Assembly (NCBI GenBank): GCA_016286035.1
Contig: JAEERY010000080.1
Span: 1-64,000 of the forward strand
DNA length: 64,000 bases
Direction: 5' to 3'
From: Lachnospiraceae bacterium
GTDB lineage: Bacteria; Bacillota; Clostridia; Lachnospirales; Lachnospiraceae
Shown here: one piece after another, positions 1 to 64,000 of the stretch
Position numbering within the stretch: the first letter of the stretch is position 1
Layout of the letters: each line of letters opens with the position of its first letter
Program-made: the position numbers and the translations under genes
Notes under the pieces: generated by a model
Told to the model about the DNA's origin: nothing
Databases searched by the model: none
The model's input: the letters and a program-made list of their open reading frames with translations, nothing else

Positions 1-399
1 ACAGGCGACTTCCCTAAATACGGTAACGATGATAACAGAGCTGACGAGATCGCTAAGAACCTCGGTAAGGAGTGCATGACAATGATCAGAAGACATCATA
101 CATACAGAGATGGATTCCCGACAATGTCAGTTCTTACAATTACTTCTAACGTAACATATGGTAAGGCAACAGGTAACACACCTGACGGACGTAAGAAAGG
201 TCAGCCTTTCGCACCCGGTGCTAACCCGATGCACGGACGTGATACTCATGGTGCAGTAGCTTCACTTTCATCTGTATCAAAGCTTCCGTTCAACCATTCA
301 CAGGATGGTATCTCTAACACCTTCACCATCATCCCCGGTGCTCTTGGTAAAGAGGATCAGGTATTCGCAGGTGATATCGAGATAGATCTTAACAAATAA
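1..399 (+). CDS. pflB: Pyruvate formate-lyase core domain, 3' part, lacking the glycyl radical domain
   Basis: The frame is open from base 1, so the gene starts upstream of the window; 132 residues are visible. They match the late core of pyruvate formate-lyase (pyruvate + CoA to acetyl-CoA + formate), including the conserved [20 protein letters not shown] stretch and the [10 protein letters not shown] stretch. In usual PFLs the sequence continues after the '[10 protein letters not shown]'-type segment straight into the glycyl radical domain. Here it ends after a 12-residue tail at two adjacent stop codons (TAA TAG). The radical domain is encoded separately at 667-909 in the same frame, with several stops between. 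The Cys-Cys active site lies outside the window. The family call is certain; that the protein works as a split enzyme is inferred. Confidence 0.93.
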
Positions 400-439
400 T
401 AGAAACAGACACATATTCATGCAGAAAGGAGCGCAAAGT

Positions 440-640
440 ATGGATCAGAAGAGTATGATTGATGATTTGGTAGCACAGCTCGATGCCGGAATGGCCAATG
501 GTGTCGGACATGTAAATGTCGATGTTGATGAGAATCAGACATCTGCCACCAAGGAAGTACAGACGCTGGGTTGCGTGGATTGCTCAAAGAATCCCATGGC
601 TTGCAGCGTTCCGACATTGCATGAAGGTATTGACGATTAA
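440..640 (+). CDS. Small Cys-rich protein resembling the start of a glycyl radical domain
   Basis: A 66-residue protein between the PFL core and the separate glycyl radical domain. AAAGGAG at 425-431 places the start at ATG 440 rather than the upstream ATG 419. Residues 7-29 align without gaps to residues 8-30 of the next protein (9 identities in 23, including L-V, L-D, G, H, N-V and V). The rest differs: no RVSGYA radical loop, but a tail with C45, C48 and C55 (CX2CX6C) in a [12 protein letters not shown] context, ending in TLHEGIDD. I do not recognise it as a named family. Its place in a three-gene run and its partial likeness to the radical domain suggest a PFL accessory protein, for example one that occupies the radical-domain site or binds metal or senses redox. 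Function is unknown. Confidence 0.8.
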
Positions 641-666
641 TCAATTCTAAAAAGGAGGATACGATT

Positions 667-909
667 ATGGCAGCATCAGCAGCACAGGTTAACAACCTTG
701 TATCATTATTAGATGGCTATGCAACAAAGGGTGGACATCACCTTAACGTTAATGTATTGAACAGAGAAACACTTTTGGATGCTCAGGCTCATCCTGAGAA
801 CTATCCTCAGCTTACTATCCGTGTTTCAGGATACGCTGTAAACTTTATCAAGCTTACACCTGAACAGCAGGCAGACGTTATCTCTCGTACATTCCATCAG
901 TCAATCTAA
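667..909 (+). CDS. Stand-alone glycyl radical domain of pyruvate formate-lyase (GrcA/YfiD-like)
   Basis: An 80-residue protein with AAAGGAGG at 651-658 before ATG 667. It consists only of the C-terminal glycyl radical domain of PFL: the GGHHLNVNV stretch (residues 22-30), the [15 protein letters not shown] loop in which Gly55 is the expected radical residue, and the ending [15 protein letters not shown]. coli GrcA/YfiD is a known free radical domain that rescues oxygen-cleaved PFL, but there the main enzyme keeps its own domain. Here the neighbouring core gene ends just before the domain, so this protein probably supplies the only radical domain of that enzyme. PflA, encoded next, would install the radical. 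Domain identity is very secure; the obligate split is an inference from gene structure. Confidence 0.93.
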
Positions 910-933
910 TTGGAATAAGATAACGATTTATAC

Positions 934-968
934 AGGGGTTGGTCTGTTTGACCGACCCTTGTTTTTTT
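934..968 (+). terminator. Rho-independent terminator of the pfl gene run
   Basis: A GC-rich stem, AGGGGTTGGTC against GACCGACCCT (one G-T pair), with a TGTTT loop and then a run of seven T at 962-968. It follows the glycyl radical domain gene by 25 bases and separates it from pflA. The 3' arm also carries the -35 element of the next promoter. Confidence 0.85.
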
Positions 969-976
969 AGTATGAT
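948..976 (+). promoter_or_regulatory. Promoter of pflA, -35 inside the terminator stem
   Basis: TTGACC (948-953), a 17-base spacer and TATGAT (971-976) form a good sigma-A-type promoter. The -35 box lies within the hairpin of the upstream terminator and the spacer contains its T-run. This predicts that pflA is transcribed independently of the structural PFL genes. Start-site mapping would settle it. Confidence 0.6.
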
Positions 977-1013
977 TGTCTGGTAGACATGACAATGATG
1001 ATCGGAGGTTCAT

Positions 1014-1796
1014 ATGAAAGGCAGGATACATTCTTTACAAAGTTTCGGAACGGTAGACGGACCCGGAGTAAGATATGTTGTGTTTTTGCAGGGATGCCCC
1101 ATGAGATGCGCATATTGCCATAACCCCGACACCTGGGCTATAGGTGCGGGCGAAGAGTATGATGCCGAATATATCATAGAACAGTATCATAGAAATGAAG
1201 GATTTTATACCGGAGGCGGTATAACGGTAACGGGTGGAGAACCGCTGTTACAGATTGATTTTTTGCTGGAATTGTTCACGCTTTGTAAAAGAGACGGAAT
1301 CCATACTGTTATCGATACGTCTGGTATCACTTATAAGCCTGATAACAAGATCTACAATGAAAAGCTTGATAAACTGATGACCATGACAGATCTCGTCATG
1401 CTTGATATAAAGCATATCGATCCCGAAAAACACATAGATCTTACAGGTCAGCCTAATGACGGGATACTCGCATTTGCGAAATACCTGGAAGAAAAAGACA
1501 TACCGGTATGGATAAGACACGTTGTGGTGCCTGGGATAACCGATGATGATTTTTATCTGGATAAGCTGGGATATTTTATAGGCGGACTTAGAAATCTGAA
1601 AGCACTTGACGTATTGCCTTATCATGATCTGGCCAAGCCCAAATACGAAAACCTTGGTATGGATTACAAATTAAAAGATGTTCCGCCGATGGATAAGCAA
1701 AAGGCGATTGAAAAGAAAAAAGTTATCCTTCAGGGTATAAAGAGGCGCAGAGAAGAAGAAGGGATAGTGACAGACTATAAAGAGCATCATATGTAA
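1014..1796 (+). CDS. pflA: Pyruvate formate-lyase activating enzyme
   Basis: A 260-residue radical SAM activase that uses S-adenosylmethionine and a [4Fe-4S] cluster to place the glycyl radical on PFL. The cluster motif CX3CX2C is C28-C32-C35 (GCPMRCAYCHNPDTW), preceded by the typical FGTVDGPGVRYVVFLQ opening; the SAM-binding GGEP follows in TVTGGEPLLQ. GGAGG before ATG 1014 supports the start. It sits just after the split PFL genes but behind a terminator and with its own promoter. Its substrate here would be the separately encoded radical domain, bound or unbound to the core. Length is near the family norm. Confidence 0.95.
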   Translation: MKGRIHSLQSFGTVDGPGVRYVVFLQGCPMRCAYCHNPDTWAIGAGEEYDAEYIIEQYHRNEGFYTGGGITVTGGEPLLQIDFLLELFTLCKRDGIHTVIDTSGITYKPDNKIYNEKLDKLMTMTDLVMLDIKHIDPEKHIDLTGQPNDGILAFAKYLEEKDIPVWIRHVVVPGITDDDFYLDKLGYFIGGLRNLKALDVLPYHDLAKPKYENLGMDYKLKDVPPMDKQKAIEKKKVILQGIKRRREEEGIVTDYKEHHM

Positions 1797-1874
1797 GTTT
1801 TCAAGTGATATGAAAAACTTGATTAATACTATCTGTAAATAGGAATCTTCTTTTTAGCGATCATGTAAAAAGTA

Positions 1875-1903
1875 ATGACTAAGCAGCGAAAAACTGCTAT
1901 AAT
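1875..1903 (+). promoter_or_regulatory. Promoter of the GH18 gene
   Basis: A perfect -10 TATAAT at 1898-1903 lies 17 bases after ATGACT (1875-1880), a partial match to TTGACA. It is about 70 bases before the GTG start at 1975. The -10 box is also the first part of the palindrome at 1898-1947. Confidence 0.6.
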
Positions 1904-1947
1904 AGGGCAGTGTATGTCAGGAAAAACTGACTGCACTGTCTATTATA
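1898..1947. repeat. Nested inverted repeat overlapping the -10 box and leader
   Basis: Outer arms TATAATAGGGCAGTG (1898-1912) and CACTGTCTATTATA (1934-1947) pair apart from a small internal loop. An inner stem GTCAG/CTGAC (1916-1920, 1927-1931) has a GAAAAA loop, and four T follow. As DNA it could be an operator covering the -10 element; as RNA it is a long 5' leader hairpin that could act as an attenuator or stabiliser. Sequence alone does not choose. Confidence 0.6.
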
Positions 1948-1974
1948 TTTTCAAACACAAAGGGGGCAATATTT

Positions 1975-3663
1975 GTGAAGAAATTTATACCTACGATCAT
2001 AGCGATAGTTCTGATCGTACTTATCGGCGGGGGAGTCGTAGCTACAAAGTATATTGAGAAGTATACATACTCAAAAGAAAAACAGGATCTGAATGAATAC
2101 TATGGTCTGTCTCAGGCGGATGATGTGGCGATAGTATGGCAGGACAGCAAGATAGAAACAAAGGCCAAACTGATGGAGGGCAGGGTTTATCTTGATTATG
2201 ATTCCGTATGTGATCTTTTGAATGATCGATTCTATGTTGACTATAACGAAAACTGGTTTATCTACACGACACCTACGGATATCATAAAGTCACATCTTGG
2301 AGAGAGCACCTACATGATTGGTGGCAGCGAACAGGATTTTGGCTGCCCGATCACCATACAGAAGGGTGATGTTTTGTATGTCAGCCTTGATTATGTCAGA
2401 AAGTATACTGCATTTGATTACACACTGTTCAATGACCCTGCACGTATACAGGTCTATACCGAATGGAATGAGCAGACGATCGCAACGATCAATAAGGACA
2501 ATGCGGTCAGATTAAAGGGTGGTGTAAAAAGTCCTATCCTTCGTGAAGTGGTAAAGGGCGAGAAAGTTGTTATACTTGACAGAATGGATACATGGACCAA
2601 GGTTAAGACGGACGATTCTCTTATGGGATACATAGAGAATAAATATCTGGCAGATGAGACGACTACTACGCCTAAAATGGAGAATGACTTTGTAGAACCT
2701 GAGTATACTTCCATTCACAGGGATTATAAGATCAATCTTGCCTGGCATGCAATATACACCAAGGCAGGAAATGATTCATTTGAGGAATATACAGCCGGGA
2801 CCAAAGGCATTAATGTAATATCACCCACATGGTACTCGCTTACTGACAATGAGGGTAATTTCACAAGTTTTGCAGACAGTTCGTATGTAAACAGAGCACA
2901 TGCAAAAGGCATGGAAGTATGGGCGCTTCTTGATAATTTCAATACCGATGTGAATACCAAGGAACTTATGTCTTATACTTCGAAGAGAGAACGACTTATC
3001 AACAACCTTGTGAGTGATGTTCTTTCTTCGGGAGCTGATGGGATCAATCTCGATTTTGAGCAGATCTCATATGAAGCAGGCGAACATTATGTGGAATTTA
3101 TAAGAGAGCTTTCGATCTCCTGCAGAGAAAACGGTCTGGTGCTCTCTGTAGATAACTATGTTCCCAGAGAGTCTACTAATCATTACAACAGAAAAGAACA
3201 GGGAATTGTTGCCGACTACGTGATCATAATGGGATATGATGAGCACTGGGGCAGCGGCGGAGTGGCAGGCTCTGTAGCATCTCTTCCCTATGTTCTTGAC
3301 GGAATAGAGCAGACTTTGAGAGAAGTACCTTCTCAGAAGGTTATAAATGCCGTACCTTTCTACACACGTGTCTGGAAGACCAACGGAGGAGACGTTACCA
3401 GTGAAGCACTCGGTATGGATGCGGCTGCTGCGTTTGTAAAGGATAACGGAATAGATACGGCCTGGGATGATGAATGCTGCCAGTATTACGGCGAAAAGAC
3501 GATGAACGGCATTCTTTATCAGGTATGGCTTGAGGACAATGAATCCATCGCGGCAAAGTTAAGTGTAATGGACAGTCATAACCTTGCCGGAGTAGCGGAG
3601 TGGAAGCTGGGATTTGAGAACAGTTCGGTATGGGACGTTATCGGAGCATATCTGAATAAATAA
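1975..3663 (+). CDS. Membrane-anchored GH18 family glycoside hydrolase with SH3 domain
   Basis: A 562-residue protein starting at GTG 1975 behind AGGGGGC. Residues about 5-24 are one hydrophobic segment, an uncleaved anchor or signal. Residues about 65-165 resemble the copper-amine-oxidase-N-like 'stalk' domain of Firmicute wall proteins, about 175-228 look like a bacterial SH3 domain, and about 255-560 are a GH18 barrel. The GH18 signature is present as DGINLDFE, with D355, D360 and the acid/base E362. Relatives such as YaaH/SleL act on peptidoglycan or cortex glycans between N-acetylglucosamine residues, so wall or spore-cortex remodelling is likely; the exact substrate is not readable. Its promoter region carries a long palindrome. 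Confidence 0.85.
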   Translation: MKKFIPTIIAIVLIVLIGGGVVATKYIEKYTYSKEKQDLNEYYGLSQADDVAIVWQDSKIETKAKLMEGRVYLDYDSVCDLLNDRFYVDYNENWFIYTTPTDIIKSHLGESTYMIGGSEQDFGCPITIQKGDVLYVSLDYVRKYTAFDYTLFNDPARIQVYTEWNEQTIATINKDNAVRLKGGVKSPILREVVKGEKVVILDRMDTWTKVKTDDSLMGYIENKYLADETTTTPKMENDFVEPEYTSIHRDYKINLAWHAIYTKAGNDSFEEYTAGTKGINVISPTWYSLTDNEGNFTSFADSSYVNRAHAKGMEVWALLDNFNTDVNTKELMSYTSKRERLINNLVSDVLSSGADGINLDFEQISYEAGEHYVEFIRELSISCRENGLVLSVDNYVPRESTNHYNRKEQGIVADYVIIMGYDEHWGSGGVAGSVASLPYVLDGIEQTLREVPSQKVINAVPFYTRVWKTNGGDVTSEALGMDAAAAFVKDNGIDTAWDDECCQYYGEKTMNGILYQVWLEDNESIAAKLSVMDSHNLAGVAEWKLGFENSSVWDVIGAYLNK

Positions 3664-3684
3664 TGATCGATAAAGGAATCAGTT

Positions 3685-4650
3685 ATGAAGTGGACAAGGA
3701 TAAGGATCAAGACGACAACTGAAGCTGAGGATATCATAATATCCGAGTTATATGATATAGGATTGGAGGGTGCCCAGATAGAAGATAAGGTACCGCTTAG
3801 TGCTTGGGAAAAAGAGCAGATGTTTGTTGATATACCGCCTCAGACGGAGGAGGATGACGGCATAGCATATCTTAGCTTCTTTGTGGAAGAGGATTCTGAA
3901 CTTAATATAGACATGACACTGGAATCCGTTAGAGAGGTCTTGGATGATATAAGCGAGTTCATGGATATAGGAGAAGGAAGTATAACAGTTGATGAGACCG
4001 AAGATTTAGACTGGATCAACAACTGGAAAAAGTATTTCCATCAGTTTTATATAGATGATCTTTTGGTCATTCCTTCATGGGAGGAAATATCCAAAGAAGA
4101 TGAAAACAGGATGATATTGCGTATAGATCCGGGAACCGCATTCGGAACCGGACTGCATGATACGACACAGCTTTGTGTAAAGCAGATGAAAAAGTATATC
4201 ACGCCTGACAGTGAAGTGCTGGATGTTGGTACGGGAAGCGGTATTCTTGCCATTCTTGCCATCATGTACGGTGCGAAGCATGCATTTGGAACGGACCTTG
4301 ATCCGTGTGCTGTTGGTGCTGTGGCTGACAACATGGAGAAGAACAACATCTCCAAAGATAAATTCGAAATGATCATCGGAAATATCATAGATGACAAGTC
4401 GGTTCAGGATCGTGCAGGATATGAGTGTTATGATATAGTTCTTGCAAATATACTTGCGGGCGTTCTTGTTGATCTGACACCTGTCATAGTGTCTCAGATG
4501 AAGAAGGGTGCGGTTTATATCACCTCAGGCATAATCAACGATAACGATAAAGAGCATCAGGTTATAAAAGCAATGAAAGATGCCGGGCTTACGGTGGTTG
4601 ATGTCAGCTATCAGGGTGAATGGGTCAGTGTAACAGGAAAGAAAGAATAA
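3685..4650 (+). CDS. prmA: Ribosomal protein L11 methyltransferase
   Basis: A 321-residue SAM-dependent methyltransferase that trimethylates ribosomal protein L11. The N-terminal third is the L11-recognition region (opening MKWTRIRIKTTTEAEDII, later DWINNWKKYF). The catalytic fold follows, with GTAFGTGLHDTTQ, motif I DVGTGSGILAI near residue 180 and NILAGVLVDL as the catalytic-loop motif. Only 4 bases separate it from rsmE, a pairing seen in many Firmicutes (B. subtilis yqeT-yqeU). It is the first gene of a four-gene translation and sulfur run. Confidence 0.95.
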   Translation: MKWTRIRIKTTTEAEDIIISELYDIGLEGAQIEDKVPLSAWEKEQMFVDIPPQTEEDDGIAYLSFFVEEDSELNIDMTLESVREVLDDISEFMDIGEGSITVDETEDLDWINNWKKYFHQFYIDDLLVIPSWEEISKEDENRMILRIDPGTAFGTGLHDTTQLCVKQMKKYITPDSEVLDVGTGSGILAILAIMYGAKHAFGTDLDPCAVGAVADNMEKNNISKDKFEMIIGNIIDDKSVQDRAGYECYDIVLANILAGVLVDLTPVIVSQMKKGAVYITSGIINDNDKEHQVIKAMKDAGLTVVDVSYQGEWVSVTGKKE

Positions 4651-4654
4651 TAAG

Positions 4655-5404
4655 ATGCATCAGTTTTTTGTGCCTTCCGAGATGATAGATGTTGATAATA
4701 AGACGGTTACCATCACGGGTACGGATGTAAATCATATAAAAAATGTTCTTCGCATGAAACAGGGTGAGGAGTTCTGTGTATCAACAGGTGAGGATTCGAA
4801 AGAATACAGATGTGCCATAAGAGAATTTCTGAAGGATTCTGTTGATTGTGAACTCAGATTTATAAAGGAAGACAATGTTGAACTGCCTTCAAAGATATAT
4901 CTGTTCCAGGGGCTTGCCAAGGGCGATAAGATGGAAACTGTTATACAAAAAGCAGTGGAACTCGGAGTTTATGAGATCATACCGGTCACGATGGACAGAT
5001 GTGTCATGAAACTGGATGAAAAAAAGATCTCCTCCAGAACTGCAAGGTGGCAGGCTATATCTGAGGCGGCAGCCAAGCAGAGCAAGAGGGCGATCATTCC
5101 GAAGGTGTGTGAACCCATGAGTTTCAAAAATGCAGTTGAGTATGCCAAAGATTTCGATGTCAAGCTGATCCCGTATGAGATGGCAGAAGGAATGTCACAC
5201 ACGAGAGATGTTATATCAAAAATAAAACAGGGTGAGTCTGTAGGTATAATCATCGGACCCGAGGGAGGCATATCTGAAAAAGAGATACAATTGGCAGGAG
5301 AAAACGGATTTGAATCCGTTACTCTTGGTAAGAGGATACTGCGGACTGAGACAGCCGGAATGACGGTTTTAAGTATATTGATGTATCATTTGGAAAGAGA
5401 ATAA
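4655..5404 (+). CDS. rsmE: 16S rRNA m3U1498 methyltransferase
   Basis: A 249-residue SPOUT-class RNA methyltransferase that methylates N3 of U1498 in 16S rRNA. Recognisable segments are the N-terminal HQFFV...HIKNVLRMKQGEEF PUA-like part, LFQGLAKGDKME, the QSKRAI segment, and the C-terminal knot motifs IIIGPEGGIS and LGKRILRTETAG. It starts 5 bases after prmA, and the next gene starts 2 bases after its stop, indicating translational coupling. Length and motifs fit the family with nothing missing. Confidence 0.95.
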   Translation: MHQFFVPSEMIDVDNKTVTITGTDVNHIKNVLRMKQGEEFCVSTGEDSKEYRCAIREFLKDSVDCELRFIKEDNVELPSKIYLFQGLAKGDKMETVIQKAVELGVYEIIPVTMDRCVMKLDEKKISSRTARWQAISEAAAKQSKRAIIPKVCEPMSFKNAVEYAKDFDVKLIPYEMAEGMSHTRDVISKIKQGESVGIIIGPEGGISEKEIQLAGENGFESVTLGKRILRTETAGMTVLSILMYHLERE

Positions 5405-5405
5405 G

Positions 5406-6560
5406 ATGGAGTGCTATTTTGATAATTCCGCAACCACAAGAGTTCATCCCGAGGTTGCAGATACAATACATAAAGTTATGCTTGATGAATACGGCAATCC
5501 GTCAAGCATGCATAAAAAAGGCATGGAAGCCGAGATGATAGTTAGAAATGCCCGTGAAACGATAGCATCTACTTTAAAGGTCGATGACAGATGCATACTG
5601 TTCACTTCGGGCGGTACGGAATCCGACAACATGGCTCTGATAGGATGTGCCGATGCTTATAAGCGTTCGGGAAAGCATATCATAACAACAAAGATAGAAC
5701 ATCCTGCCATACTGAATACATGTAAATATCTTGAAGAAAACGGATATGAAGTAACTTATCTCGGAGTCGATAAGAACGGTCTTGTTGATCTTTCAGAACT
5801 AGAAAACAGTATAAGAGAAGATACCACGATAGTATCCATAATGCATACGAATAACGAGATTGGTGCTGTTGAACCGATAGAAAAAGCGGGAGAGGCTATA
5901 AAAAGGAAAAATCCGTCAACCCTCTTTCATGTTGATGCTGTTCAGGGTTACGGTAAATGGCGCATTTTGCCTTCAAAACAAAACATAGATCTGCTATCCG
6001 TAAGTTCTCATAAGATACACGGACCTAAAGGGATCGGTTTCTTATATATCGGCAACGGTGTAAAGATAAATCCGATCATACACGGAGGAGGGCAGCAGAA
6101 AAACTTAAGATCGGGTACAGAAAATGTTCCGGGCATAGCCGGAATGGCTAAAGCCTGCGAGCTTATATATTCCGATCTGGATAATGCTAACGATCATCTT
6201 TATACAATGAAACAAAGACTGATAGAAGGACTTGATGATATTGAAGATATAAAGATCAATGGTCTTACAGGAAGAGAAAGTGCTCCGCATATACTGAGTG
6301 TTTCATTTGGCTTGGTTCGAAGTGAAGTACTGTTGCATGCGCTTGAAGACAAGGGAATATATGTATCGGCAGGCAGCGCATGCGCATCCAATAAACCGGC
6401 TGTATCGGAGACTCTTAAGGCTATCGGGGTTGAGAAGAGGATGCTTGAGTCGACAATAAGATTCAGTCTGTGCAAAGACAATACTATGGAACAGATAGAT
6501 TACTGTCTTGAAGTTTTACATGATACATTACCGATGTTAAGAAGATTTACAAGACATTAA
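5406..6560 (+). CDS. Cysteine desulfurase, NifS/IscS class, partner of ThiI
   Basis: A 384-residue PLP enzyme that removes sulfur from cysteine as a protein persulfide. The opening YFDNSATTRVHPEV, the PLP lysine K203 in SSHKIHGPKG and the persulfide cysteine C326 in SAGSACASNK are all present. It lies 10 bases before thiI, the same pairing as B. subtilis nifZ-thiI, so its main job is probably sulfur delivery for 4-thiouridine in tRNA, with possible wider use. It could also be called an IscS-type enzyme; no iscU is nearby. Confidence 0.92.
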   Translation: MECYFDNSATTRVHPEVADTIHKVMLDEYGNPSSMHKKGMEAEMIVRNARETIASTLKVDDRCILFTSGGTESDNMALIGCADAYKRSGKHIITTKIEHPAILNTCKYLEENGYEVTYLGVDKNGLVDLSELENSIREDTTIVSIMHTNNEIGAVEPIEKAGEAIKRKNPSTLFHVDAVQGYGKWRILPSKQNIDLLSVSSHKIHGPKGIGFLYIGNGVKINPIIHGGGQQKNLRSGTENVPGIAGMAKACELIYSDLDNANDHLYTMKQRLIEGLDDIEDIKINGLTGRESAPHILSVSFGLVRSEVLLHALEDKGIYVSAGSACASNKPAVSETLKAIGVEKRMLESTIRFSLCKDNTMEQIDYCLEVLHDTLPMLRRFTRH

Positions 6561-6570
6561 GGGAGAAGAT

Positions 6571-7758
6571 ATGTATTCATCATTTCTTATTAAATATGCT
6601 GAAATTGGTATCAAGGGCAAGAACAGATATCTTTTTGAGAATGCGCTTGTCCAGCAGATAAAATATGCCTGCAAACGCTGTGAAGGAGACTTCGAAGTAA
6701 GAAAAGCAGAAGGAAGGATATATGTTGATGCAGTTTCTGATTTTGATTATGACGAACTTATAGACAATCTTAAGACGGTGTTCGGAATATCTGGCATATG
6801 TCCCATGATACAGATAGAGGATAACAGCTTTGATAATCTGTGCAGTGTTATAGTGGATTATTTTGACAGGGAGTATCCTGATAAGAATAAAACTTTTAAG
6901 GTGTTCGCAAGAAGATCACGCAAGTCCTATCCCAAGAACTCCATGGAACTGAATGCCGATATCGGAGAGGTGTTGCTTAATGCATTTCCTGAGCTAAAAG
7001 TTGACGTTCACGATCCTGACATCTGTCTGTATGTGGAAGTAAGGGAAAAGACATATGTCTACTCCCAGATAATACCCGGCCCGGGAGGAATGCCTGTAGG
7101 TACGAACGGTAAGGCGATGCTTTTATTGTCGGGCGGAATAGATTCGCCGGTGGCCGGATATATGATAAGCAAAAGGGGTGTCAAGATCGATGCTGTATAT
7201 TTCCATGCTCCGCCATATACATCCGACAGAGCAAAGCAGAAAGTTATCGATCTGGCAAGACAGGTATCAAAATACAGCGGGCCGATCTATCTTCATGTGA
7301 TCAACTTTACGGATATCCAGCTTGCCATATATGAGAAGTGTCCGCATGATGAGCTTACTATCATAATGAGACGTTATATGATGAGGATAGCTCAGTCGAT
7401 AGCGGAAGAAACAGAGTGTCTCGGACTTATAACGGGTGAATCCATAGGACAGGTTGCCAGCCAGACAATGCACAGTCTTGCATGCACAAATGAAGTATGT
7501 ACTATGCCTGTTTATCGTCCCTGCATAGGTATGGATAAGCAGGAGATCATAAGCATATCCGAAAAGATTGGTACTTATGAGACTTCGATCCTTCCGTTTG
7601 AGGACTGCTGTACGATATTTGTAGCAAAGCATCCCGTGACAAAACCCAATTTAAGCATAATAAAAAGACATGAGCATAATCTTGACGAGGTTATAGATGA
7701 TCTGGTTAAGACAGCGCTTGATACAAAAGAAACGATCATAGTAAAAATAGAGAAATAA
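6571..7758 (+). CDS. thiI: tRNA 4-thiouridine synthase
   Basis: A 395-residue enzyme that adenylates U8 of tRNA and inserts sulfur. The N-terminal ferredoxin-like/THUMP part covers about residues 1-165 (opening SFLIKYAEIGIKGKNRYLFE), and the PP-loop SGGIDSPVAGYM lies near residues 186-197, followed by the adenylation domain (TGESIGQVASQTM). The C-terminal rhodanese domain of E. coli ThiI is absent, as is usual in Firmicutes. It receives sulfur from the desulfurase encoded 10 bases upstream. GGGAGA before ATG 6571 supports the start. Confidence 0.95.
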   Translation: MYSSFLIKYAEIGIKGKNRYLFENALVQQIKYACKRCEGDFEVRKAEGRIYVDAVSDFDYDELIDNLKTVFGISGICPMIQIEDNSFDNLCSVIVDYFDREYPDKNKTFKVFARRSRKSYPKNSMELNADIGEVLLNAFPELKVDVHDPDICLYVEVREKTYVYSQIIPGPGGMPVGTNGKAMLLLSGGIDSPVAGYMISKRGVKIDAVYFHAPPYTSDRAKQKVIDLARQVSKYSGPIYLHVINFTDIQLAIYEKCPHDELTIIMRRYMMRIAQSIAEETECLGLITGESIGQVASQTMHSLACTNEVCTMPVYRPCIGMDKQEIISISEKIGTYETSILPFEDCCTIFVAKHPVTKPNLSIIKRHEHNLDEVIDDLVKTALDTKETIIVKIEK

Positions 7759-7761
7759 AAA

Positions 7762-7785
7762 AACGCAAGACTTTTGTCTTGCGTT
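7762..7785. terminator. Bidirectional terminator between thiI and the HPr-like gene
   Basis: A perfect 10-bp stem, AACGCAAGAC/GTCTTGCGTT, with a TTTT loop. An A-run on the left reads as a T-run on the - strand, and CTTTTT follows on the right. It can end thiI on the + strand and the convergent HPr-like gene on the - strand. Confidence 0.85.
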
Positions 7786-7800
7786 AAACTCTTTTTAAAT

Positions 7801-7836
7801 GACCGGATGACCGGTCGACTGTGCTTAAATACTCAG
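7801..7836. repeat. Two short hairpins after the HPr-like gene
   Basis: GACCGG-ATGA-CCGGTC at 7801-7816 is a perfect 6-bp stem, and a GTGCT/AGCAC stem follows at about 7821-7839. They lie between the 3' end of the - strand HPr-like gene and the shared terminator, so they would sit in its 3' untranslated region. Their role is unknown. Confidence 0.4.
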
Positions 7837-7845
7837 CACTTACGA

Positions 7846-8076
7846 TTAGATCATGTAAGGCTTAAGTACATCAAGTACAGCATCAATGTTTTCTTCTGCA
7901 TGGATGTTTAAGTCGATAGGCTTAGAAAGATCCAAACTGAAGATACCCATGATAGACTTTGCATCGATTACATATCTGCCTGATACTAAGTCGAAATCAT
8001 AATCGAACTTTGTGATATCATTTACGAATGACTTTACCTTGTCGATTGAGTTTAATGAAATCTGAACTGTCTTCAT
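7846..8076 (-). CDS. HPr-family protein without the phosphorylatable histidine
   Basis: A 76-residue HPr fold. The regulatory serine region is kept (DAKSIMGIFSLDL, Ser41, equivalent to Ser46 of HPr), but the active-site loop that normally reads G-x-H-x-R-P has no histidine (residues 9-14 are NSIDKV). It therefore should not carry PTS phosphate from enzyme I but could still be phosphorylated on serine or bind regulators, like Crh of B. subtilis, which also lacks His15. A separate canonical HPr is at 62721-62984. It is a single gene on the - strand with its own promoter, AGGAGG before the start and a terminator. Confidence 0.85.
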   Translation of the reverse strand: MKTVQISLNSIDKVKSFVNDITKFDYDFDLVSGRYVIDAKSIMGIFSLDLSKPIDLNIHAEENIDAVLDVLKPYMI

Positions 8077-8123
8077 ACTGTTCTCCTCCTTTTGTTGTAA
8101 ATCTTATGTACCTTACGACTACA

Positions 8124-8152
8124 ATCTTAAAGGTGAGGGGTTAAAAAGTCAA
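8124..8152 (-). promoter_or_regulatory. Promoter of the HPr-like gene
   Basis: Read on the - strand: TTGACT (8152-8147), a 17-base spacer, TAAGAT (8129-8124). It lies about 50 bases upstream of the start at 8076, with a strong AGGAGG site between. Confidence 0.65.
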
Positions 8153-8186
8153 GACATAAAGATTAACGAAAAAACCGGAGAAAAAC

Positions 8187-9533
8187 ATGAAAACTGTAGC
8201 ATTCCACAATCTGGGTTGCAAAGTAAATGCATACGAAATAGAAATGATGCAGCAAAATGCACTAAAAGCGGGCTGGCAAATTGTGGACTTTTCACAAAAA
8301 GCAGACATATATGTTATAAATACCTGCAGTGTGACCAATATCGCGGACAGAAAAAGCCGTCAGATGCTGCACAAGGCAAAGAAACAGAATGAGAATGCTG
8401 TTGTGGTAGCTGTAGGCTGTTATGCTCAGACCGATACAAAAGGGGCACAGGCAGATGAAGCGGTGGATATAGTTATCGGTAATAATCACAAGAGCGAACT
8501 GGTAAGTATAGTAGAGGACTATATTTCATCCAAAGGAAAGAGCATTGTGGTTGAAGACTTAAGCAAACCCGTTGAATATGAGGATTGCGGGATAGATGCA
8601 TCAATACTGCGGACCAGAGTGGATGTAAAGATACAGGATGGCTGTGATCAGTTCTGCACATATTGCATCATTCCTTATGCAAGAGGAAGGATCAGATCAA
8701 GAAGACCCGAACAGATCACAGAGGAGATAATGGGACTCGCCAAAGCCGGATACAAGGAGGTGGTCATTACCGGAATCCATCTGAGTTCATATGGCCTGGA
8801 TCTTTTGAATGAGCCTACTTCCTACAATGCAGTCGCTAAAGAAGCATTTACCAATGAGGCTCTTATAGATGTGATCGAAAGAGTGGCTAAGATAGAAGGA
8901 ATAGAAAGGATAAGACTCGGTTCACTTGAACCGAGAGTGATCACTAAGGAATTTTTAGAGAGGATCGCTGCCATACAAAAGATCTGTCCACATTTTCATC
9001 TTTCTTTGCAGAGCGGCTGCGATGAGACTCTTGTCAGGATGAACAGAAGATATACATGTGATGATTATGCAAAAGCTGTTTTGCTTATAAGACAGTATTT
9101 TGAGCATCCTGCGATCACAACGGACATAATAGTCGGGTTCCCCATGGAAAGCGAGGAGGAATTTGAAAAGTCGAAAAGCTTTGTTGAGAGCATAGGTTTT
9201 TATGAGACACATATATTTAAGTTTTCAAGAAGAAAAGGAACTGTGGCAGACCGTATGCAGGGACAGCTTACAGAGGCTGTAAAGGCAAAAAGAAGCGACG
9301 TCCTTGAACAGATATGTGCTGAAAACAAGAAAGCATTTGAATCAAAACTCATTGGAAAAGAAGAAGAGATACTTACCGAAGATCATATAGTATATGAAGG
9401 TGAGACTTATACGACAGGTCATACAAAAAATTATGTCAAAATGGCTGTTCTGGGTGAACTTGGACTGAACGAGATCGTAAAAGGGCAGGTCTGCGGATTT
9501 TTGCAAAATGATACAATGCTGTTGAAAATATAG
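8187..9533 (+). CDS. mtaB: tRNA t6A37 methylthiotransferase
   Basis: A 448-residue radical SAM methylthiotransferase converting t6A to ms2t6A at tRNA position 37. The N-terminal UPF0004 domain has HNLGCKVNAYE and INTCSVTNIADRKSRQ with conserved cysteines. The radical SAM cluster motif is DGCDQFCTYCIIPYARG (CX3CX2C), and a TRAM-like RNA-binding segment closes the protein. The features match MtaB (YqeV) rather than MiaB. GGAG precedes ATG 8187. A promoter for the next gene overlaps its 3' end, so it is probably its own unit. Confidence 0.93.
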   Translation: MKTVAFHNLGCKVNAYEIEMMQQNALKAGWQIVDFSQKADIYVINTCSVTNIADRKSRQMLHKAKKQNENAVVVAVGCYAQTDTKGAQADEAVDIVIGNNHKSELVSIVEDYISSKGKSIVVEDLSKPVEYEDCGIDASILRTRVDVKIQDGCDQFCTYCIIPYARGRIRSRRPEQITEEIMGLAKAGYKEVVITGIHLSSYGLDLLNEPTSYNAVAKEAFTNEALIDVIERVAKIEGIERIRLGSLEPRVITKEFLERIAAIQKICPHFHLSLQSGCDETLVRMNRRYTCDDYAKAVLLIRQYFEHPAITTDIIVGFPMESEEEFEKSKSFVESIGFYETHIFKFSRRKGTVADRMQGQLTEAVKAKRSDVLEQICAENKKAFESKLIGKEEEILTEDHIVYEGETYTTGHTKNYVKMAVLGELGLNEIVKGQVCGFLQNDTMLLKI

Positions 9534-9551
9534 GGCTAAAAATGTTATTAT
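9522..9551 (+). promoter_or_regulatory. Promoter of the ireB-ruvX-rnj run
   Basis: TTGAAA (9522-9527), an 18-base spacer and TATTAT (9546-9551), overlapping the last codons of mtaB. It precedes a run of closely spaced genes from 9600 to 14730. Confidence 0.55.
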
Positions 9552-9599
9552 GAAAGGTGGTATTGTTTACATAAACTGCACCAAAGGAGGAGAAGACTT

Positions 9600-9863
9600 A
9601 TGGGAGAAATGGGAGCAACACAATTCTTTAAAGTAGATGTTGAAAAGGAAACCAGTGTAAAGATAATTCTCGAGATGGTTTTTGAAGCCATGAAGGAAAA
9701 AGGTTACGATCCCGTCAATCAGATAGTCGGCTATATCATGTCTGGGGATCCTACGTACATTACAAGCCACAACAATGCCAGGAGCATGATACAGAAAGTA
9801 GAGAGAGATGAGCTTGTAGAGGAGCTTCTTACCGAATACATCAATACGAAGCTTTTAAAGTGA
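9600..9863 (+). CDS. IreB family regulatory phosphoprotein (UPF0297, YrzL)
   Basis: An 87-residue protein matching the UPF0297/IreB family throughout, including the ALEEKGYDP-like [21 protein letters not shown] segment and the SHNNAR segment. In Enterococcus faecalis IreB is a substrate of the Ser/Thr kinase IreK and affects cephalosporin resistance; the threonines near the N terminus (T7, T18) are candidates here. AAAGGAGG at 9583-9590 fixes the start. It is followed by ruvX and a DUF1292 gene, the same order as yrzL-yrrK-yrzB in B. subtilis, where alaS lies upstream; here mtaB does. Confidence 0.93.
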
Positions 9864-9876
9864 TGCCGGGGTTTAC

Positions 9877-10305
9877 ATGAGGATAATGGGACTGGATCTG
9901 GGCTCTAAGACAGTCGGGGTAGCATTGAGCGATCCCATGCTTATAACCGCCCAGCCTTTGGAAACGATCACAAGAAAAGAAGAGAACAAACTGCGTCAGA
10001 CTCTTGCACGTATTGAGGCTATCATTGAAGAATATGATGTTTCAAAGATAGTGCTTGGATACCCCAAGAACATGAATGATTCTATCGGAGAAAGAGCTGT
10101 TATAAGCGAAGAGTTTAAGGATAAACTCGAACGACGTACAGGACTTGAAGTGATATTGTGGGATGAGAGACTAACCACAGTGGCTGCCGATGAAGTACTT
10201 TCCGAGACGGGTGTAAAAAGAGCAGACAGAAAGCAGTATATTGACCAGATAGCGGCAACGTTTATTCTGCAGGAATATATCGATAGTATAAAGGAAAAAA
10301 TATGA
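9877..10305 (+). CDS. ruvX: YqgF/RuvX family Holliday junction resolvase-like nuclease
   Basis: A 142-residue RNase H-fold protein. [19 protein letters not shown] carries the first acidic residue, [16 protein letters not shown] the second motif, and the [12 protein letters not shown] segment the last ones. The family is implicated in processing of the 16S rRNA 5' end and possibly in recombination. Its end overlaps the next start by 4 bases (ATGA), so it is translationally coupled to the DUF1292 gene. Confidence 0.93.
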
Positions 10306-10562
10306 AACTTGAGAAAGTTGTTTTTTGTCCCGATGGGGACGAGCCGGTAGAATTCTTTGTTTTGGAACAGACAAGGATCTCCGGAACAAATTATATACTT
10401 GTAACGGATTTTGAAGAAGGTGACGGAGAAGCACTCATCTTAAAGGATATGTCCAAGGACGAGGACAAGGAGAGTGTTTATGCCATCGTTGATGATGATA
10501 CGGAACTTAAAGCAGTTGCCGGAGTGTTTGAGGACTTGCTGGAGGATGTTAAGTTCGTATAG
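10302..10562 (+). CDS. DUF1292 family protein (YrzB-like)
   Basis: An 86-residue very acidic protein with the DUF1292 pattern: a beta-rich opening ending in [18 protein letters not shown], then an acidic segment and [20 protein letters not shown]. The function of the family is unknown. It overlaps ruvX by 4 bases and lies just before the RNase J gene, preserving the yrzL-yrrK-yrzB order. Confidence 0.88.
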
Positions 10563-10579
10563 CATAAGGAGAAAGGAAT

Positions 10580-12250
10580 TTGAATAAAGAAAAAACTAAA
10601 ACAGGTAAGCTGAAGATCATCCCTCTCGGCGGACTTGAGCAGATAGGTATGAATATTACTGCCTTCGAATATGAAGACAGTATTATTGTGATTGATTGCG
10701 GATTGAGTTTTCCCTCTGATGACATGCTGGGTATCGATCTCGTAATACCTGATGTTACTTATCTGAAGAATAATATAGACAGAGTTAAGGCATTTATAAT
10801 AACTCACGGTCATGAGGATCATATAGGAGCACTGCCTTATATACTTAAAGAAATGAATGTTCCGATTTATGCTACAAAGCTTACAATGGGGCTTATAGAT
10901 CATAAACTTGAGGAGCATGATCTTAAGAATCAGATAAAGAAAAAGATAGTAAAGTTCGGGCAGAGTATAAACCTCGGACAGTTCAGGATAGAGTTTATAA
11001 AGACAAATCACAGTATAGTGGATGCGGCTGCGCTGGCGATATACTCACCGGCAGGCATTGTTGTGCATACAGGTGACTTTAAGGTCGACTACACACCTGT
11101 TTACGGAGATGCGATAGATCTGCAGAGATTCGCGGAGATCGGTCACAAAGGTGTAATGGCGCTTATGTGTGATTCGACCAATGCCGAAAGACCCGGTTTC
11201 ACTCCGTCGGAAAGGACTCTGGGAAAGATATTTGATACCATATTTTCCGAGCATAGGAGCAAGAGGCTTATCATTGCGACATTTGCTTCCAATGTCGACA
11301 GAGTTCAGCAGATCATAAATTCTGCATACAAATTTGAAAGAAAAGTTGTATTGGAAGGCCGGAGCATGGTCAATATAATAGAGACCGCTTCGGAACTCGG
11401 ATATATGAATATCCCGCCCAATACACTTATACCGATAGAGCAGATAAAGAATTATCCCGAGGAGAAAACCTGTATAATAACAACAGGCTCGCAGGGTGAG
11501 AGTATGGCAGCACTTAGCCGTATGGCAGCTGACATACATAAGACGATCTCTATCGGTGCAAGAGATACGATTATTTTTTCTTCAAATCCGATACCGGGAA
11601 ATGAAAAAGCCGTGACCAAGGTCATAAATGAGCTTGCCATGAAAGGAGCAGAGGTCATCTTCCAGGATGCACATGTTTCGGGACATGCATGTCAGGAGGA
11701 GATCAAGCTTATATATTCACTGGTGAAACCCAAATACGCAATCCCGGTACACGGAGAATATAAGCATCTTATGGCACAGGCTAAACTTGCTATGGATCTG
11801 GGTATGGAAAAGGATAAGATATTCATACTCTCATCAGGAGATATCCTTGAGATGAACATGGACACTGCAAGAGTTACAGGTAAGGTCCAGACCGGAGCGG
11901 TGTTTGTTGATGGCATAGGTGTCGGAGATGTCGGAACGATAGTTTTAAGAGACAGGCAACAGCTTTCCGAAGAAGGAATGATGACGGTTGTACTTGCTCT
12001 TGATATGACAACAGGCGAGCTTATGGCAGGTCCTGATATAGTATCAAGAGGATTTGTATATGTAAGGGAATCAGAGGAACTCATGGAAGAAGCTACCGAG
12101 CTTATGCATGAGGTTGTGGGTGACCTTCTTGACAGAGGGATAACCGACTGGGGAAAGATAAAATCGGCAATCAGAGACTCTCTTGGTGATTATGTATGGA
12201 AGAAGACAAAAAGACGTCCCATGATCATTCCGATAATACAGGAGATCTGA
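10580..12250 (+). CDS. rnj: Ribonuclease J
   Basis: A 556-residue metallo-beta-lactamase/beta-CASP nuclease acting in 5'-3' mRNA decay and rRNA maturation. The zinc motif ITHGHEDHIGALPYI gives H76, H78, D80 and H81; later family motifs include HTGDFKVDYTP, CDSTNAERPGFTPSE, TTGSQGE and VHGEYKHL. The start is TTG 10580 behind AAGGAGAAAGGA; the first residues then read NKEKTKTGKLKIIPLGGLEQIG, as expected for RNase J. One copy is visible, so J1 or J2 cannot be assigned. It is 17 bases after the DUF1292 gene. Confidence 0.95.
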   Translation: MNKEKTKTGKLKIIPLGGLEQIGMNITAFEYEDSIIVIDCGLSFPSDDMLGIDLVIPDVTYLKNNIDRVKAFIITHGHEDHIGALPYILKEMNVPIYATKLTMGLIDHKLEEHDLKNQIKKKIVKFGQSINLGQFRIEFIKTNHSIVDAAALAIYSPAGIVVHTGDFKVDYTPVYGDAIDLQRFAEIGHKGVMALMCDSTNAERPGFTPSERTLGKIFDTIFSEHRSKRLIIATFASNVDRVQQIINSAYKFERKVVLEGRSMVNIIETASELGYMNIPPNTLIPIEQIKNYPEEKTCIITTGSQGESMAALSRMAADIHKTISIGARDTIIFSSNPIPGNEKAVTKVINELAMKGAEVIFQDAHVSGHACQEEIKLIYSLVKPKYAIPVHGEYKHLMAQAKLAMDLGMEKDKIFILSSGDILEMNMDTARVTGKVQTGAVFVDGIGVGDVGTIVLRDRQQLSEEGMMTVVLALDMTTGELMAGPDIVSRGFVYVRESEELMEEATELMHEVVGDLLDRGITDWGKIKSAIRDSLGDYVWKKTKRRPMIIPIIQEI

Positions 12251-12277
12251 TAGCCGGATATTTTGAAAGGGTAACGC

Positions 12278-12820
12278 ATGAGTGACAATGTTAAAGAGAT
12301 CATCGGATCGATATTCTCAATAGCGGTCAAAGTTGTAATAGGGTTCCTTGTTGTGATGTTCATCCGTAAATATGCGGTGATGGCTTACAACTACGGATAC
12401 AGAGTGTTTACTGAACCGCCGGTGACCATAACAGGCGAAGGAACCGATATACAGGTGACCATAGGTGAGGACAATTCCGTTATGGAGATCGGAAAGATGC
12501 TCGAGAACAAGGGACTTATCAGAGATGCAAAACTGTTCTTTATACAGGAACTTGCAAACGAGTATCATGGTAAGATCAAGCCGGGTAAATATGAACTGAA
12601 TACGTCCATGACAGCAAGCGAGATGATCCTGATCATGGCAGATGCTGAAAAGGAAATGACTGAGGAAGAGCTCCTTTACGGCGCAGATGAGCAGGAAGTG
12701 CCTTTCAAGGTTGAAGAAAGTGAAATGATGCTTGAAGAGTTCGGTGACGATCCTGATATCAAGACTGACGGATACGGTCCCATAGAAGATGAACAAGGGA
12801 CTGTTGAAGGAGAAGAGTGA
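12278..12820 (+). CDS. Short MltG/YceG-like membrane protein without the catalytic domain
   Basis: A 180-residue protein at the position of mltG (yrrL) in the conserved gene order. It has a cytosolic start, one hydrophobic segment (about residues 8-27), then a LysM-like N-terminal MltG region (VTIGEDNSVMEIGKMLENKGLIRDAKLF...KPGKYELNTSMTASEMILIM). It then ends in an acidic tail of about 50 residues. The YceG lytic transglycosylase domain with its catalytic glutamate is missing; full MltG proteins are roughly twice as long. It may therefore bind or regulate at the membrane rather than cleave glycan. The next gene overlaps its stop by one base. Confidence 0.75.
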   Translation: MSDNVKEIIGSIFSIAVKVVIGFLVVMFIRKYAVMAYNYGYRVFTEPPVTITGEGTDIQVTIGEDNSVMEIGKMLENKGLIRDAKLFFIQELANEYHGKIKPGKYELNTSMTASEMILIMADAEKEMTEEELLYGADEQEVPFKVEESEMMLEEFGDDPDIKTDGYGPIEDEQGTVEGEE

Positions 12821-13461
12821 TGGTAGATGAGAGAACAGTATCATTTATCAATTCACTTGATCCGGGCAATCCATCATATCTGGATGAGATAGAAAAGTAT
12901 GCATTGGAGACCTATGTGCCTATCATACGCAAAGATATGCAGGCTTACTTAAGATATGTGATGAAGAGTATCAAACCGATGAAGATACTCGAAGTCGGTA
13001 CTGCTATTGGGTTTTCGGCACTTTTGATGAGCGAGTATGCACCGGAAGGATGTCAGATAACAACAATTGAGAATTATGAACCCCGCATACCGATCGCAAA
13101 AGAGAATTTTAAAAAGTGCGGCAAAGATGATGTGATCACGCTTTTGCAGGGAGATGCACTAAAGATCCTTCCAACATTGTCGGATACATACGATCTGATA
13201 TTTATGGATGCCGCAAAGGGACAGTATATCAATTATCTTCTGGATATTTTAAGACTGCTTAAAAGCGGTGGAACACTAATATCAGACAACGTACTGCAGG
13301 ATGGAGATATAATAGAATCAAAATATGCGATAGTACGCAGAAACAGGACTATACACAACAGGATGCGAGAGTATCTTTATGAGCTTAAACATAATGATCA
13401 GCTGACAACGGCTATACTTCCTGTGGGTGACGGTATAACGGTAAGTGTAAAGAATCAGTAA
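12820..13461 (+). CDS. trmR: tRNA 5-hydroxyuridine methyltransferase, O-methyltransferase family
   Basis: A 213-residue class I SAM methyltransferase of the catechol-O-methyltransferase-like group: motif I EVGTAIGFSALLM, acidic ENYEPR, metal-binding FMDAAKGQY and SDNVLQDGD. In B. subtilis the homologue YrrM (TrmR) methylates 5-hydroxyuridine at the tRNA wobble base, and the next gene encodes a U32 protein needed for the hydroxylation, so the pair fits this pathway. AAGGAG at 12807-12812 favours ATG 12820 over GTG 12817; the start overlaps the upstream stop (TGATG). Confidence 0.88.
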   Translation: MVDERTVSFINSLDPGNPSYLDEIEKYALETYVPIIRKDMQAYLRYVMKSIKPMKILEVGTAIGFSALLMSEYAPEGCQITTIENYEPRIPIAKENFKKCGKDDVITLLQGDALKILPTLSDTYDLIFMDAAKGQYINYLLDILRLLKSGGTLISDNVLQDGDIIESKYAIVRRNRTIHNRMREYLYELKHNDQLTTAILPVGDGITVSVKNQ

Positions 13462-13491
13462 GATCGGCAATATCTGATCGAGAACATCAAT

Positions 13492-14730
13492 ATGGTAAAC
13501 AATAAAAGAAAAACAGAATTACTTGTACCGGCAAGCAATCTTGAGGTCTTAAAGACGGCAGTCATATACGGAGCTGATGCGGTATATATCGGAGGAGAGG
13601 CTTTCGGACTCAGAGCCAAAGCAAAGAACTTTTCCGCCGATGATATGAAGGCGGGCATCGCATTTGCACACGATAGAGGTGTCAAGGTATATGTTACTGC
13701 CAATATTCTTGCCCATAATTATGATCTTGATGGCGCAAGAGAGTATTTTAAAGAATTGGGCAAGATCGGTCCTGATGCCCTGATCATATCGGATCCGGGT
13801 ATGTTCACTCTGGCAAAAGAGGAGTGTCCTGAGATTGATATACATATATCCACACAGGCCAATAACACCAATTATCTGACCTATGATTTTTGGTGGAAGA
13901 TGGGTGCAAAACGTGTTGTGAGTGCCAGAGAGCTTTCACTTAAGGAACTTAGAGAGATAAGGGATCATATACCTGAGGAGATGGAGATAGAAAGCTTCAT
14001 TCACGGAGCCATGTGTATCTCATATTCGGGAAGATGTCTGCTAAGCAACTTCTTTACCGGAAGGGATGCTAACCAGGGGGCTTGTACTCATCCTTGCAGA
14101 TGGAAATATTCCGTTATGGAAGAGACCCGTCCGGGAGAGTATTATCCGGTATATGAGAATGAAAGAGGAACATATATATTCAATTCGAAGGATCTGTGCA
14201 TGATAGAATATGTCCCGGAACTGATAGAAGCAGGGATAGATTCTTTTAAGATAGAAGGCCGCATGAAGACCGCTCTTTATGTTGCCACGGTTGCAAGAAC
14301 ATACAGAAAAGCCATTGATGATCTTAAAAATGGTGAGGATGTATATCGTGCAAACATGGACTGGTATAAAGAAGAAATATCCAAGTGTACCTACAGGAGA
14401 TTCACAACAGGTTTTTATTTTGGAAAGCCTAGTGATGAAGCACAGGTATATGATACAAATACATATATAAATGAGTATATCTATCTTGGAACCGTAGCGA
14501 ATATTGACAGTGACGGCTTTGCTGTGATAGAACAGAAAAATAAATTCTGTGTCGGTGATGAGATAGAAATCATGAAACCGGACGGCAGGAATATTGCAAC
14601 AAAGGTAAATGCCATGTATAATGCTGACGGCGAGTCAGTTGAATCATGTCCTCATCCGGGACAGGAGATTCATCTTGATCTCAGTATACAGCCCGAGATC
14701 TATGATATTCTGAGAGTCAGCAATAATTAG
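13492..14730 (+). CDS. trhP: U32 family protein, tRNA U34 hydroxylation factor (TrhP-like)
   Basis: A 412-residue protein of the collagenase-like U32 family. The signature [28 protein letters not shown] is present in pieces ([24 protein letters not shown]), with four cysteines likely to hold an iron-sulfur cluster. E. coli TrhP/YegQ and B. subtilis YrrN/YrrO are needed for 5-hydroxyuridine at tRNA position 34, and trmR lies 30 bases upstream. B. subtilis has two U32 genes here; this locus has one, with the length of the longer type. A secreted collagenase is unlikely, as there is no signal peptide. Confidence 0.88.
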
Positions 14731-14768
14731 GAGATTTTTTATACATTTATATAAACAGAGGAGACATT

Positions 14769-16868
14769 ATGAACGTTGAAGAGATCTTTGCATCCAATGT
14801 ATTCACCATGGGTACCATGCGTGACAGGCTTCCGGCAGAAGCATTTGCCGAGGTAGAAGATGTCATTGAAAACGGTGGTGAGTTATCAAAAGCGACAGCG
14901 GATATCGTAGCCAAAGCCATGAAGGACTGGGCTGTTGAGAGAGGAGCAACTCACTATACACATTGGTTCCAGCCTCTCACCGGTATAACTGCGGAGAAAC
15001 ATGATTCGTTTATCACTCATCCGGATGCGGACGGAAAGATGATCATGGAGTTTTCTGGTAAAGAGCTGATAAAAGGTGAACCTGATGCTTCTTCATTTCC
15101 TTCAGGAGGACTCAGAGCAACATTTGAAGCGAGAGGATATACAGCCTGGGATATCACAAGTCCTGCTTTTTTAAAGGAACAGGCAGTAGGTTCGACACTC
15201 TGCATACCCACAGCATTCTGCTCATATACGGGAGAGGCACTTGATAAGAAGACTCCTCTTTTACGTTCAATGGAAGCTTTGGATAAGCAGGCTTTAAGGA
15301 TTGTTAGACTGTTTGGAAATACCGATGCAAAAAAAGTAACACCCAGTGTGGGTGCCGAGCAGGAGTATTTTTTGGTCGATCAGGCCAAAGCTCTTGAGCG
15401 TGAGGATCTGATATTTACGGGAAGAACATTGTTTGGTTCTCCGGCACCAAAGGGTCAGGAGATGGATGACCATTATTTCGGTGTCATAAGAGAGCGTGTC
15501 GGCGCATTCATGCACGATGTAAACATAGAACTGTGGAAGATGGGTATTACATCCAAAACGCAGCATAATGAGGTCGCACCGGCTCAGCATGAGCTTGCTC
15601 CCATATATGAATCAGCAAATGTAGCCGTTGACCATAACCAGATCGTAATGGAGACATTAAAGCGTGTTGCAGGTCATCACGGACTCAGATGCCTTCTTCA
15701 TGAGAAGCCGTTTGAAGGTGTGAACGGTTCCGGTAAGCACAATAACTGGTCTATAGTTACCGATACGGGACTCAATCTTCTTGAACCCGGAATAAGTCCG
15801 AATGAGAACATCCAGTTTTTGCTTGTACTTGCCTGCATTCTAAAAGCAGTTGATACCCATGCGGATCTGTTAAGACAGAGCGCTGCAAATGTGGGAAATG
15901 ATAACAGACTAGGAGGCATGGAGGCACCGCCGGCCATCATATCCGTTTTCCTTGGTGAACAGCTGGAGGATGTTGTAAAACAGCTGGTTGAGACCGGACA
16001 GGCTGCAACACTTAAAGAGGGCGGAACACTTCAGACGGGTGTATCTACACTTCCTGATTTTGAGATAGACGCTACAGACAGAAACAGGACTTCTCCGTTT
16101 GCATTTACCGGAAATAAGTTTGAATTCCGTATGGTGGGAAGTTCAGATTCCATCGGAAGCCCCAATATAATACTAAATGCTATAGTTGCAGAGAGTTTTT
16201 GTGAGGCGGCCGACAGACTTGAAGCAGCGGATGACTTCGACAGTGCAGTTCACGATCTCATAAAAGAATATCTTACAAAACATCAGAGAATAATATTCAA
16301 TGGTGATGGGTATTCAAAAGAATGGATAGAAGAAGCAGCAAGACGAGGACTTCCTAACATACCTTCAATGGTTGAGTCTGTAAGTGCTCTTACAACTGAA
16401 AAAGCAACAAGACTTTTTGAAAAGTTTGGAATATTTACAAAAGCCGAACTTGAATCGCGTGCAGAGATCCTTTATGAACAGTATGCGAAAACGATAAACA
16501 TCGAAGCACTCACAATGGTCGATATAGCAAACAAGCAGCTTGTTCCTGCTGTTATACAGTATGTGGGAATGCTGGCTGAGACTGTCAATGCGACCAAGGC
16601 GGCAGGAGTTGAATCTGTCGTGACATCAGATCTTTTGAAGCGTGTCAGCGGACTTCTTACTGCTATGCAGGAAGCAAGAGTGAATCTGTCTTCTATAGAG
16701 AAGATCGGTTCTGTCATGGAAAGAGGGAAAGAGCAGGCCTTTTACTATCGTGAAAAGGTTGTTCCTGCTATGGATACCCTTCGTCACGCAGCAGACGAAC
16801 TTGAGCGAATAGTGGACAAGGATTACTGGCCTTTCCCTACATATGCGGATCTGCTGTTTGAAGTTTAA
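14769..16868 (+). CDS. glnN: Glutamine synthetase type III
   Basis: A 699-residue GSIII enzyme (glutamate + ammonia + ATP to glutamine), the length class typical of GlnN and much longer than GlnA. Key segments are [32 protein letters not shown], seen in parts as [16 protein letters not shown], then [10 protein letters not shown], the [16 protein letters not shown] segment and the long helical C-terminal region. AGAGGAGA precedes ATG 14769. It is only 38 bases after the U32 gene but unrelated in function; no regulator or amtB lies beside it. It is the main ammonium-assimilation gene visible in the window. Confidence 0.96.
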
Positions 16869-16959
16869 TAAATTCTTAATCAAATAGCAAAGAAAAACTT
16901 ACCTTTGGACTTTAGAATATAAGATGCAATGATAATATCTGTATTATGTGAGGTGGGTT

Positions 16960-17718
16960 TTGAAGGCTGTTAGAATAATGACTCTTATAGTTGGATCAGT
17001 GTTGTTAATGCTATTTTGCATACCGCTTATCAGCAGGATAATAAACCTTGGTAATATGGTTGGTATCCTCTTTAGCACAACACTTGTATTTTATAGTATT
17101 TTTACACAAAAGATTAATTCTTTTATAAAAGCGATATTAAAAAGACGAGCAGGGAAGATTGTTGTCATATCTTCTTTACTTGTCTTTTTGCTTATGATCG
17201 TTTTGATATTGTTTATATCCGTATTTATGTACAGAGTCTCTCATAACGAGCCGAAAGGAGATGTTACTCTTGTGGTTCTGGGCTGCCATGTTCGTAACGG
17301 AAGGCCGAGTCTGATGCTTTCAGAAAGATTGAAAACAGCATTGGAGTATATGGAAAAACACGAGGATACCGTTTGTATCTTATCGGGAGGTCAGGGAAAA
17401 GATGAGGCCGTCAGTGAAGCAAAGTGCATGTATGATTATCTGGTCAACAACGGTATATCCAAAGAAAGGCTGATCATGGAGGACAAATCTACATCCACCA
17501 TTGAAAATTTGGAGTATTCTTATGCTATTATAGAGGAAAGAGGTCTTGAGCATCGTATAGCGATAGTGACCAATGAATTTCATGAATGCAGAGCCTCTCT
17601 TATTGCGGAAAAACTAGGTCTTGAATGCTATGCTGTATCTGCACATACCCACTGGTGGTTCTATCCGACATATCTGGTCAGGGAATGGTTCGGAGTGATC
17701 TATGAGTATTGCAGATAA
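16960..17718 (+). CDS. YdcF/SanA-like (DUF218) membrane protein
   Basis: A protein of about 252 residues. GAGGTGGG lies just before TTG 16960, which I prefer to the GTG at 16948, although the spacing is short. Three hydrophobic segments occupy about the first 95 residues, followed by a DUF218 domain: VTLVVLGCHVRNGRPS, ILSGGQGKDEAVSEA, MEDKSTSTIENL and ATVTNEFH-like IAIVTNEFHECRA. Members of the family are linked to envelope barrier function, but biochemical roles are poorly known. It sits 32 bases before the MutS-like gene. Confidence 0.82.
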   Translation: MKAVRIMTLIVGSVLLMLFCIPLISRIINLGNMVGILFSTTLVFYSIFTQKINSFIKAILKRRAGKIVVISSLLVFLLMIVLILFISVFMYRVSHNEPKGDVTLVVLGCHVRNGRPSLMLSERLKTALEYMEKHEDTVCILSGGQGKDEAVSEAKCMYDYLVNNGISKERLIMEDKSTSTIENLEYSYAIIEERGLEHRIAIVTNEFHECRASLIAEKLGLECYAVSAHTHWWFYPTYLVREWFGVIYEYCR

Positions 17719-17750
17719 CATATATCATTCGTTATACAGGAGTATAGGTG

Positions 17751-19289
17751 ATGGATATCCTTTATAAAACAACTGGTAAAGAGCGATACTGCGAATTGTC
17801 TGATGAAACTGTCAAAGACATAGCGCTTAAGGAAGTTATCGACTACATGACTATTGTTAATGATGAGCGAAAGATCCTTATGGATATCATGACAAAGATC
17901 CCGGTTGAAATGGTCGATATGTCATATCGTCAGGAGATCGTAAGGGATCTGATGTCCAATGATAGATTATGCAGTGCCATAAGAGAATCCATTGATTCGA
18001 TAAATGTGCTTCGGTATTATGGCAGCGAGACCAGAAATATGCTCGATAAGGATAATGCACTTATGGCACTTCTTGAGAATCTCAGAGAGCTTAAAGTCTG
18101 GGTTGAAGTTGTAGAGTCTTTGTATGATGCACTCAATGAAAATGACATCTCATCGGAAGGTCTGATCAATTTAAGAGATCAGTTGAAAGATATAATAAAC
18201 GATGAGAATTTCAAGTCAGTCAAACCTGACATTATAAGGATACATGAGGATCTTTCAAACATAAGGGGTGCTATTGTGGGAGTTACCTTTACGCCGGATC
18301 TCGACATGGAAAGTGTAACCGCCATTGAGTTTGTAGATTATAAACCAAGATCCAGTTATTCTATAGCTGAGATGGGTGTTGGTTATAAGATAAACACGCC
18401 TTTTAAGAAATATAAAGTCATAGATCCTCTTTTGGTATCCATGACACCATATATGAAAAAGCATCTTTGGAAGCATCTGGGAGAAGTAAAACGTCTTATC
18501 GCAAAGCATTCAAAATATGATACTCACTTGCTTACCGATCTTTATAACAGTCTTATCTTCTATCTGTGTGTGGCTGAACTTGGAAGAAAGCTTAATTCAA
18601 ACGATCATAACATATCATTTCCTCAGATAGAACAGACTGAGGGTTTTGAGATAAAAGGCTTATATAATATCAGACTTGCGATAGACGATCAGAAAGATAT
18701 CGTAAAAAATGATTTTTCTTTTTTGAAAAAAGAGCGCATTTTTATTTTGACAGGTCCCAATCGAGGAGGAAAGACTATACTCGAACAGGGAGTTGGACTG
18801 ATATCCGTTATGGCGTCTCTGGGGATGTTTGTAACGGCTGATGTTTGCAAAGGAATGCCGTTTAAGAATATCCTTACACATTTTCCAATCGATGAAAATC
18901 TTACGATCAATTACGGGCGACTCGGTGAAGAGGCTGTAAGGATCAGAGAGATAGTAAAGAGATCTGACAAAGAGACTCTTATCCTGTTTAATGAGACATT
19001 TTCCACTACATCTGCCGCAGACGCTTTATACCTTTCGAAAGATCTTCTTCGAATCTTGAAGGAAAAAGGTTCATATGTTATTTTCAATACTCATCTTCAC
19101 GAACTGGCTTCAAGTATTTCCAAAATGGAAGATTGGGAAGGTGAAAGCGATATAATCAGTGTGGTGATGGAGATAAAGGATAACAAAAACACATTTAAAG
19201 TAAAACGCAGCGCACCGGATACAAGTTCATATGCCAGAAATATAGCTGAAAAATACGGTATTACTTATGAACAGATGAAAGATATGTGA
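17751..19289 (+). CDS. MutS-family ATPase lacking mismatch-recognition domains
   Basis: A protein of about 512 residues; AGGAG at 17738-17742 favours ATG 17751 over GTG 17748. The C-terminal half is a MutS ATPase: Walker A TGPNRGGKT (residues 334-342), Walker B-like LILFNETFSTTSAADA and the TH-loop FNTHLHELA. The N-terminal half is helical, like the MutS lever/core, but the mismatch-binding domain with its Phe-x-Glu motif is absent, and there is no Smr or KOW domain. Such short MutS relatives are common in Firmicutes with unknown roles. The canonical Walker B D-E reads N-E here. DNA binding is likely; mismatch repair is unlikely. Confidence 0.82.
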   Translation: MDILYKTTGKERYCELSDETVKDIALKEVIDYMTIVNDERKILMDIMTKIPVEMVDMSYRQEIVRDLMSNDRLCSAIRESIDSINVLRYYGSETRNMLDKDNALMALLENLRELKVWVEVVESLYDALNENDISSEGLINLRDQLKDIINDENFKSVKPDIIRIHEDLSNIRGAIVGVTFTPDLDMESVTAIEFVDYKPRSSYSIAEMGVGYKINTPFKKYKVIDPLLVSMTPYMKKHLWKHLGEVKRLIAKHSKYDTHLLTDLYNSLIFYLCVAELGRKLNSNDHNISFPQIEQTEGFEIKGLYNIRLAIDDQKDIVKNDFSFLKKERIFILTGPNRGGKTILEQGVGLISVMASLGMFVTADVCKGMPFKNILTHFPIDENLTINYGRLGEEAVRIREIVKRSDKETLILFNETFSTTSAADALYLSKDLLRILKEKGSYVIFNTHLHELASSISKMEDWEGESDIISVVMEIKDNKNTFKVKRSAPDTSSYARNIAEKYGITYEQMKDM

Positions 19290-19310
19290 TTTCATAAAGG
19301 TTAAATAAAT

Positions 19311-19342
19311 GGAGCCGTCCGTTTGGCAGTATGGGCGGCTCC
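19311..19342 (+). terminator. Hairpin after the MutS-like gene
   Basis: GGAGCCGTCC (19311-19320) pairs with GGGCGGCTCC (19333-19342), with one weak pair. It lies 22 bases after the stop, between convergent genes. There is no clear T-run, so terminator strength is uncertain. Confidence 0.55.
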
Positions 19343-19383
19343 TATATTGTTATTAAGGGTGAATACCCTTAAATTCTAAAGTA

Positions 19384-19665
19384 TCAGTTGTACCATTTGA
19401 TCTTTTCTATGTAATCAATGACACTTTCTTTTGAAGCATCATCCTTAAGCATTTTTTCGATTCGATCCAAAGTATTTACATACTCACTTTTACTTATGAA
19501 ATCAGCGTTATAACTCATATTTGTGTATACTCTGTTCTCTTCCTTTTTCTCTTGCTGCTTTTTCCTGTCTCTTCTTACCAGGATGATAATAGCATAAATG
19601 GTTATAAGCGGGAGCATTTCGATGAATCTGATCAAAGCTGTGTTATTGTAGATTGTATGGATCAT
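19384..19665 (-). CDS. Small membrane protein, unknown
   Basis: A 93-residue protein with one hydrophobic segment (about residues 12-31, FIEMLPLITIYAIIILV) followed by a basic stretch and a charged helical tail. I do not recognise it. Its start overlaps the stop of the upstream gene by 4 bases (ATGA), so the two form a small - strand operon with a DUF3592-like protein. Both may be envelope proteins; no function is proposed. Confidence 0.65.
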   Translation of the reverse strand: MIHTIYNNTALIRFIEMLPLITIYAIIILVRRDRKKQQEKKEENRVYTNMSYNADFISKSEYVNTLDRIEKMLKDDASKESVIDYIEKIKWYN

Positions 19666-20111
19666 TCTATTACCTTTCTTCTACTACTGTCTCTTTTCGA
19701 ACGTATCAAAAGAGCGATCATTATAATAACAAATAAACTGTAGTAAAGCAAAACTCTGAATTCCTGAAACAGACGATTTTTTGCGCATATCTTTTGAGGA
19801 TCACCCGGATCATAGGATACCGTTATCGTATCATTTATCGAATAAAGCTTGTTACCAGATAGATACACCGTTGTCGAATAATTCTCATTATCAGCCTCGT
19901 AATCTATATGCAAAATCGTTCGTTTGGATGATTTTCCGTTACCGTTTTTTGCTCTCTTATGTATTACTTCTGTTACCTTTGCTTCTGTTTTTATACCCTT
20001 TGAATAGTCTATGCAGTCTAATACAAAGAAAGCTATAAGCACTACAAGCAGAATACAAAATATAAGATAACATATTGTGAGTATGGTTTTGTTTTTTCTC
20101 TTTTCTTCCAT
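19662..20111 (-). CDS. DUF3592-like membrane protein
   Basis: A 149-residue protein with two hydrophobic segments (about residues 10-31 and 122-138) around an extracytoplasmic beta-rich domain. That domain reads like DUF3592: KTEAKVTEVI, YSTTVYLSGNKLYSINDTITVSYDPGDPQKICAKN. The pattern 'Y-D-P-x-N/D-P' is typical of that domain. Function is unknown. It is the first gene of a two-gene - strand operon, with AAAGG before ATG and an AT-rich upstream region but no clear promoter. Confidence 0.7.
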   Translation of the reverse strand: MEEKRKNKTILTICYLIFCILLVVLIAFFVLDCIDYSKGIKTEAKVTEVIHKRAKNGNGKSSKRTILHIDYEADNENYSTTVYLSGNKLYSINDTITVSYDPGDPQKICAKNRLFQEFRVLLYYSLFVIIMIALLIRSKRDSSRRKVIE

Positions 20112-20248
20112 TTAAACCTTTCCCATGAACATTTATATGCGATTTATATATATATCATTCATGAACTTATGATAACGTATGTTAAGTAAGCGGTAAATGA
20201 ATAAAAGTACAAAATAGATTCCTCTAATATGTTATTCTGATACTGTTA

Positions 20249-20335
20249 ATTGAAGATGATATAACCCTTTCTGATGTGATCCAAATCATCATCATGTTAT
20301 GCGCGGTAATTGCAGTAGTTCTCAAATTTAGGTAA
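20249..20335 (+). pseudogene. Relic of a short hydrophobic peptide, toxin-like
   Basis: An open stretch encoding TLSDVIQIIIMLCAVIAVVLKFR at its end: a short transmembrane peptide with a basic tail. No proper start in frame is seen. ATG 20255 runs into TAA after two codons, and removing two bases there would give an intact 24-25-residue peptide. A strong hairpin follows 8 bases later. The size and design resemble the holin-like type I toxins of Firmicutes. This is a weak call based on pattern only. Confidence 0.3.
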
Positions 20336-20342
20336 GATAAAT

Positions 20343-20384
20343 AAAGAACAGCCACTATAACTTGGTAGGTTATGGCTGTTCTTT
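20343..20384. terminator. Strong hairpin, likely terminator
   Basis: AAAGAACAGCC (20343-20353) pairs perfectly with GGCTGTTCTTT (20374-20384), and an inner ATAAC/GTTAT extends the stem. The + strand ends in a short T-run; the - strand reads into TTTATTT. It can serve either the hydrophobic relic on the + strand or the transposase-like relic on the - strand. Confidence 0.7.
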
Positions 20385-20402
20385 AATAGTCTGATCGCTG
20401 GA

Positions 20403-20501
20403 TTAAGCAGCTGCAGACTGCTTCACCGACTTCTTGTTAAGCTGATTATATGTCATGTGGATTATATTTACAACTATTCTTCGGAAAACATTAACAGAGG
20501 A
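20403..20501 (-). pseudogene. C-terminal relic of a possible transposase
   Basis: A 32-codon open stretch on the - strand ends RRIVVNIIHMTYNQLNKKSVKQ plus SAAA and a stop; upstream in frame is a stop codon. The ending resembles the C-terminal tail of DDE transposases, in which a helix R-x-I-x-x-N is followed by a basic tail. The rest of the gene is missing. It is immediately followed on the - strand by the hairpin at 20343-20384. The family is not assigned and confidence is low. Confidence 0.35.
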
Positions 20502-20752
20502 TTATTTCCAAAACAATGAAACACAGAATAATTACTCTTTTTTGAATTACTTTTGTGATTACGAATTGCGTAAAAACCTTGACCCAAACCTTGTCCCAAA
20601 CTATTCAACTTGGGGCAGATTATCACTAGAATTTACGAAAAGCGTACACTTTTTGGAAAGGTGTTTCTGATACTGTTTGCGTTGAAATGTAGATGAATTT
20701 TTTTGATCAAGAACTGCCGAAACCCGCATAAATACGGTGCTTTTTGACAATG

Positions 20753-20780
20753 AAAAAAGGGATCGAATTATCGATCCCTT
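20753..20780 (-). terminator. Terminator of the tRNA-Gln gene
   Basis: On the - strand, a perfect 10-bp stem AAGGGATCGA/TCGATCCCTT with a TAAT loop is followed by six T. It starts 3 bases after the tRNA 3' end. Confidence 0.9.
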
Positions 20781-20783
20781 GAG

Positions 20784-20856
20784 CAGCGCTACTAGGATTC
20801 GAACCTAGAAAATGACGGAGTCAGAGTCCGTTGCCTTACCATTTGGCGATAGCGCT
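20784..20856 (-). tRNA. tRNA-Gln (anticodon CTG)
   Basis: A 73-base cloverleaf on the - strand. The acceptor stem AGCGCTA pairs with TAGCGCT, with discriminator G at 20784. The anticodon stem ACGGA/TCCGT encloses the loop CTCTGAC, giving anticodon CTG (reads CAG). The T-arm CTAGG-TTCGAAT-CCTAG is intact, with the invariant TTCGA. CCA is not encoded. It is a single tRNA with its own terminator, beside a segment of relics, which fits tRNA-proximal integration history. Confidence 0.95.
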
Positions 20857-21025
20857 ATATTTGAACTGATTTTCTGTCAGCACAAGTTATATTACAATAT
20901 TTTTACCAATAATGCAAGTGATTTTTTCTTTTTTCTGTACTATCGTCTGGGGAGTTTAATCAGTAAATATGGATATGAGGGTTCTGCTCTGTACTGACAG
21001 TCTTTAGTGATTGTTACATTCATGA

Positions 21026-21031
21026 TATAAT
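21026..21031 (+). promoter_or_regulatory. Extended -10 promoter of the DUF3006-like gene
   Basis: TG-A-TATAAT (TG at 21023-21024, TATAAT 21026-21031) is a perfect extended -10 element; no good -35 is visible. It lies 33 bases before the start at 21065. Confidence 0.55.
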
Positions 21032-21064
21032 TTCATGTAAATAAGATCATATGGGAGGATTAAA

Positions 21065-21238
21065 ATGGATACTTGGTATTATGAAGTTGTGAGTATAGAC
21101 GGTGATTATGCAAATTTAAAAAGAACAGATATAGATTCTGATGATCTAAAACTGGTTGCAAGAGCACTGCTTCCTGCGGAGATCAGAGAAGGAAGCAAAC
21201 TGAAATATGAACTGATGCAGTATTTTATGGAAGAGTAG
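21065..21238 (+). CDS. Small DUF3006-like protein
   Basis: A 57-residue protein behind GGGAGGA at 21053-21059 and ATG 21065. It begins MDTWYYEVVSIDGDYANLKR and continues with LVARALLPAEIREGSKLKYE. This layout, a short beta strand pair with 'G-D-Y-A' and then 'L-P-x-x-x-x-E-G-x-x-L', matches the small DUF3006 proteins of Firmicutes, whose function is unknown. It has an extended -10 promoter. Its 3' end overlaps that of the convergent lipoprotein gene by 14 bases. Confidence 0.7.
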   Translation: MDTWYYEVVSIDGDYANLKRTDIDSDDLKLVARALLPAEIREGSKLKYELMQYFMEE

Positions 21239-21599
21239 CAAAAAGATAGATACTTTTTTCGAGGTGATCATCGATGTAACCGATCTTTACATCGACTGTA
21301 TCACCTTCTTTTATGTTTTCAATTTTTTGAAGATCATCCTTATTATCATTCGATAAAAGTGTAACGTACAGATTTGCGCCTACTTTTGTATCCGGCATGA
21401 AGTATATTACAAGGTTGTCAGCATCCATTGTGGCTGTTACAGTAACAGTCTTGCCGGTAATATCTTCTCCGTTCTTATGAGCAAGTACCGCGTCCCTTAC
21501 GCTGTCATAATCTGCTTTTGATGATTCCTTTGATCCACATGCGACAAGAGTAAGTGTTATAATGACAGACAATATGATTATCAGAAATTTCTTTAACAT
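21225..21599 (-). CDS. Predicted lipoprotein with small OB-like domain
   Basis: A 124-residue protein when started at ATG 21599, six bases after GGGAG; an ATG at 21605 directly abuts that site and is less likely. It has a signal peptide with lipobox LTLVAC and the lipidated cysteine before GSKESSKADYDS. The mature part, about 100 residues, has the pattern of small nucleic-acid/OB-like fold lipoproteins of Firmicutes (ITGKTVTVTATMD, IKEGDTVDVKIGYIDD). The ligand is unknown. It converges on the DUF3006-like gene. Confidence 0.75.
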   Translation of the reverse strand: MLKKFLIIILSVIITLTLVACGSKESSKADYDSVRDAVLAHKNGEDITGKTVTVTATMDADNLVIYFMPDTKVGANLYVTLLSNDNKDDLQKIENIKEGDTVDVKIGYIDDHLEKSIYLFATLP

Positions 21600-21693
21600 G
21601 AGCATCTCCCGATTCTAAGTTATACTGCTTTTACTATATGAAAATCCAGATACCATTAATTATATATTTCTTTCTGCTTTTCGTAACTTAAGA

Positions 21694-22416
21694 TCAGATC
21701 ATTGAACACATGGATTCATAAAAGCCCGGTATCAGACTGGCGGCGAGAATCTCAAGTACTGTTGCGACATCTAAGAGTGCATGTCCCACCATGACAGGCA
21801 AAGGGTCTTCCTTTTTCTCATAGTAAAGGCATATAAATATCGTACATGGCAGATATGAGAGAAAGCGGTATATGACATATCTGGTATCAAACAGCACGGG
21901 AATAAAGCAATGCTGCAGAGCATAGAAAAAAGCCGGTATCAGTATTGATGCCTTTTTGTTTTTTATGGCATTAACGCCGCATCCAAGATAAAGACCGTCT
22001 TCTGCAAGAGTGGTTGATACCGGTAGCAGAAACACATTTATGATCGCAAGGAATCCCGGTATGGGACTGATTATCAGAAGTGAACAAGAAGGCATTGTTG
22101 AACCGAAGCACAGGATCCCTGCAAGAAACATCCCGCTCATTCCGATGATGATTATGATAGCCGATACGATCAGGATCTGACTGATCTTTGCTTTTCCTTT
22201 CTCATAGTTAATCAGTTTTTTATATGACATTCCTTCTTTCCCAGAAACATATATGAGTAAAAGAATGAAAAATATGTTTATGACAGAAACAGAGAATGAC
22301 CATATATTACTGATGTCCTCAACGTGTTTATGAGTAAGACCAGCCACTGTAAGAAAAAATAGTATAAATACAATGCTACGGCTTGGGAGCAGCCAGTACA
22401 GACTTTTTTTATTCAT
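21694..22416 (-). CDS. CPBP-like membrane protein with degenerate motifs
   Basis: A 240-residue protein with about seven hydrophobic segments, laid out like CPBP (Abi/CAAX protease) proteins. The motif-1 region reads TTLAEDGLYLG, where E-E-x-x-x-R is expected; motif 2 has H in ALQHCFIPV, and the final motif is GHALLDVATV. Because the paired glutamates and the arginine are altered, activity as a protease is doubtful. Its start overlaps the end of the upstream TetR gene by 8 bases, so it is probably controlled by that regulator. Confidence 0.65.
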   Translation of the reverse strand: MNKKSLYWLLPSRSIVFILFFLTVAGLTHKHVEDISNIWSFSVSVINIFFILLLIYVSGKEGMSYKKLINYEKGKAKISQILIVSAIIIIIGMSGMFLAGILCFGSTMPSCSLLIISPIPGFLAIINVFLLPVSTTLAEDGLYLGCGVNAIKNKKASILIPAFFYALQHCFIPVLFDTRYVIYRFLSYLPCTIFICLYYEKKEDPLPVMVGHALLDVATVLEILAASLIPGFYESMCSMI

Positions 22417-22975
22417 TCTGGTATCCTTTCTCCTTCATCAGGAAAGCTTCGGATGCCTGCTTGATCATTTCCATCATCTTTTTTTGTGATATTTTTATAA
22501 CACCGGTCGCGACCATGGTTGCTATGCCGTGAGAATAGAAGATGATGTTTTTTATGCAGTTGAGAGCCTGTTCTTTGCTTATATCGAATCTTTCAGCAAT
22601 TTGTATTGCCATTGCTTTATTATCTTCATCTTTGAAACTGTCCATAAGTTCATAGGAACTCTGTCCGAGGTATAAAAACTTGAAAAGATTTGGTTCATCT
22701 ATTGCCATCTCCACATAGCTGCTCCCCATGTTTTCGAAGTTTTTAGCAGCATCTTTTGATGAAACCCTTTTGCTGTTTGCATAATCAAGAGCATATCTGC
22801 TCAACGCCTTCCTGAAACCTTCCATGTTTTCAAAATGCCATACAATAGGCTGGGTTGAACAGCCTATCTCTGAGGCTAGAGTCTTAACATTAATGGATGA
22901 ATAACCGTCTCTGATAAGCATGTTTAGTGCAGATTTGAGGATGACTTCTTTTGAAATGGTGACTTTTCTTGCCAT
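22409..22975 (-). CDS. TetR family transcriptional regulator
   Basis: A 188-residue protein. The N-terminal helix-turn-helix is clear: SKEVILKSALNMLIRDGYSSINVKTLASEIGCSTQPIVWHFENMEGFRKAL. The rest is a helical ligand-binding domain. It is the first gene of a two-gene - strand unit with the CPBP-like gene. Directly upstream, abutting its AAGGAG site, is a 42-bp nested palindrome (22985-23026), the likely operator, so autorepression is expected. The ligand is unknown. Confidence 0.9.
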   Translation of the reverse strand: MARKVTISKEVILKSALNMLIRDGYSSINVKTLASEIGCSTQPIVWHFENMEGFRKALSRYALDYANSKRVSSKDAAKNFENMGSSYVEMAIDEPNLFKFLYLGQSSYELMDSFKDEDNKAMAIQIAERFDISKEQALNCIKNIIFYSHGIATMVATGVIKISQKKMMEMIKQASEAFLMKEKGYQNE

Positions 22976-22984
22976 GACATCTCC

Positions 22985-23026
22985 TTATAATATAAATCTA
23001 TTTATATAAATATGTTTATATTATAA
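22985..23026. promoter_or_regulatory. 42-bp nested palindrome, likely TetR operator
   Basis: Outer arms TTATAATATAAA (22985-22996) and TTTATATTATAA (23015-23026) are perfect inverted repeats. An inner perfect palindrome ATTTATATAAAT (23000-23011) shares the same centre. Only two pairs in the 3-base gaps fail. The site lies between the TetR start at 22975 and its upstream region and contains TATAAT-like elements, so binding could block transcription of the - strand unit. Confidence 0.7.
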
Positions 23027-23064
23027 ATCAAAACCTTCGAATGTCAATACGCATCAATTTATTG

Positions 23065-23093
23065 TTGACAAAAAAGATCTTAAGAGCTATTAT
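23065..23093 (+). promoter_or_regulatory. Promoter of the second TetR gene and hydrolase cluster
   Basis: A consensus TTGACA (23065-23070), a 17-base spacer and TATTAT (23088-23093), about 40 bases before the start at 23132. It is one of the best sigma-A promoters in the window. Confidence 0.8.
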
Positions 23094-23116
23094 GACTAAA
23101 AATATAAAATTGGTCA
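23093..23116. promoter_or_regulatory. Inverted repeat after the -10 box, possible operator
   Basis: TGACTAAA (23093-23100) and ATTGGTCA (23109-23116) form an imperfect inverted repeat (6 of 8 positions) around an AT-rich centre, right at the predicted transcription start. This is a usual place for a TetR-type autorepressor to bind. Confidence 0.5.
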
Positions 23117-23131
23117 AAAAGAGGATCTGAC

Positions 23132-23758
23132 ATGCCCAAGATATATTCCGATAAGGAAAGAACAGAGATTGTTGAAAGATTAAAAAAAGAAGCAAATATA
23201 CTCATGCAGGAAAAAGGTGTCAAAAAGACAACTGTAGATGAACTGGTAAAAAGAGCCGGTATACCCAAGGGTACATTCTATCTGTTCTACCCGTCCAAGG
23301 AGATGCTTTTATTTGATTGTGCACAGGAGTTTCATGATCAGGTTGACAGATATATTCAGGATGGAATGTATAAGATCAAAAATGATTTTTGTATCGACCC
23401 AACTAAGAACGTAGCATTCTCAAAGCATATTGATGAGGTGGTGGATGTCATCATGGGAGCGATAAAGATCACCCGCAATTCCTGCCTTAGGGTATTACTT
23501 GATCCTAAAGCCATGGATATGGTCTTATCAAAGCTTCCCAAAGAGGTATTGGAAGATCATGTTAAGCATGACAGACAGATCGGGGCAGGTCTGTTTGAGA
23601 CTGTGATAGAAGATAAAGGACTAAACGTTGATGAAATGGTCGGTGCGTTTACCATGGTACTGTTTGGAGGAATGTATAAGCAGGTTATAGGGGAAGAAAA
23701 CATTAACGGCAGTACAAGGTTTCTTATAAAAGGACTTGTCATGCAGATATTCGGATGA
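23132..23758 (+). CDS. TetR family transcriptional regulator
   Basis: A 208-residue regulator with the N-terminal helix-turn-helix KKTTVDELVKRAGIPKGTFYLFYPSKEML, a very typical TetR recognition helix, and a helical C-terminal domain. AGAGGA precedes ATG 23132. It is followed after 14 bases by three alpha/beta hydrolase genes, so it likely controls them and itself through the repeat at 23093-23116. It is unrelated in detail to the TetR encoded on the other strand. Confidence 0.92.
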   Translation: MPKIYSDKERTEIVERLKKEANILMQEKGVKKTTVDELVKRAGIPKGTFYLFYPSKEMLLFDCAQEFHDQVDRYIQDGMYKIKNDFCIDPTKNVAFSKHIDEVVDVIMGAIKITRNSCLRVLLDPKAMDMVLSKLPKEVLEDHVKHDRQIGAGLFETVIEDKGLNVDEMVGAFTMVLFGGMYKQVIGEENINGSTRFLIKGLVMQIFG

Positions 23759-23772
23759 TGGGAGATAATTAA

Positions 23773-24630
23773 ATGAATGATTATGTCCGTGAGAATCTCA
23801 GTTATGTTGCGCTGTTTTTTAAGATGCGCAGTAAAAAGAAGGAGATTAGGCCTGAACGGATTTCATACGGAAAAGAGAAAGAGCAGTATTTTCTCTGTTA
23901 TGAACCAAAAAGAAAGAAAAGCAATACCGTAATATTCTGGGTACACGGCGGTGGATGGAATAGCGGCAGTCCGAGCTCTTTTGATCATGTGGGACAGAGA
24001 GTAGCATCGGAAGGGTATGTAATGATATCTGCGGGATACAGATTATCGCCTAAAAATAAGTATCCCAGTCAGATAAAAGATGTATGTGACTGTTTCAATG
24101 CTTCTGTTTCATACCTGAATGAGAGAAACATTGATACATCCTGTATTATTGTTGCGGGACCTTCGGCCGGAGCCCATCTTGCATCGATACTCTGTTATTC
24201 GTCATCGGTTCAGAGGGAGTATGGTGTAGATATTTCTGATATCAAAGGGTTTGTCGGTTTCGGTGGACCGTATAGTTTCAGGGATGATCAGACGAAGACG
24301 ATAGCTTATCTTGAGAAGCTTCTTTTTGAAAAAGGCTATGATAATCATAACGCAGAGCCTGTAAGTATTATGAGTAAAAATCATATCCCCATGCTACTCA
24401 TTCAGAGCATACATGACGGACTGATAGAATATGCATGTGCCGAGGATTTTGCAAAAAGAGCAAAACAGGTGGGCAATGGATGTGAATTGTATGGTGTGAC
24501 CGACAGGAAGAATACGCATTCATGGTATTGTGTTGGTTCATTTCTTGAAACAAGAAATGAAAACGATACACAGGATAAGTTTTTTACATGGATTGAGGGA
24601 ATAAACAGTGAAAACAGGATCGATATATAA
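23773..24630 (+). CDS. Alpha/beta hydrolase, HSL/carboxylesterase type
   Basis: A 285-residue esterase-like protein. It has the oxyanion motif HGGGWNSGS, a nucleophile elbow GPSAG, and candidate acid and base in IHDGLIEYA and NTHSWYC. This is the hormone-sensitive-lipase-like layout used on small acyl or aryl esters. No signal peptide is seen, so it acts in the cytosol. Its last 23 bases overlap the next gene, which starts with GTG. First of three hydrolases behind a TetR gene. Confidence 0.87.
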   Translation: MNDYVRENLSYVALFFKMRSKKKEIRPERISYGKEKEQYFLCYEPKRKKSNTVIFWVHGGGWNSGSPSSFDHVGQRVASEGYVMISAGYRLSPKNKYPSQIKDVCDCFNASVSYLNERNIDTSCIIVAGPSAGAHLASILCYSSSVQREYGVDISDIKGFVGFGGPYSFRDDQTKTIAYLEKLLFEKGYDNHNAEPVSIMSKNHIPMLLIQSIHDGLIEYACAEDFAKRAKQVGNGCELYGVTDRKNTHSWYCVGSFLETRNENDTQDKFFTWIEGINSENRIDI

Positions 24631-25480
24631 ATCAGAGGAAGGAAAAAAGAAGATATTATCCCTTTATGATGAACAGCTCAATAGACTGAACGTTCCATAT
24701 AAAGATGTATATGTGGAGACATCCTTTGGCAGGACACATCTTATAGAAACGGGTTCGCTGCAGGGAGAACCTTTACTTGTCTTCCACGGAGGAAATGCAA
24801 CTTCTGCATTTAATCTGCTTGCGTGCGATTTTTTATTTGATGATTTCCATATATATGCTGTAGACATTATCGGACACCCTGGAAAAAGTGCGGAAAGAAG
24901 TCTTTCGGCATTCAATTATGATTATGGGAAATGGACAGGCGAAGTGATAAGTGCGCTTGGATACGAAAGTATGAGCCTGTTCGGAGGATCGTTCGGAGGC
25001 GGAGTCATTGCCAAAACCATGTGCGAGGTTCCTGACAGGATCAAGCGTGTGGTCATGTACATTCCTTCGGGGATAAAGAACGCGTTTCAGTTAAAGAATG
25101 CTCAGATGATGTTTCCTATGATCATGTACTGGATAACGGGAAAACAAAACTGGTTAAAAAAGACGATGATACCGATGGCTCTTTCAGAGGATAATATCCC
25201 CGATGATCTGTATCAGACTGCAAAGCTGAGCATAGATCATATAAAGGTCAAGACCGCCATGCCGACAAATGTTTCTTCGGCGAGAATGAAAAAATGCAAG
25301 GCACCGACACTTGTGATGGCGGCGGAGAAAGATTGCCTGTTTCCGGCAAAAGGAATCATTAAAAGGTCAAAACAGATAATACCGAACTGTGAAACTTATC
25401 TGTTAAAGGACAGAGGACATGTACATGATCTTACTTTTGATGAAAAGAAGATGATCACGGATTTTTTATTAAAGGGATGA
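24608..25480 (+). CDS. Alpha/beta hydrolase
   Basis: A 290-residue alpha/beta-fold hydrolase starting at GTG 24608 behind GAGGGAA, inside the end of the preceding gene. It has LLVFHGGNATSAF, the nucleophile elbow GGSFGGG, an acid in AAEKDCLFPA and a histidine in DRGHVHDL. It is a clear paralogue of the next protein: both share DVPY/NVPY near the start, 'TSFGxTH' (SFGRTHLIETGS here), and HGGN. The substrate is unknown. Confidence 0.87.
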   Translation: MKTGSIYKSEEGKKKILSLYDEQLNRLNVPYKDVYVETSFGRTHLIETGSLQGEPLLVFHGGNATSAFNLLACDFLFDDFHIYAVDIIGHPGKSAERSLSAFNYDYGKWTGEVISALGYESMSLFGGSFGGGVIAKTMCEVPDRIKRVVMYIPSGIKNAFQLKNAQMMFPMIMYWITGKQNWLKKTMIPMALSEDNIPDDLYQTAKLSIDHIKVKTAMPTNVSSARMKKCKAPTLVMAAEKDCLFPAKGIIKRSKQIIPNCETYLLKDRGHVHDLTFDEKKMITDFLLKG

Positions 25481-25483
25481 TTA

Positions 25484-26365
25484 ATGAAGAAAGCTGCATT
25501 CGTATACAAAGATGAAGATAGCATGAGCAGGATGCATGAATTCTATGACAGAGTCATGGAATCTTTAGATGTGCCCTATTTGGAAAACTATATAAATACA
25601 TCTTTTGGACAGACACATTCACTCTTAGTCGGAGATCAAACAAAGCCAAGGATATGCACAATCCACGGCGGTAACGGGATAACACCGCTTAATATCAGGC
25701 TGTTTTTACCGCTGCTTAAGGAATACTGCATCATTGCGCCCGATGTTGTGGGGATGCCCGGAAAGAGTGAACCATACAGAAATATAAGCAGCATGAAAGA
25801 TGAATACGGACAATGGATATCTGAAATACTGGATTTCTACAAAGAAGATAAGGTATCGTTTGTGGTGTCATCATACAGTTCTTCCATGTTTCTTTCGTTT
25901 GCCAAATGCTTTCCGCAAAGGATCGATAAAGCAATTTTGCTGGTTCCTTCCGGATTGGCACACGGACCGATATTACCTATGATCAAAAAGATGGTTATAC
26001 CGTTTGTCAGGTATTATATAAGACCGGATGAAAAGCTGCTTGATGATGTGCTCGAATATATGGGCGGAAAAGACGATGAGATATGGAGAGAATTTTTTGA
26101 TCTTATGATGTCTGCATACAGGATGGAACTCAGGCCTCCAAAGGAATACAAAAAAGAAGAGTTAAGATATCTTGACACCGAAGTTTTTATCATTGCGTCA
26201 AAAAGCGATATATTCTTTCCTGCCGATAAAGTGTTTGACAGGGCCAGAGATGTATTTGGAAATGATATCAGAGTACAGTATATAGAAAGCAAACATCTGC
26301 CATCACAGGAAGTAATGGCAGATGTCTGTAAGAAGATCATTTTAATGCTTCAAGAAGACGTCTAG
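25484..26365 (+). CDS. Alpha/beta hydrolase with serine-rich elbow
   Basis: A 293-residue paralogue of the preceding protein (NTSFGQTHSLLVGD, TIHGGNGITPLN, DVVGMPGKSEP). The nucleophile elbow, normally G-x-S-x-G, reads S-Y-S-S-S within VVSSYSSSMFL, so the serine is kept but both glycines are replaced by serine. The acid (SKSDIFFPADK) and the histidine (ESKHLPSQ) are in place. The enzyme may still work, with altered geometry. Its end overlaps the convergent lipoprotein gene by 29 bases. Confidence 0.83.
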   Translation: MKKAAFVYKDEDSMSRMHEFYDRVMESLDVPYLENYINTSFGQTHSLLVGDQTKPRICTIHGGNGITPLNIRLFLPLLKEYCIIAPDVVGMPGKSEPYRNISSMKDEYGQWISEILDFYKEDKVSFVVSSYSSSMFLSFAKCFPQRIDKAILLVPSGLAHGPILPMIKKMVIPFVRYYIRPDEKLLDDVLEYMGGKDDEIWREFFDLMMSAYRMELRPPKEYKKEELRYLDTEVFIIASKSDIFFPADKVFDRARDVFGNDIRVQYIESKHLPSQEVMADVCKKIILMLQEDV

Positions 26366-27617
26366 ATATGTTTTCTGAAACATAGTAAGCTCTAAGCGTA
26401 GACTCAAGATCTATAAAATAGAGGTTTCCGTATCCTGTATCCGGAAGGAAACAGTCGAGATTAAGATAGGATTGAATACCTCCGGAAGTTGCGAAGCCCT
26501 TTCCGTTGTCGGCAAGAAACAGACCGCCGGCATAGATTTCTATGGCATACCCTTTTTGTGAGGTGAGCATCTTGTCTTTGGACTCGCCGGATAAGAGACG
26601 ATTGCTCATCAATGCTCTGTCAAAGGCAAGAATGTCTGCCGCACATGAATGTGTATCCCACGCACCTCTTAAAGTATTTGGCATTTCCAGGTATTTTGCA
26701 TCGCCGCCCATGTTTACATCGGGAACACTTGTAATGTCTCCTTTTGAAACAGCAGATGAATTCTCCATTCCGCAAACATCAAAGATATTCTTTTTAACAT
26801 AATCAGCGTAGCTTTCTCCGGTTATGTTTTCTATTATCATTGCCAGCAGATGGTAATCGGTCGTACAATAGTTGACCATCCCGCCGGGTTCATGTTTGAA
26901 ACCGGAATCATTTAATGCCTGCATGAATTCCTCATCGGTGACCTCGTCATTGTACATACGGGTAGTAAATTCACCATTGATCCCGTCGTATGCATCTCCC
27001 CAGAAATCCTTGGGTGAACGCAGATAGTCATAGACACCTGACTGCATATAGAGCAGATTGTTTATTGTGATCTGTTTTCCGAATTCATACTCGGGAAGAT
27101 ACTTGTCGATGGTATCGGTCAGTTTCAGCTTTTCCTGTTCTTCTAGCTGATATATGGCTACTGCCGTTATGGGAAGAGCCAGTGCACCGGTTTCGTACGT
27201 GGTATATGGGTTAACCTGGGTTATACCGTCTGTTTCGACTGAATTAAGTCCTGCAAGAAATATGATCTCATTATCGTTCGCGAGGATATATACGCCCTGG
27301 TTAAACTTTGTCTTCTTGCATTCCGATCTTAAGATCTCTATGAGTTCTGAATACTCGGGCTTGTCATTTACCCAGATGTAGTCACCTTCATAAGACAGTC
27401 CCTGTGAAAGAGGACCAAAATCCGGATCAGAGTCACTGACTGCATCGGTATTTTCTTTTGGAGTAGTATCATCGGTGATCACAGCATTATCATTGGAGGA
27501 ATCTGTTTCGTAAAGATCATCATATGCGTATTCGGCGTAAGGATCCTTATTTCCGCAGGCTGTTGTGAAAAGCATGGCGGTTAATAATATTAAAGACATG
27601 TTTTTTTTATGTTTCAT
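26337..27617 (-). CDS. Beta-lactamase-fold lipoprotein, predicted pseudoenzyme
   Basis: A 426-residue protein when started at the ATG of 27617, which has AAGGGA at good spacing; an upstream ATG at 27635 is less likely. The lipobox FTTAC leads into an acidic linker, then a class C beta-lactamase/serine hydrolase fold. The catalytic S-x-x-K region reads TGALALPITAVAI, so both Ser and Lys are lost. The Y-x-N motif reads YCT, and the H-T-G-G region reads TSGGIQ. All neighbouring fold motifs, such as YLPEY, NLLYMQSG and ENITGESYADYV, are kept. It therefore probably binds peptidoglycan or another ligand without cleaving it. Confidence 0.85.
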   Translation of the reverse strand: MKHKKNMSLILLTAMLFTTACGNKDPYAEYAYDDLYETDSSNDNAVITDDTTPKENTDAVSDSDPDFGPLSQGLSYEGDYIWVNDKPEYSELIEILRSECKKTKFNQGVYILANDNEIIFLAGLNSVETDGITQVNPYTTYETGALALPITAVAIYQLEEQEKLKLTDTIDKYLPEYEFGKQITINNLLYMQSGVYDYLRSPKDFWGDAYDGINGEFTTRMYNDEVTDEEFMQALNDSGFKHEPGGMVNYCTTDYHLLAMIIENITGESYADYVKKNIFDVCGMENSSAVSKGDITSVPDVNMGGDAKYLEMPNTLRGAWDTHSCAADILAFDRALMSNRLLSGESKDKMLTSQKGYAIEIYAGGLFLADNGKGFATSGGIQSYLNLDCFLPDTGYGNLYFIDLESTLRAYYVSENISRRLLEALK

Positions 27618-27782
27618 ATCTGGAGTTCCCTTCATTTCTTTTCATTAAATACTAAACAAGAACAGTAAATAAAGTATATCATAATTCGAAGGATTTTATC
27701 ATACAATGTATCATCATGTAAGGTGCGGCTTGTAATGAAAGAGCATAGTATATAAAATGTTCCATATAGAATATCCGAGAAA

Positions 27783-28769
27783 GTGTGTGATAAAGATATG
27801 ACAAAAGACAGATTAACGAAAGACAATCCAAGCGATGAAAAAAAGGTCATCTGTATAGGAATGGCTCTGGTGGATTCCATTATCAAGGGATTTGATCCAA
27901 ATCCCATATCGGCATCAGGTTACAGAGCAGTATCCGGTTCGCTGAATGTGGGTGGAGAAGCGGTCAATGAGGCAATGGCGCTTTCAAAACTGGGTGTGTA
28001 TACGTCCATATTGTGTGCCCTGGGAAAAGATGATGCAGGAGATATGGTTATCGGTTCACTGAAAAGACTCGGAGTGAATACTGAATCTGTTATAAGAGGC
28101 GAGGATCATCCGACACCTGTTACTACAATGTTTGTGAATGATGACGGATCGAGGAAGTCCATAACAAACAGTGCACATCGTTTTAATTTTCATCCAGAAA
28201 AGTATACAGGGTTGTTTGAAGGATATGATGCGGTTATTTTAGGTTCGCTTTTCAGGGCACCGTTTGATGATCCCAAGATCATAATGTCGGTTTTAAAAGA
28301 TGCAAAGAATAAGGGACTTTTGACGGTGGCGGATACGAAACTTCCCAATTTTAGAGTTCTTAATCTTGATGAAATAAGTGAGGGATTACCATATATTGAT
28401 TATATAACTCCCAATGAAGATGAGGCTAAGTATTATACGGGAAAGAACGAACCGTCGGATATGGCGGATGTATTCCTTGGATATGGCATTAAGAATGTAA
28501 TAATCAAACTGGGTGACAAAGGGTGTTTCTTTAAGAATAAAAGTACAGAGATCAGCCTTCCCTCTTGCAAAATAGGAGCTGTGGATGCGACAGGAGCCGG
28601 TGACAATTTTGTTGCTGGTCTAGTTGCGCATTTACTATCCGGTCATGATGAAAGAGAAGCTCTGTCCTTTGCGAATGCGTGCGGAGCCATCTGTACCACG
28701 GCAGTTGGGGCCGAAACGGCTTTAAGGAATAAGGAGCAGGTACTTGAGTTCATCAAAGAACAGATTTAG
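27783..28769 (+). CDS. PfkB family carbohydrate kinase
   Basis: A 328-residue ribokinase-fold sugar kinase. It has the opening VICIGMALVDSII, the substrate region LNVGGEAVNEAMALSKLG, and the catalytic C-terminal signature VDATGAGDNFVAGLVAHLL with the base Asp. The partner substrate cannot be read; KDG, fructose or nucleoside kinases are possible. The start is uncertain: GTG 27783 or ATG 27798 both fit and neither has an ideal ribosome site. It is not close to sugar genes here; a regulated efflux module follows. Confidence 0.88.
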   Translation: MCDKDMTKDRLTKDNPSDEKKVICIGMALVDSIIKGFDPNPISASGYRAVSGSLNVGGEAVNEAMALSKLGVYTSILCALGKDDAGDMVIGSLKRLGVNTESVIRGEDHPTPVTTMFVNDDGSRKSITNSAHRFNFHPEKYTGLFEGYDAVILGSLFRAPFDDPKIIMSVLKDAKNKGLLTVADTKLPNFRVLNLDEISEGLPYIDYITPNEDEAKYYTGKNEPSDMADVFLGYGIKNVIIKLGDKGCFFKNKSTEISLPSCKIGAVDATGAGDNFVAGLVAHLLSGHDEREALSFANACGAICTTAVGAETALRNKEQVLEFIKEQI

Positions 28770-28779
28770 GCTCTGTGAG

Positions 28780-28821
28780 CAGTTAAGGAACAGTTAAGAA
28801 TTAAACAAGATACAGATTAAG
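28780..28821 (+). promoter_or_regulatory. Direct repeats of CAGTTAAG, possible response-regulator site
   Basis: CAGTTAAG occurs at 28780-28787 and 28791-28798, an 11-base period, and CAGATTAAG at 28813-28821. Tandem half-sites one helical turn apart are the usual binding pattern of OmpR/PhoB-type regulators. They lie upstream of the efflux genes, whose own OmpR-type regulator is encoded at 33591-34307. Confidence 0.5.
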
Positions 28822-28901
28822 ACTTCCGTATGTCTTTGCGTTACATTAGTATCAGCAACAGATAAACGGAAGTTATTTATTTTGTGAAAGAGGGAATAAA
28901 A

Positions 28902-30284
28902 ATGATTGAATTCTTAAAGAACAAAAAGAAGACAATGGTGATCGGAGCAGTACTTGCGGCTGTGATCGCAGTCGGTGTCATATCCATAAGTGCCAATGCG
29001 GCAATGACAGTCAATTCTTACACAGCGGATACGGGGGCGCTCAGCAGTGTTTTGGAATTGAACGGAACGGTGGAGACTAACACCTGCAAGACATACTACT
29101 CAAAGGTTGACGGTATCATAGGTACCATTCATGTTAAAGAAGGCGACTTCGTAAAGAAAGGTGATGTTATAGTAAGCTACGATGCAGCTGAGATCGAAAG
29201 ACTCACAGCGATCGCTGAGTACGGTGCACAGGCGGATCTTGGAAGCTATAACAATTCGATCCAGACTGGAAACAGAACAGCAGGCCTTTACGGAGAAGCA
29301 AAGAGAAATCTGGGAGTACTCGATCAGCAGATCGCAGATACTCAGGCTGCAATAACACAGACAGAGAAAGATCTTCTGGAAAGAAAAGCAGCGCTTGCAA
29401 ACGAAGGGGCAAAGCTTCAGATATCTCTTATCGACTGGGCGGATGAGCCTGATTCGGATGAGTATGAGAACCTTCAAAAACTCGTACAGAGCAATGCTTA
29501 CGAGCAGCAATATTCTTCTGATATAGTTCAGATGCAGGAGGAACTCAACAGACTAAATGTACAGCTTGCGGCCTGCAAGGAGTACAAAGCCGAGATGACA
29601 AGTCAGAAGGCCAGCACACAGATGAGTCTTATGACAAACGGAGCCAAGGATCAGCTTGAAGCAGTCAAGGCAGCAAATGAACTTACTTCAAATGACAGAA
29701 TAGAGAACTATAAAGAAGCTTCCGAAGGTATCAGGGCCGAATTTGACGGTGTAGTTACCGAGATCGGTGTTGTTGAAGGCAGTGATGTTGCAAGAGGTAC
29801 AAAGCTTGTTACTCTTAAATCTGTTGATGATGTTGTCGTAAGGTTAAATGTAAATAAATATGATATTATAAATATCGAAGAAGGTCAGGTTGCTACAGTA
29901 GCCATAAAGAACAAGGATTATACGGGCAAGATCTCAAGAATAGAGAGAATGACAAAGGAGTCAGGTCAGAATACAGGTATAGGTGTAGAGGTTAAGCTCG
30001 ATACGCCTGACAGTGATATAATCCTCGGAATAGAAGCAAAGGCAAAGGTCAGCACAGCAGATCTTACAGAGACTTTAAGAGTACCCACATCGGCACTCTG
30101 GGAAGATGAAGAAGGAACCTTCGTGTTTGTTGCAAGAGATGGCAAAGCTGTAAAGACTGAGGTTGAAACAGGTATCAGAAATGATGACATGGCACAGATC
30201 GTCTCAGGCATAAATCCGGGTGATGTTGTGGTATGGAATGACACAGCCGAGATCACAGACGGAATGAGCATAAAGGTTGATTAA
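28902..30284 (+). CDS. MacA/HlyD-like membrane-fusion adaptor of an ABC efflux system
   Basis: A 460-residue protein. AAGAGGGA at 28888-28894 places the start at ATG 28902, rather than GTG 28884. One N-terminal hydrophobic segment (about residues 10-30) is followed by a lipoyl half (VKEGDFVKKGDVIVSYDAAE), a long coiled-coil insert (about 75-265), the second lipoyl half (IRAEFDGVVTEIGVVEGSDV), a barrel domain and a membrane-proximal domain (PTSALWEDEEGTFVFV). Together with the ABC ATPase and FtsX-like permease next to it, this is a Gram-positive MacAB-type export system for peptides or similar molecules. Confidence 0.88.
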   Translation: MIEFLKNKKKTMVIGAVLAAVIAVGVISISANAAMTVNSYTADTGALSSVLELNGTVETNTCKTYYSKVDGIIGTIHVKEGDFVKKGDVIVSYDAAEIERLTAIAEYGAQADLGSYNNSIQTGNRTAGLYGEAKRNLGVLDQQIADTQAAITQTEKDLLERKAALANEGAKLQISLIDWADEPDSDEYENLQKLVQSNAYEQQYSSDIVQMQEELNRLNVQLAACKEYKAEMTSQKASTQMSLMTNGAKDQLEAVKAANELTSNDRIENYKEASEGIRAEFDGVVTEIGVVEGSDVARGTKLVTLKSVDDVVVRLNVNKYDIINIEEGQVATVAIKNKDYTGKISRIERMTKESGQNTGIGVEVKLDTPDSDIILGIEAKAKVSTADLTETLRVPTSALWEDEEGTFVFVARDGKAVKTEVETGIRNDDMAQIVSGINPGDVVVWNDTAEITDGMSIKVD

Positions 30285-30303
30285 CAGATCGGGGACAATG
30301 AGA

Positions 30304-31140
30304 ATGGAATCAGATAAGAGGAAGATATTAACTGCAAAGGACTTATCCAAGACCTTTTCTAACGGAACGGTCCAGCAGCATGTACTTAAAAACTTAAATC
30401 TGTCTATATATAAAGGTGATTTCACCGTTATAATGGGAAACTCGGGTTCCGGCAAGAGTACACTCCTGTATGCTCTTTCGGGCATGGACAGACCCAGTAT
30501 GGGAACCATAACCTATTTTACCGATAAGGAAAACGGTGACAAGAAAGAAATCGAGGAGACTGAGATATCTACATATAACAATGACAGACTGGCTATGTTC
30601 AGAAGGAATCATGTAGGATTCGTATTTCAGCAGAACTACTTAAATGACAGTATGAGTGCTCTTGATAATGTTATGGTGTGCGGACTTTTGAAGGCAACAG
30701 ACAGAAAAGCACTGGCTGAGAAAGCCAAGAGACTTCTTCATAATGTCGAGATAGAAGAACAGGATTATAAGAAATTCCCGACTCAGTTATCGGGCGGACA
30801 GCAGCAAAGAATTGCTGTGGTCAGAGGTGTGATCAACAGTCCGGAAGTACTTTTTGCCGACGAGCCTACAGGTGCTCTTAACTCTCAGAATACGGAAAAC
30901 GTACTCAACATCATGTCAGATCTTAATGACGAAGGACAGAGTATAGTAATGGTCACACATACCATCAAGGCAGCAGAACGCGGTAACAGGATTATCTATC
31001 TTGCAGACGGTGTTATATCGGATGAGATAGATCTTGGACCATATGTGGGAGATTACAAGGACGAGAGTAATCCGCACCTTACTGAAGCAAAGGAGCGTCA
31101 CGGTCGTCTTAAGGCTTTCCTTCAGGATATGGGATGGTAG
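30304..31140 (+). CDS. ABC transporter ATP-binding protein, MacB/LolD type
   Basis: A 278-residue ATPase. GGGGA at 30291-30295 fits ATG 30304 best; earlier in-frame starts exist. Walker A is GNSGSGKST, the signature LSGGQQQRIAV, Walker B VLFADEPTGAL, and the H-loop VTHTIKA. An extra segment after the 'G-x-I-x-x' region (residues about 65-90) and a C-terminal extension are present, as in exporters of the BceA/LolD/MacB group. It is followed 13 bases later by the permease. Confidence 0.92.
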   Translation: MESDKRKILTAKDLSKTFSNGTVQQHVLKNLNLSIYKGDFTVIMGNSGSGKSTLLYALSGMDRPSMGTITYFTDKENGDKKEIEETEISTYNNDRLAMFRRNHVGFVFQQNYLNDSMSALDNVMVCGLLKATDRKALAEKAKRLLHNVEIEEQDYKKFPTQLSGGQQQRIAVVRGVINSPEVLFADEPTGALNSQNTENVLNIMSDLNDEGQSIVMVTHTIKAAERGNRIIYLADGVISDEIDLGPYVGDYKDESNPHLTEAKERHGRLKAFLQDMGW

Positions 31141-31153
31141 AAAGGATATAGTC

Positions 31154-33529
31154 GTGTACAGATATTTCTTTATTGCGAAGAATAACATAAAAAAGCAGAA
31201 GAGTGATATGATCACCTTCTTCATATTGGCGGCTATAGCTTCGCTTTTCATATTCATAAGTCTGTCATTCATGACAGGAGCAGGTAAAGTGGTAGATACA
31301 TGCAAGGAAAAGATCAACGGAGCTGATATATTCTTCATGCTTAATAAAAATGATGCTGCAGTATCGAAGGTTGAAGAGATCATAAAGGGTAATGTGTATC
31401 TTAAGAACTGCGAGACAGAAAGAGCTGTAAGATGCAGTTCCAAGTATAGACACAAGGGTGATAAGACCTGGGTCGAGTATTCTTTTATCATGTGCTGCTA
31501 CGAGGATGAGAATAAGATACAGAGCATGAGTATTGATGCATCAGGTTACGGCGGCAATGATATAGTCCTTCCGGCTTCGTTTATGACTTCATTTAAAGTT
31601 GGGGATATAATCCAGATAAAGATAGAAGAGAATGTCTATGATCTTAAGGTTGTGGACTTTAATGAAGATAATCTTTTCTCAGGTCCGATGAACATCGGTT
31701 TGTATAAGGCATATATCTCAGGAAATGTTTTTGAAGATATCCTTTTTGAGAATCCGACAGGTGCAGGCGAGTGGAGGTTTGTCAAGACCCAGCTTACCGA
31801 TACGGCTAAAAAGAAGGGTATAAATGCCGAGAAGTTAAGTGACAACATGGGCGATGAATTGCTCAACTGGTATGATACCTATGTCAAGAATCATCCGGAA
31901 GGCGAACTGAGCATCAATTTCTTTGATGCGGGAATGATGAAGACGGGTGCGATGATACTTCCGCTTATGTTTGTGGCACTTGTCCTTCTCTTTGCGATCA
32001 TAATGTTCATAGTTGCTGTTGTCATAATCGATTTCAGCGTCAAGAATTTCATCATGACAAACATGAAGAACACTGCGATCATGGAGGCATCGGGATACAC
32101 TGTAAGAGAACTTGTCGTGATACTATTGTGTCAGCTCATGATGATAGCGGGAACAGGAGCCGTGGTAGGCGTGCTGATTGGGGCGGCTACAATAGGCAAG
32201 GTAAGCGTAATCATGTTAGTGACTCTCGGATTGCCGTGGAATCAGCCAATAAACATATCAGCTGCGCTCTTTGTGATAATAGGTATGAGCATTGTAATCG
32301 GTCTGCTTACACTTACGCTCGGAAGACAGTACAGCAAAGTGAGCGTTCTAGATGCTCTTAGAGGCGGAGTGAATACACACAATTATAAAAAGAATCTCTT
32401 TGCTTTTGACAAGACCTCTTTGCCGATAGCCGTAACTCTTTCTTTAAAGGAGACATTCGGGAGATTCAGAAGCCAGATAGGTGTTATATTCATTATGATG
32501 ATCCTTGCGATAGCGACCATCATAGGCTTTGGTATGGCAGATACATACGGAACGGATGAAGGATGTATCGAACTGTCCGGTATTGATATGTATGATGCCG
32601 ACCTTGGCGGTAGCGAGGCCATGGCCGAGACGGTAAGAGGGATGAGCACCGTCCAGGATGTCCGTATGGAACTATGGATGAGCTATAAGTATACCAATAA
32701 GAAGTTTGATCAGTCAGTTACCACGCGAGGAATATCCGATACATCGACCATTAAAGGCGGATATGTTATCGAGGGAAGGTGGCCCAAAAATCCCAATGAG
32801 GTCATGTTTGCTGCCAATGCTGCCAATAAGCTTAATGTTAAAGTAGGCGATACGGTCACGGTCAAGACGGATAGTACAGAGGAGTCATATATTGTCTGTG
32901 GTATCAATCAGACGTTTAACAATCTTGGACTGATGGGCTATATGACACTTGACGGTATGAGCAAACTTTCAAAGATTCCCGACAGCTTGAATATCTGTGT
33001 AAATCTTAAGCCGGGAGTGACATTTGAGGATTTTGAAAGGGAATTCAAAGATATTTATCCCGAGGTTGAAGTGACAGATGTAAATGAGGCGGCACACCAG
33101 ACGGTGGGCATGATCACTATCGGTATGAAGGCTTTTGCTTTCCTGATAGCGGGTCTGACAATCCTTATCGTAGCATTTGTAGAATCGCTCATCGTTCGAA
33201 CCAATATCAACAAGCAGTGGCGAAACATGGGTGTGAGCAAGGCACTAGGATTTACATCAAGACAGCTTATAGGACAGGTGATGATGTCAAACATGCCGGC
33301 GATCCTTATCGGTGTTATCATCGGACTTATCATATCTCCGTATGCCGGAACCAGCCTTATGGTATCGTCAATGGCTATATTCGGATTTAAAAAGGTTAAA
33401 TTTACGGTCAGGACTTTATCTTATATATATGCGGCTATTATAATAATCGGAGTTGCACTGTTAACTTCAGGGCTCATGGGACGTCGAATAAAGACACTCG
33501 AGCCGGTTAAGATGATAACGGAAGAGTAA
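31154..33529 (+). CDS. ABC transporter permease with two FtsX-like domains
   Basis: A protein of about 791 residues. AAAGGA at 31141-31145 supports GTG 31154 as start; the frame is open further upstream inside the ATPase gene, but that part is not protein-like. A first membrane segment (residues about 20-42) is followed by an external domain of about 240 residues, a three-helix FtsX-like group, a fourth hydrophobic segment opening the second external domain, and a final three-helix group ending RRIKTLEPVKMITEE. This is the layout of BceB/MacB-like permeases with a duplicated FtsX unit. The exported substrate is unknown. Confidence 0.88.
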   Translation: MYRYFFIAKNNIKKQKSDMITFFILAAIASLFIFISLSFMTGAGKVVDTCKEKINGADIFFMLNKNDAAVSKVEEIIKGNVYLKNCETERAVRCSSKYRHKGDKTWVEYSFIMCCYEDENKIQSMSIDASGYGGNDIVLPASFMTSFKVGDIIQIKIEENVYDLKVVDFNEDNLFSGPMNIGLYKAYISGNVFEDILFENPTGAGEWRFVKTQLTDTAKKKGINAEKLSDNMGDELLNWYDTYVKNHPEGELSINFFDAGMMKTGAMILPLMFVALVLLFAIIMFIVAVVIIDFSVKNFIMTNMKNTAIMEASGYTVRELVVILLCQLMMIAGTGAVVGVLIGAATIGKVSVIMLVTLGLPWNQPINISAALFVIIGMSIVIGLLTLTLGRQYSKVSVLDALRGGVNTHNYKKNLFAFDKTSLPIAVTLSLKETFGRFRSQIGVIFIMMILAIATIIGFGMADTYGTDEGCIELSGIDMYDADLGGSEAMAETVRGMSTVQDVRMELWMSYKYTNKKFDQSVTTRGISDTSTIKGGYVIEGRWPKNPNEVMFAANAANKLNVKVGDTVTVKTDSTEESYIVCGINQTFNNLGLMGYMTLDGMSKLSKIPDSLNICVNLKPGVTFEDFEREFKDIYPEVEVTDVNEAAHQTVGMITIGMKAFAFLIAGLTILIVAFVESLIVRTNINKQWRNMGVSKALGFTSRQLIGQVMMSNMPAILIGVIIGLIISPYAGTSLMVSSMAIFGFKKVKFTVRTLSYIYAAIIIIGVALLTSGLMGRRIKTLEPVKMITEE

Positions 33530-33538
33530 GAGAATGGA

Positions 33539-33569
33539 TTGATGAAAAGACAGGTATTTGTGGTATAAT
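33539..33569 (+). promoter_or_regulatory. Internal promoter of the two-component system
   Basis: An extended -10, TG-G-TATAAT (TATAAT 33564-33569), with TTGATG at 33539-33544 and a long 19-base spacer. It sits just after the permease stop and 22 bases before ATG 33591. Confidence 0.6.
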
Positions 33570-33590
33570 CCTTCTTGTGGAGATCGCACT

Positions 33591-34307
33591 ATGCATTATA
33601 ACTGTTTGATAGTCGATGATGAAACTGAATTAGCGAAGATGACAACAGAGTATTTCTGCATGTTTGATGTTTCTACTCAGTATGTGGAAAGCGGCGAGGC
33701 GTGTTACAGATTCTTTGAAGAGAACACTGCCGATCTGGTATTGCTTGATATCAATCTTGGAGACGGATCCGGATTTGATGTCTGTAAGAAACTTAGAGAG
33801 GATATGCAGTTGCCTATCCTCTTTATCAGTGCAAGACAGAGTGATGATGATGTCCTTATCGCACTTTCGATAGGCGGAGATGACTACGTCAAAAAGCCTT
33901 ACAGCCTTTCTGTATTGCTTGCAAAGGTAAAGGTCAATCTTAAGAGAGCCGAGCAGGTAAAGAAAGCGGAAGAAAAGGATGCGGGAGAAACTTTAAAAGA
34001 AAACGATTCACAGATTTCATCATCAGATTTTGTGATGGATGCATCTACCATGTCTGTAGTCATAAACGGAAGCAGGATATCTTTGAAAGCAAAGGAATAT
34101 GCTCTTTTAAACTGTCTGTATGCTCATCATGATACGATAGTAAAAAAAGAGGTGCTCTTTGACGAGGTATGGGGCGATACTTTTTTCAGCGACAGTACAC
34201 TTAATGTCCACATCAGGAAACTCAGGGAGAAGATAGAAGAAGATCCCAACAAACCGAAATATATCAAAACGATCTGGGGAACCGGATATATACTGGAATT
34301 ATCATGA
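33591..34307 (+). CDS. OmpR family response regulator
   Basis: A 238-residue regulator; GTGGAG at 33577-33582 supports ATG 33591. The receiver domain has LIVDDE, the phospho-accepting Asp in VLLDINLGDGSG, the switch Ser in FISARQ and the Lys in YVKKPYS. The C-terminal winged helix ends in HIRKLREKIEEDP...KTIWGTGYIL. It overlaps the kinase gene by 4 bases. It probably controls the efflux genes upstream, where tandem half-sites are found (28780-28821). Confidence 0.94.
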   Translation: MHYNCLIVDDETELAKMTTEYFCMFDVSTQYVESGEACYRFFEENTADLVLLDINLGDGSGFDVCKKLREDMQLPILFISARQSDDDVLIALSIGGDDYVKKPYSLSVLLAKVKVNLKRAEQVKKAEEKDAGETLKENDSQISSSDFVMDASTMSVVINGSRISLKAKEYALLNCLYAHHDTIVKKEVLFDEVWGDTFFSDSTLNVHIRKLREKIEEDPNKPKYIKTIWGTGYILELS

Positions 34308-35617
34308 AAAGATTAAGACAGCTGTTTTTCTCTTTTACGGTCTTCATGGTCATCGGACTGTTAATGTTTTACAGCATCAGCAAAAAGACGACCTATGATA
34401 AAAGGGATATAGTCTATTACAACGATCTTTTATATCAGGTACAGGCTGATATTGAAGCCGGTATTTCAGAATCGGATATAGAAGACAAATATGGTTGCGT
34501 TCTTACAACGAATAAGGATATCAATGATCCGAAGCTGGCTTCTCTTTATGCGGAAGGAGCGATAATACTCGATGTTAAGGCAAACGGAGAGTATATAGGC
34601 AAGGTCGGCTGGAATGATATCAAGGGAAATTTCAACAGAACGAGCGAAGTATTTTTCAGAGCCGCAATGGTACTGTGGATAGCAGTACTCTCATGCGGCT
34701 ATTTGTTGTTATTGTATATGTATATCGTGTTCTTAAGACCTATCGAGGAATTAAAGAGATTCGCGACTGATATTGCTAAGGGAGAGCTTGATAAATCACT
34801 GCCGATCAGAAAGAACACAATGTTCGGAAGTTTTGTCGAAGGCTTTGACCTGATGAGAGAGCAGCTAAAATCCTCTATAAGCAGGGAAAGACAGGCGGAG
34901 ATAGCAAGAAAAGAACTCATCCAGGGCCTGAGTCATGATATCAAGACGCCTCTTGCTGTAATAAAGGCCACATGCGAGGTTATAGAACTCAAGTTTTCCA
35001 GAAAGCTTGAAGATATATCGGATAAAGATGATACCGAAGCGGCCGAATACATCGATCTTATAGATAAGGTAAGATCCGTATCGGGCAAGGCTGATACCAT
35101 CAGTTCTCTTATGAGTGATGTCATGCATGCAAATCTCGAGGAGCTTGAAAAGGTCGATGTTCAACCGCATGAAGAGCATTCGACATTGATAGAGGACTTT
35201 TTGAAGAATCTTACGGATTACGGAAAGATCATACTCGAAAACCATATCCATCCGTGCCTTGTATATATGGACAAAAAGCGCATGGAACAGGTCATCGACA
35301 ACATAGTAGGTAATTCGAACAAGTATGCGGGAACGGATATAAGAGTAAACTTCTCCCAGACCGAGGACATCCCTATGGCGGACGGATCGAAGGCCTGCTT
35401 CATAAAAATAACCATAAGGGACAACGGCCCGGGAGTGGATAAGGATGATCTTCCGCTTATTGCTGAAAAGTACTACCGAGGAGGGAATTCTTCTGAACAG
35501 ACAGGATACGGCCTTGGAATGTATCTTGCCAAGACCTATATGGAAAAACAGGGCGGCGGAATGGAATACTATAATGAGAACGGTTTTGTTGTAGAACTGC
35601 TGTTAAGGAAAGTATAA
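34304..35617 (+). CDS. Sensor histidine kinase
   Basis: A 437-residue kinase with two membrane segments (about residues 8-24 and 122-146) around an external domain of about 95 residues. A HAMP linker, a dimerisation helix with the phospho-accepting His in GLSHDIKTPLAVIK, and a catalytic domain with N, G1 and G2 boxes (NIVGNSNKYAG, DNGPGV, GYGLGMYLAK) follow. The 4-base overlap with the regulator shows cotranslation. It likely senses the compound that the adjacent ABC system exports. Confidence 0.94.
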   Translation: MKRLRQLFFSFTVFMVIGLLMFYSISKKTTYDKRDIVYYNDLLYQVQADIEAGISESDIEDKYGCVLTTNKDINDPKLASLYAEGAIILDVKANGEYIGKVGWNDIKGNFNRTSEVFFRAAMVLWIAVLSCGYLLLLYMYIVFLRPIEELKRFATDIAKGELDKSLPIRKNTMFGSFVEGFDLMREQLKSSISRERQAEIARKELIQGLSHDIKTPLAVIKATCEVIELKFSRKLEDISDKDDTEAAEYIDLIDKVRSVSGKADTISSLMSDVMHANLEELEKVDVQPHEEHSTLIEDFLKNLTDYGKIILENHIHPCLVYMDKKRMEQVIDNIVGNSNKYAGTDIRVNFSQTEDIPMADGSKACFIKITIRDNGPGVDKDDLPLIAEKYYRGGNSSEQTGYGLGMYLAKTYMEKQGGGMEYYNENGFVVELLLRKV

Positions 35618-35624
35618 CTCGTTA

Positions 35625-35653
35625 TTGCTAAGGATTTGCTTATCTGTTATGAT
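35625..35653 (+). promoter_or_regulatory. Promoter of the HAD hydrolase gene
   Basis: TTGCTA (35625-35630), a 17-base spacer and TATGAT (35648-35653), 37 bases before ATG 35690. Confidence 0.6.
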
Positions 35654-35689
35654 TTTAACTTGAGGAATATTTAGGAAACGGAAAGCAAT

Positions 35690-36409
35690 ATGATTAAAAA
35701 TCACTACAGAGCAATTTTGTTTGACCTTGACGGAACACTGCTTCCAATGGACATGCAGGTGTTTACCGAAGGATATTTTAAAGACCTGTATAAAACAATA
35801 GATATGCCGCAGATCCCGGCAGCGTCTTTTGTGGATGCGATCTGGAAAGGAACATATGCCATGATGAAGAATGACGGCAGCAGGTCAAACAGGGATGTGT
35901 TCTGGGATAAATTCGGTCAGATGATAGATTGTGACGTGGAAGAACTGGACAGGAGATGTCTGGAATTCTATGGTAATGAATTTAGCAAAGCAAAACGTTA
36001 CACGTTTGACAATCCCCTGGCCGTTAAAGCGGTTGAAACAGCGCATGCAAAAGCTGAAAAGGTTATACTTGCCACGAATCCCATATTTCCCGGAGTCGGT
36101 CAGAACATGAGGTTGAGCTGGATCGGACTTGGCGATAAAGATTTTGATCTAGTTACCTGTTATGAAGATGAGAGCTTCTGCAAGCCCAATCCCAGGTATT
36201 TTGAAGCAGTCCTTAACAAGATGGGACTTAAGCCCGAAGAATGCCTGATGATAGGAAATGACGAAAAAGAAGACATGATGTGCGCAACGCTTGCAGGGAT
36301 AGACTGTTATCTTGTAGAGGATAGCATGATAAAATGCGAGGATCATCCATGGAACGGTGAACGCGGGTCTTTCGCGGATATGGTAGAAATGCTTCAGTCT
36401 CTTGTGTGA
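35690..36409 (+). CDS. HAD superfamily hydrolase
   Basis: A 239-residue phosphatase-like protein. Motif I is FDLDGTLLPMD with both aspartates, motif II LATNP, motif III contains the lysine of CKPNPRYFEAV, and motif IV MIGNDEKEDMMCA with acidic residues. The cap between motifs I and II is helical, as in subfamily I. The substrate is not readable. It has its own promoter and terminator, so it is a single-gene unit. Confidence 0.9.
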   Translation: MIKNHYRAILFDLDGTLLPMDMQVFTEGYFKDLYKTIDMPQIPAASFVDAIWKGTYAMMKNDGSRSNRDVFWDKFGQMIDCDVEELDRRCLEFYGNEFSKAKRYTFDNPLAVKAVETAHAKAEKVILATNPIFPGVGQNMRLSWIGLGDKDFDLVTCYEDESFCKPNPRYFEAVLNKMGLKPEECLMIGNDEKEDMMCATLAGIDCYLVEDSMIKCEDHPWNGERGSFADMVEMLQSLV

Positions 36410-36438
36410 ATTCAGAATATAAACGATATTGATACATT

Positions 36439-36464
36439 GACGGCTTTGGAAAGCCGTCATTTTT
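36439..36464 (+). terminator. Terminator of the HAD gene
   Basis: GACGGCTTT (36439-36447) pairs with AAAGCCGTC (36450-36458) over a tight GG loop and is followed by ATTTTT. Confidence 0.85.
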
Positions 36465-36508
36465 GAATAACAGGTTTTGTGTATTTATTTGGTTTAAAGG
36501 GTTGAAAA

Positions 36509-37438
36509 ATGCTTCAGAGTTTTTTTGTCGTAGGAACACAGGTGCTCATACTGTTTATATTAATAGGGATCGGGTTTATCGGAGCAAAAAAAGGGATAAT
36601 ACAAAAAGAAGGAGTATCAACGATCACTGAGATCATGCTGTATATTGTGACTCCGTGTGTTATCATATATGCGTTCCAGAGAGATTTTGAACCGAAACTG
36701 TTAAAAGGTTTTCTCATTGCTTTTGGCGCAGCTCTTCTTTCTCATGCGATATGTATAATCCTCGGTAAGCTGTTCATACATAACAGTGATGATGACAAAA
36801 ACAGACTTTTCAGATTCGGTGTGATTTTTTCAAACTGCGGGTTCATGTCATTGCCACTTTTGGATGCACTGCTGGGAAGTGAAGGTGTGTTCTACGGAGC
36901 TTCCTATGTTGCCGTATTTAATCTTGTATTATGGTCATACGGAGTGATGATCATGGACAGAACGGGAAGCAAGCTTTCCATAAAAAAGCTATTGTTAAAT
37001 CCCGGAGTCGTTCCTGTCTTCGTAGGACTGTTATTCTTCTTTACCTCCTTTAAACTGCCAAGCATTATAGCAACGCCTGTAAGCTATCTGGCAGCTTTAA
37101 ACACACCTGTTCCCATGCTGGTCATAGGATATAACGTTTCCGGTATCAATCTGAAAAAAGCCATGAGGGACAAGGATGAATATATAATGATGATCTTAAG
37201 ACTGCTTGTGTGTCCTGTTATAGTTCTTGGGATCATGTATGGGCTGGGAATAAGGGGAACACTTCTGGTTGCGTGTGCGGTGTCTGCATCGGCACCGGTT
37301 GCCGCAAGTTCTACCATGTTTACCATCAAGTTTGGCGGAAACAGTGAACTGTCAGCAGAGACCGTGGCGGTATCAACGCTGCTGTCGATCGTTACGATGA
37401 CTCTTGTGGTTGGAAGCGCATTTGCTATAGCATACTGA
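36509..37438 (+). CDS. AEC family transporter (auxin efflux carrier-like)
   Basis: A 309-residue membrane protein with about ten hydrophobic segments. Family marks are the opening IGFIGAKKGIIQKEGVSTITEIMLYIVTPCVIIYAF and the middle-to-late segments FSNCGFMSLPLLDALLG, NPGVVPVFVGL and the AAPVAASS-like ASAPVAASSTMFTIKFGG. Bacterial members export or import organic acids such as malate; the substrate here is unknown. AAAGGG precedes ATG 36509. Confidence 0.9.
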   Translation: MLQSFFVVGTQVLILFILIGIGFIGAKKGIIQKEGVSTITEIMLYIVTPCVIIYAFQRDFEPKLLKGFLIAFGAALLSHAICIILGKLFIHNSDDDKNRLFRFGVIFSNCGFMSLPLLDALLGSEGVFYGASYVAVFNLVLWSYGVMIMDRTGSKLSIKKLLLNPGVVPVFVGLLFFFTSFKLPSIIATPVSYLAALNTPVPMLVIGYNVSGINLKKAMRDKDEYIMMILRLLVCPVIVLGIMYGLGIRGTLLVACAVSASAPVAASSTMFTIKFGGNSELSAETVAVSTLLSIVTMTLVVGSAFAIAY

Positions 37439-37468
37439 TATGCTATAATCTGAAAAAGGAGACAGGAT

Positions 37469-38191
37469 ATGTACGAATATAAGGTAAGAATAGGATTCAG
37501 CGAGTGTGATATAAATAAAACGTTTACGGTAACATCACTTATAGATGCATTTCAGGATTGTTCAACATTTCAGTCTGAGGACCTGAATGTGGGATTCGAT
37601 GTGCTGACGGCACACAATCTGGTATGGGTTATCAATTACTGGGAACTTGATATATCTAGACTTCCAAAACTGTGCGACTATGTGACAGTGGGAACATTCC
37701 CTTATGATTTTAAAGGATGTTTTGGGTTCAGGAATTTCTACCTAAAGGATGCAAATGAGGAATTCATCGTCAAGGCAAATTCCATGTGGACACTTGTTGA
37801 TACACAGACACTTAAACCGACAAGAGCTCCCGAGTTTATAAGCAATGCTTATGAGATGGAACCCAAGCTTGACATGGAATACAATTCAAGAAAGGTTCTT
37901 ATACCCGAAGGCGATGATGTTATAATGCTTGAGAAGGATCCTATCCATATACAGGTGCACCATCTTGACAGCAACCATCATGTTAACAACGGACAGTATG
38001 TCAAGCTGGCTATATCGGCTGCCGGTGATGATGACAATATCTCTTCACTTAGGATCGATTACAGGAAACAGGCAGTGCTTGGAGATACAATATATCCCGT
38101 TGTTTACAGAAAAGGTGATAATATCGTGGTCGCTTTATATGATGAAAACAAGAGTCCTTATTCTGTAAGTTCGTTTTGTTTTAATAAATGA
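37469..38191 (+). CDS. Acyl-ACP thioesterase
   Basis: A 240-residue double-hotdog thioesterase releasing fatty acids from acyl carrier protein. The N-terminal hotdog (SECDINKTFTVTSLIDAFQDC) and the C-terminal hotdog with the catalytic-loop type LDSNHHVNNGQYV are clear, resembling the bacterial FatA-like family common in Lachnospiraceae. AAAGGAGA precedes ATG 37469. It overlaps the next gene by 4 bases (ATGA). Confidence 0.88.
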   Translation: MYEYKVRIGFSECDINKTFTVTSLIDAFQDCSTFQSEDLNVGFDVLTAHNLVWVINYWELDISRLPKLCDYVTVGTFPYDFKGCFGFRNFYLKDANEEFIVKANSMWTLVDTQTLKPTRAPEFISNAYEMEPKLDMEYNSRKVLIPEGDDVIMLEKDPIHIQVHHLDSNHHVNNGQYVKLAISAAGDDDNISSLRIDYRKQAVLGDTIYPVVYRKGDNIVVALYDENKSPYSVSSFCFNK

Positions 38192-39054
38192 TCAGAGTGG
38201 AGAATATGTTCAGATTAGGTGATAAACAGGTTTTAAGAATTTCAGACAGAAAAGAGTTTGGTGTCTACCTTACCGACGGCAGTGAAGACAAGGTGCTTTT
38301 GCCCGTAAAGCAGGTACCTGAAGGTGCAGCGATTGGAGATGAACTCGAGGTATTTCTTTACAGGGATTCACAAGACAGGATGATTGCGACTACAAAGCAG
38401 CCACTTATATCCCTTGGAAAAGTTGCTCTTCTTACGGTAAAAGACGTCGGAAAGGTCGGTGCATTTCTTGACTGGGGTCTTGAAAAGGACCTTTTGCTAC
38501 CGTTTAAAGAACAGACTTATAAGGTGAATACTAACGATAAAGTCCTTGTGGCATTGTATACAGACAAGAGTGACAGACTATGCGCCACAATGAAGGTATA
38601 CCCTTATCTTGAAAAGAACAAGAACTTTAAAAAGGACGATCAGGTAAAAGGTATAGTGTATGAGATCAGCAGCAATTTTGGTGCGTTTGTAGCCATAGAT
38701 AACAGATATTCTGCACTCATACCTAAAAAGGACCTGCCTCAGAATATAAAAGCCGGAGATGAAGTTTTTGCGAGAGTGACCGGTGTTAAAGCGGATGGAA
38801 AGGTCGATCTTAGTGTCAGGGAAAAAGCCTACATTCAGATGAGCATAGATGCTGACCGGCTTGTAAAGTATATGCAGGAGCATGACGGGGTCATACCGTT
38901 TACCGACAAAGCTTCTCCACAACTTATAGGTGAGACCATGAATATGAGCAAGAATGAGTTCAAGCGTGCGGTAGGAAATCTTCTCAAATCAGGAATGATA
39001 ACTATTGAGACGGACAGCATAACACTGAAAAAGATGGAGAATTATGGAGTATAA
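38188..39054 (+). CDS. CvfB/YitL-like S1 domain RNA-binding protein
   Basis: A 288-residue protein of the CvfB family: tandem S1-like domains (for example GKVGAFLDWGLEKDLLLP and SSNFGAFVAIDNRYSALIP) and a C-terminal winged helix (MNMSKNEFKRAVGNLLKSGMI). CvfB is a virulence and RNA-binding factor in Staphylococcus aureus. The start may be ATG 38188, coupled to the upstream gene by overlap, or ATG 38206, which follows GGAG too closely. Its end overlaps the CPBP gene by 11 bases. Confidence 0.88.
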   Translation: MIRVENMFRLGDKQVLRISDRKEFGVYLTDGSEDKVLLPVKQVPEGAAIGDELEVFLYRDSQDRMIATTKQPLISLGKVALLTVKDVGKVGAFLDWGLEKDLLLPFKEQTYKVNTNDKVLVALYTDKSDRLCATMKVYPYLEKNKNFKKDDQVKGIVYEISSNFGAFVAIDNRYSALIPKKDLPQNIKAGDEVFARVTGVKADGKVDLSVREKAYIQMSIDADRLVKYMQEHDGVIPFTDKASPQLIGETMNMSKNEFKRAVGNLLKSGMITIETDSITLKKMENYGV

Positions 39055-39961
39055 AAGAGTAAACTGGGGTTTCTTTGTATTTCTTATATTTGAGATAATA
39101 TTGATATTGTTGTTTGTATTCGAGGTCATAAACGTTGATCTTGAAGATACCATGATAAGTACACTTGTTGCCGAATCCACGATCTTTTTGGCACCTGTTA
39201 TCATGCTCTCGTTTAAACGGGATGATATAAGTCTTAAGGACAGACTGGGTATCAAAGGCATGAAGCTGTCAACAACTGCAATGGTTGTGCTATACGGTAT
39301 ATTTATAATGCCGATAGGTACTCTGGCGAATGCCATCTCTCTTTTATGGGTAGATAACACGGTACTCGAGACAACAGATTCCATGCTTTCCCAGAACTGG
39401 GTTACCGTGCTTATAGCGACAGCTGTCGTTGCGCCTCTTATTGAAGAATTCTGCTTCAGAGGATTCATGTACAACGGATACAGGCAGGATAAGATAAGGT
39501 TTTCTGCTGTTGTTGTTTCAGCACTTGCGTTTGCGTTTATGCATATGAATGTGAATCAGGCAGCATATGCGTTTATTGTCGGAATAGCCTTTGCACTTAT
39601 ATATGAAGCAACGGGTTCGCTGTGGGCATCTGTCATCTGTCATGGTCTGTTCAATGCAGAGAGTGTGATATTTATGTATCTGGAGGAGTATTTCTATCCG
39701 GGGACATATGACGATCTGACCATAAACAGGGACGAGATCTTAAGTTATCTTCCGTTCTATGCCCTGCTGGCGGTAGGAGGACTTATATTTGCGATACTGT
39801 TTTTGTATCTTGCGGCTAAATTCCAAAACAGGATAAAGAATGTCAGAGGTCTTTTTGAACCTTACGGACAAGGTGAGAAGAAACCGAAGATTTTCAGCGC
39901 TCCGTTAGTCGTGACACTGATACTGTTGTTCTGTTACATGATATCAAATGAGATAGGTTAA
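39044..39961 (+). CDS. CPBP family intramembrane metalloprotease
   Basis: A 305-residue membrane protein with about eight hydrophobic segments. All CPBP catalytic motifs are present: EEFCFRGFMYN (E-E-x-x-x-R), FAFMHMN, and CHGLFN. It belongs to the family that includes CAAX proteases and bacteriocin-immunity proteins; the substrate is unknown. GGAG lies upstream, inside cvfB, with which it overlaps by 11 bases. Unlike the CPBP-like protein at 21694-22416, this one looks catalytically intact. Confidence 0.9.
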   Translation: MEYKRVNWGFFVFLIFEIILILLFVFEVINVDLEDTMISTLVAESTIFLAPVIMLSFKRDDISLKDRLGIKGMKLSTTAMVVLYGIFIMPIGTLANAISLLWVDNTVLETTDSMLSQNWVTVLIATAVVAPLIEEFCFRGFMYNGYRQDKIRFSAVVVSALAFAFMHMNVNQAAYAFIVGIAFALIYEATGSLWASVICHGLFNAESVIFMYLEEYFYPGTYDDLTINRDEILSYLPFYALLAVGGLIFAILFLYLAAKFQNRIKNVRGLFEPYGQGEKKPKIFSAPLVVTLILLFCYMISNEIG

Positions 39962-39966
39962 ATATA

Positions 39967-39998
39967 AAAAGGAGTGTCTTTATTTAGACGCTCCTTTT
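39967..39998. terminator. Bidirectional terminator
   Basis: AAAAGGAGTGTCT (39967-39979) pairs with AGACGCTCCTTTT (39986-39998), with one G-T pair and a TTATTT loop. It stands between the CPBP protease gene and the convergent YjfB-type gene and has T-rich ends on both strands. Confidence 0.85.
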
Positions 39999-40032
39999 CT
40001 ATGAATGATGGGCGCATAGCCCGGAAATAAAG

Positions 40033-40233
40033 TTAGACTACCATATCAAAGTTGGAACCAACCGATGGATTGACTGAACGCTCCATAGCAGCTGCGTCAA
40101 TCATTTTTAGTAGCCCGTTGCCTGCACTTTCATTGGCATCGAGAGCCTTGCTGAGCATGGCAACTTCAACTTTAGATAAGGAGTCACTGCCCGTTACAGA
40201 CATTGCTGCTGAACCTATATTGCTTATAGTCAT
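40033..40233 (-). CDS. YjfB family putative motility protein
   Basis: A 66-residue protein of the YjfB type: a short start, a predicted helical middle VEVAMLSKALDANESAGNGLLKMIDAAAMER, and a small polar end SVNPSVGSNFD. In B. subtilis yjfB is linked to the motility regulon; biochemical function is unknown. AAGGAGGT precedes the ATG at 40233. It is a lone - strand gene far from the flagellar genes (53071 onward). I did not find a convincing sigma-D promoter. Confidence 0.8.
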   Translation of the reverse strand: MTISNIGSAAMSVTGSDSLSKVEVAMLSKALDANESAGNGLLKMIDAAAMERSVNPSVGSNFDMVV

Positions 40234-40300
40234 ATCAACACCTCCTTAAAGTTATTATCGTATCGTACAGGTTAAAAAGCGAGTGTAAAAAGGAAAATAG

Positions 40301-40355
40301 CATGGTTTTTGTGAAAAATTACCATAAAAAACCATGTTTAACTATGGATTTTTTT
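40301..40355 (+). promoter_or_regulatory. Mutually exclusive hairpins before the CdaR/PucR-type gene
   Basis: CATGGTTTTT (40301-40310) pairs perfectly with AAAAACCATG (40327-40336). The latter can instead pair with CTATGGATTTTTTT (about 40342-40355), forming a terminator-like hairpin with a T-run. The two pairings compete, as in attenuators. Whether this segment is transcribed is unknown; it lies 94-148 bases before the start at 40449. Confidence 0.4.
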
Positions 40356-40448
40356 ATATAAATGCATTATTATATAAAATGGTATTGTGAAAATATCTAT
40401 TATGAGGCATTGACTTTTGTAGAAAATAACTATTTTTGTGGAGGTAGT

Positions 40449-41537
40449 ATGATATCCAATCAGGTATTGCAGAGTACCCTAGAGGGACTCAAGAATATTG
40501 CCAGGATCGAGTTGTGTGTACTTGATACAGAAGGGAAGGCATACGCATTCACCAATCAGGACATGGAAAAGTACAGTCCGCAGGCTGTGGAATTTGTAAG
40601 ATCACCTGCTGATTCTCAGGAGATAGCCGGTTGTCAGTTCTTTAAGATATATGATGAACAGCAACTTGAGTATATCCTTGTTGCCCAGGGTACTACCGAG
40701 GACGTATATACTCTCGGTAAAATGGTGGCTTTCCAGATACAGAACCTGCTGGTAGCTTATAAGGAGAGGTTTGACAAGGATAACTTTATCAAGAACCTGT
40801 TGCTTGACAATCTGTTGCTTGTCGATATATTCAGCCGTGCAAAGAAACTTCATATCCAGTCGGATAAGAGCAGGGTTGCGATCATTATAGAGGCAAACAT
40901 GGGAAAGGACAGCAATGTTCTTGAGATCATGAGGACTCATTTCGGATCCAACAACAAGGATTTCATAACTGCGGTTGATGAACATAGTGTCATCGTTGTC
41001 AAGGAGCTTGAGGACAATTCCTCAAACGAGGATATAGATAAAGTGTGTGCTCAATACAAAGCACAGCTTGACAGAGAGAGCGTAAAGGACATCCGGATAT
41101 CCTACGGTACCATAGTAAAAGAGATCAAGGAAGTGAGCCGTTCCTACAAAGAAGCAAAAATGGCTCTGGATGTCGGAAAGATATTCTTTGATGACAGGGA
41201 TATCATGGCTTACAGCGAGCTGGGTATAGGAAGACTTATATACCAGCTGCCGATACCTCTTTGCAAACTCTTTATCAAGGAGATCTTCGGAGGAAAGAGT
41301 CCTGATGATTTTGATGAAGAGACTTTAATGACGATAACGAAGTTTTTTGAAAACAGCCTTAACGTTTCGGAAACATCCCGTCAGCTATTCATCCATCGTA
41401 ACACTCTTGTATACAGACTGGACAAGCTGCAAAAGACAACGGGACTTGATCTGAGGATTTTTGAGGATGCGATAACATTCAAGATCGCTCTCATGGTTGT
41501 TAAATATATGAATTATATGGAATCATTGGAATACTAA
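40449..41537 (+). CDS. CdaR/PucR-type helix-turn-helix regulator
   Basis: A 362-residue regulator; GGAGGTAG at 40440-40447 is close to ATG 40449, and an ATG far upstream (40362) gives a non-conserved extension. The N-terminal part resembles the sugar-diacid/CdaR sensing region (LEGLKNIARIELCVLDTEGKAYAFT). The C terminus has the PucR/CdaR HTH: NVSETSRQLFIHRNTLVYRLDKLQ...GLDLRIFEDAITFKIAL. It directly precedes ftsE (24 bases), so it may regulate the division and wall genes that follow, or itself respond to a metabolite. Confidence 0.87.
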   Translation: MISNQVLQSTLEGLKNIARIELCVLDTEGKAYAFTNQDMEKYSPQAVEFVRSPADSQEIAGCQFFKIYDEQQLEYILVAQGTTEDVYTLGKMVAFQIQNLLVAYKERFDKDNFIKNLLLDNLLLVDIFSRAKKLHIQSDKSRVAIIIEANMGKDSNVLEIMRTHFGSNNKDFITAVDEHSVIVVKELEDNSSNEDIDKVCAQYKAQLDRESVKDIRISYGTIVKEIKEVSRSYKEAKMALDVGKIFFDDRDIMAYSELGIGRLIYQLPIPLCKLFIKEIFGGKSPDDFDEETLMTITKFFENSLNVSETSRQLFIHRNTLVYRLDKLQKTTGLDLRIFEDAITFKIALMVVKYMNYMESLEY

Positions 41538-41561
41538 ATGGTTTTTTAGAGGAGTTTTACA

Positions 41562-42296
41562 GTGGCTTTTGGAAAAAAGAAAAAAGGAAGAGTTATACCT
41601 GAGGATGAACTCATAGTTTTCGAGAATGTCACCAAGACATATCAGACAGGTGCGCCTGCGTTAAACGGAGTCAGCCTAAAGGTAAAAAAAGGAGAGTTTG
41701 TCTTTATAGTCGGAGACAGCGGATCGGGAAAATCTACTTTGATCAAGCTTTTGCTCAGGGAACTTGTTCCCACCGAGGGTGAGATCTATGTAAACGGAGT
41801 GAGCCTGTCCAAACTTCGCAGAAGACAGGTGCCCAAATACAGAAGAAACTTAGGAGTCGTGTTCCAGGATTTCCGTCTTATTAAGAACTGGAACGTGTAT
41901 GAAAACGTTGCTTTTGCTCAGCGCATAGTACAGACTCCCAACAGGCTTATCAAGAGAAATGTGCCGGCAATCCTGTCTATAGTCGGACTTGCCAGCAAAT
42001 ATAAGGCTAAGCCCATGCAGTTATCGGGTGGTGAGCAGCAGAGAGTCGCAATGGCAAGGGCGCTCATAAACAAACCGCCGATCCTTCTGTGTGATGAGCC
42101 TACAGGTAATCTGGATCCCAAGAATTCATGGGAGATCATGAAGCTTCTTGAGCAGATCAACAAGCGCGGAACGACCGTTATCGTTGTTACGCATAACAGA
42201 GAGATAGTCAACGAGATGCAGAAGCGTGTCATTACCATGAAGAAAGGTGTGATACTCAATGACGAGGAGAAGGGTGGATATATAGATGAGGATTAG
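41562..42296 (+). CDS. ftsE: Cell division ATP-binding protein FtsE
   Basis: A 244-residue ABC ATPase starting at GTG 41562 behind GAGGAG. Walker A is GDSGSGKST, the signature LSGGEQQRVAMARAL, Walker B LLCDEPTGNLDP, with FtsE-type features FQDFRLIKNWNVYENVAFA. With FtsX it couples ATP hydrolysis in the cytosol to activation of a wall hydrolase outside; the likely hydrolase partner is encoded two genes downstream. It overlaps ftsX by 11 bases. Confidence 0.96.
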   Translation: MAFGKKKKGRVIPEDELIVFENVTKTYQTGAPALNGVSLKVKKGEFVFIVGDSGSGKSTLIKLLLRELVPTEGEIYVNGVSLSKLRRRQVPKYRRNLGVVFQDFRLIKNWNVYENVAFAQRIVQTPNRLIKRNVPAILSIVGLASKYKAKPMQLSGGEQQRVAMARALINKPPILLCDEPTGNLDPKNSWEIMKLLEQINKRGTTVIVVTHNREIVNEMQKRVITMKKGVILNDEEKGGYIDED

Positions 42297-43188
42297 TTCG
42301 TTTTTTTATACGATTAAGCAGGGTATAAAGAATATATTCCGCAACGCCGTTTTCTCACTGGCTTCAATAGCCACGATCGCGTCCTGCTTACTTTTGTTTG
42401 GCGTGTTCTATGCGATAATCGCCAATTTCCAAAACATAGTAAAAACAGCCGAAGAAGGCGTTGCTGTTACTGTGTTTTTCACTGAAGAAGTCTGTGAAGA
42501 CGATGCGCGCATGAAGGAGATCGGAGATCTGATAAGTGCCAGAAGTGAAGTCAGCAAGGTTGTGTTTGTATCGGCTGATCAGGCATGGGAAGAGTTCAAG
42601 GTCGATTATCTTGGAGAGTACGCGGAAGGATTTACAGAGAACCCTCTTGCAGGAAGTGCAAACTACCAGATATATCTGAGAGATATATCGCAGCAGGACA
42701 GTCTGGTATCTTATCTTCAGACAATGAACGGGATAAGAGAAGTCAATTATTCAAAGGTGACGGCTGATGCATTAAGTGGTGTCAACAACATGGTCAGCTA
42801 TGTGTCAATAGGTATAATCGGAATACTGCTTGCGGTATCAATCTTCCTTATAAGCAACACCGTTATGATCGGTATCTCCATAAGGAAGGAAGAGATCGGC
42901 ATCATGAAATATATAGGAGCGACCGATTTCTTTGTAAGAGCACCATTTGTTGTTGAATGTCTTATCATAGGTCTTATCGGTGCAGCTATACCGCTTGGTA
43001 TAATAAATATTGTTTATGATAAAGTGCTTACGCTCGTAACCCAGCGTTTCGAAGTATTAAACAGCATTTTAAGATTCCTTCCAATACAGACTATCAACAA
43101 GACACTTATCCCGATATCTCTGGGAATAGGTGCCGGTATAGGTTTACTGGGAAGTATCATAACCGTAAGGAAGCATTTGAAGGTGTAA
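42286..43188 (+). CDS. ftsX: Cell division membrane protein FtsX
   Basis: A 300-residue protein with the FtsX layout: a cytosolic start (SFFYTIKQGIKNIFRNAVFSLASIATI), one membrane segment, an external domain of about 120 residues (FFTEEVCEDDARMKEIGDLI...VKAAFD-like), and three closing membrane segments. The pair FtsEX sets the activity of a coiled-coil wall hydrolase such as EnvC or CwlO. The next gene encodes just such a coiled-coil M23 protein. ATG 42286 overlaps the end of ftsE. Confidence 0.95.
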   Translation: MRISSFFYTIKQGIKNIFRNAVFSLASIATIASCLLLFGVFYAIIANFQNIVKTAEEGVAVTVFFTEEVCEDDARMKEIGDLISARSEVSKVVFVSADQAWEEFKVDYLGEYAEGFTENPLAGSANYQIYLRDISQQDSLVSYLQTMNGIREVNYSKVTADALSGVNNMVSYVSIGIIGILLAVSIFLISNTVMIGISIRKEEIGIMKYIGATDFFVRAPFVVECLIIGLIGAAIPLGIINIVYDKVLTLVTQRFEVLNSILRFLPIQTINKTLIPISLGIGAGIGLLGSIITVRKHLKV

Positions 43189-43194
43189 CTTAAT

Positions 43195-44499
43195 ATGGTA
43201 AAAAGAAGACTGGCCGCCATTTTACTGATGGTGGCATTGTCTGTTTCGGCTGTTTTTCCTGCTGTTAGTGCCTATGCCACCGAAAGCGATGACAAAGAAG
43301 CAAGCAAAGTGGAAGCAGAAGATAAAGAGCATGATTATGAGGATACTAACAGAGCCAATAAGATCCAGGAGCTTGAAGACAGTATCAAGGAGAAACAGGA
43401 TCAGATAAAAAAGGCCGAAGAAGACAGAAAGAAGATAAAAAGTAGCATAACGGATATACAGAGCATGGTAAATGATCTTGAAAAGGAGAAGGATGATCTT
43501 TCAAATTACGTTACCAAGCTTGATGCCGACATGGAAGAGATACAGGATAAGATCGAAGAACTGACTGAACTCATATCTGAGAAAGAAGAGGAGATAGAAC
43601 AGGCTGAGGTAGATCTTAAGGAAGCTGAACAGATTCAGCTTGATCAGTACAACGCCATGAAAGCCCGTATCAAGTTTATGTATGAAAAGGGCGATTCGTA
43701 TTATCTTGAGATGCTCTTTAAAGCCAAGAGCTTCGGGGATATGGTCAATAAAGCCGATTATATAGAGCAGCTTTCGGCATATGACAAGAAAAAACTTGAA
43801 GAATACGTTGCCAACTGTGAATATGTGGAGGCATGCAAGCTTTCGCTTGAGTCGGAAAAACAGACACTGGATGAAGCAAAAGCCCAGGTGGAAGAAGAGG
43901 AAGCAAATCTTGACAAGCTCATCACTGACAAGAAGAATGAGATCAATGCAAAGTCCTACGATATATCCAATAAGGAACAGGCTATCAAAGAATATGAAGC
44001 GGATCTTGCCGAGCAGACGGCTGTAATCCAGGCTTTGGAAGCAGCGGTTACCGCGCAGAAGAAAAAGCTTCTTGAAGAAGAAGGAAACCTGATAAGCTAT
44101 GATGGCGGTATGTTCGCATGGCCTGCACCGAAGTATACAAGGATCTCCGATGACTACGGATGGAGAACGCATCCAATATTAGGAGTTCAGCAGTTCCATA
44201 ACGGTGTGGATATGGCAGCACCCGCAGGTTCACCCATAGTATGCGCTTATGACGGAGAAGTGGTTGCGGCGGCATATTCATCCACAATGGGTAATTACAT
44301 CATGGTAAACCATGGTGACGATCTTTATACCATTTACATGCATGCATCTGCTGTATATGTTTCTACGGGAGAAAAGGTGGTAAGAGGTGAAAAGATCGGT
44401 GCAGTCGGATCAACGGGAAGATCAACGGGAAATCATTTGCATTTCAGCGTAAGAAAGAACGGAGATTATGTGAGTCCCTGGAGTTATCTGGGTAAATAG
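43195..44499 (+). CDS. Coiled-coil M23 peptidase, likely FtsEX-controlled wall hydrolase
   Basis: A 434-residue secreted protein. It has a signal peptide (to about residue 28, VFPAVSAYA), two long coiled-coil arms (about residues 45-140 and 200-285; very rich in E, K and Q), and a C-terminal M23 LytM domain with HNGVDMAAPAGSPI and the zinc-site HLHFSVRK. This is the EnvC/PcsB-like architecture of hydrolases activated by FtsEX, whose genes are immediately upstream. All zinc residues appear present, so unlike EnvC it should be an active DD- or DL-endopeptidase. Confidence 0.92.
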   Translation: MVKRRLAAILLMVALSVSAVFPAVSAYATESDDKEASKVEAEDKEHDYEDTNRANKIQELEDSIKEKQDQIKKAEEDRKKIKSSITDIQSMVNDLEKEKDDLSNYVTKLDADMEEIQDKIEELTELISEKEEEIEQAEVDLKEAEQIQLDQYNAMKARIKFMYEKGDSYYLEMLFKAKSFGDMVNKADYIEQLSAYDKKKLEEYVANCEYVEACKLSLESEKQTLDEAKAQVEEEEANLDKLITDKKNEINAKSYDISNKEQAIKEYEADLAEQTAVIQALEAAVTAQKKKLLEEEGNLISYDGGMFAWPAPKYTRISDDYGWRTHPILGVQQFHNGVDMAAPAGSPIVCAYDGEVVAAAYSSTMGNYIMVNHGDDLYTIYMHASAVYVSTGEKVVRGEKIGAVGSTGRSTGNHLHFSVRKNGDYVSPWSYLGK

Positions 44500-44517
44500 T
44501 TACGAAGGTGGCAAAAT

Positions 44518-45843
44518 TTGGATATGAGTGAAGAAATAAGAGAAGATGAAACGGTGACGGAGGAGATGATACAGTCTGCCGTTACTGATACAGCAAAAAC
44601 AGACAAGGAACAAAAGAAAAAAGAAAGACGTAAATTCTGGCTTGGTTTCTGTTTTGGTGTCATAGGAGTACTGATAGCGACTGTTCTATTTACAATGGCT
44701 TCGTATCTGTACTATAAGAATAAAGCGGATTATTCGGAAGAAGTTAAGGTTGATACTCAAAAGACCTCCGAGTCGGTGGTAAATTCCACGACAACATCCA
44801 AGATAAAGATGATCGAGCGTCTGATAAAAAAGAATTATTACAAGGATGTGGATGAGGAGACGCTGGCTGACGGTATATACAGAGGAATGCTGGATTCATT
44901 GGGAGATCCGTATTCAGAGTATTATTCTGCTGAGGATCTTAAGGAAGTAAGAGAGAGCACCGAAGGTATCTACTATGGAATAGGTGCATATGTGTCTCTT
45001 GACAATGAACTTAAACTGGCGGTTATCTCGGGAATCATATCAGGAACTCCCGCAGAGGAAGCCGGATTACAGGAAGGCGATCTCATATATAAGGTTGATG
45101 GTCAGGACGTTACGGGAATGACCACGTCTGAAGTTGTTACTCTGATAAGAGGCGAGGAATTCACAACCGTGAATCTTACTCTCATAAGGGACGGAGAGAC
45201 TGTTGAATATACGGTTGAACGTCGAAAGGTCGAATCACCTACTGTTGATTATGAGATGCTGGAGGATAACATCGGATATATACAGATAACAGAGTTTGAT
45301 GATGTTACGACGGATCAGTTTACCGAAGCCATGGCTGTTCTCAAGGGACAGGGAATGCAGGCGCTTATCCTCGATCTCAGATCTAACGGCGGCGGAAACC
45401 TGTCTACATGCATAGATATCGCAAATCAGCTACTTCCCAAGGGACTGATAGTTTACACTGAAGACAAATACGGTAACAGAGAAGAGTATAACTGTGACGG
45501 TAAACACGAGTTTGACAAGCCTATGGTAGTTTTGGTCAACGGTTATTCTGCAAGTGCATCAGAGATCCTTACCGGTGCGATAAAAGATCACGGTATTGGT
45601 ACGATAATGGGAACGACCACTTACGGAAAGGGTATCGTGCAGCAGATCATGTCTTTAAAAGACGGAACAGCTGTTAAGATGACTATCAGTAAGTACTATA
45701 CACCTAAGGGAAATTATATCCATGATATAGGCATAGAGCCTGATATCGAAGTCGAATTTGACTCTGAAGCATATAAAGAGGACAAGACCGACAACCAGCT
45801 TGATGCTGCTAAAGAACAGATAAAAAAGATGATGAAAGATTGA
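44518..45843 (+). CDS. C-terminal processing protease, S41 family
   Basis: A 441-residue membrane-anchored protease. TTG 44518 has GAAGGTGG at good spacing; ATG 44524 is the alternative. A cytosolic tail (about 40 residues) and one membrane segment (about 42-64) precede a PDZ domain (GIGAYVSLDNELKLAVISG...EEAGLQEGDLIYKVDG). The S41 catalytic domain has the serine in GYSASASEI and the lysine in TYGKGIVQ. Such CtpA/B-type proteases trim wall hydrolases and their regulators. Placement after ftsEX and the M23 gene suggests that role here. Confidence 0.93.
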   Translation: MDMSEEIREDETVTEEMIQSAVTDTAKTDKEQKKKERRKFWLGFCFGVIGVLIATVLFTMASYLYYKNKADYSEEVKVDTQKTSESVVNSTTTSKIKMIERLIKKNYYKDVDEETLADGIYRGMLDSLGDPYSEYYSAEDLKEVRESTEGIYYGIGAYVSLDNELKLAVISGIISGTPAEEAGLQEGDLIYKVDGQDVTGMTTSEVVTLIRGEEFTTVNLTLIRDGETVEYTVERRKVESPTVDYEMLEDNIGYIQITEFDDVTTDQFTEAMAVLKGQGMQALILDLRSNGGGNLSTCIDIANQLLPKGLIVYTEDKYGNREEYNCDGKHEFDKPMVVLVNGYSASASEILTGAIKDHGIGTIMGTTTYGKGIVQQIMSLKDGTAVKMTISKYYTPKGNYIHDIGIEPDIEVEFDSEAYKEDKTDNQLDAAKEQIKKMMKD

Positions 45844-45847
45844 CCTA

Positions 45848-45876
45848 TTGACATAGTAGGTGAATGGTGTTATGAT
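45848..45876 (+). promoter_or_regulatory. Promoter of cysK
   Basis: A perfect TTGACA (45848-45853), a 17-base spacer and TATGAT (45871-45876), starting only 4 bases after the S41 stop. CCTA...TAGG arms (about 45844-45860) flank the -35 box and could be part of an operator, for instance for an Rrf2-type cysteine regulator; that part is speculative. Confidence 0.8.
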
Positions 45877-45917
45877 ACCAACAGTTAATCTATTAAATGC
45901 TAACGGAGGAGAGTATC

Positions 45918-46850
45918 ATGGCAAATATTTACAAAGGAACACTTGGACTTGTTGGAAACACCCCACTTGTTGAGGTTATCAACATAGAAAAAGAATTACA
46001 GTTAAAGGCAACCGTACTTGTTAAACTTGAGTATTTCAATCCCGCAGGCAGCGTTAAGGACAGGATCGCAAAAGCGATGATCGAAGATGCTGAAGCAAAA
46101 GGACTTTTGAAGGAAGGTTCTGTTATAATAGAGCCTACTTCAGGTAATACAGGTATCGGTCTTGCTTCAATAGCTGCTGCAAAGGGATATCGCATCATAC
46201 TTACAATGCCTGAGACCATGAGTGTTGAGAGAAGAAGTATTCTTAAAGCTTATGGCGCAGAGATAGTTCTGACAGAGGGAGCAAAGGGAATGAAGGGAGC
46301 CATTGCCAAGGCTGAAGAACTCGCAAAGGAGATCCCTGATTCATTTATCCCCGGACAGTTTGTAAATCCTGCAAATCCCGCTATTCACAAAGCAACAACC
46401 GGTCCAGAGATCTGGAAGGACACCGACGGAAAGATCGATATATTTATTGCAGGTGTAGGTACTGGCGGAACTGTAACAGGTACAGGCGAATACTTAAAAG
46501 AACAGAACCCAGATATAAAGGTTGTAGCTCTTGAGCCTGCCGATTCACCAGTGCTTTCAGAAGGAAGAAGCGGTGCTCACAAGATTCAGGGTATCGGTGC
46601 CGGTTTCGTTCCGGATGTTTTAAATACAAGCGTATATGACGAGATATTCAAGGCACCCAATGAGAATGCGTTCGAGACAGCGAAGCTTCTTGCAAAGAAG
46701 GAAGGAATCTCTGTAGGCATATCTTCAGGAGCAGCACTCTATGCGGCTTTGGAGTACGCTAAGAAAAAAGAGAATGAGGGCAAGGTTATAGTAGCTCTTC
46801 TTCCTGACAGCGGAGACAGATATTATTCAACAGCTTTATTCGCAGAATAA
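45918..46850 (+). CDS. cysK: Cysteine synthase A
   Basis: A 310-residue O-acetylserine sulfhydrylase (O-acetylserine + sulfide to cysteine). The PLP lysine is in [11 protein letters not shown], the substrate loop in [12 protein letters not shown], the phosphate cup in [15 protein letters not shown], and the end region carries [21 protein letters not shown] before ATG 45918 fixes the start; the upstream in-frame ATG 45897 is not used. It has its own strong promoter and terminator. It supplies cysteine, also the sulfur donor for the desulfurase/ThiI pair. Confidence 0.96.
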
Positions 46851-46897
46851 AGAACAAAACACAAACAAATGTTCTAAAAAACATAGACAGAAATATA

Positions 46898-46936
46898 AAA
46901 GAATGGTACACTACAAAAAAGGTGTATCATTCTTTT
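46898..46936 (+). terminator. Terminator of cysK
   Basis: AAAGAATGGTACAC (46898-46911) pairs with GTGTATCATTCTTT (46922-46935), with one mismatch and a loop of ten bases, followed by a short T-rich end. Confidence 0.8.
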
Positions 46937-46968
46937 GTTATATGAAAGAATTCTGTATTGTTATATGA
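46935..46968 (+). repeat. 11-bp direct repeat before uvrB
   Basis: TTGTTATATGA occurs at 46935-46945 and 46958-46968, a 23-base period, in the uvrB upstream region. It might contain -35 and -10 elements or a regulator site. No LexA-type box (CGAAC-N4-GTTCG) is visible. Confidence 0.45.
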
Positions 46969-46983
46969 GGTTTTCTTGCAAAG

Positions 46984-48966
46984 ATGGACTTTAAACTGCA
47001 CTCTGAATATCAACCGACAGGTGATCAGCCGCAGGCAATAAAAGAGCTGGTGGACGGCTTCAAAGCAGGTAATCAGTTTCAGACACTTCTGGGGGTAACA
47101 GGCTCTGGTAAGACATTTACGATGGCAAATGTTATTGCAGCACTGAATAAGCCTACCCTCATTATTTCCCATAACAAGACCCTTGCCGGACAGCTGTATG
47201 GAGAGATGAAAGAATTCTTTCCCGAAAATGCGGTGGAGTATTTCGTATCTTACTATGATTATTATCAGCCCGAAGCGTATGTGCCTTCGTCGGATACTTA
47301 TATCGCAAAGGATTCATCGATAAACGACGAAATAGAAAAGCTTAGACTTTCGGCAACGGCATCACTTTCCGAGAGAAGAGATGTGATAGTTGTTGCATCC
47401 GTAAGCTGTATATACGGACTTGGAAGTCCCGATGAATACCACGAGATGATAGTATCTTTGCGTCCCGGTATGAATAAAGAGAGGGATGAAGTAATCCATG
47501 AACTTATAGATATACAATATGTGCGCAATGAGCTCGATATAGAAAGAGCTACATTCAGAGTAAGAGGTGACTCGTTAGAGATCTATCCTGCCCAGGGCGG
47601 AGACGATCTTATACGTGTTGAGTTTTTCGGTGATGAGATAGACAGGATAGCACTTGTTGATCCGCTTACGGGCAAGATGAAGTCTACTCTTGACCATGTA
47701 GCTATCTTCCCTGCTTCTCATTATGTCATACAGAAAGAAAAGATACTTAAGGGGTGTGACAGGATCGAACAGGAGCTAAAGGAAAGGATCAGATATTTCA
47801 AGTCAGAGGATAAGCTTATAGAAGCTCAAAGGATAGCTGAGAGAACCAATTTTGATCTTGAGATGTTAAGAGAAACAGGATTTTGCTCTGGAATAGAGAA
47901 TTATTCCGCACCGCTTAACGATCTGCCGCCCGGATCTCCACCACTTTGCCTGATGGATTATTATGACGATGATTTCCTTATCATAATAGATGAATCACAT
48001 ATTACGATACCTCAGATAGGTGGCATGTATGCGGGAGACAGATCCAGAAAAAACGTACTGGTGGATTATGGATTCAGACTTCCGTCCGCTCTTGATAATA
48101 GACCTCTCAATTTTTCTGAGTTTGAGAGCAAGATAGATCAGATGCTCTTTGTATCGGCTACTCCGAACACATATGAAGAGGAACATGAGTTGTTAAGAGC
48201 CCAGCAGATCATAAGACCGACAGGCCTGCTTGATCCCGAAGTCAGTGTAAGGCCGGTTGAGGGACAGATAGACGATCTTATAGGCGAGATAAAAAAAGAA
48301 GTAAAAGATCATAACAAGGTCCTGGTGACTACCCTGACAAAGAGGATGGCAGAAGATCTTACGGATTATCTGAAAGATGTAGGCGTGAGGGTCAGATACC
48401 TTCATGCCGACGTAGATACTCTTGAGAGAGCCCAGATCATCAGAGATATGAGACTTGATGTTTTCGATGTTCTCGTCGGTATTAATCTTTTAAGAGAAGG
48501 TTTGGATATACCGGAGATCACACTTGTGGCAATACTGGATGCGGATAAAGAAGGTTTCTTAAGATCTCAGACTTCCCTCATCCAAACAATAGGTCGTGCG
48601 GCAAGAAACAGCGACGGTCATGTGATAATGTATGCAGATGTTATGACCGATTCGATGAAGTATGCAATAGACGAGACCAACAGAAGAAGAACTCTGCAGA
48701 TGAAATACAATGAGGAGCACGGCATTACTCCTCAGACTATCAGAAAGGCAGTAAGAGATCTCATAAGCATTACAAAAGAGATCGAAAAGGAACAAGTTCA
48801 GTTTGAAAAAGATCCTGAGTCGATGAGTGATGCCGAGATAAAGAAGCTGATCGAAAAGATCGAAAAACAGATGAGAAAAGCAGCTGCGGAACTTAACTTT
48901 GAAGTAGCCGCGGAACTCAGAGATAAAATGGTCGAACTAAAAAAACAGCTCGATGACAGAAAATAG
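46984..48966 (+). CDS. uvrB: Excinuclease ABC subunit B
   Basis: A 660-residue UvrB. It has Walker A GVTGSGKT, the beta-hairpin-containing segment [22 protein letters not shown], helicase motifs such as [14 protein letters not shown] and RAARN, and a C-terminal UVR domain ([25 protein letters not shown]) that contacts UvrC and UvrA. It loads onto damage delivered by UvrA and directs incision by UvrC. uvrA follows 22 bases later; uvrC is not in the window. The start ATG 46984 is set by the conserved opening [17 protein letters not shown]; its ribosome site is weak. Confidence 0.97.
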
Positions 48967-48988
48967 CATAGATATACGGAGTTATAAA

Positions 48989-51853
48989 ATGAGTACACAA
49001 CAAAAGGCAGCAAGCAGGATGTCTGCCAGACAATACATAAGCATAAGAGGGGCGTCTGAACATAATCTTAAAAACATAGATCTTGATATACCGAGAGATC
49101 AGTTTGTAGTCTTTACAGGGCTTTCGGGTTCCGGAAAGTCTTCCCTTGCGTTTGACACGATATATGCGGAAGGACAGAGAAGATATATGGAATCTATCTC
49201 CTCATATGCCAGACAGTTTCTTGGGCAGATGGAGAAGCCTCAGGTTGAAAAGATAGAAGGGCTGTCTCCGGCTATATCAATAGACCAGAAATCCACAAAC
49301 AGAAATCCGCGTTCCACAGTCGGTACAGTCACGGAGGTATATGATCATTTCAGGCTGCTGTTTGCGAGGATCGGCGTACCGCATTGTCCTAACTGCGGAA
49401 AGGTGATCGAGAGACAGACTGTCGACCAGATGGTGGACAGTATCATGAAACTTCCTGAGAAAACAAGATTCATGGTCATGGCTCCAGTGGTAAGAGGCAA
49501 GAAAGGCGAACATGCAAAGGTCATCGAAAGGGCTTCCAGGAACGGATTTGCCAGGATAAAGGTCGATGGAAACATGTATGACCTTAGCGAGGAGATAAAA
49601 CTAGACAAGAATATAAAACATACGATAGAGATAGTGGTCGATCGTCTTGCCATAAAAGAAGGTATAGAGACAAGACTTACCGATTCCGTGGAAACGGCTT
49701 TAAAGATAGCTGAGGGACTCCTTGAGATAGAGATAGTAGACGGTGATACTCTGCAGTTTTCAGAGAGCCTTGCATGCCCTGACTGCGGTGTGAGTGTTCC
49801 TGAGATAGAGCCCAGGAGTTTTTCGTTTAACAACCCGTACGGTGCATGCCCAGCCTGTCTGGGTCTTGGATATACAATGGAATTCTCACCGGAGCTTCTT
49901 ATACCTGACAGGACACTGAGTATCCATGAGGGAGCGATATCCTGTCCGGGATGGCAGTCATCAAATTCGGAAGGCAGCTTTACCTATGCGGTACTGAGTG
50001 CTCTTTCAAAGGCGTATAAGTTTTCTCTTGATACACCTTTTGAAAAACTCTCTGAGGATGTACAGGACCTTATCATATACGGAAAGAATACGAGAGAGGT
50101 AAAGGTACATTACAAGGGACAGAGAGGAGAAGGTGTATATCCCATCACCTTTGACGGACTCATAAAAAATATGATGCAGCGATACAGGGAGACAGCATCC
50201 GAGACGATGAAGCAGGAATATGAAGGCTACATGCACATATCACCCTGTGAGAGCTGCCAGGGAAAGAGACTGAGACCTGAATCTCTGGCTGTGACCATAA
50301 ACGATAAGAACATATATGAGATCACATCGATGTCCATAGGGACACTGTACGATTATCTTAATAATCTTGAACTGAGTCAGACTCAGCAGATAATAGGTAA
50401 GCAGGTGTTAAAGGAGATAAGAGCGAGAGTCGGATTCCTTATGGATGTGGGACTTGATTATCTTACTCTTTCGAGAGCTACGGCTTCACTTTCGGGAGGA
50501 GAGGCGCAGAGAATAAGGCTTGCCACTCAGATAGGATCCGGTCTGGTAGGAGTGTGCTATATACTTGATGAACCGAGTATAGGTCTTCATCAGAGAGACA
50601 ATGACAAGCTGCTGTCAACTCTTAAGCATTTGAGGGACCTTGGAAATACTCTGATAGTGGTTGAACATGACGAGGATACAATGTATGCCGCGGATTATAT
50701 CGTGGATATAGGTCCCGGAGCCGGAAGCAACGGTGGTGAGGTGGTCGCAACAGGTACAGCAAAAGAGATAATGGCCGTACCGGAATCCATAACCGGACAG
50801 TATCTTTCGGGGAAAAAGAGTATCTCTGTACCGGGCGTCAGGAGAAAACCTTCGGGCTATCTTGAGATAAAGGGTGCAAAAGAGAATAATCTTAAGGATA
50901 TAGATGTTAAGATCCCGCTTGGGATAATGACCTGTGTCACAGGAGTTTCTGGTTCGGGAAAGAGTTCTCTTATAAATGAGATACTTTATAAAAAACTGGC
51001 AAAGAAACTTAACAGAGCACGTACCATACCCGGTAAACATGCAAAGATACTTGGCATTGAACAGCTTGATAAGGTAATCAATATCGATCAGTCTCCGATA
51101 GGGAGGACTCCCAGATCAAATCCTGCCACATATACAGGAGTATTTGATCTTATAAGAGATCTGTTTGCAACAACTGCCGATGCAAAGGCTAGAGGTTATC
51201 AGAAAGGAAGGTTCAGCTTTAATGTCAAAGGCGGAAGATGTGAGGCGTGCAACGGCGACGGTATAGTAAAGATCGAGATGCATTTTTTGCCGGATGTATA
51301 TGTCCCGTGCGAGGTATGTAAAGGCAAACGTTATAACAGGGAAACTCTTGAAGTAAAGTATAAGGGAAAATCAATCTATGATGTCCTTGACATGACTGTT
51401 GAGGAGGCGGTCACATTTTTTGAGAATGTGCCGAGGATAAGCAGGATAATGCGAACTCTTTATGATGTCGGACTGGGTTATATAAAACTGGGGCAGCCTT
51501 CGACTCAGCTTTCGGGAGGCGAGGCACAGCGTATAAAACTGGCTACCGAGCTTAGCAGAAAATCGACCGGCAGAACTATATACATACTTGATGAACCCAC
51601 TACCGGGCTTCATTTTGAGGATGTATCAAAGCTTATCGAGATACTTCAGAGGCTTACCGAAGGAGGAAATACCGTTGTTGTCATTGAGCATAATCTCGAC
51701 GTAATAAAAACAGCGGATTATATAATCGACCTCGGTCCCGAAGGTGGAGACAGAGGAGGAACCGTTCTGTGTGTAGGGACTCCGGAGCAGATAGCAAAAC
51801 ATAAGGAAAGCTACACGGGGCAGTATATAAAGAAAATGCTTGAAAAGAAATAG
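48989..51853 (+). CDS. uvrA: Excinuclease ABC subunit A
   Basis: A 954-residue UvrA with two ABC ATPase modules: Walker [10 protein letters not shown] and GVSGSGKSS, two signatures ([24 protein letters not shown]), and zinc-finger cysteine sets (CPNCGKV/CPDCGVS/CPACLG in the first half; [14 protein letters not shown] in the second). CGGAG at 48976-48980 supports ATG 48989, rather than ATG 48953, which overlaps uvrB. UvrA finds DNA lesions and hands them to UvrB. The uvrB-uvrA order is usual for Firmicutes. Confidence 0.97.
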
Positions 51854-51900
51854 CCTTGATCGGGTTAAGTAATCCACATATGGAACCGATAATATTTATG

Positions 51901-51950
51901 AATGCACGGATGCTAAATAAGGATATACCTTAGGTGGACGTGCATTTTTT
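51901..51950 (+). terminator. Terminator of uvrBA
   Basis: AATGCACG (51901-51908) pairs with CGTGCATT (51939-51946), followed by TTTT. An inner AAGG/CCTT stem helps close the long loop. It lies 47 bases after the uvrA stop. Confidence 0.75.
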
Positions 51951-51995
51951 CTTTGCATCCAAGTATTAAGTTTTTATGAAATTGGACAAGCCCCC

Positions 51996-52024
51996 TTTAA
52001 AATGGCTTAAAAATCATTTATAAT
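51996..52024 (+). promoter_or_regulatory. Promoter of the mreB-flg run
   Basis: TTTAAA (51996-52001), a 17-base spacer and a perfect TATAAT (52019-52024), 38 bases before ATG 52063. The -35 match is modest. Confidence 0.6.
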
Positions 52025-52062
52025 ATATCAGATTATGGATGTTTATATGAAAGGGGCCTGAC

Positions 52063-53058
52063 ATGCAGGGAACAGATATAGGTATAGATTTAGGTACAGC
52101 AAGCATACTGGTTTATCTTAAGGGCAAGGGTGTTGTTTTAAAAGAGCCATCAGTAGTTGCTTTTGATAGAGATACAAACAAGATAAAGGCCATAGGTGAA
52201 GAGGCCAGACTCATGCTGGGTAGGACACCCGGTAACATAGTAGCGGTAAGACCGCTCAGACAGGGAGTTATCTCTGATTACACGGTAACAGAGAAGATGA
52301 TGAAATATTTCATTACCAAAGCGGTTGGTCACAGAAGCTTACGTAAGCCCAAGATTGCAGTCTGTGTACCTTCAGGAGTAACTGAAGTAGAAAAGAAGGC
52401 CGTTGAAGATGCAACCTATCAGGCAGGTGCAAGAGAGGTTGCCATCATCGAGGAGCCCATAGCAGCAGCTATCGGTGCGGGTATTGATATAAGCAAGCCC
52501 TGCGGAAACATGATAGTTGATATAGGCGGTGGTACAACCGATATCGCTGTTATCTCGCTTGGCGGTACTGTTGTCAGTGATTCGATAAAGATCGCCGGTG
52601 ATAACTTTGATGAAGCGATAGTGCGTTATATGCGTCAGAAGCATAATCTTTTGATCGGTGAGCGTACTGCTGAAGATATGAAGATAAAGATCGGCTCAGC
52701 ATTCAAGAGAAGCGAGCCAATATATATGGATGTAAGAGGAAGAAACCTTGTAACCGGTCTTCCCAAGACTGTGAGAGTTTCATCCGAAGATACAGAAGAA
52801 GCATTAAGGAGCACAACGGCTCAGATAGTGGAAGCGATACACGGTATCCTTGAGAAGACACCGCCGGAACTTGCAGCGGATATAGCCGAGAGAGGTATAG
52901 TCCTTACAGGAGGCGGAAGCCTGTTAAGCGGTCTCGAAGACCTGATCTGCTCAAAGACGGGTATCACCACTATGACAGCAGAAGAACCCATGACGGCGGT
53001 TGCTATAGGTACCGGTCGTTATGTTGAGTTCCTTGCAGGTTACAGAGATACGGAGTAA
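52063..53058 (+). CDS. mbl: Rod shape-determining protein, MreB/Mbl family
   Basis: A 331-residue bacterial actin. Phosphate-1 motif GIDLGTASILVYLKGKG, phosphate-2 IVDIGGGTTDIAVISLGG and the adenosine motif LTGGGSLLSGLE are all present. It guides lateral wall synthesis at the membrane. Two flagellar rod genes follow directly, exactly as in B. subtilis mbl-flhO-flhP, which favours Mbl among the paralogues; mreC and mreD are absent here. AAAGGGG precedes ATG 52063. Confidence 0.92.
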   Translation: MQGTDIGIDLGTASILVYLKGKGVVLKEPSVVAFDRDTNKIKAIGEEARLMLGRTPGNIVAVRPLRQGVISDYTVTEKMMKYFITKAVGHRSLRKPKIAVCVPSGVTEVEKKAVEDATYQAGAREVAIIEEPIAAAIGAGIDISKPCGNMIVDIGGGTTDIAVISLGGTVVSDSIKIAGDNFDEAIVRYMRQKHNLLIGERTAEDMKIKIGSAFKRSEPIYMDVRGRNLVTGLPKTVRVSSEDTEEALRSTTAQIVEAIHGILEKTPPELAADIAERGIVLTGGGSLLSGLEDLICSKTGITTMTAEEPMTAVAIGTGRYVEFLAGYRDTE

Positions 53059-53070
53059 AAAGGAGATATC

Positions 53071-53847
53071 ATGGTTAAAGGCTTGTACACCGCATATACG
53101 GGTATGCTCAATGAACAGCACAGGATGGATGTCCTCACGAACAACCTTGCGAATTCCGATACGCACGGTTTTAAGAAGGAGGGTGCTACAAGCCAGGCCT
53201 TTGATACCGTTTTAGGATATAAGATCAAAGACATTTCTGATGCTCCCTATATTGCCAGGGGCATAGGCAATATGAACCTCGGTGTAAAAATAGGAGAGAA
53301 CTATACGGATTATTCCCAGGGTCCTTTCAGGGTGACGGGGAATACATATGATGTGGCCATTGCCGGTGACGGTTTTTTCAATGTTGAATTCACAAACAAG
53401 GCCGGAGTAAAATCAACCAAGTATACAAGAGACGGTGCATTTACCGTGAATAAAGAAGGATATCTGGTTACCAAGGACGGTGATTATGTTCTTGATGCAA
53501 AGGATAACAGGATCAAGGTGGATCCCGTAAGAGACGTTTCGATAGATACAAGAGGAAATGTTTTCCAGGACGGTGCATCGATCGCAACAATAAAGATCAC
53601 CGATTTTGAGGATTACAATTATCTTGAACACTACGGAGAAAACTACTATCAGCCGGTAAAGGGTGCTAAAGAAAAAACGGCAGATTACTCGATCAACCAG
53701 GGATATCTAGAGACCTCAAATGTACAGGTAGTACAGGAAATGGTTGAGATGATAAGCGTTTCCCGTCAGTATGAAAGCAATCAGAGGATAATAACAACCA
53801 TAGACTCAACGCTTGAAATAGCTTCAAAGCAGTTGGGTAAGGTCTGA
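53071..53847 (+). CDS. flgF: Flagellar basal-body rod protein, FlgF/FlhO type
   Basis: A 258-residue rod protein. The N-terminal flagellar rod motif LYTAYTGMLNEQHRMDVLTNNLAN and the C-terminal YLETSNVQVVQEMVEMISVSRQYESNQRII are typical, with a central D1 domain of modest size. It builds the proximal part of the flagellar rod and is exported by the flagellar type III system. By position after mbl it corresponds to FlhO of B. subtilis. AAAAAGGAGA precedes ATG 53071. Confidence 0.9.
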   Translation: MVKGLYTAYTGMLNEQHRMDVLTNNLANSDTHGFKKEGATSQAFDTVLGYKIKDISDAPYIARGIGNMNLGVKIGENYTDYSQGPFRVTGNTYDVAIAGDGFFNVEFTNKAGVKSTKYTRDGAFTVNKEGYLVTKDGDYVLDAKDNRIKVDPVRDVSIDTRGNVFQDGASIATIKITDFEDYNYLEHYGENYYQPVKGAKEKTADYSINQGYLETSNVQVVQEMVEMISVSRQYESNQRIITTIDSTLEIASKQLGKV

Positions 53848-53892
53848 TATAAAGCCGCATAGATAACGGTTCTTGAAAAAGGAGGTTGGCAC

Positions 53893-54714
53893 ATGGTAAG
53901 ATCTTTATGGTCGGCAGCTACCGGCATGATCGCACAGCAGACTAATGTGGATACGATCGCTAACAATCTGGCAAATGTCAATTCAACTGGATATAAAACA
54001 GAAGTGGCAGAGTTCAAATCTTTGCTGTATCAGGAATTGCAGTCCAAGACAACGACTGCTAACGGAGATAACAAGCCGATAAGTGCTCAGGTTGGTCTGG
54101 GTGTTCGTAATTCATCGATAACAACCATATTTAAACAGGGACCGCTTCTTGCTTCTGAATCCGATACTGCATTTGCTGTTGAAGGAAAAGGCTTTTTCGC
54201 AGTAAAAGGTGAAGACGGAGTTATAAAGTATACAAGAAACGGTGATTTCAGATTTAATACAGGACAGGGTTCAACACTTGTTCTTTCCACATCAAACGGA
54301 CTTCCGGTGCTGGATACAACAGGCAAGGCTATATCGATAAATACAACCCAGTATGCGGCAAACAAGATATCGGTCAATGCCAACGGACAGCTGTGTTATC
54401 CGGATGCACAGAACAATCCTCAGCCGATGGGTATAACTATAGGAATGTATCAGTTCAATAATCCGTCAGGACTTGAAAAAACAAGCGATACTCTTTATAT
54501 TCCCACTGCAGCAAGCGGTGCGGCTATGAATGAGGCGACAAACAATAATCTGGACAAGAGTGTTATCCGCCAGGGATATCTGGAAGGATCCGGTGTTCAG
54601 ATAGTTGACGAGATGGTTAACATGATCGTTGCGCAAAGAGCTTATGAGATGAACGCAAAGGCGATCACGACCACGGATTCGATGATGGAACTTGCAAACA
54701 ATCTTAAGAGGTAA
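53893..54714 (+). CDS. flgG: Flagellar distal rod protein FlgG/FlhP
   Basis: A 273-residue rod protein with SLWSAATGMIAQQTNVDTIA and the continuation NNLANVNSTGYKTEVAEFKSLLYQ at the start, and GYLEGSGVQIVDEMVNMIVAQRAYE at the end. It matches FlgG more closely than its neighbour does. It forms the distal rod joining to the hook. A very strong AAAGGAGG lies before ATG 53893. The 45-base gap to flgF holds no obvious promoter. Confidence 0.92.
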   Translation: MVRSLWSAATGMIAQQTNVDTIANNLANVNSTGYKTEVAEFKSLLYQELQSKTTTANGDNKPISAQVGLGVRNSSITTIFKQGPLLASESDTAFAVEGKGFFAVKGEDGVIKYTRNGDFRFNTGQGSTLVLSTSNGLPVLDTTGKAISINTTQYAANKISVNANGQLCYPDAQNNPQPMGITIGMYQFNNPSGLEKTSDTLYIPTAASGAAMNEATNNNLDKSVIRQGYLEGSGVQIVDEMVNMIVAQRAYEMNAKAITTTDSMMELANNLKR

Positions 54715-54718
54715 TTAA

Positions 54719-55078
54719 ATGGGGCAGATAGATCTTAACGGATTGACAAGCGGATACAGTGATTATATGAGTGCTACCGTACAGAATGCTACTGCGGAAA
54801 AACTAAAATCCGTAGCGGGAGCTGATTATTCCAAAGCAACGGATGATGAACTCATGAAGGTCTGTAAGGAATTTGAGAGTTATTTTTTGGAACAGGTCTT
54901 CAAGGAGATGAACAAGACGGTACCCAAGAGTGATTACTCAAGCCAGAGCACTTCGAACCTTGTTGATTATTTCAAGGAGAACACGATAAAGGAACTGGCA
55001 AGCCAGTCAACAGAACAGAACAGTCTCGGACTGGCGCAGATGCTTTATGAACAGATGAAAAGAAATGTAGAGATGTGA
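54719..55078 (+). CDS. flgJ: FlgJ-type rod assembly (rod-binding) protein
   Basis: A 119-residue protein with the FlgJ N-terminal rod-binding pattern: KVCKEFESYFLEQVFKEMNKTVPKS, then NLVDYFKENTIKELASQ and LAQMLYEQMKRN at the end. The peptidoglycan hydrolase domain of proteobacterial FlgJ is absent, as usual in Gram-positives. It acts as a rod cap or assembly scaffold. It follows flgG by 4 bases, so it is coupled. Confidence 0.88.
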   Translation: MGQIDLNGLTSGYSDYMSATVQNATAEKLKSVAGADYSKATDDELMKVCKEFESYFLEQVFKEMNKTVPKSDYSSQSTSNLVDYFKENTIKELASQSTEQNSLGLAQMLYEQMKRNVEM

Positions 55079-55084
55079 TCAAAG

Positions 55085-57352
55085 ATGCTTGGACTCATAC
55101 GGGTTCAAGCATTTGTCATGATAAAGATAATGGATAAACTTAGCGGAGTCATAGACCATTTCTTGTATAGGAACGAGACCAACGGATATGGTGTTATGGA
55201 ACTTACAACTGAAGATGATGATGTTATCTGTGTAGGGACTCTCACAGGCTTTGACGAGGGCGAGATGGTAGAGGTGACCGGTGAGTATGTGATACATCCC
55301 ACGTACGGACCGCAACTTAAACTTGAGACTGTCAGAGCTATCCTTCCCACAGGGATCATAGGTATAGAAAGGTATCTGTCTTCTGGTATAATCAAGGGTG
55401 TTGGACCTAAAATGGCCAAGCGCATAGTTAATGAATTTGGAGAGGATACTTTAAAGGTAATAGAAGAGGAACCGGAAAGACTTGTTAAGATAAAGGGCAT
55501 CAGCGAAAGGATAGCCCAATCGATCTGCGAGCAGGTTGTTGGTAAAAAAGAACAACAGGATGCTCTTATTTTTTTGGCGCAGTACGGTATAAGTCAGACT
55601 CTTTCTATTAAGATATATGAGGCATTCGGAAATCTTTTGTATGGGATCATAAAAGATAATCCGTACAAGATCATTGAAGAGGTTGACGGTGTCGGATTTA
55701 AAAAAGCGGATGAGATCGCAAGGAAAGCAGGCATAAGGATCGATTCGGAGTTCAGGATACAAAGCGGTGTGGTATATACCCTCTCACAGGCCATGAATGA
55801 CGGACATACTTTTCTGCCGAAAGGGGAACTCGTTGAAAGATCTGCAGATCTTTTAAAGGTGGAAGTATCTGACATAGAGGTGCAGATCACCAATCTTATA
55901 ATGGATAAGAAACTGATAGCAAAACAGGAAAATGACAGTACCAACTGCTATATACCTTTTTTGTACCATCAGGAGCTTGCCGTGGCTTCCATGATAAGGG
56001 ATATAGGAAGCGTTGATAATTTGTCGGATGAAAAATATCTTTCAAGACGCATAGATAAGGTTGAAAAGGAACTGGGAATAACACTTGATGAGATGCAGCG
56101 AAAAGCAGTGCTTTTGTCAATGCAGTCAGGCATCATGATAATAACCGGTGGTCCGGGAACGGGTAAGACAACTACAATAAATGCGATAATAAGATGTATT
56201 GAGCAGGAAGGTCTGGATGTCATGCTGGCAGCTCCCACTGGAAGGGCGGCAAAGCGAATGACTGAGGCTACGGGATACGAGGCAAAAACGGTTCACAGGA
56301 TGCTGGAACTCAACGGCTCGATATCCGAGAACGGAAGGTCGGTGTATTTTGAGAGAAACAGCGAGAATCCGCTTGAAGCAGACGTGTTCATAGTAGATGA
56401 GATGTCAATGATAGATATCCAGCTGTTCAATGCGCTTCTAAAGGCCATACCGGCAGGTGCAAGACTCATACTTGTAGGTGATGTGAACCAGCTGCCTAGT
56501 GTCGGTCCAGGACAGGTCTTACGGGACCTTATATCATCCGGGTGCTGCCCGACTGTGATCTTAAAGCATATCTTCAGACAGGCTGAAAAATCAGATATAG
56601 TCACAAATGCTCATAAGATAAACAGGGGTGAGGAGATAAGACTTGATACTAACAGCAAAGATTTCCTGTTTTTGGAAAGAAATAACATAGATGTCATATA
56701 TAAGCATATGGTTCAGCTGATAACAGAAAAGCTTCCCGATTATGTTGAAGCATCTCCTTCCCAGATCCAGGTACTGACTCCGACACATTTGGGTCCTCTG
56801 GGTGTGGAGGCACTGAACAGGGTCTTACAGAATTATATAAATCCTCAGGATCCGAAAAAACGCGAAAAGGAATTCGGAGACTGTATCTTCAGGGAAGGCG
56901 ACAAGGTCATGCAGACCAAAAACAATTATTCGCTGGAGTGGGAGATTACGGGAAGGAACAATATAGTCATAGACAAGGGAAGCGGCGTATTTAACGGTGA
57001 CGTTGGGACGATCATTCAGATACAACCATCAGAAGGCTTTATATGCGTTGAATATGATGAAAGAAGAAAGGTCAGATACGGCTTTGACGGGCTCGATGAA
57101 CTTGAACTGGCGTATGCAATAACGATACATAAGTCCCAGGGTAGTGAATATCCGGCAGTTATAATGCCTTTGCTTGGAGGACCAAAACCGCTTCTTACAA
57201 GGAACCTTCTGTATACCGGAGTCACAAGAGCCAAAAGGTGTGTCATGATCCTTGGCAGCAGGGATACGGTTAATACCATGATTCGGAATGAGAGTGAAAA
57301 GAAGAGATATACTGGGCTTTATATGCGTATCAAAGAGGTTATGAATGCTTAA
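55085..57352 (+). CDS. recD2: RecD2-type 5'-3' DNA helicase
   Basis: A 755-residue SF1B helicase. The N-terminal part has an OB-like region and helix-hairpin-helix repeats (about residues 90-200: LSSGIIKGVGPKMAKRIV, LVKIKGISERIAQSI, VDGVGFKKADEIA). The motor has Walker A GGPGTGKTTTINAI, DEMSMID and the late motif YAITIHKSQGSEYPAVI. RecBC is not required by this type. The start could be ATG 55085 or internal ATG 55130; neither has a good ribosome site. It sits between flagellar genes and the comFC relic. Confidence 0.93.
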   Translation: MLGLIRVQAFVMIKIMDKLSGVIDHFLYRNETNGYGVMELTTEDDDVICVGTLTGFDEGEMVEVTGEYVIHPTYGPQLKLETVRAILPTGIIGIERYLSSGIIKGVGPKMAKRIVNEFGEDTLKVIEEEPERLVKIKGISERIAQSICEQVVGKKEQQDALIFLAQYGISQTLSIKIYEAFGNLLYGIIKDNPYKIIEEVDGVGFKKADEIARKAGIRIDSEFRIQSGVVYTLSQAMNDGHTFLPKGELVERSADLLKVEVSDIEVQITNLIMDKKLIAKQENDSTNCYIPFLYHQELAVASMIRDIGSVDNLSDEKYLSRRIDKVEKELGITLDEMQRKAVLLSMQSGIMIITGGPGTGKTTTINAIIRCIEQEGLDVMLAAPTGRAAKRMTEATGYEAKTVHRMLELNGSISENGRSVYFERNSENPLEADVFIVDEMSMIDIQLFNALLKAIPAGARLILVGDVNQLPSVGPGQVLRDLISSGCCPTVILKHIFRQAEKSDIVTNAHKINRGEEIRLDTNSKDFLFLERNNIDVIYKHMVQLITEKLPDYVEASPSQIQVLTPTHLGPLGVEALNRVLQNYINPQDPKKREKEFGDCIFREGDKVMQTKNNYSLEWEITGRNNIVIDKGSGVFNGDVGTIIQIQPSEGFICVEYDERRKVRYGFDGLDELELAYAITIHKSQGSEYPAVIMPLLGGPKPLLTRNLLYTGVTRAKRCVMILGSRDTVNTMIRNESEKKRYTGLYMRIKEVMNA

Positions 57353-57389
57353 ATAAGCCATGAAAAAAATGAGGGGAAAAGACACATGA

Positions 57390-57554
57390 GAGAATATAAG
57401 GCACAAATACGTCAAAAACCTCAAAAAAGCTTTTAAACTGGCTAAAAATGATGTAAACTTAAAAAAGGTATGTGTTGTTGGTGATATATATACGACAGGC
57501 CAAGTTGCAAAGAAAAATGTGAACCGTGAATATGGAAGAGACCGGGCCTGTTAG
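57390..57554 (+). pseudogene. comFC: comFC relic (phosphoribosyltransferase-like C-terminal fragment)
   Basis: A 54-codon open stretch between recD2 and yvyF reads YVKNLKKAFKLAKNDVNLKK and then VCVVGDIYTTGQVAKKN. This matches the C-terminal region of ComFC, where a 'NVKGAFKV' stretch precedes the PRPP-binding VDDIYTTGAT. Here the first Asp of the D-D pair is Gly. The upstream part and the zinc ribbon are gone, and a stop lies just before the fragment. In B. subtilis comFC is immediately followed by yvyF, the gene that follows here, which strongly supports the identity. Confidence 0.75.
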
Positions 57555-57604
57555 TCTTATAACTGTAACATTGTTAAGAGGATATTTTCAGTGGAGGTAA
57601 TGAC

Positions 57605-58021
57605 ATGGATGTAAGAACCTGCAGAAGATGCAAAAAGCTTTTCAATTATGTTGTTGGTCCTATCATCTGTCCTGTATGTCGTGACGAGATCGAGCAGGAG
57701 TTTCAGGTAGTAAAGAAGTATATAGATGAGAACCGCAACTGTGATATCAATGAAGTTGCAGAGGCATGTGAAGTTGATCCTCAGCAGATAAGACAGTGGA
57801 TAAGAGAGGATCGCCTTCAGTTTTCAGAGGATTCCATGGTCGGACTCAACTGTGAACTTTGCGGTACCATGATAAGATCCGGAAGATACTGCGATAAGTG
57901 CAGAACGCAGATGACAACAAACCTCAATAAAGCTTTCGGTATCGATCCGAACAAGAAGGCGTCATCGAATGATGTTCCCACATCAAAGGGAAGCGCAAAG
58001 ATGAGATTCCTCGAACAATAG
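57605..58021 (+). CDS. yvyF: Flagellar operon protein YvyF (TIGR03826 type)
   Basis: A 138-residue protein with two zinc-ribbon-like cysteine sets: CRRCKKLF...CPVCRDE at residues about 5-29 and CELCGTM...CDKCRT at about 81-100. A helix-turn-helix-like middle (INEVAEACEVDPQQIRQWIREDRL) is also present. It matches the YvyF family, usually encoded next to flgM and flgK downstream of comFC; here neither flgM nor flgK follows. GTGGAGGTA precedes ATG 57605. A regulatory role for flagellar genes is plausible. Confidence 0.88.
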   Translation: MDVRTCRRCKKLFNYVVGPIICPVCRDEIEQEFQVVKKYIDENRNCDINEVAEACEVDPQQIRQWIREDRLQFSEDSMVGLNCELCGTMIRSGRYCDKCRTQMTTNLNKAFGIDPNKKASSNDVPTSKGSAKMRFLEQ

Positions 58022-58032
58022 GAGCATTTGAT

Positions 58033-58437
58033 ATGGTGGATGAGACCAAAGTCAGAGTAATGACAAGACTTGCCGCATACGAAGAAGGTACCGGCAAGAA
58101 ATATCTTCCCATAGGACAGTATTTCAGAGTGGATTATATTTTTATGCAGCTCTTGAAATCGTTTATATATGGAACTCTTGCTTTCGTGGTTGTTTTTGGG
58201 CTTATGGGTCTGTGTAATTTTGAATCCTTCTTAGAGGGTATCTATGATATAGATCTCATAGAGTTTGCTAGACACTGGGCGAAGGTGTATATCGTAGGTA
58301 TGATATTATATCTGGTGCCTACATATATATGGGCAGTATATAAGTTTACCAAGGCAAAAAAGAGCCTGAATTCATATATCTCTGTCATGGACAAGCTCAG
58401 CAGGAAGTATTATGAGAGCGAAGAGGTAAAAAAATAA
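58033..58437 (+). CDS. Conserved membrane protein, unknown
   Basis: A 134-residue protein with two hydrophobic segments (about residues 37-58 and 84-108) and charged ends. I do not recognise a family. GGAG at 58021-58024 supports ATG 58033, 11 bases after yvyF. Its neighbours on the left are flagellar genes and on the right another membrane protein and cdaA; a link to flagellar assembly is possible from position only. Confidence 0.7.
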   Translation: MVDETKVRVMTRLAAYEEGTGKKYLPIGQYFRVDYIFMQLLKSFIYGTLAFVVVFGLMGLCNFESFLEGIYDIDLIEFARHWAKVYIVGMILYLVPTYIWAVYKFTKAKKSLNSYISVMDKLSRKYYESEEVKK

Positions 58438-58455
58438 GTTAAGGAAGATTTACAG

Positions 58456-59439
58456 ATGTCCGATTTAATCAAGATAAAAAACAATTTCAGCAGGATATAT
58501 TCAAAGAATGCGGCGTATTTCAATCCTGTTCTTAAGTTTCTGCTCGCACTGACGATGTTAACGATCATAAATGCTAAGATGGGATACATGCATAAGATCA
58601 GTGACGGTGCGATAGTGCTGATGGCATCACTTTTCTGTTCGTTTATGCCGTTAAGTGTTACGGCTCTGCTGTCAGGGCTTTTTGTGCTGTTGCATTTTTA
58701 CGCACTCAGCTTGGAGACGGCCATTGTAGCGGCGGTTCTGCTTTTGCTGATGTATATACTGTATCTTAGATTTGCGCCAAGAGAATCTCTTGCAGTACTC
58801 TTGATGCCGATCATGTTTATATTTAAGATCCCGTATGTGATGCCTTTGGCTATGGGGCTTTTAGGAACTCCTTTTTCAATATTTTCTGTCGGATTCGGAG
58901 TAGTGCTGTCGTATCTTATTGAATATGCGGATGTAAATAAGGAAATGCTTGCATCCGGTGCCAGTGAGAACATGGTAACGAGATTAAGACAGATCATAGA
59001 CAGTATGATAGGCAACAAGTCAATGATATGCATGATCATATGTTTTTCGGTAACTCTGATCCTTGTATATGTTATAAGACGACTGTCATTTGCCCACAGT
59101 TGGAAGGTGGCTATCTTGGGCGGATGCATTACAGATATAGTTCTCCTTACGATATGTCTGCTTGGTATGAGACTTGACTATTCCATGGCAGGTATCGTAT
59201 TTGGATCGATGTTCGCAGCACTTTTGGGATTTGTCATTGAATTCTTCGCACACGGACTGGATTATCGGCAAACTGAGAATCTGCAGTTTGAGGATGATGA
59301 ATATTATTATTATGTGAAAGCCGTTCCAAAGTTTGGAGCAGAAAAAAGAAGGAAGGCAGCTTCGTCGGCAAGCAGATCTTCGGGGGAGTCAACCTCGAGA
59401 ACGGTAAGAACAGCCAACGGAGTCAGAAGGACTACGTAA
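58456..59439 (+). CDS. Multi-pass membrane protein, unknown
   Basis: A 327-residue protein with about eight hydrophobic segments up to residue about 272. An acidic patch (FEDDEYYYYV) and a basic Ser/Arg-rich tail (SASRSSGESTSRTVRTA) follow, likely in the cytosol. No family was recognised. AAGGAAG precedes ATG 58456. It is 3 bases before cdaA, so it is cotranscribed and perhaps cotranslated with it; a role beside the diadenylate cyclase at the membrane is possible but unproven. Confidence 0.72.
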   Translation: MSDLIKIKNNFSRIYSKNAAYFNPVLKFLLALTMLTIINAKMGYMHKISDGAIVLMASLFCSFMPLSVTALLSGLFVLLHFYALSLETAIVAAVLLLLMYILYLRFAPRESLAVLLMPIMFIFKIPYVMPLAMGLLGTPFSIFSVGFGVVLSYLIEYADVNKEMLASGASENMVTRLRQIIDSMIGNKSMICMIICFSVTLILVYVIRRLSFAHSWKVAILGGCITDIVLLTICLLGMRLDYSMAGIVFGSMFAALLGFVIEFFAHGLDYRQTENLQFEDDEYYYYVKAVPKFGAEKRRKAASSASRSSGESTSRTVRTANGVRRTT

Positions 59440-59442
59440 TAA

Positions 59443-60318
59443 ATGGAACAATTGCAGTATTGGTTTAGCAATTATATCAACAGTCTCCATGTGCCGGGGG
59501 TACATGTAACGGACATAATTGAGATACTCATAATTGCTTTTCTCGTATATCAGATAATGGTTTGGATAAGGAACACCAGAGCATGGGCACTCCTAAAGGG
59601 AGTGGTCGTTATTTTGGTGTTCATTTTTCTTGCATATATCTTCGAGATGCAGACGATACTGTGGATAGTAAAGAGTATTGTTTCCATAGCGGTTACCGGT
59701 ATCATAGTTGTTTTGCAGCCTGAACTCAGAAAAGCACTTGAAGAACTCGGAAAGAAAAAGTTCTTTGGCGATATTTTCAGAGACAGTGAGGAGGGCGGCC
59801 TTTTTTCTGACAAGACCATAAAAGAAATAGCAAAAGCATCTGCTGAGATGGGCAAGGTAAGAACAGGTGCTCTCATAGTTGTCAAACAGAATGATAACCT
59901 GGCTGAATTTGAGAGTACAGGTATAAGTGTTGATGCCATTGTTACCAGTCAGTTGCTGATAAATATATTTGAACACAACACACCGTTACATGACGGTGCT
60001 GTGATAATAGACGGTGACAGGATCTCTTCTGCAACCTGTTATCTGCCTCTTTCTGATAATATGATGCTCAGCAAGGAACTCGGAACCAGACACCGTGCAG
60101 GTGTGGGTATGTCTGAAGAGACCGATGCGATGGTGATCATTGTATCCGAAGAGACTGGAAAGATAAGTATTGCGTATAAGGGAAATCTTGAAAGAGGACT
60201 CACTGTTCAGGAAGTGGAAGAGCGTTTAACGGCGATTCAGGACAAGCCTGACGATGAAAAGAAGAAAAAACACAGAAAGGGAAAGGACCAGAAGAATGGG
60301 AAAAAAGCTGACTCATAA
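59443..60318 (+). CDS. cdaA: Diadenylate cyclase CdaA
   Basis: A 291-residue membrane cyclase that joins two ATP into c-di-AMP. Three N-terminal hydrophobic segments (within about residues 15-95) are followed by the DAC domain, with the catalytic DGAVIIDGDRI and GTRHRAGVG motifs. A lysine-rich tail (about 275-291) closes it. It heads the classical cdaA-cdaR-glmM cluster of Firmicutes, in which CdaR regulates CdaA and GlmM inhibits it. The end overlaps cdaR by 23 bases. Confidence 0.96.
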   Translation: MEQLQYWFSNYINSLHVPGVHVTDIIEILIIAFLVYQIMVWIRNTRAWALLKGVVVILVFIFLAYIFEMQTILWIVKSIVSIAVTGIIVVLQPELRKALEELGKKKFFGDIFRDSEEGGLFSDKTIKEIAKASAEMGKVRTGALIVVKQNDNLAEFESTGISVDAIVTSQLLINIFEHNTPLHDGAVIIDGDRISSATCYLPLSDNMMLSKELGTRHRAGVGMSEETDAMVIIVSEETGKISIAYKGNLERGLTVQEVEERLTAIQDKPDDEKKKKHRKGKDQKNGKKADS

Positions 60319-61291
60319 TCTCGGACTGAAGATTCTTGCGGTCCTTATTGCCGGTCTGTTGTGGCTCATAGCGATCAATATCAACGATCCCGTAAGCCAG
60401 CAGTCATACAACGTATCGGTTCAGATCGTGAACATGAACACGCTGACAGACAATAACAAATACGTTGAGGTTTTGGAAGGCTCGGATTCCGTAAGAGTCA
60501 CGGTAAGAGCTGCAAGATCTGTACTGAATGAACTCACCGATAAGAATATATCGGCAGTAGCTGATGTGAACAAAATGACAGAGGGTAATTATATTCCCAT
60601 TGAGTTATCCTGCACCAAAAACAGTGTTTCTGATGACAATCTTAAAGGCGACAAGGACTATGTTCATGTAAGTGTTGAGAATATCAAGAGAAGACAGCTT
60701 CCGATATCTGTTGATGTTCAGGGAACACCTGCAGAGAATTACATGCTCGGAGCTACAAATACAGCACAGAATGCCGTATCCATATCAGGTCCGGAGTCTG
60801 TTGTCGATACTGTAAGCACCGTGTCCGTTGATATCGATATCAACAATGTCAACGCAGACGTCAATATCTCACTGCCGATCCATCTTTATGACACAGACGG
60901 TAAGGAGATAATAGACAAGAGGATAACAAAGAATATAGATGACGTATCTACTACAGCAACTATCTGGCTCATGAAGAGCCTGCCCATTGAATACGGATAT
61001 ACGGGAGTTCCTGCAGACGGATATGAGGTTGACGGCAATCTTACGAGCACTATCAGCTATATAAGTGTAGCTGGAAAACAGAGTGTGTTAAAGAACATGC
61101 AGATGATAGATATACCCGAGGCTATAGACATTACAGGAGCAACACGGAGTATAGAAGAGATTATCGATATCAAGAAGCATCTTCCGGACGGAGTCATAAT
61201 ACCCGATACCGATACGGATACCAAAGCTACACTCAAATTGCGTATTATCAAGTCGGCTGAAGAAGATAACGATACCGAAGAGGAGGAATAG
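60296..61291 (+). CDS. cdaR: CdaR/YbbR domain regulator of CdaA
   Basis: A 331-residue protein when started at ATG 60296, which follows AAAGGGAAAGGA and lies inside the cdaA end; an upstream in-frame ATG at 60254 adds only basic residues. One N-terminal hydrophobic segment (LKILAVLIAGLLWLIAI) anchors repeated YbbR domains, for example RRQLPISVDVQGTPAENYM and KSLPIEYGYTGVPADGYEV, about three in all. The domains sit outside the membrane and modulate CdaA. The end is acidic. Confidence 0.95.
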   Translation: MGKKLTHNLGLKILAVLIAGLLWLIAININDPVSQQSYNVSVQIVNMNTLTDNNKYVEVLEGSDSVRVTVRAARSVLNELTDKNISAVADVNKMTEGNYIPIELSCTKNSVSDDNLKGDKDYVHVSVENIKRRQLPISVDVQGTPAENYMLGATNTAQNAVSISGPESVVDTVSTVSVDIDINNVNADVNISLPIHLYDTDGKEIIDKRITKNIDDVSTTATIWLMKSLPIEYGYTGVPADGYEVDGNLTSTISYISVAGKQSVLKNMQMIDIPEAIDITGATRSIEEIIDIKKHLPDGVIIPDTDTDTKATLKLRIIKSAEEDNDTEEEE

Positions 61292-61295
61292 ACAG

Positions 61296-62645
61296 TTGGC
61301 CAGATTATTCGGGACAGACGGTGTCAGAGGCGTTGCAAATGAAGAACTTACCCCCATGCTTGCCATGCAGCTTGGACAGGCAGGAGTGTGTGCCCTCACA
61401 AAAGGAAAAAAACGTAAAGCGACCATAGTGGTTGGCAGTGATACAAGAATTTCGGGAGATATGCTCGCAAATGCATTGATGGCCGGTATCTGCAGTATGG
61501 GGGCCGATTGCCTGTATGCGGGTATCGTTCCCACTCCGGCGGTCGCATATCTTACCAAGAAACATAAAGCGGATGCGGGAGTAGTTATCTCGGCTTCTCA
61601 CAATCCTGTTGAATTTAACGGTATAAAGTTTTTTGACAAGGATGGTTTTAAGCTTCCCGATGAAGTTGAAGACAGCATAGAGAAACTCATAAAGGAAAAC
61701 TTTAAGGGAATCATATTCCCGACAGGACTTGACCTAGGTAAGGTATCTTACCTTGAAAATGCCAAAGAGGAGTATATTTCACATTCGATCAAATCGGTTC
61801 CGGTTGATCTTAAGGGAAAGAAGATTGTTGTCGACTGTGCTGAAGGAGCTTCATTTTTCACTTCCGTCGAAGCTCTCAAAAAACTCGGAGCAGATGTTGT
61901 TGCCATTCACAATGAACCTGATGGGACAAATATAAATAAGAACTGCGGCTCTACTCATATGGAAGAACTTGCGGCAAGGGTAAAAAAAGAAAAGGCCGAT
62001 GTAGGGCTAGCCTTTGACGGTGATGCCGATCGTCTCCTTTCAGTTGATGAAAAAGGAAATATGATAGACGGCGATCAGATAATGGCTATCGTCGGAAACT
62101 ATCTTAAGGAAACGGGAAGGCTTAAGAAAAACACGATTGTCGTAACGGTTATGACAAATCTGGGCTTTATGCTCATGGCCAAAGAAAAGGGTATAAATGT
62201 TGAGACGACAAAAGTCGGTGACAGATATGTCCTGGAACGTATGAAAGAGATCGGAGCCTCACTTGGCGGTGAGAGTTCCGGTCATGTCATTCTGCTTGAT
62301 GAGAATACGACCGGTGACGGACTTTTAAGCGCACTTCATTTACTGGAAGTCATTACGAAGACAGGAAAGCCACTCAGTGAACTTTCAAAGATCATGACTG
62401 TCCTCCCTCAGGCTCTTGTCAATGCACAGGTTGCAAATGATAAGAAATACAGTTATCTTGAGTACCCTGTGATCAAGGGAGCAATAGATGAACTCGAGAA
62501 GAGATTTGCCGGAGAAGGCAGAGTTTTGATACGTCCTTCCGGAACAGAACCAAAGGTTCGTGTCATGATAGAAGGTAAAGATAAAAAGGTGATTGACGCT
62601 GAAGCTGAAAAGCTTGCTTCGCTCATCGAAAAGACAATGAAATAA
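61296..62645 (+). CDS. glmM: Phosphoglucosamine mutase
   Basis: A 449-residue enzyme converting glucosamine-6-phosphate to glucosamine-1-phosphate for peptidoglycan. The start is TTG 61296 behind AGGAGG, giving the conserved opening ARLFGTDGVRGVANEELTP. The phosphoserine is S101 in ISASHNPVEFNG, the metal loop DGDADR, the sugar loop GGESSGHV and the phosphate loop RPSGTEPKVRVM. It sits 4 bases after cdaR and, in other Firmicutes, binds and inhibits CdaA, linking wall precursor supply to c-di-AMP. Confidence 0.97.
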   Translation: MARLFGTDGVRGVANEELTPMLAMQLGQAGVCALTKGKKRKATIVVGSDTRISGDMLANALMAGICSMGADCLYAGIVPTPAVAYLTKKHKADAGVVISASHNPVEFNGIKFFDKDGFKLPDEVEDSIEKLIKENFKGIIFPTGLDLGKVSYLENAKEEYISHSIKSVPVDLKGKKIVVDCAEGASFFTSVEALKKLGADVVAIHNEPDGTNINKNCGSTHMEELAARVKKEKADVGLAFDGDADRLLSVDEKGNMIDGDQIMAIVGNYLKETGRLKKNTIVVTVMTNLGFMLMAKEKGINVETTKVGDRYVLERMKEIGASLGGESSGHVILLDENTTGDGLLSALHLLEVITKTGKPLSELSKIMTVLPQALVNAQVANDKKYSYLEYPVIKGAIDELEKRFAGEGRVLIRPSGTEPKVRVMIEGKDKKVIDAEAEKLASLIEKTMK

Positions 62646-62657
62646 AGGGATAGATAC

Positions 62658-62686
62658 TTGTTTACATATGCAAAAAATGTTATTAT
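62658..62686 (+). promoter_or_regulatory. Promoter of the HPr gene
   Basis: TTGTTT (62658-62663), a 17-base spacer and TATTAT (62681-62686), 34 bases before ATG 62721. Confidence 0.6.
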
Positions 62687-62720
62687 GTACACAGGATAAA
62701 TGTATGGAGGTAACAAAGGT

Positions 62721-62984
62721 ATGGTTTCCCAAAAGGTAGTTATAAAGAATCCCACAGGGTTACACCTAAGACCTGCAGGTATACTATGCAAGGAAGCAAT
62801 GCAGTATAAATCATTGATAACTTTCACATTTCGTGATAGTACAGCGAATGCAAAAAGTGTTCTGAGTGTCTTGGGAGCATGCGTAAAGTGTGGAGATGAG
62901 ATAGAGATCAATTGTGACGGAGAGGATGAAGCGGAAGCTTTGAAGGCTTTGGTCACAGCTATCGAGAGTGGACTCGGAGAATAA
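62721..62984 (+). CDS. ptsH: HPr phosphocarrier protein
   Basis: An 87-residue HPr. His15 is in NPTGLHLRPAG (PTS phosphoryl transfer from enzyme I), and Ser46 in NAKSVLSVLGA (HPr kinase site for catabolite control). GGAGG at 62706-62710 supports ATG 62721; an ATG at 62700 reads through the ribosome site itself and is not the start. It stands alone with its own promoter and terminator; ptsI does not follow. It is the intact counterpart of the His-less paralogue at 7846-8076. Confidence 0.93.
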   Translation: MVSQKVVIKNPTGLHLRPAGILCKEAMQYKSLITFTFRDSTANAKSVLSVLGACVKCGDEIEINCDGEDEAEALKALVTAIESGLGE

Positions 62985-62995
62985 AGAATATCAGC

Positions 62996-63026
62996 AGGCG
63001 CCGTATTTGTTACGGCGCCTTTTTTA
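62996..63026 (+). terminator. Terminator of the HPr gene
   Basis: AGGCGCCGTA (62996-63005) and TACGGCGCCT (63011-63020) form a perfect 10-bp stem with a TTTGT loop and a T-run. One of the strongest terminators in the window. Confidence 0.95.
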
Positions 63027-63062
63027 AATCGAATCATATAATCAGGAGGCGTACAGTACATC

Positions 63063-64000
63063 ATGATGAATTACAAGAGATACCAGAGAGTTCCGGTTAT
63101 TGATTATCCGGAAAGAGAATGGCCAAACAAACAGATTGAAAAAGCACCCGTATGGTGCAGTGTTGATCTGCGTGACGGTAATCAGGCATTGATAGATCCC
63201 ATGCAGGTTGATGAGAAGGTCGAGTTCTTTCAGTATCTTTTAAAACTAGGATTCAGAGAGATTGAGATAGGTTTTCCTTCAGCAAGTCAGATAGAATATG
63301 ATTTCCTTCGACAGCTCGTGGACAGAAGGATGATACCGGAGGACTGCAAGGTTCAGGTTTTGACACAGTGCAGAGAAGAACTCATTGACAAGACTTTTGA
63401 ATCCATTGAAGGAATAAAGAACACCATAGTTCATATATACAATTCAACATCGACACTTCAGAGAGATGTTGTTTTCCATAAAGACAAAAAAGAGATAATA
63501 GATATTGCTCTTGCAGGTACCAGGATGGTTAAGGAAAGAGCAAAGAATTTTGATGGAAATATTTTCCTTGAGTATTCACCCGAAAGCTATACCGGAACTG
63601 AAGATGACTTTGCACTTGAGATATGCAATGCAGTTATTGACGAGTGGGGCCCCACACCCGAGAATCCCATAATCATCAATCTTCCTTCGACGGTTGAGAT
63701 GACAACACCGAATGTTTATGCCGATCGTATCGAGTGGATGGATAAGCGTCTTAATAAGCGTGATTGCGTTATACTGAGCATTCATCCTCACAATGACAGG
63801 GGATGTGGCGTGGCAAGTGCCGAACTGGCCATGCTTGCAGGTGCTGATCGTGTGGAGGGCACCTTGTTTGGTAACGGTGAGAGAACAGGTAATGTTGATA
63901 TCTTAAATATCGCCTACAACATGTTCTCACAGGGTATAGATCCCAAACTCAATATTGAGAACATAAATGAGATAATAGAGATATATGAAAGATGCTGTAA
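63063..64000 (+). CDS. leuA: 2-isopropylmalate synthase, 5' part
   Basis: The frame is open to the window end, giving 312 residues of the N-terminal catalytic barrel. The opening YQRVPVIDYPEREWP and KAPVWCSVDLRDGNQAL, then HPHNDRGCGVASAELAMLAGADRVEGTLFGNGERTGN, seen in parts, mark the long-form LeuA (class II). It condenses acetyl-CoA with 2-oxoisovalerate for leucine synthesis. Starts ATG 63063 and 63066 are both possible, with AGGAGG at 63044-63049 rather far upstream. The 36 bases between the HPr terminator and the start hold no T-box or leader peptide. Confidence 0.93.
   Translation, partial: MMNYKRYQRVPVIDYPEREWPNKQIEKAPVWCSVDLRDGNQALIDPMQVDEKVEFFQYLLKLGFREIEIGFPSASQIEYDFLRQLVDRRMIPEDCKVQVLTQCREELIDKTFESIEGIKNTIVHIYNSTSTLQRDVVFHKDKKEIIDIALAGTRMVKERAKNFDGNIFLEYSPESYTGTEDDFALEICNAVIDEWGPTPENPIIINLPSTVEMTTPNVYADRIEWMDKRLNKRDCVILSIHPHNDRGCGVASAELAMLAGADRVEGTLFGNGERTGNVDILNIAYNMFSQGIDPKLNIENINEIIEIYERCC

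Follow-up and report, generated by a model that had tools for sequence, protein, structure and literature searches.

The window analyzed here, a stretch of 64,000 nucleotides from a Lachnospiraceae bacterium, runs from base 1 of contig C4 onward in an assembly of 95 contigs. It opens inside the gene for the core of pyruvate formate-lyase (PFL), a central fermentation enzyme whose radical domain is the part destroyed by oxygen. The genes that follow encode a small protein (hereafter the middle protein), a free glycyl radical domain (GRD) and the PFL-activating enzyme PflA (Table 1). The middle gene, which lies between the core and the GRD, was absent from the original prediction. A terminator-like hairpin between the GRD and PflA genes suggests that PflA is transcribed apart or via read-through; the count of such hairpins (one found, 1.7 expected in shuffled sequences) is not above chance.

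Table 1. Genes and sequence features at the start of the window
Feature	Position	Strand	Evidence
PFL core gene, 3' end (last 132 aa), TAA TAG end, no cysteine tail	1..399	+	reading frame, profile match
RBS-like AGAAAGGAG ahead of the middle gene	423..431	+	read from the sequence
Middle gene, 66 aa, no radical loop	440..640	+	reading frame, alignment, profile comparison, dN/dS
AAAGGAGG, RBS of the GRD gene	651..658	+	sequence
Free GRD, 80 aa, GrcA3 (NF038360), RVSGYAV loop	667..909	+	reading frame, profiles
Terminator-like hairpin (13 pairs, then a T run), 3' of the GRD gene	932..962	+	hairpin scan
PflA, PFL-activating radical SAM enzyme	1014..1796	+	TIGR02493, 287.2 bits (cut-off 231.75)

The radical domain is not carried on the chain of the core, whose reading frame stops at 397-399, and the GRD is encoded by a gene of its own. 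When the single-chain PFL profile TIGR01255 (744 positions) was compared with the locus, the core piece matched positions 546-665 and the GRD matched 665-743; because the two matches adjoin, the cut between core and GRD is clean, with no gap. Together the pieces cover the end of the profile (546-743) in the window, and whole split cores cover 1-668. Reading frames and profile thus confirm what the original prediction had read here, a core closed by TAA TAG and a separate 80-residue GRD gene, and the GRD indeed has its own AAAGGAGG and RVSGYAV loop. With 158.5 bits against a curated cut-off of 158, the GRD belongs by score to NF038360 (GrcA3), and in a six-frame genome search with the same profile it reached 157.3 bits, just below that cut-off. 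The enzyme itself belongs to PFL by sequence, judged by TIGR01255 and the adjacent pair of active-site cysteines. This pair falls outside the core piece in the window and is kept in all 133 aligned split cores. Whole split cores exceed the TIGR01255 cut-off in 17 of the 19 genomes checked (exceptions: G000, broken by a contig gap, with the single-chain entries of G139 and G030 counted apart).

An assembly break at the start of the window is real, but it falls inside the core and has no part in producing the split. The 5' part of the core is on another contig: an N-terminus matching TIGR01255 positions 2-121 stands at the end of C68, and this end of C68 aligns collinearly with the sequence that runs up to the intact core of a relative, G012 (91.6% over 3604 nt). 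The N-terminal match and the collinearity indicate a single core gene that the assembly has interrupted; its middle, about TIGR01255 positions 122-545, was not found in the window's assembly. A frameshift or assembly error behind the split, the ground on which the original prediction said it could fall, is rejected, as relatives with intact contigs stop the core at the same place and encode the GRD separately. Furthermore, at least 383 relatives of the middle protein occur in genome contigs, and of the best 80 loci among them, 76 place the middle gene between a core on its 5' side and a GRD gene on its 3' side, within 1 kb (the other four are at contig edges), so the split is not a product of chance or of assembly. 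The split is kept across many Lachnospiraceae and in some other families of Clostridia. The two-chain reading of this PFL is therefore well supported, and the enzyme is very probably obligately multi-chain. What the two-chain reading overlooked is the third gene and the cysteine tail described below, which suggest that more than two parts are needed. Cheap exchange of the radical part after damage by oxygen, the advantage proposed in the original prediction, may be a reason for the design.

The free GRD could also be a spare part like GrcA and nothing else, repairing a complete PFL encoded elsewhere, with the tail-less core as a by-product. Its family is named an autonomous cofactor in NCBIfam, and some genomes hold extra GRD genes away from the core. 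Searching the rest of the window's genome, whose assembly is incomplete and breaks within this gene, brought up no full-length PFL, and TIGR01255 matches these pieces alone; the one other match to PF01228 there is marginal and sits in a 734-aa frame on contig C48. The search with PFL profiles covered 19 genomes, seven of them single contigs. In four of the seven (G324, G423, G057 and G089) the split core is the sole PFL match above cut-off, the remaining matches being GRD genes or low-scoring frames of 780-908 aa. In G307, G128 and G338, also single contigs, a full-length PFL of 754-756 aa stands beside the split one, and a full-length PFL is likewise found in G685, an assembly of more than one contig. 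The cell would thus hold a complete PFL to repair in G307, G128, G338 and G685, and none was found in the window's genome or in the four single-contig genomes named first. The original prediction had accepted that a complete PFL elsewhere, with this core inactive, would count against it; a complete PFL is present in three of the single-contig genomes and was not found in the other four or in the window's own. The active site is kept in split cores and the stop position is the same in all split forms seen, which, together with the four genomes lacking any other full-length PFL, makes a role as spare part alone very improbable. GRD genes without a core in the fetched stretch make up 11 of 38 GRD loci (L215, L225, L227, L232, L233, L236, L237, L238, L244, L246 and L247) and are possibly true spare parts. 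An extra free GRD lies about 960 kb from the split PFL of G423.

The middle protein resembles the GRD over part of its length. Residues 2-31 resemble the helix and strand of the GRD (profile comparison with GRDs: probability 91.2%, E = 1e-6), and residues 45-66 form a cysteine tail, CxxCx6CxxPTLxxGxDD. Past residue ~31, where the GRD enters its radical loop, the middle protein enters the cysteine tail instead, and the RVSGYAV glycine loop is absent from it. Compared with Pfam and NCBIfam, the middle protein gave no match reaching cut-off, and no accessory-subunit family was matched. On GrcA3 the window's middle protein shows a weak match over residues 4-34 (E = 0.041), and 14 of 21 relatives also match this profile weakly (best E = 9.7e-5); PF01228 is matched by one of the 21 (E = 0.034). 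Across 60 middle proteins from 60 loci, which represent the window's wider clade, C45, D47, C48, S49, A54, C55, S56, P58, T59 and G63 are invariant. Within the genus, the middle protein of G010 retains two of the three tail cysteines.

The middle gene is under purifying selection. Of 31 same-genus pairs, 24 give it a dN/dS of 0.02-0.15 and seven are saturated or without synonymous change; the values for the GRD are similar (0-0.11 in 15 pairs). A chance reading frame was considered and is rejected by recurrence in relatives, by conserved locus order and by dN/dS. Structure prediction gave poor models, with pLDDT 58.7 and a sole helix at 3-19 for the middle protein (AlphaFold, 60 sequences) and pLDDT 48.3 for the core (42 close sequences). 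A profile search of the PDB returned two weak matches (E = 0.28 and 1.1), which were judged meaningless.

The middle gene is present in 22 of 61 genomes (the window's own and 60 relatives). Among the 397 genomes sampled from the window's family, middle-gene matches at E <= 0.01 were obtained in 168, many of them weak matches to the GRD itself, and matches at E <= 1e-13 occur in at least 99 among the matches listed. GrcA3 is found above cut-off in 128 of the 397 family genomes and in 20 of 391 genomes of the class; three of the above-cut-off GrcA3 matches listed sit in single-chain frames (G294, G139 and G117). Middle-gene loci among the matches listed include those of Lachnospiraceae bacterium COE1, bacterium D16-50 and MAGs named Roseburia and Acetatifactor.

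Loci without the middle gene usually have a cysteine tail of another placement. In the first 20 loci with a free GRD and no middle gene, every core extends past the window-type stop into a C-terminal tail with at least two cysteines. We then counted both elements in a census across all fetched loci, taking one core per distinct last 150 aa. The census comprises 156 distinct split cores. For 94 of them the locus includes the middle gene and the core ends without a two-cysteine tail; 53 bear the cysteine tail themselves, their loci being without a middle gene; nine have neither at the locus, and none has both. The loci are not a random sample, 80 having come from the middle-gene search and most tail loci from the presence of a free GRD with no strong middle-gene match, so that the proportions are not population frequencies; about 27 fetched loci lacking a core were left out. 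The tail status was not used for choosing loci, and the zero count of cores with both elements is not forced by locus choice. Among the matches listed for the genomes of the 53 tail cores, no separate strong middle gene was found, those listed being the GRD or the core's own tail.

The tails themselves are variable. By type, 24 of the 53 fit C-x(2-7)-C-x-[VIAS]-P-[TN]-[LIVM], 15 carry DCAC and 14 are of other kinds. At least two cysteines are present in each by the definition used for counting; 35 tails have two, 17 have three and one has four, spaced from adjacent to several residues apart. At one locus (L280, G636:C3) a tail-type core is spread over two consecutive reading frames (291 and 420 aa), perhaps owing to a sequencing error or a broken gene.

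Among the nine cores with neither element in the locus, four (G021, G173, G324 and G339) have a middle gene elsewhere in the genome, that of G173 being divergent. In G324, a single contig, it lies about 370 kb from the core and GRD. The true middle gene of G021 (L068:4692-4901, G021:C64), away from the core and GRD on contig C11, precedes a gene that by eye is MoxR-like. For the other five, G330 (L216/L254), G587 (L274), G785 (L282), G685 (L283) and G624 (L285), a genome search for the middle gene found none; completeness is 97%, 82%, 99%, 95% and 99%, respectively. The low completeness of G587 and the additional full-length PFL of G685 could excuse these two, and among the excuses tested none applies to G330 and G624. 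The core of L285 stops directly after the SLGKDD motif. These five split cores show that the third element is not strictly required. As far as the sequences tell, however, a split PFL usually has one, either in cis or in trans, and the tail and the middle protein probably do the same job.

The two arrangements have been exchanged repeatedly. On a FastTree tree of 145 cores, built with the tail columns left out, the tail and middle-gene states need at least 10 changes, and the well-supported branches alone force seven for either label. The sister loci L209 and L260 have near-identical tails, in L209 (..ACKVPTLHKGIDDDD) on the core and in L260 on the middle protein. An independent-pairs test yielded six pairs, always changing in opposite directions, which adds nothing to the census count because both states are coded as exclusive. 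Five single-chain PFLs bear on the link between tail and split. Three that are nested in the split clade (G030, G294 and G117) have no tail, and two of the same genus (L251 in G139 and L253 in G435) retain a cysteine-bearing stretch where the core passes into the GRD; the tail thus also occurs outside split enzymes. Judging from these alignments, the tail accompanies the split in nearly all cases, yet it can persist once the chains are joined. One further residue was considered as a partner specific to the split form, the cysteine at core position 429 (L067 numbering), about 22 residues past the active-site pair. All 133 split cores aligned have it, and seven outgroup single chains have A or T in its place; it is also shared by the five nested single chains, so it marks the clade, and the candidate was rejected.

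The split PFL resembles the E. coli pair of PflB and GrcA/YfiD, in which a free GRD activates a PFL body without its own domain (PMC8683613). The difference is that E. coli makes a complete PflB and YfiD is a repair protein whose disordered N-terminus of 60 residues is needed for binding (PMC8683613). In the window-type split PFL, by contrast, the core is made without a GRD, the GRD is made without the extension (TIGR04365 matches the window's GRD from model position 65 on, i.e., the YfiD N-terminus is absent), and a cysteine tail or a middle protein is added. According to the same source, an E. coli core cut at residue 695 and free YfiD showed no detectable binding and a 32-fold lower activation, and once activated they turned over normally (kcat 121-204 per s); the recognition elements it names are core residues 696-733 and the first 60 residues of YfiD (PMC8683613). 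Because the GRD lacks the YfiD N-terminus and the core ends before its own helix and strand, the split PFL lacks both known recognition elements. Something must then replace them, and part of the 696-733 region is what the middle protein resembles.

The best explanation, to which we give an even chance, is a multi-chain PFL whose third element acts as a stand-in at the empty radical site. The core would contribute the active-site cysteine pair and the free 80-aa GRD the radical glycine; PflA would activate the GRD, which would dock into the core in trans. The third element would be kept because core and GRD are not tethered. It would consist of a short tail, usually with two or three cysteines and often of the proline-containing pattern given above, placed at the core C-terminus or, as in the window, on a small protein with a GRD-like first half. 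The middle protein may dock on the core via this half and so bring the tail there, and a tail already on the core would need no dock. The tail could then occupy the empty radical site, preserve it in a receptive state and later yield it to the activated GRD, thereby helping docking and activation. A role in standing in or loading is on its own somewhat less than an even bet. We hold with similar reserve, a shade below even, the fuller picture of a three-element PFL made of a core, an exchangeable GRD and a cysteine tail that guards or loads the empty site, equivalent in cis or on a radical-less mimic and swapped many times. Half-site behavior of PFL has sometimes been proposed; it is argued against in vivo in PMC12338860 and is not relied on here.

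The main rival to the stand-in is a redox or metal role. The tail cysteines might be joined in a disulfide, serve as ligands to a metal or an Fe-S cluster, or pair up with those of the active site upon exposure to oxygen, leaving the core off or the GRD released until conditions are anaerobic again; the middle protein would deliver this switch by mimicking the GRD. The cysteines themselves invite such a reading, as CxxCx6C is kept without exception in the 60 middle proteins aligned from the window's wider clade and all 53 tails have two or more cysteines (by the definition of a tail), and some other glycyl radical enzymes have small Fe-S accessory subunits. However, the spacing is variable, 35 of the 53 tails have two cysteines only, and the middle protein of G010 does without one of its three, all of which ill suits a fixed cluster site. 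On this evidence we consider a redox or metal switch rather unlikely, though ahead of the other alternatives. A shared dock, furthermore, would make the middle protein compete with the GRD, which fits a stand-in and could equally fit an inhibitor. The middle protein would then be a decoy, a radical-less copy of the GRD that throttles PFL as a regulatory subunit, and its GRD-like helix and strand without the glycine loop are what such a copy would be expected to have. Against this, 53 of the 156 cores carry such a tail fused and with no GRD-like part, so that the tail and not the dock is conserved, and the middle gene usually lies between the core and GRD genes in one orientation. A decoy is accordingly doubtful, and clearly less probable than the switch.

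The middle gene and tails could, finally, be relics, remains of a GRD sequence that was duplicated or disrupted, with no function left. Part of the middle protein does derive from a GRD, and five split cores manage without either element. This reading is already disfavored by the low dN/dS, by the invariant cysteines and PT-G motif, and by an either-or distribution with repeated switching, and it ranks as the least probable of those considered, slightly below even the spare part. The stand-in at the radical site remains our preferred reading.

No description of a split PFL or of GrcA3 was found in the open-access literature; one may be in print in subscription papers or preprints. The name of NF038360 (GrcA3) implies a spare part, whereas in the window the domain is the only radical domain of PFL. 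Compared with single-chain TIGR01255 PFL, the enzyme has two or three chains, and the cysteine tail is absent from the ordinary single-chain relatives aligned. The large subunit of benzylsuccinate synthase and of 4-hydroxyphenylacetate decarboxylase keeps its radical domain. In these glycyl radical enzymes, too, a small extra protein is present (e.g., PMC12590467). Unlike their accessory subunits, the middle protein resembles part of the GRD. The tail and the middle protein appear to be unannotated, and their nearly constant presence beside split cores suggests that they are an unrecognised part of PFL.

The free GRD of E. coli is an emergency repair part, whereas in split genomes an untethered GRD is apparently the normal design. 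Delivery, exchange and protection of the radical domain thus become questions that can be asked directly, and a candidate answer to them lies in the tail and middle protein. There is also a consequence for annotation: a core without its GRD resembles a truncated, inactive PFL, and formate production in the gut would be misjudged where it is read as such.

A second middle-like protein was also encountered away from PFL. It has a similar helix-strand half (E = 3.4e-6) and another tail (..GRCDVGSPWAxGT..C..). A pattern search for this second family found none in six further loci. It is encoded at G000:C94:25458-25565 (L080, L289) and at L078:1384-1608, and the L078 gene precedes a gene that by eye resembles a MoxR-type ATPase.
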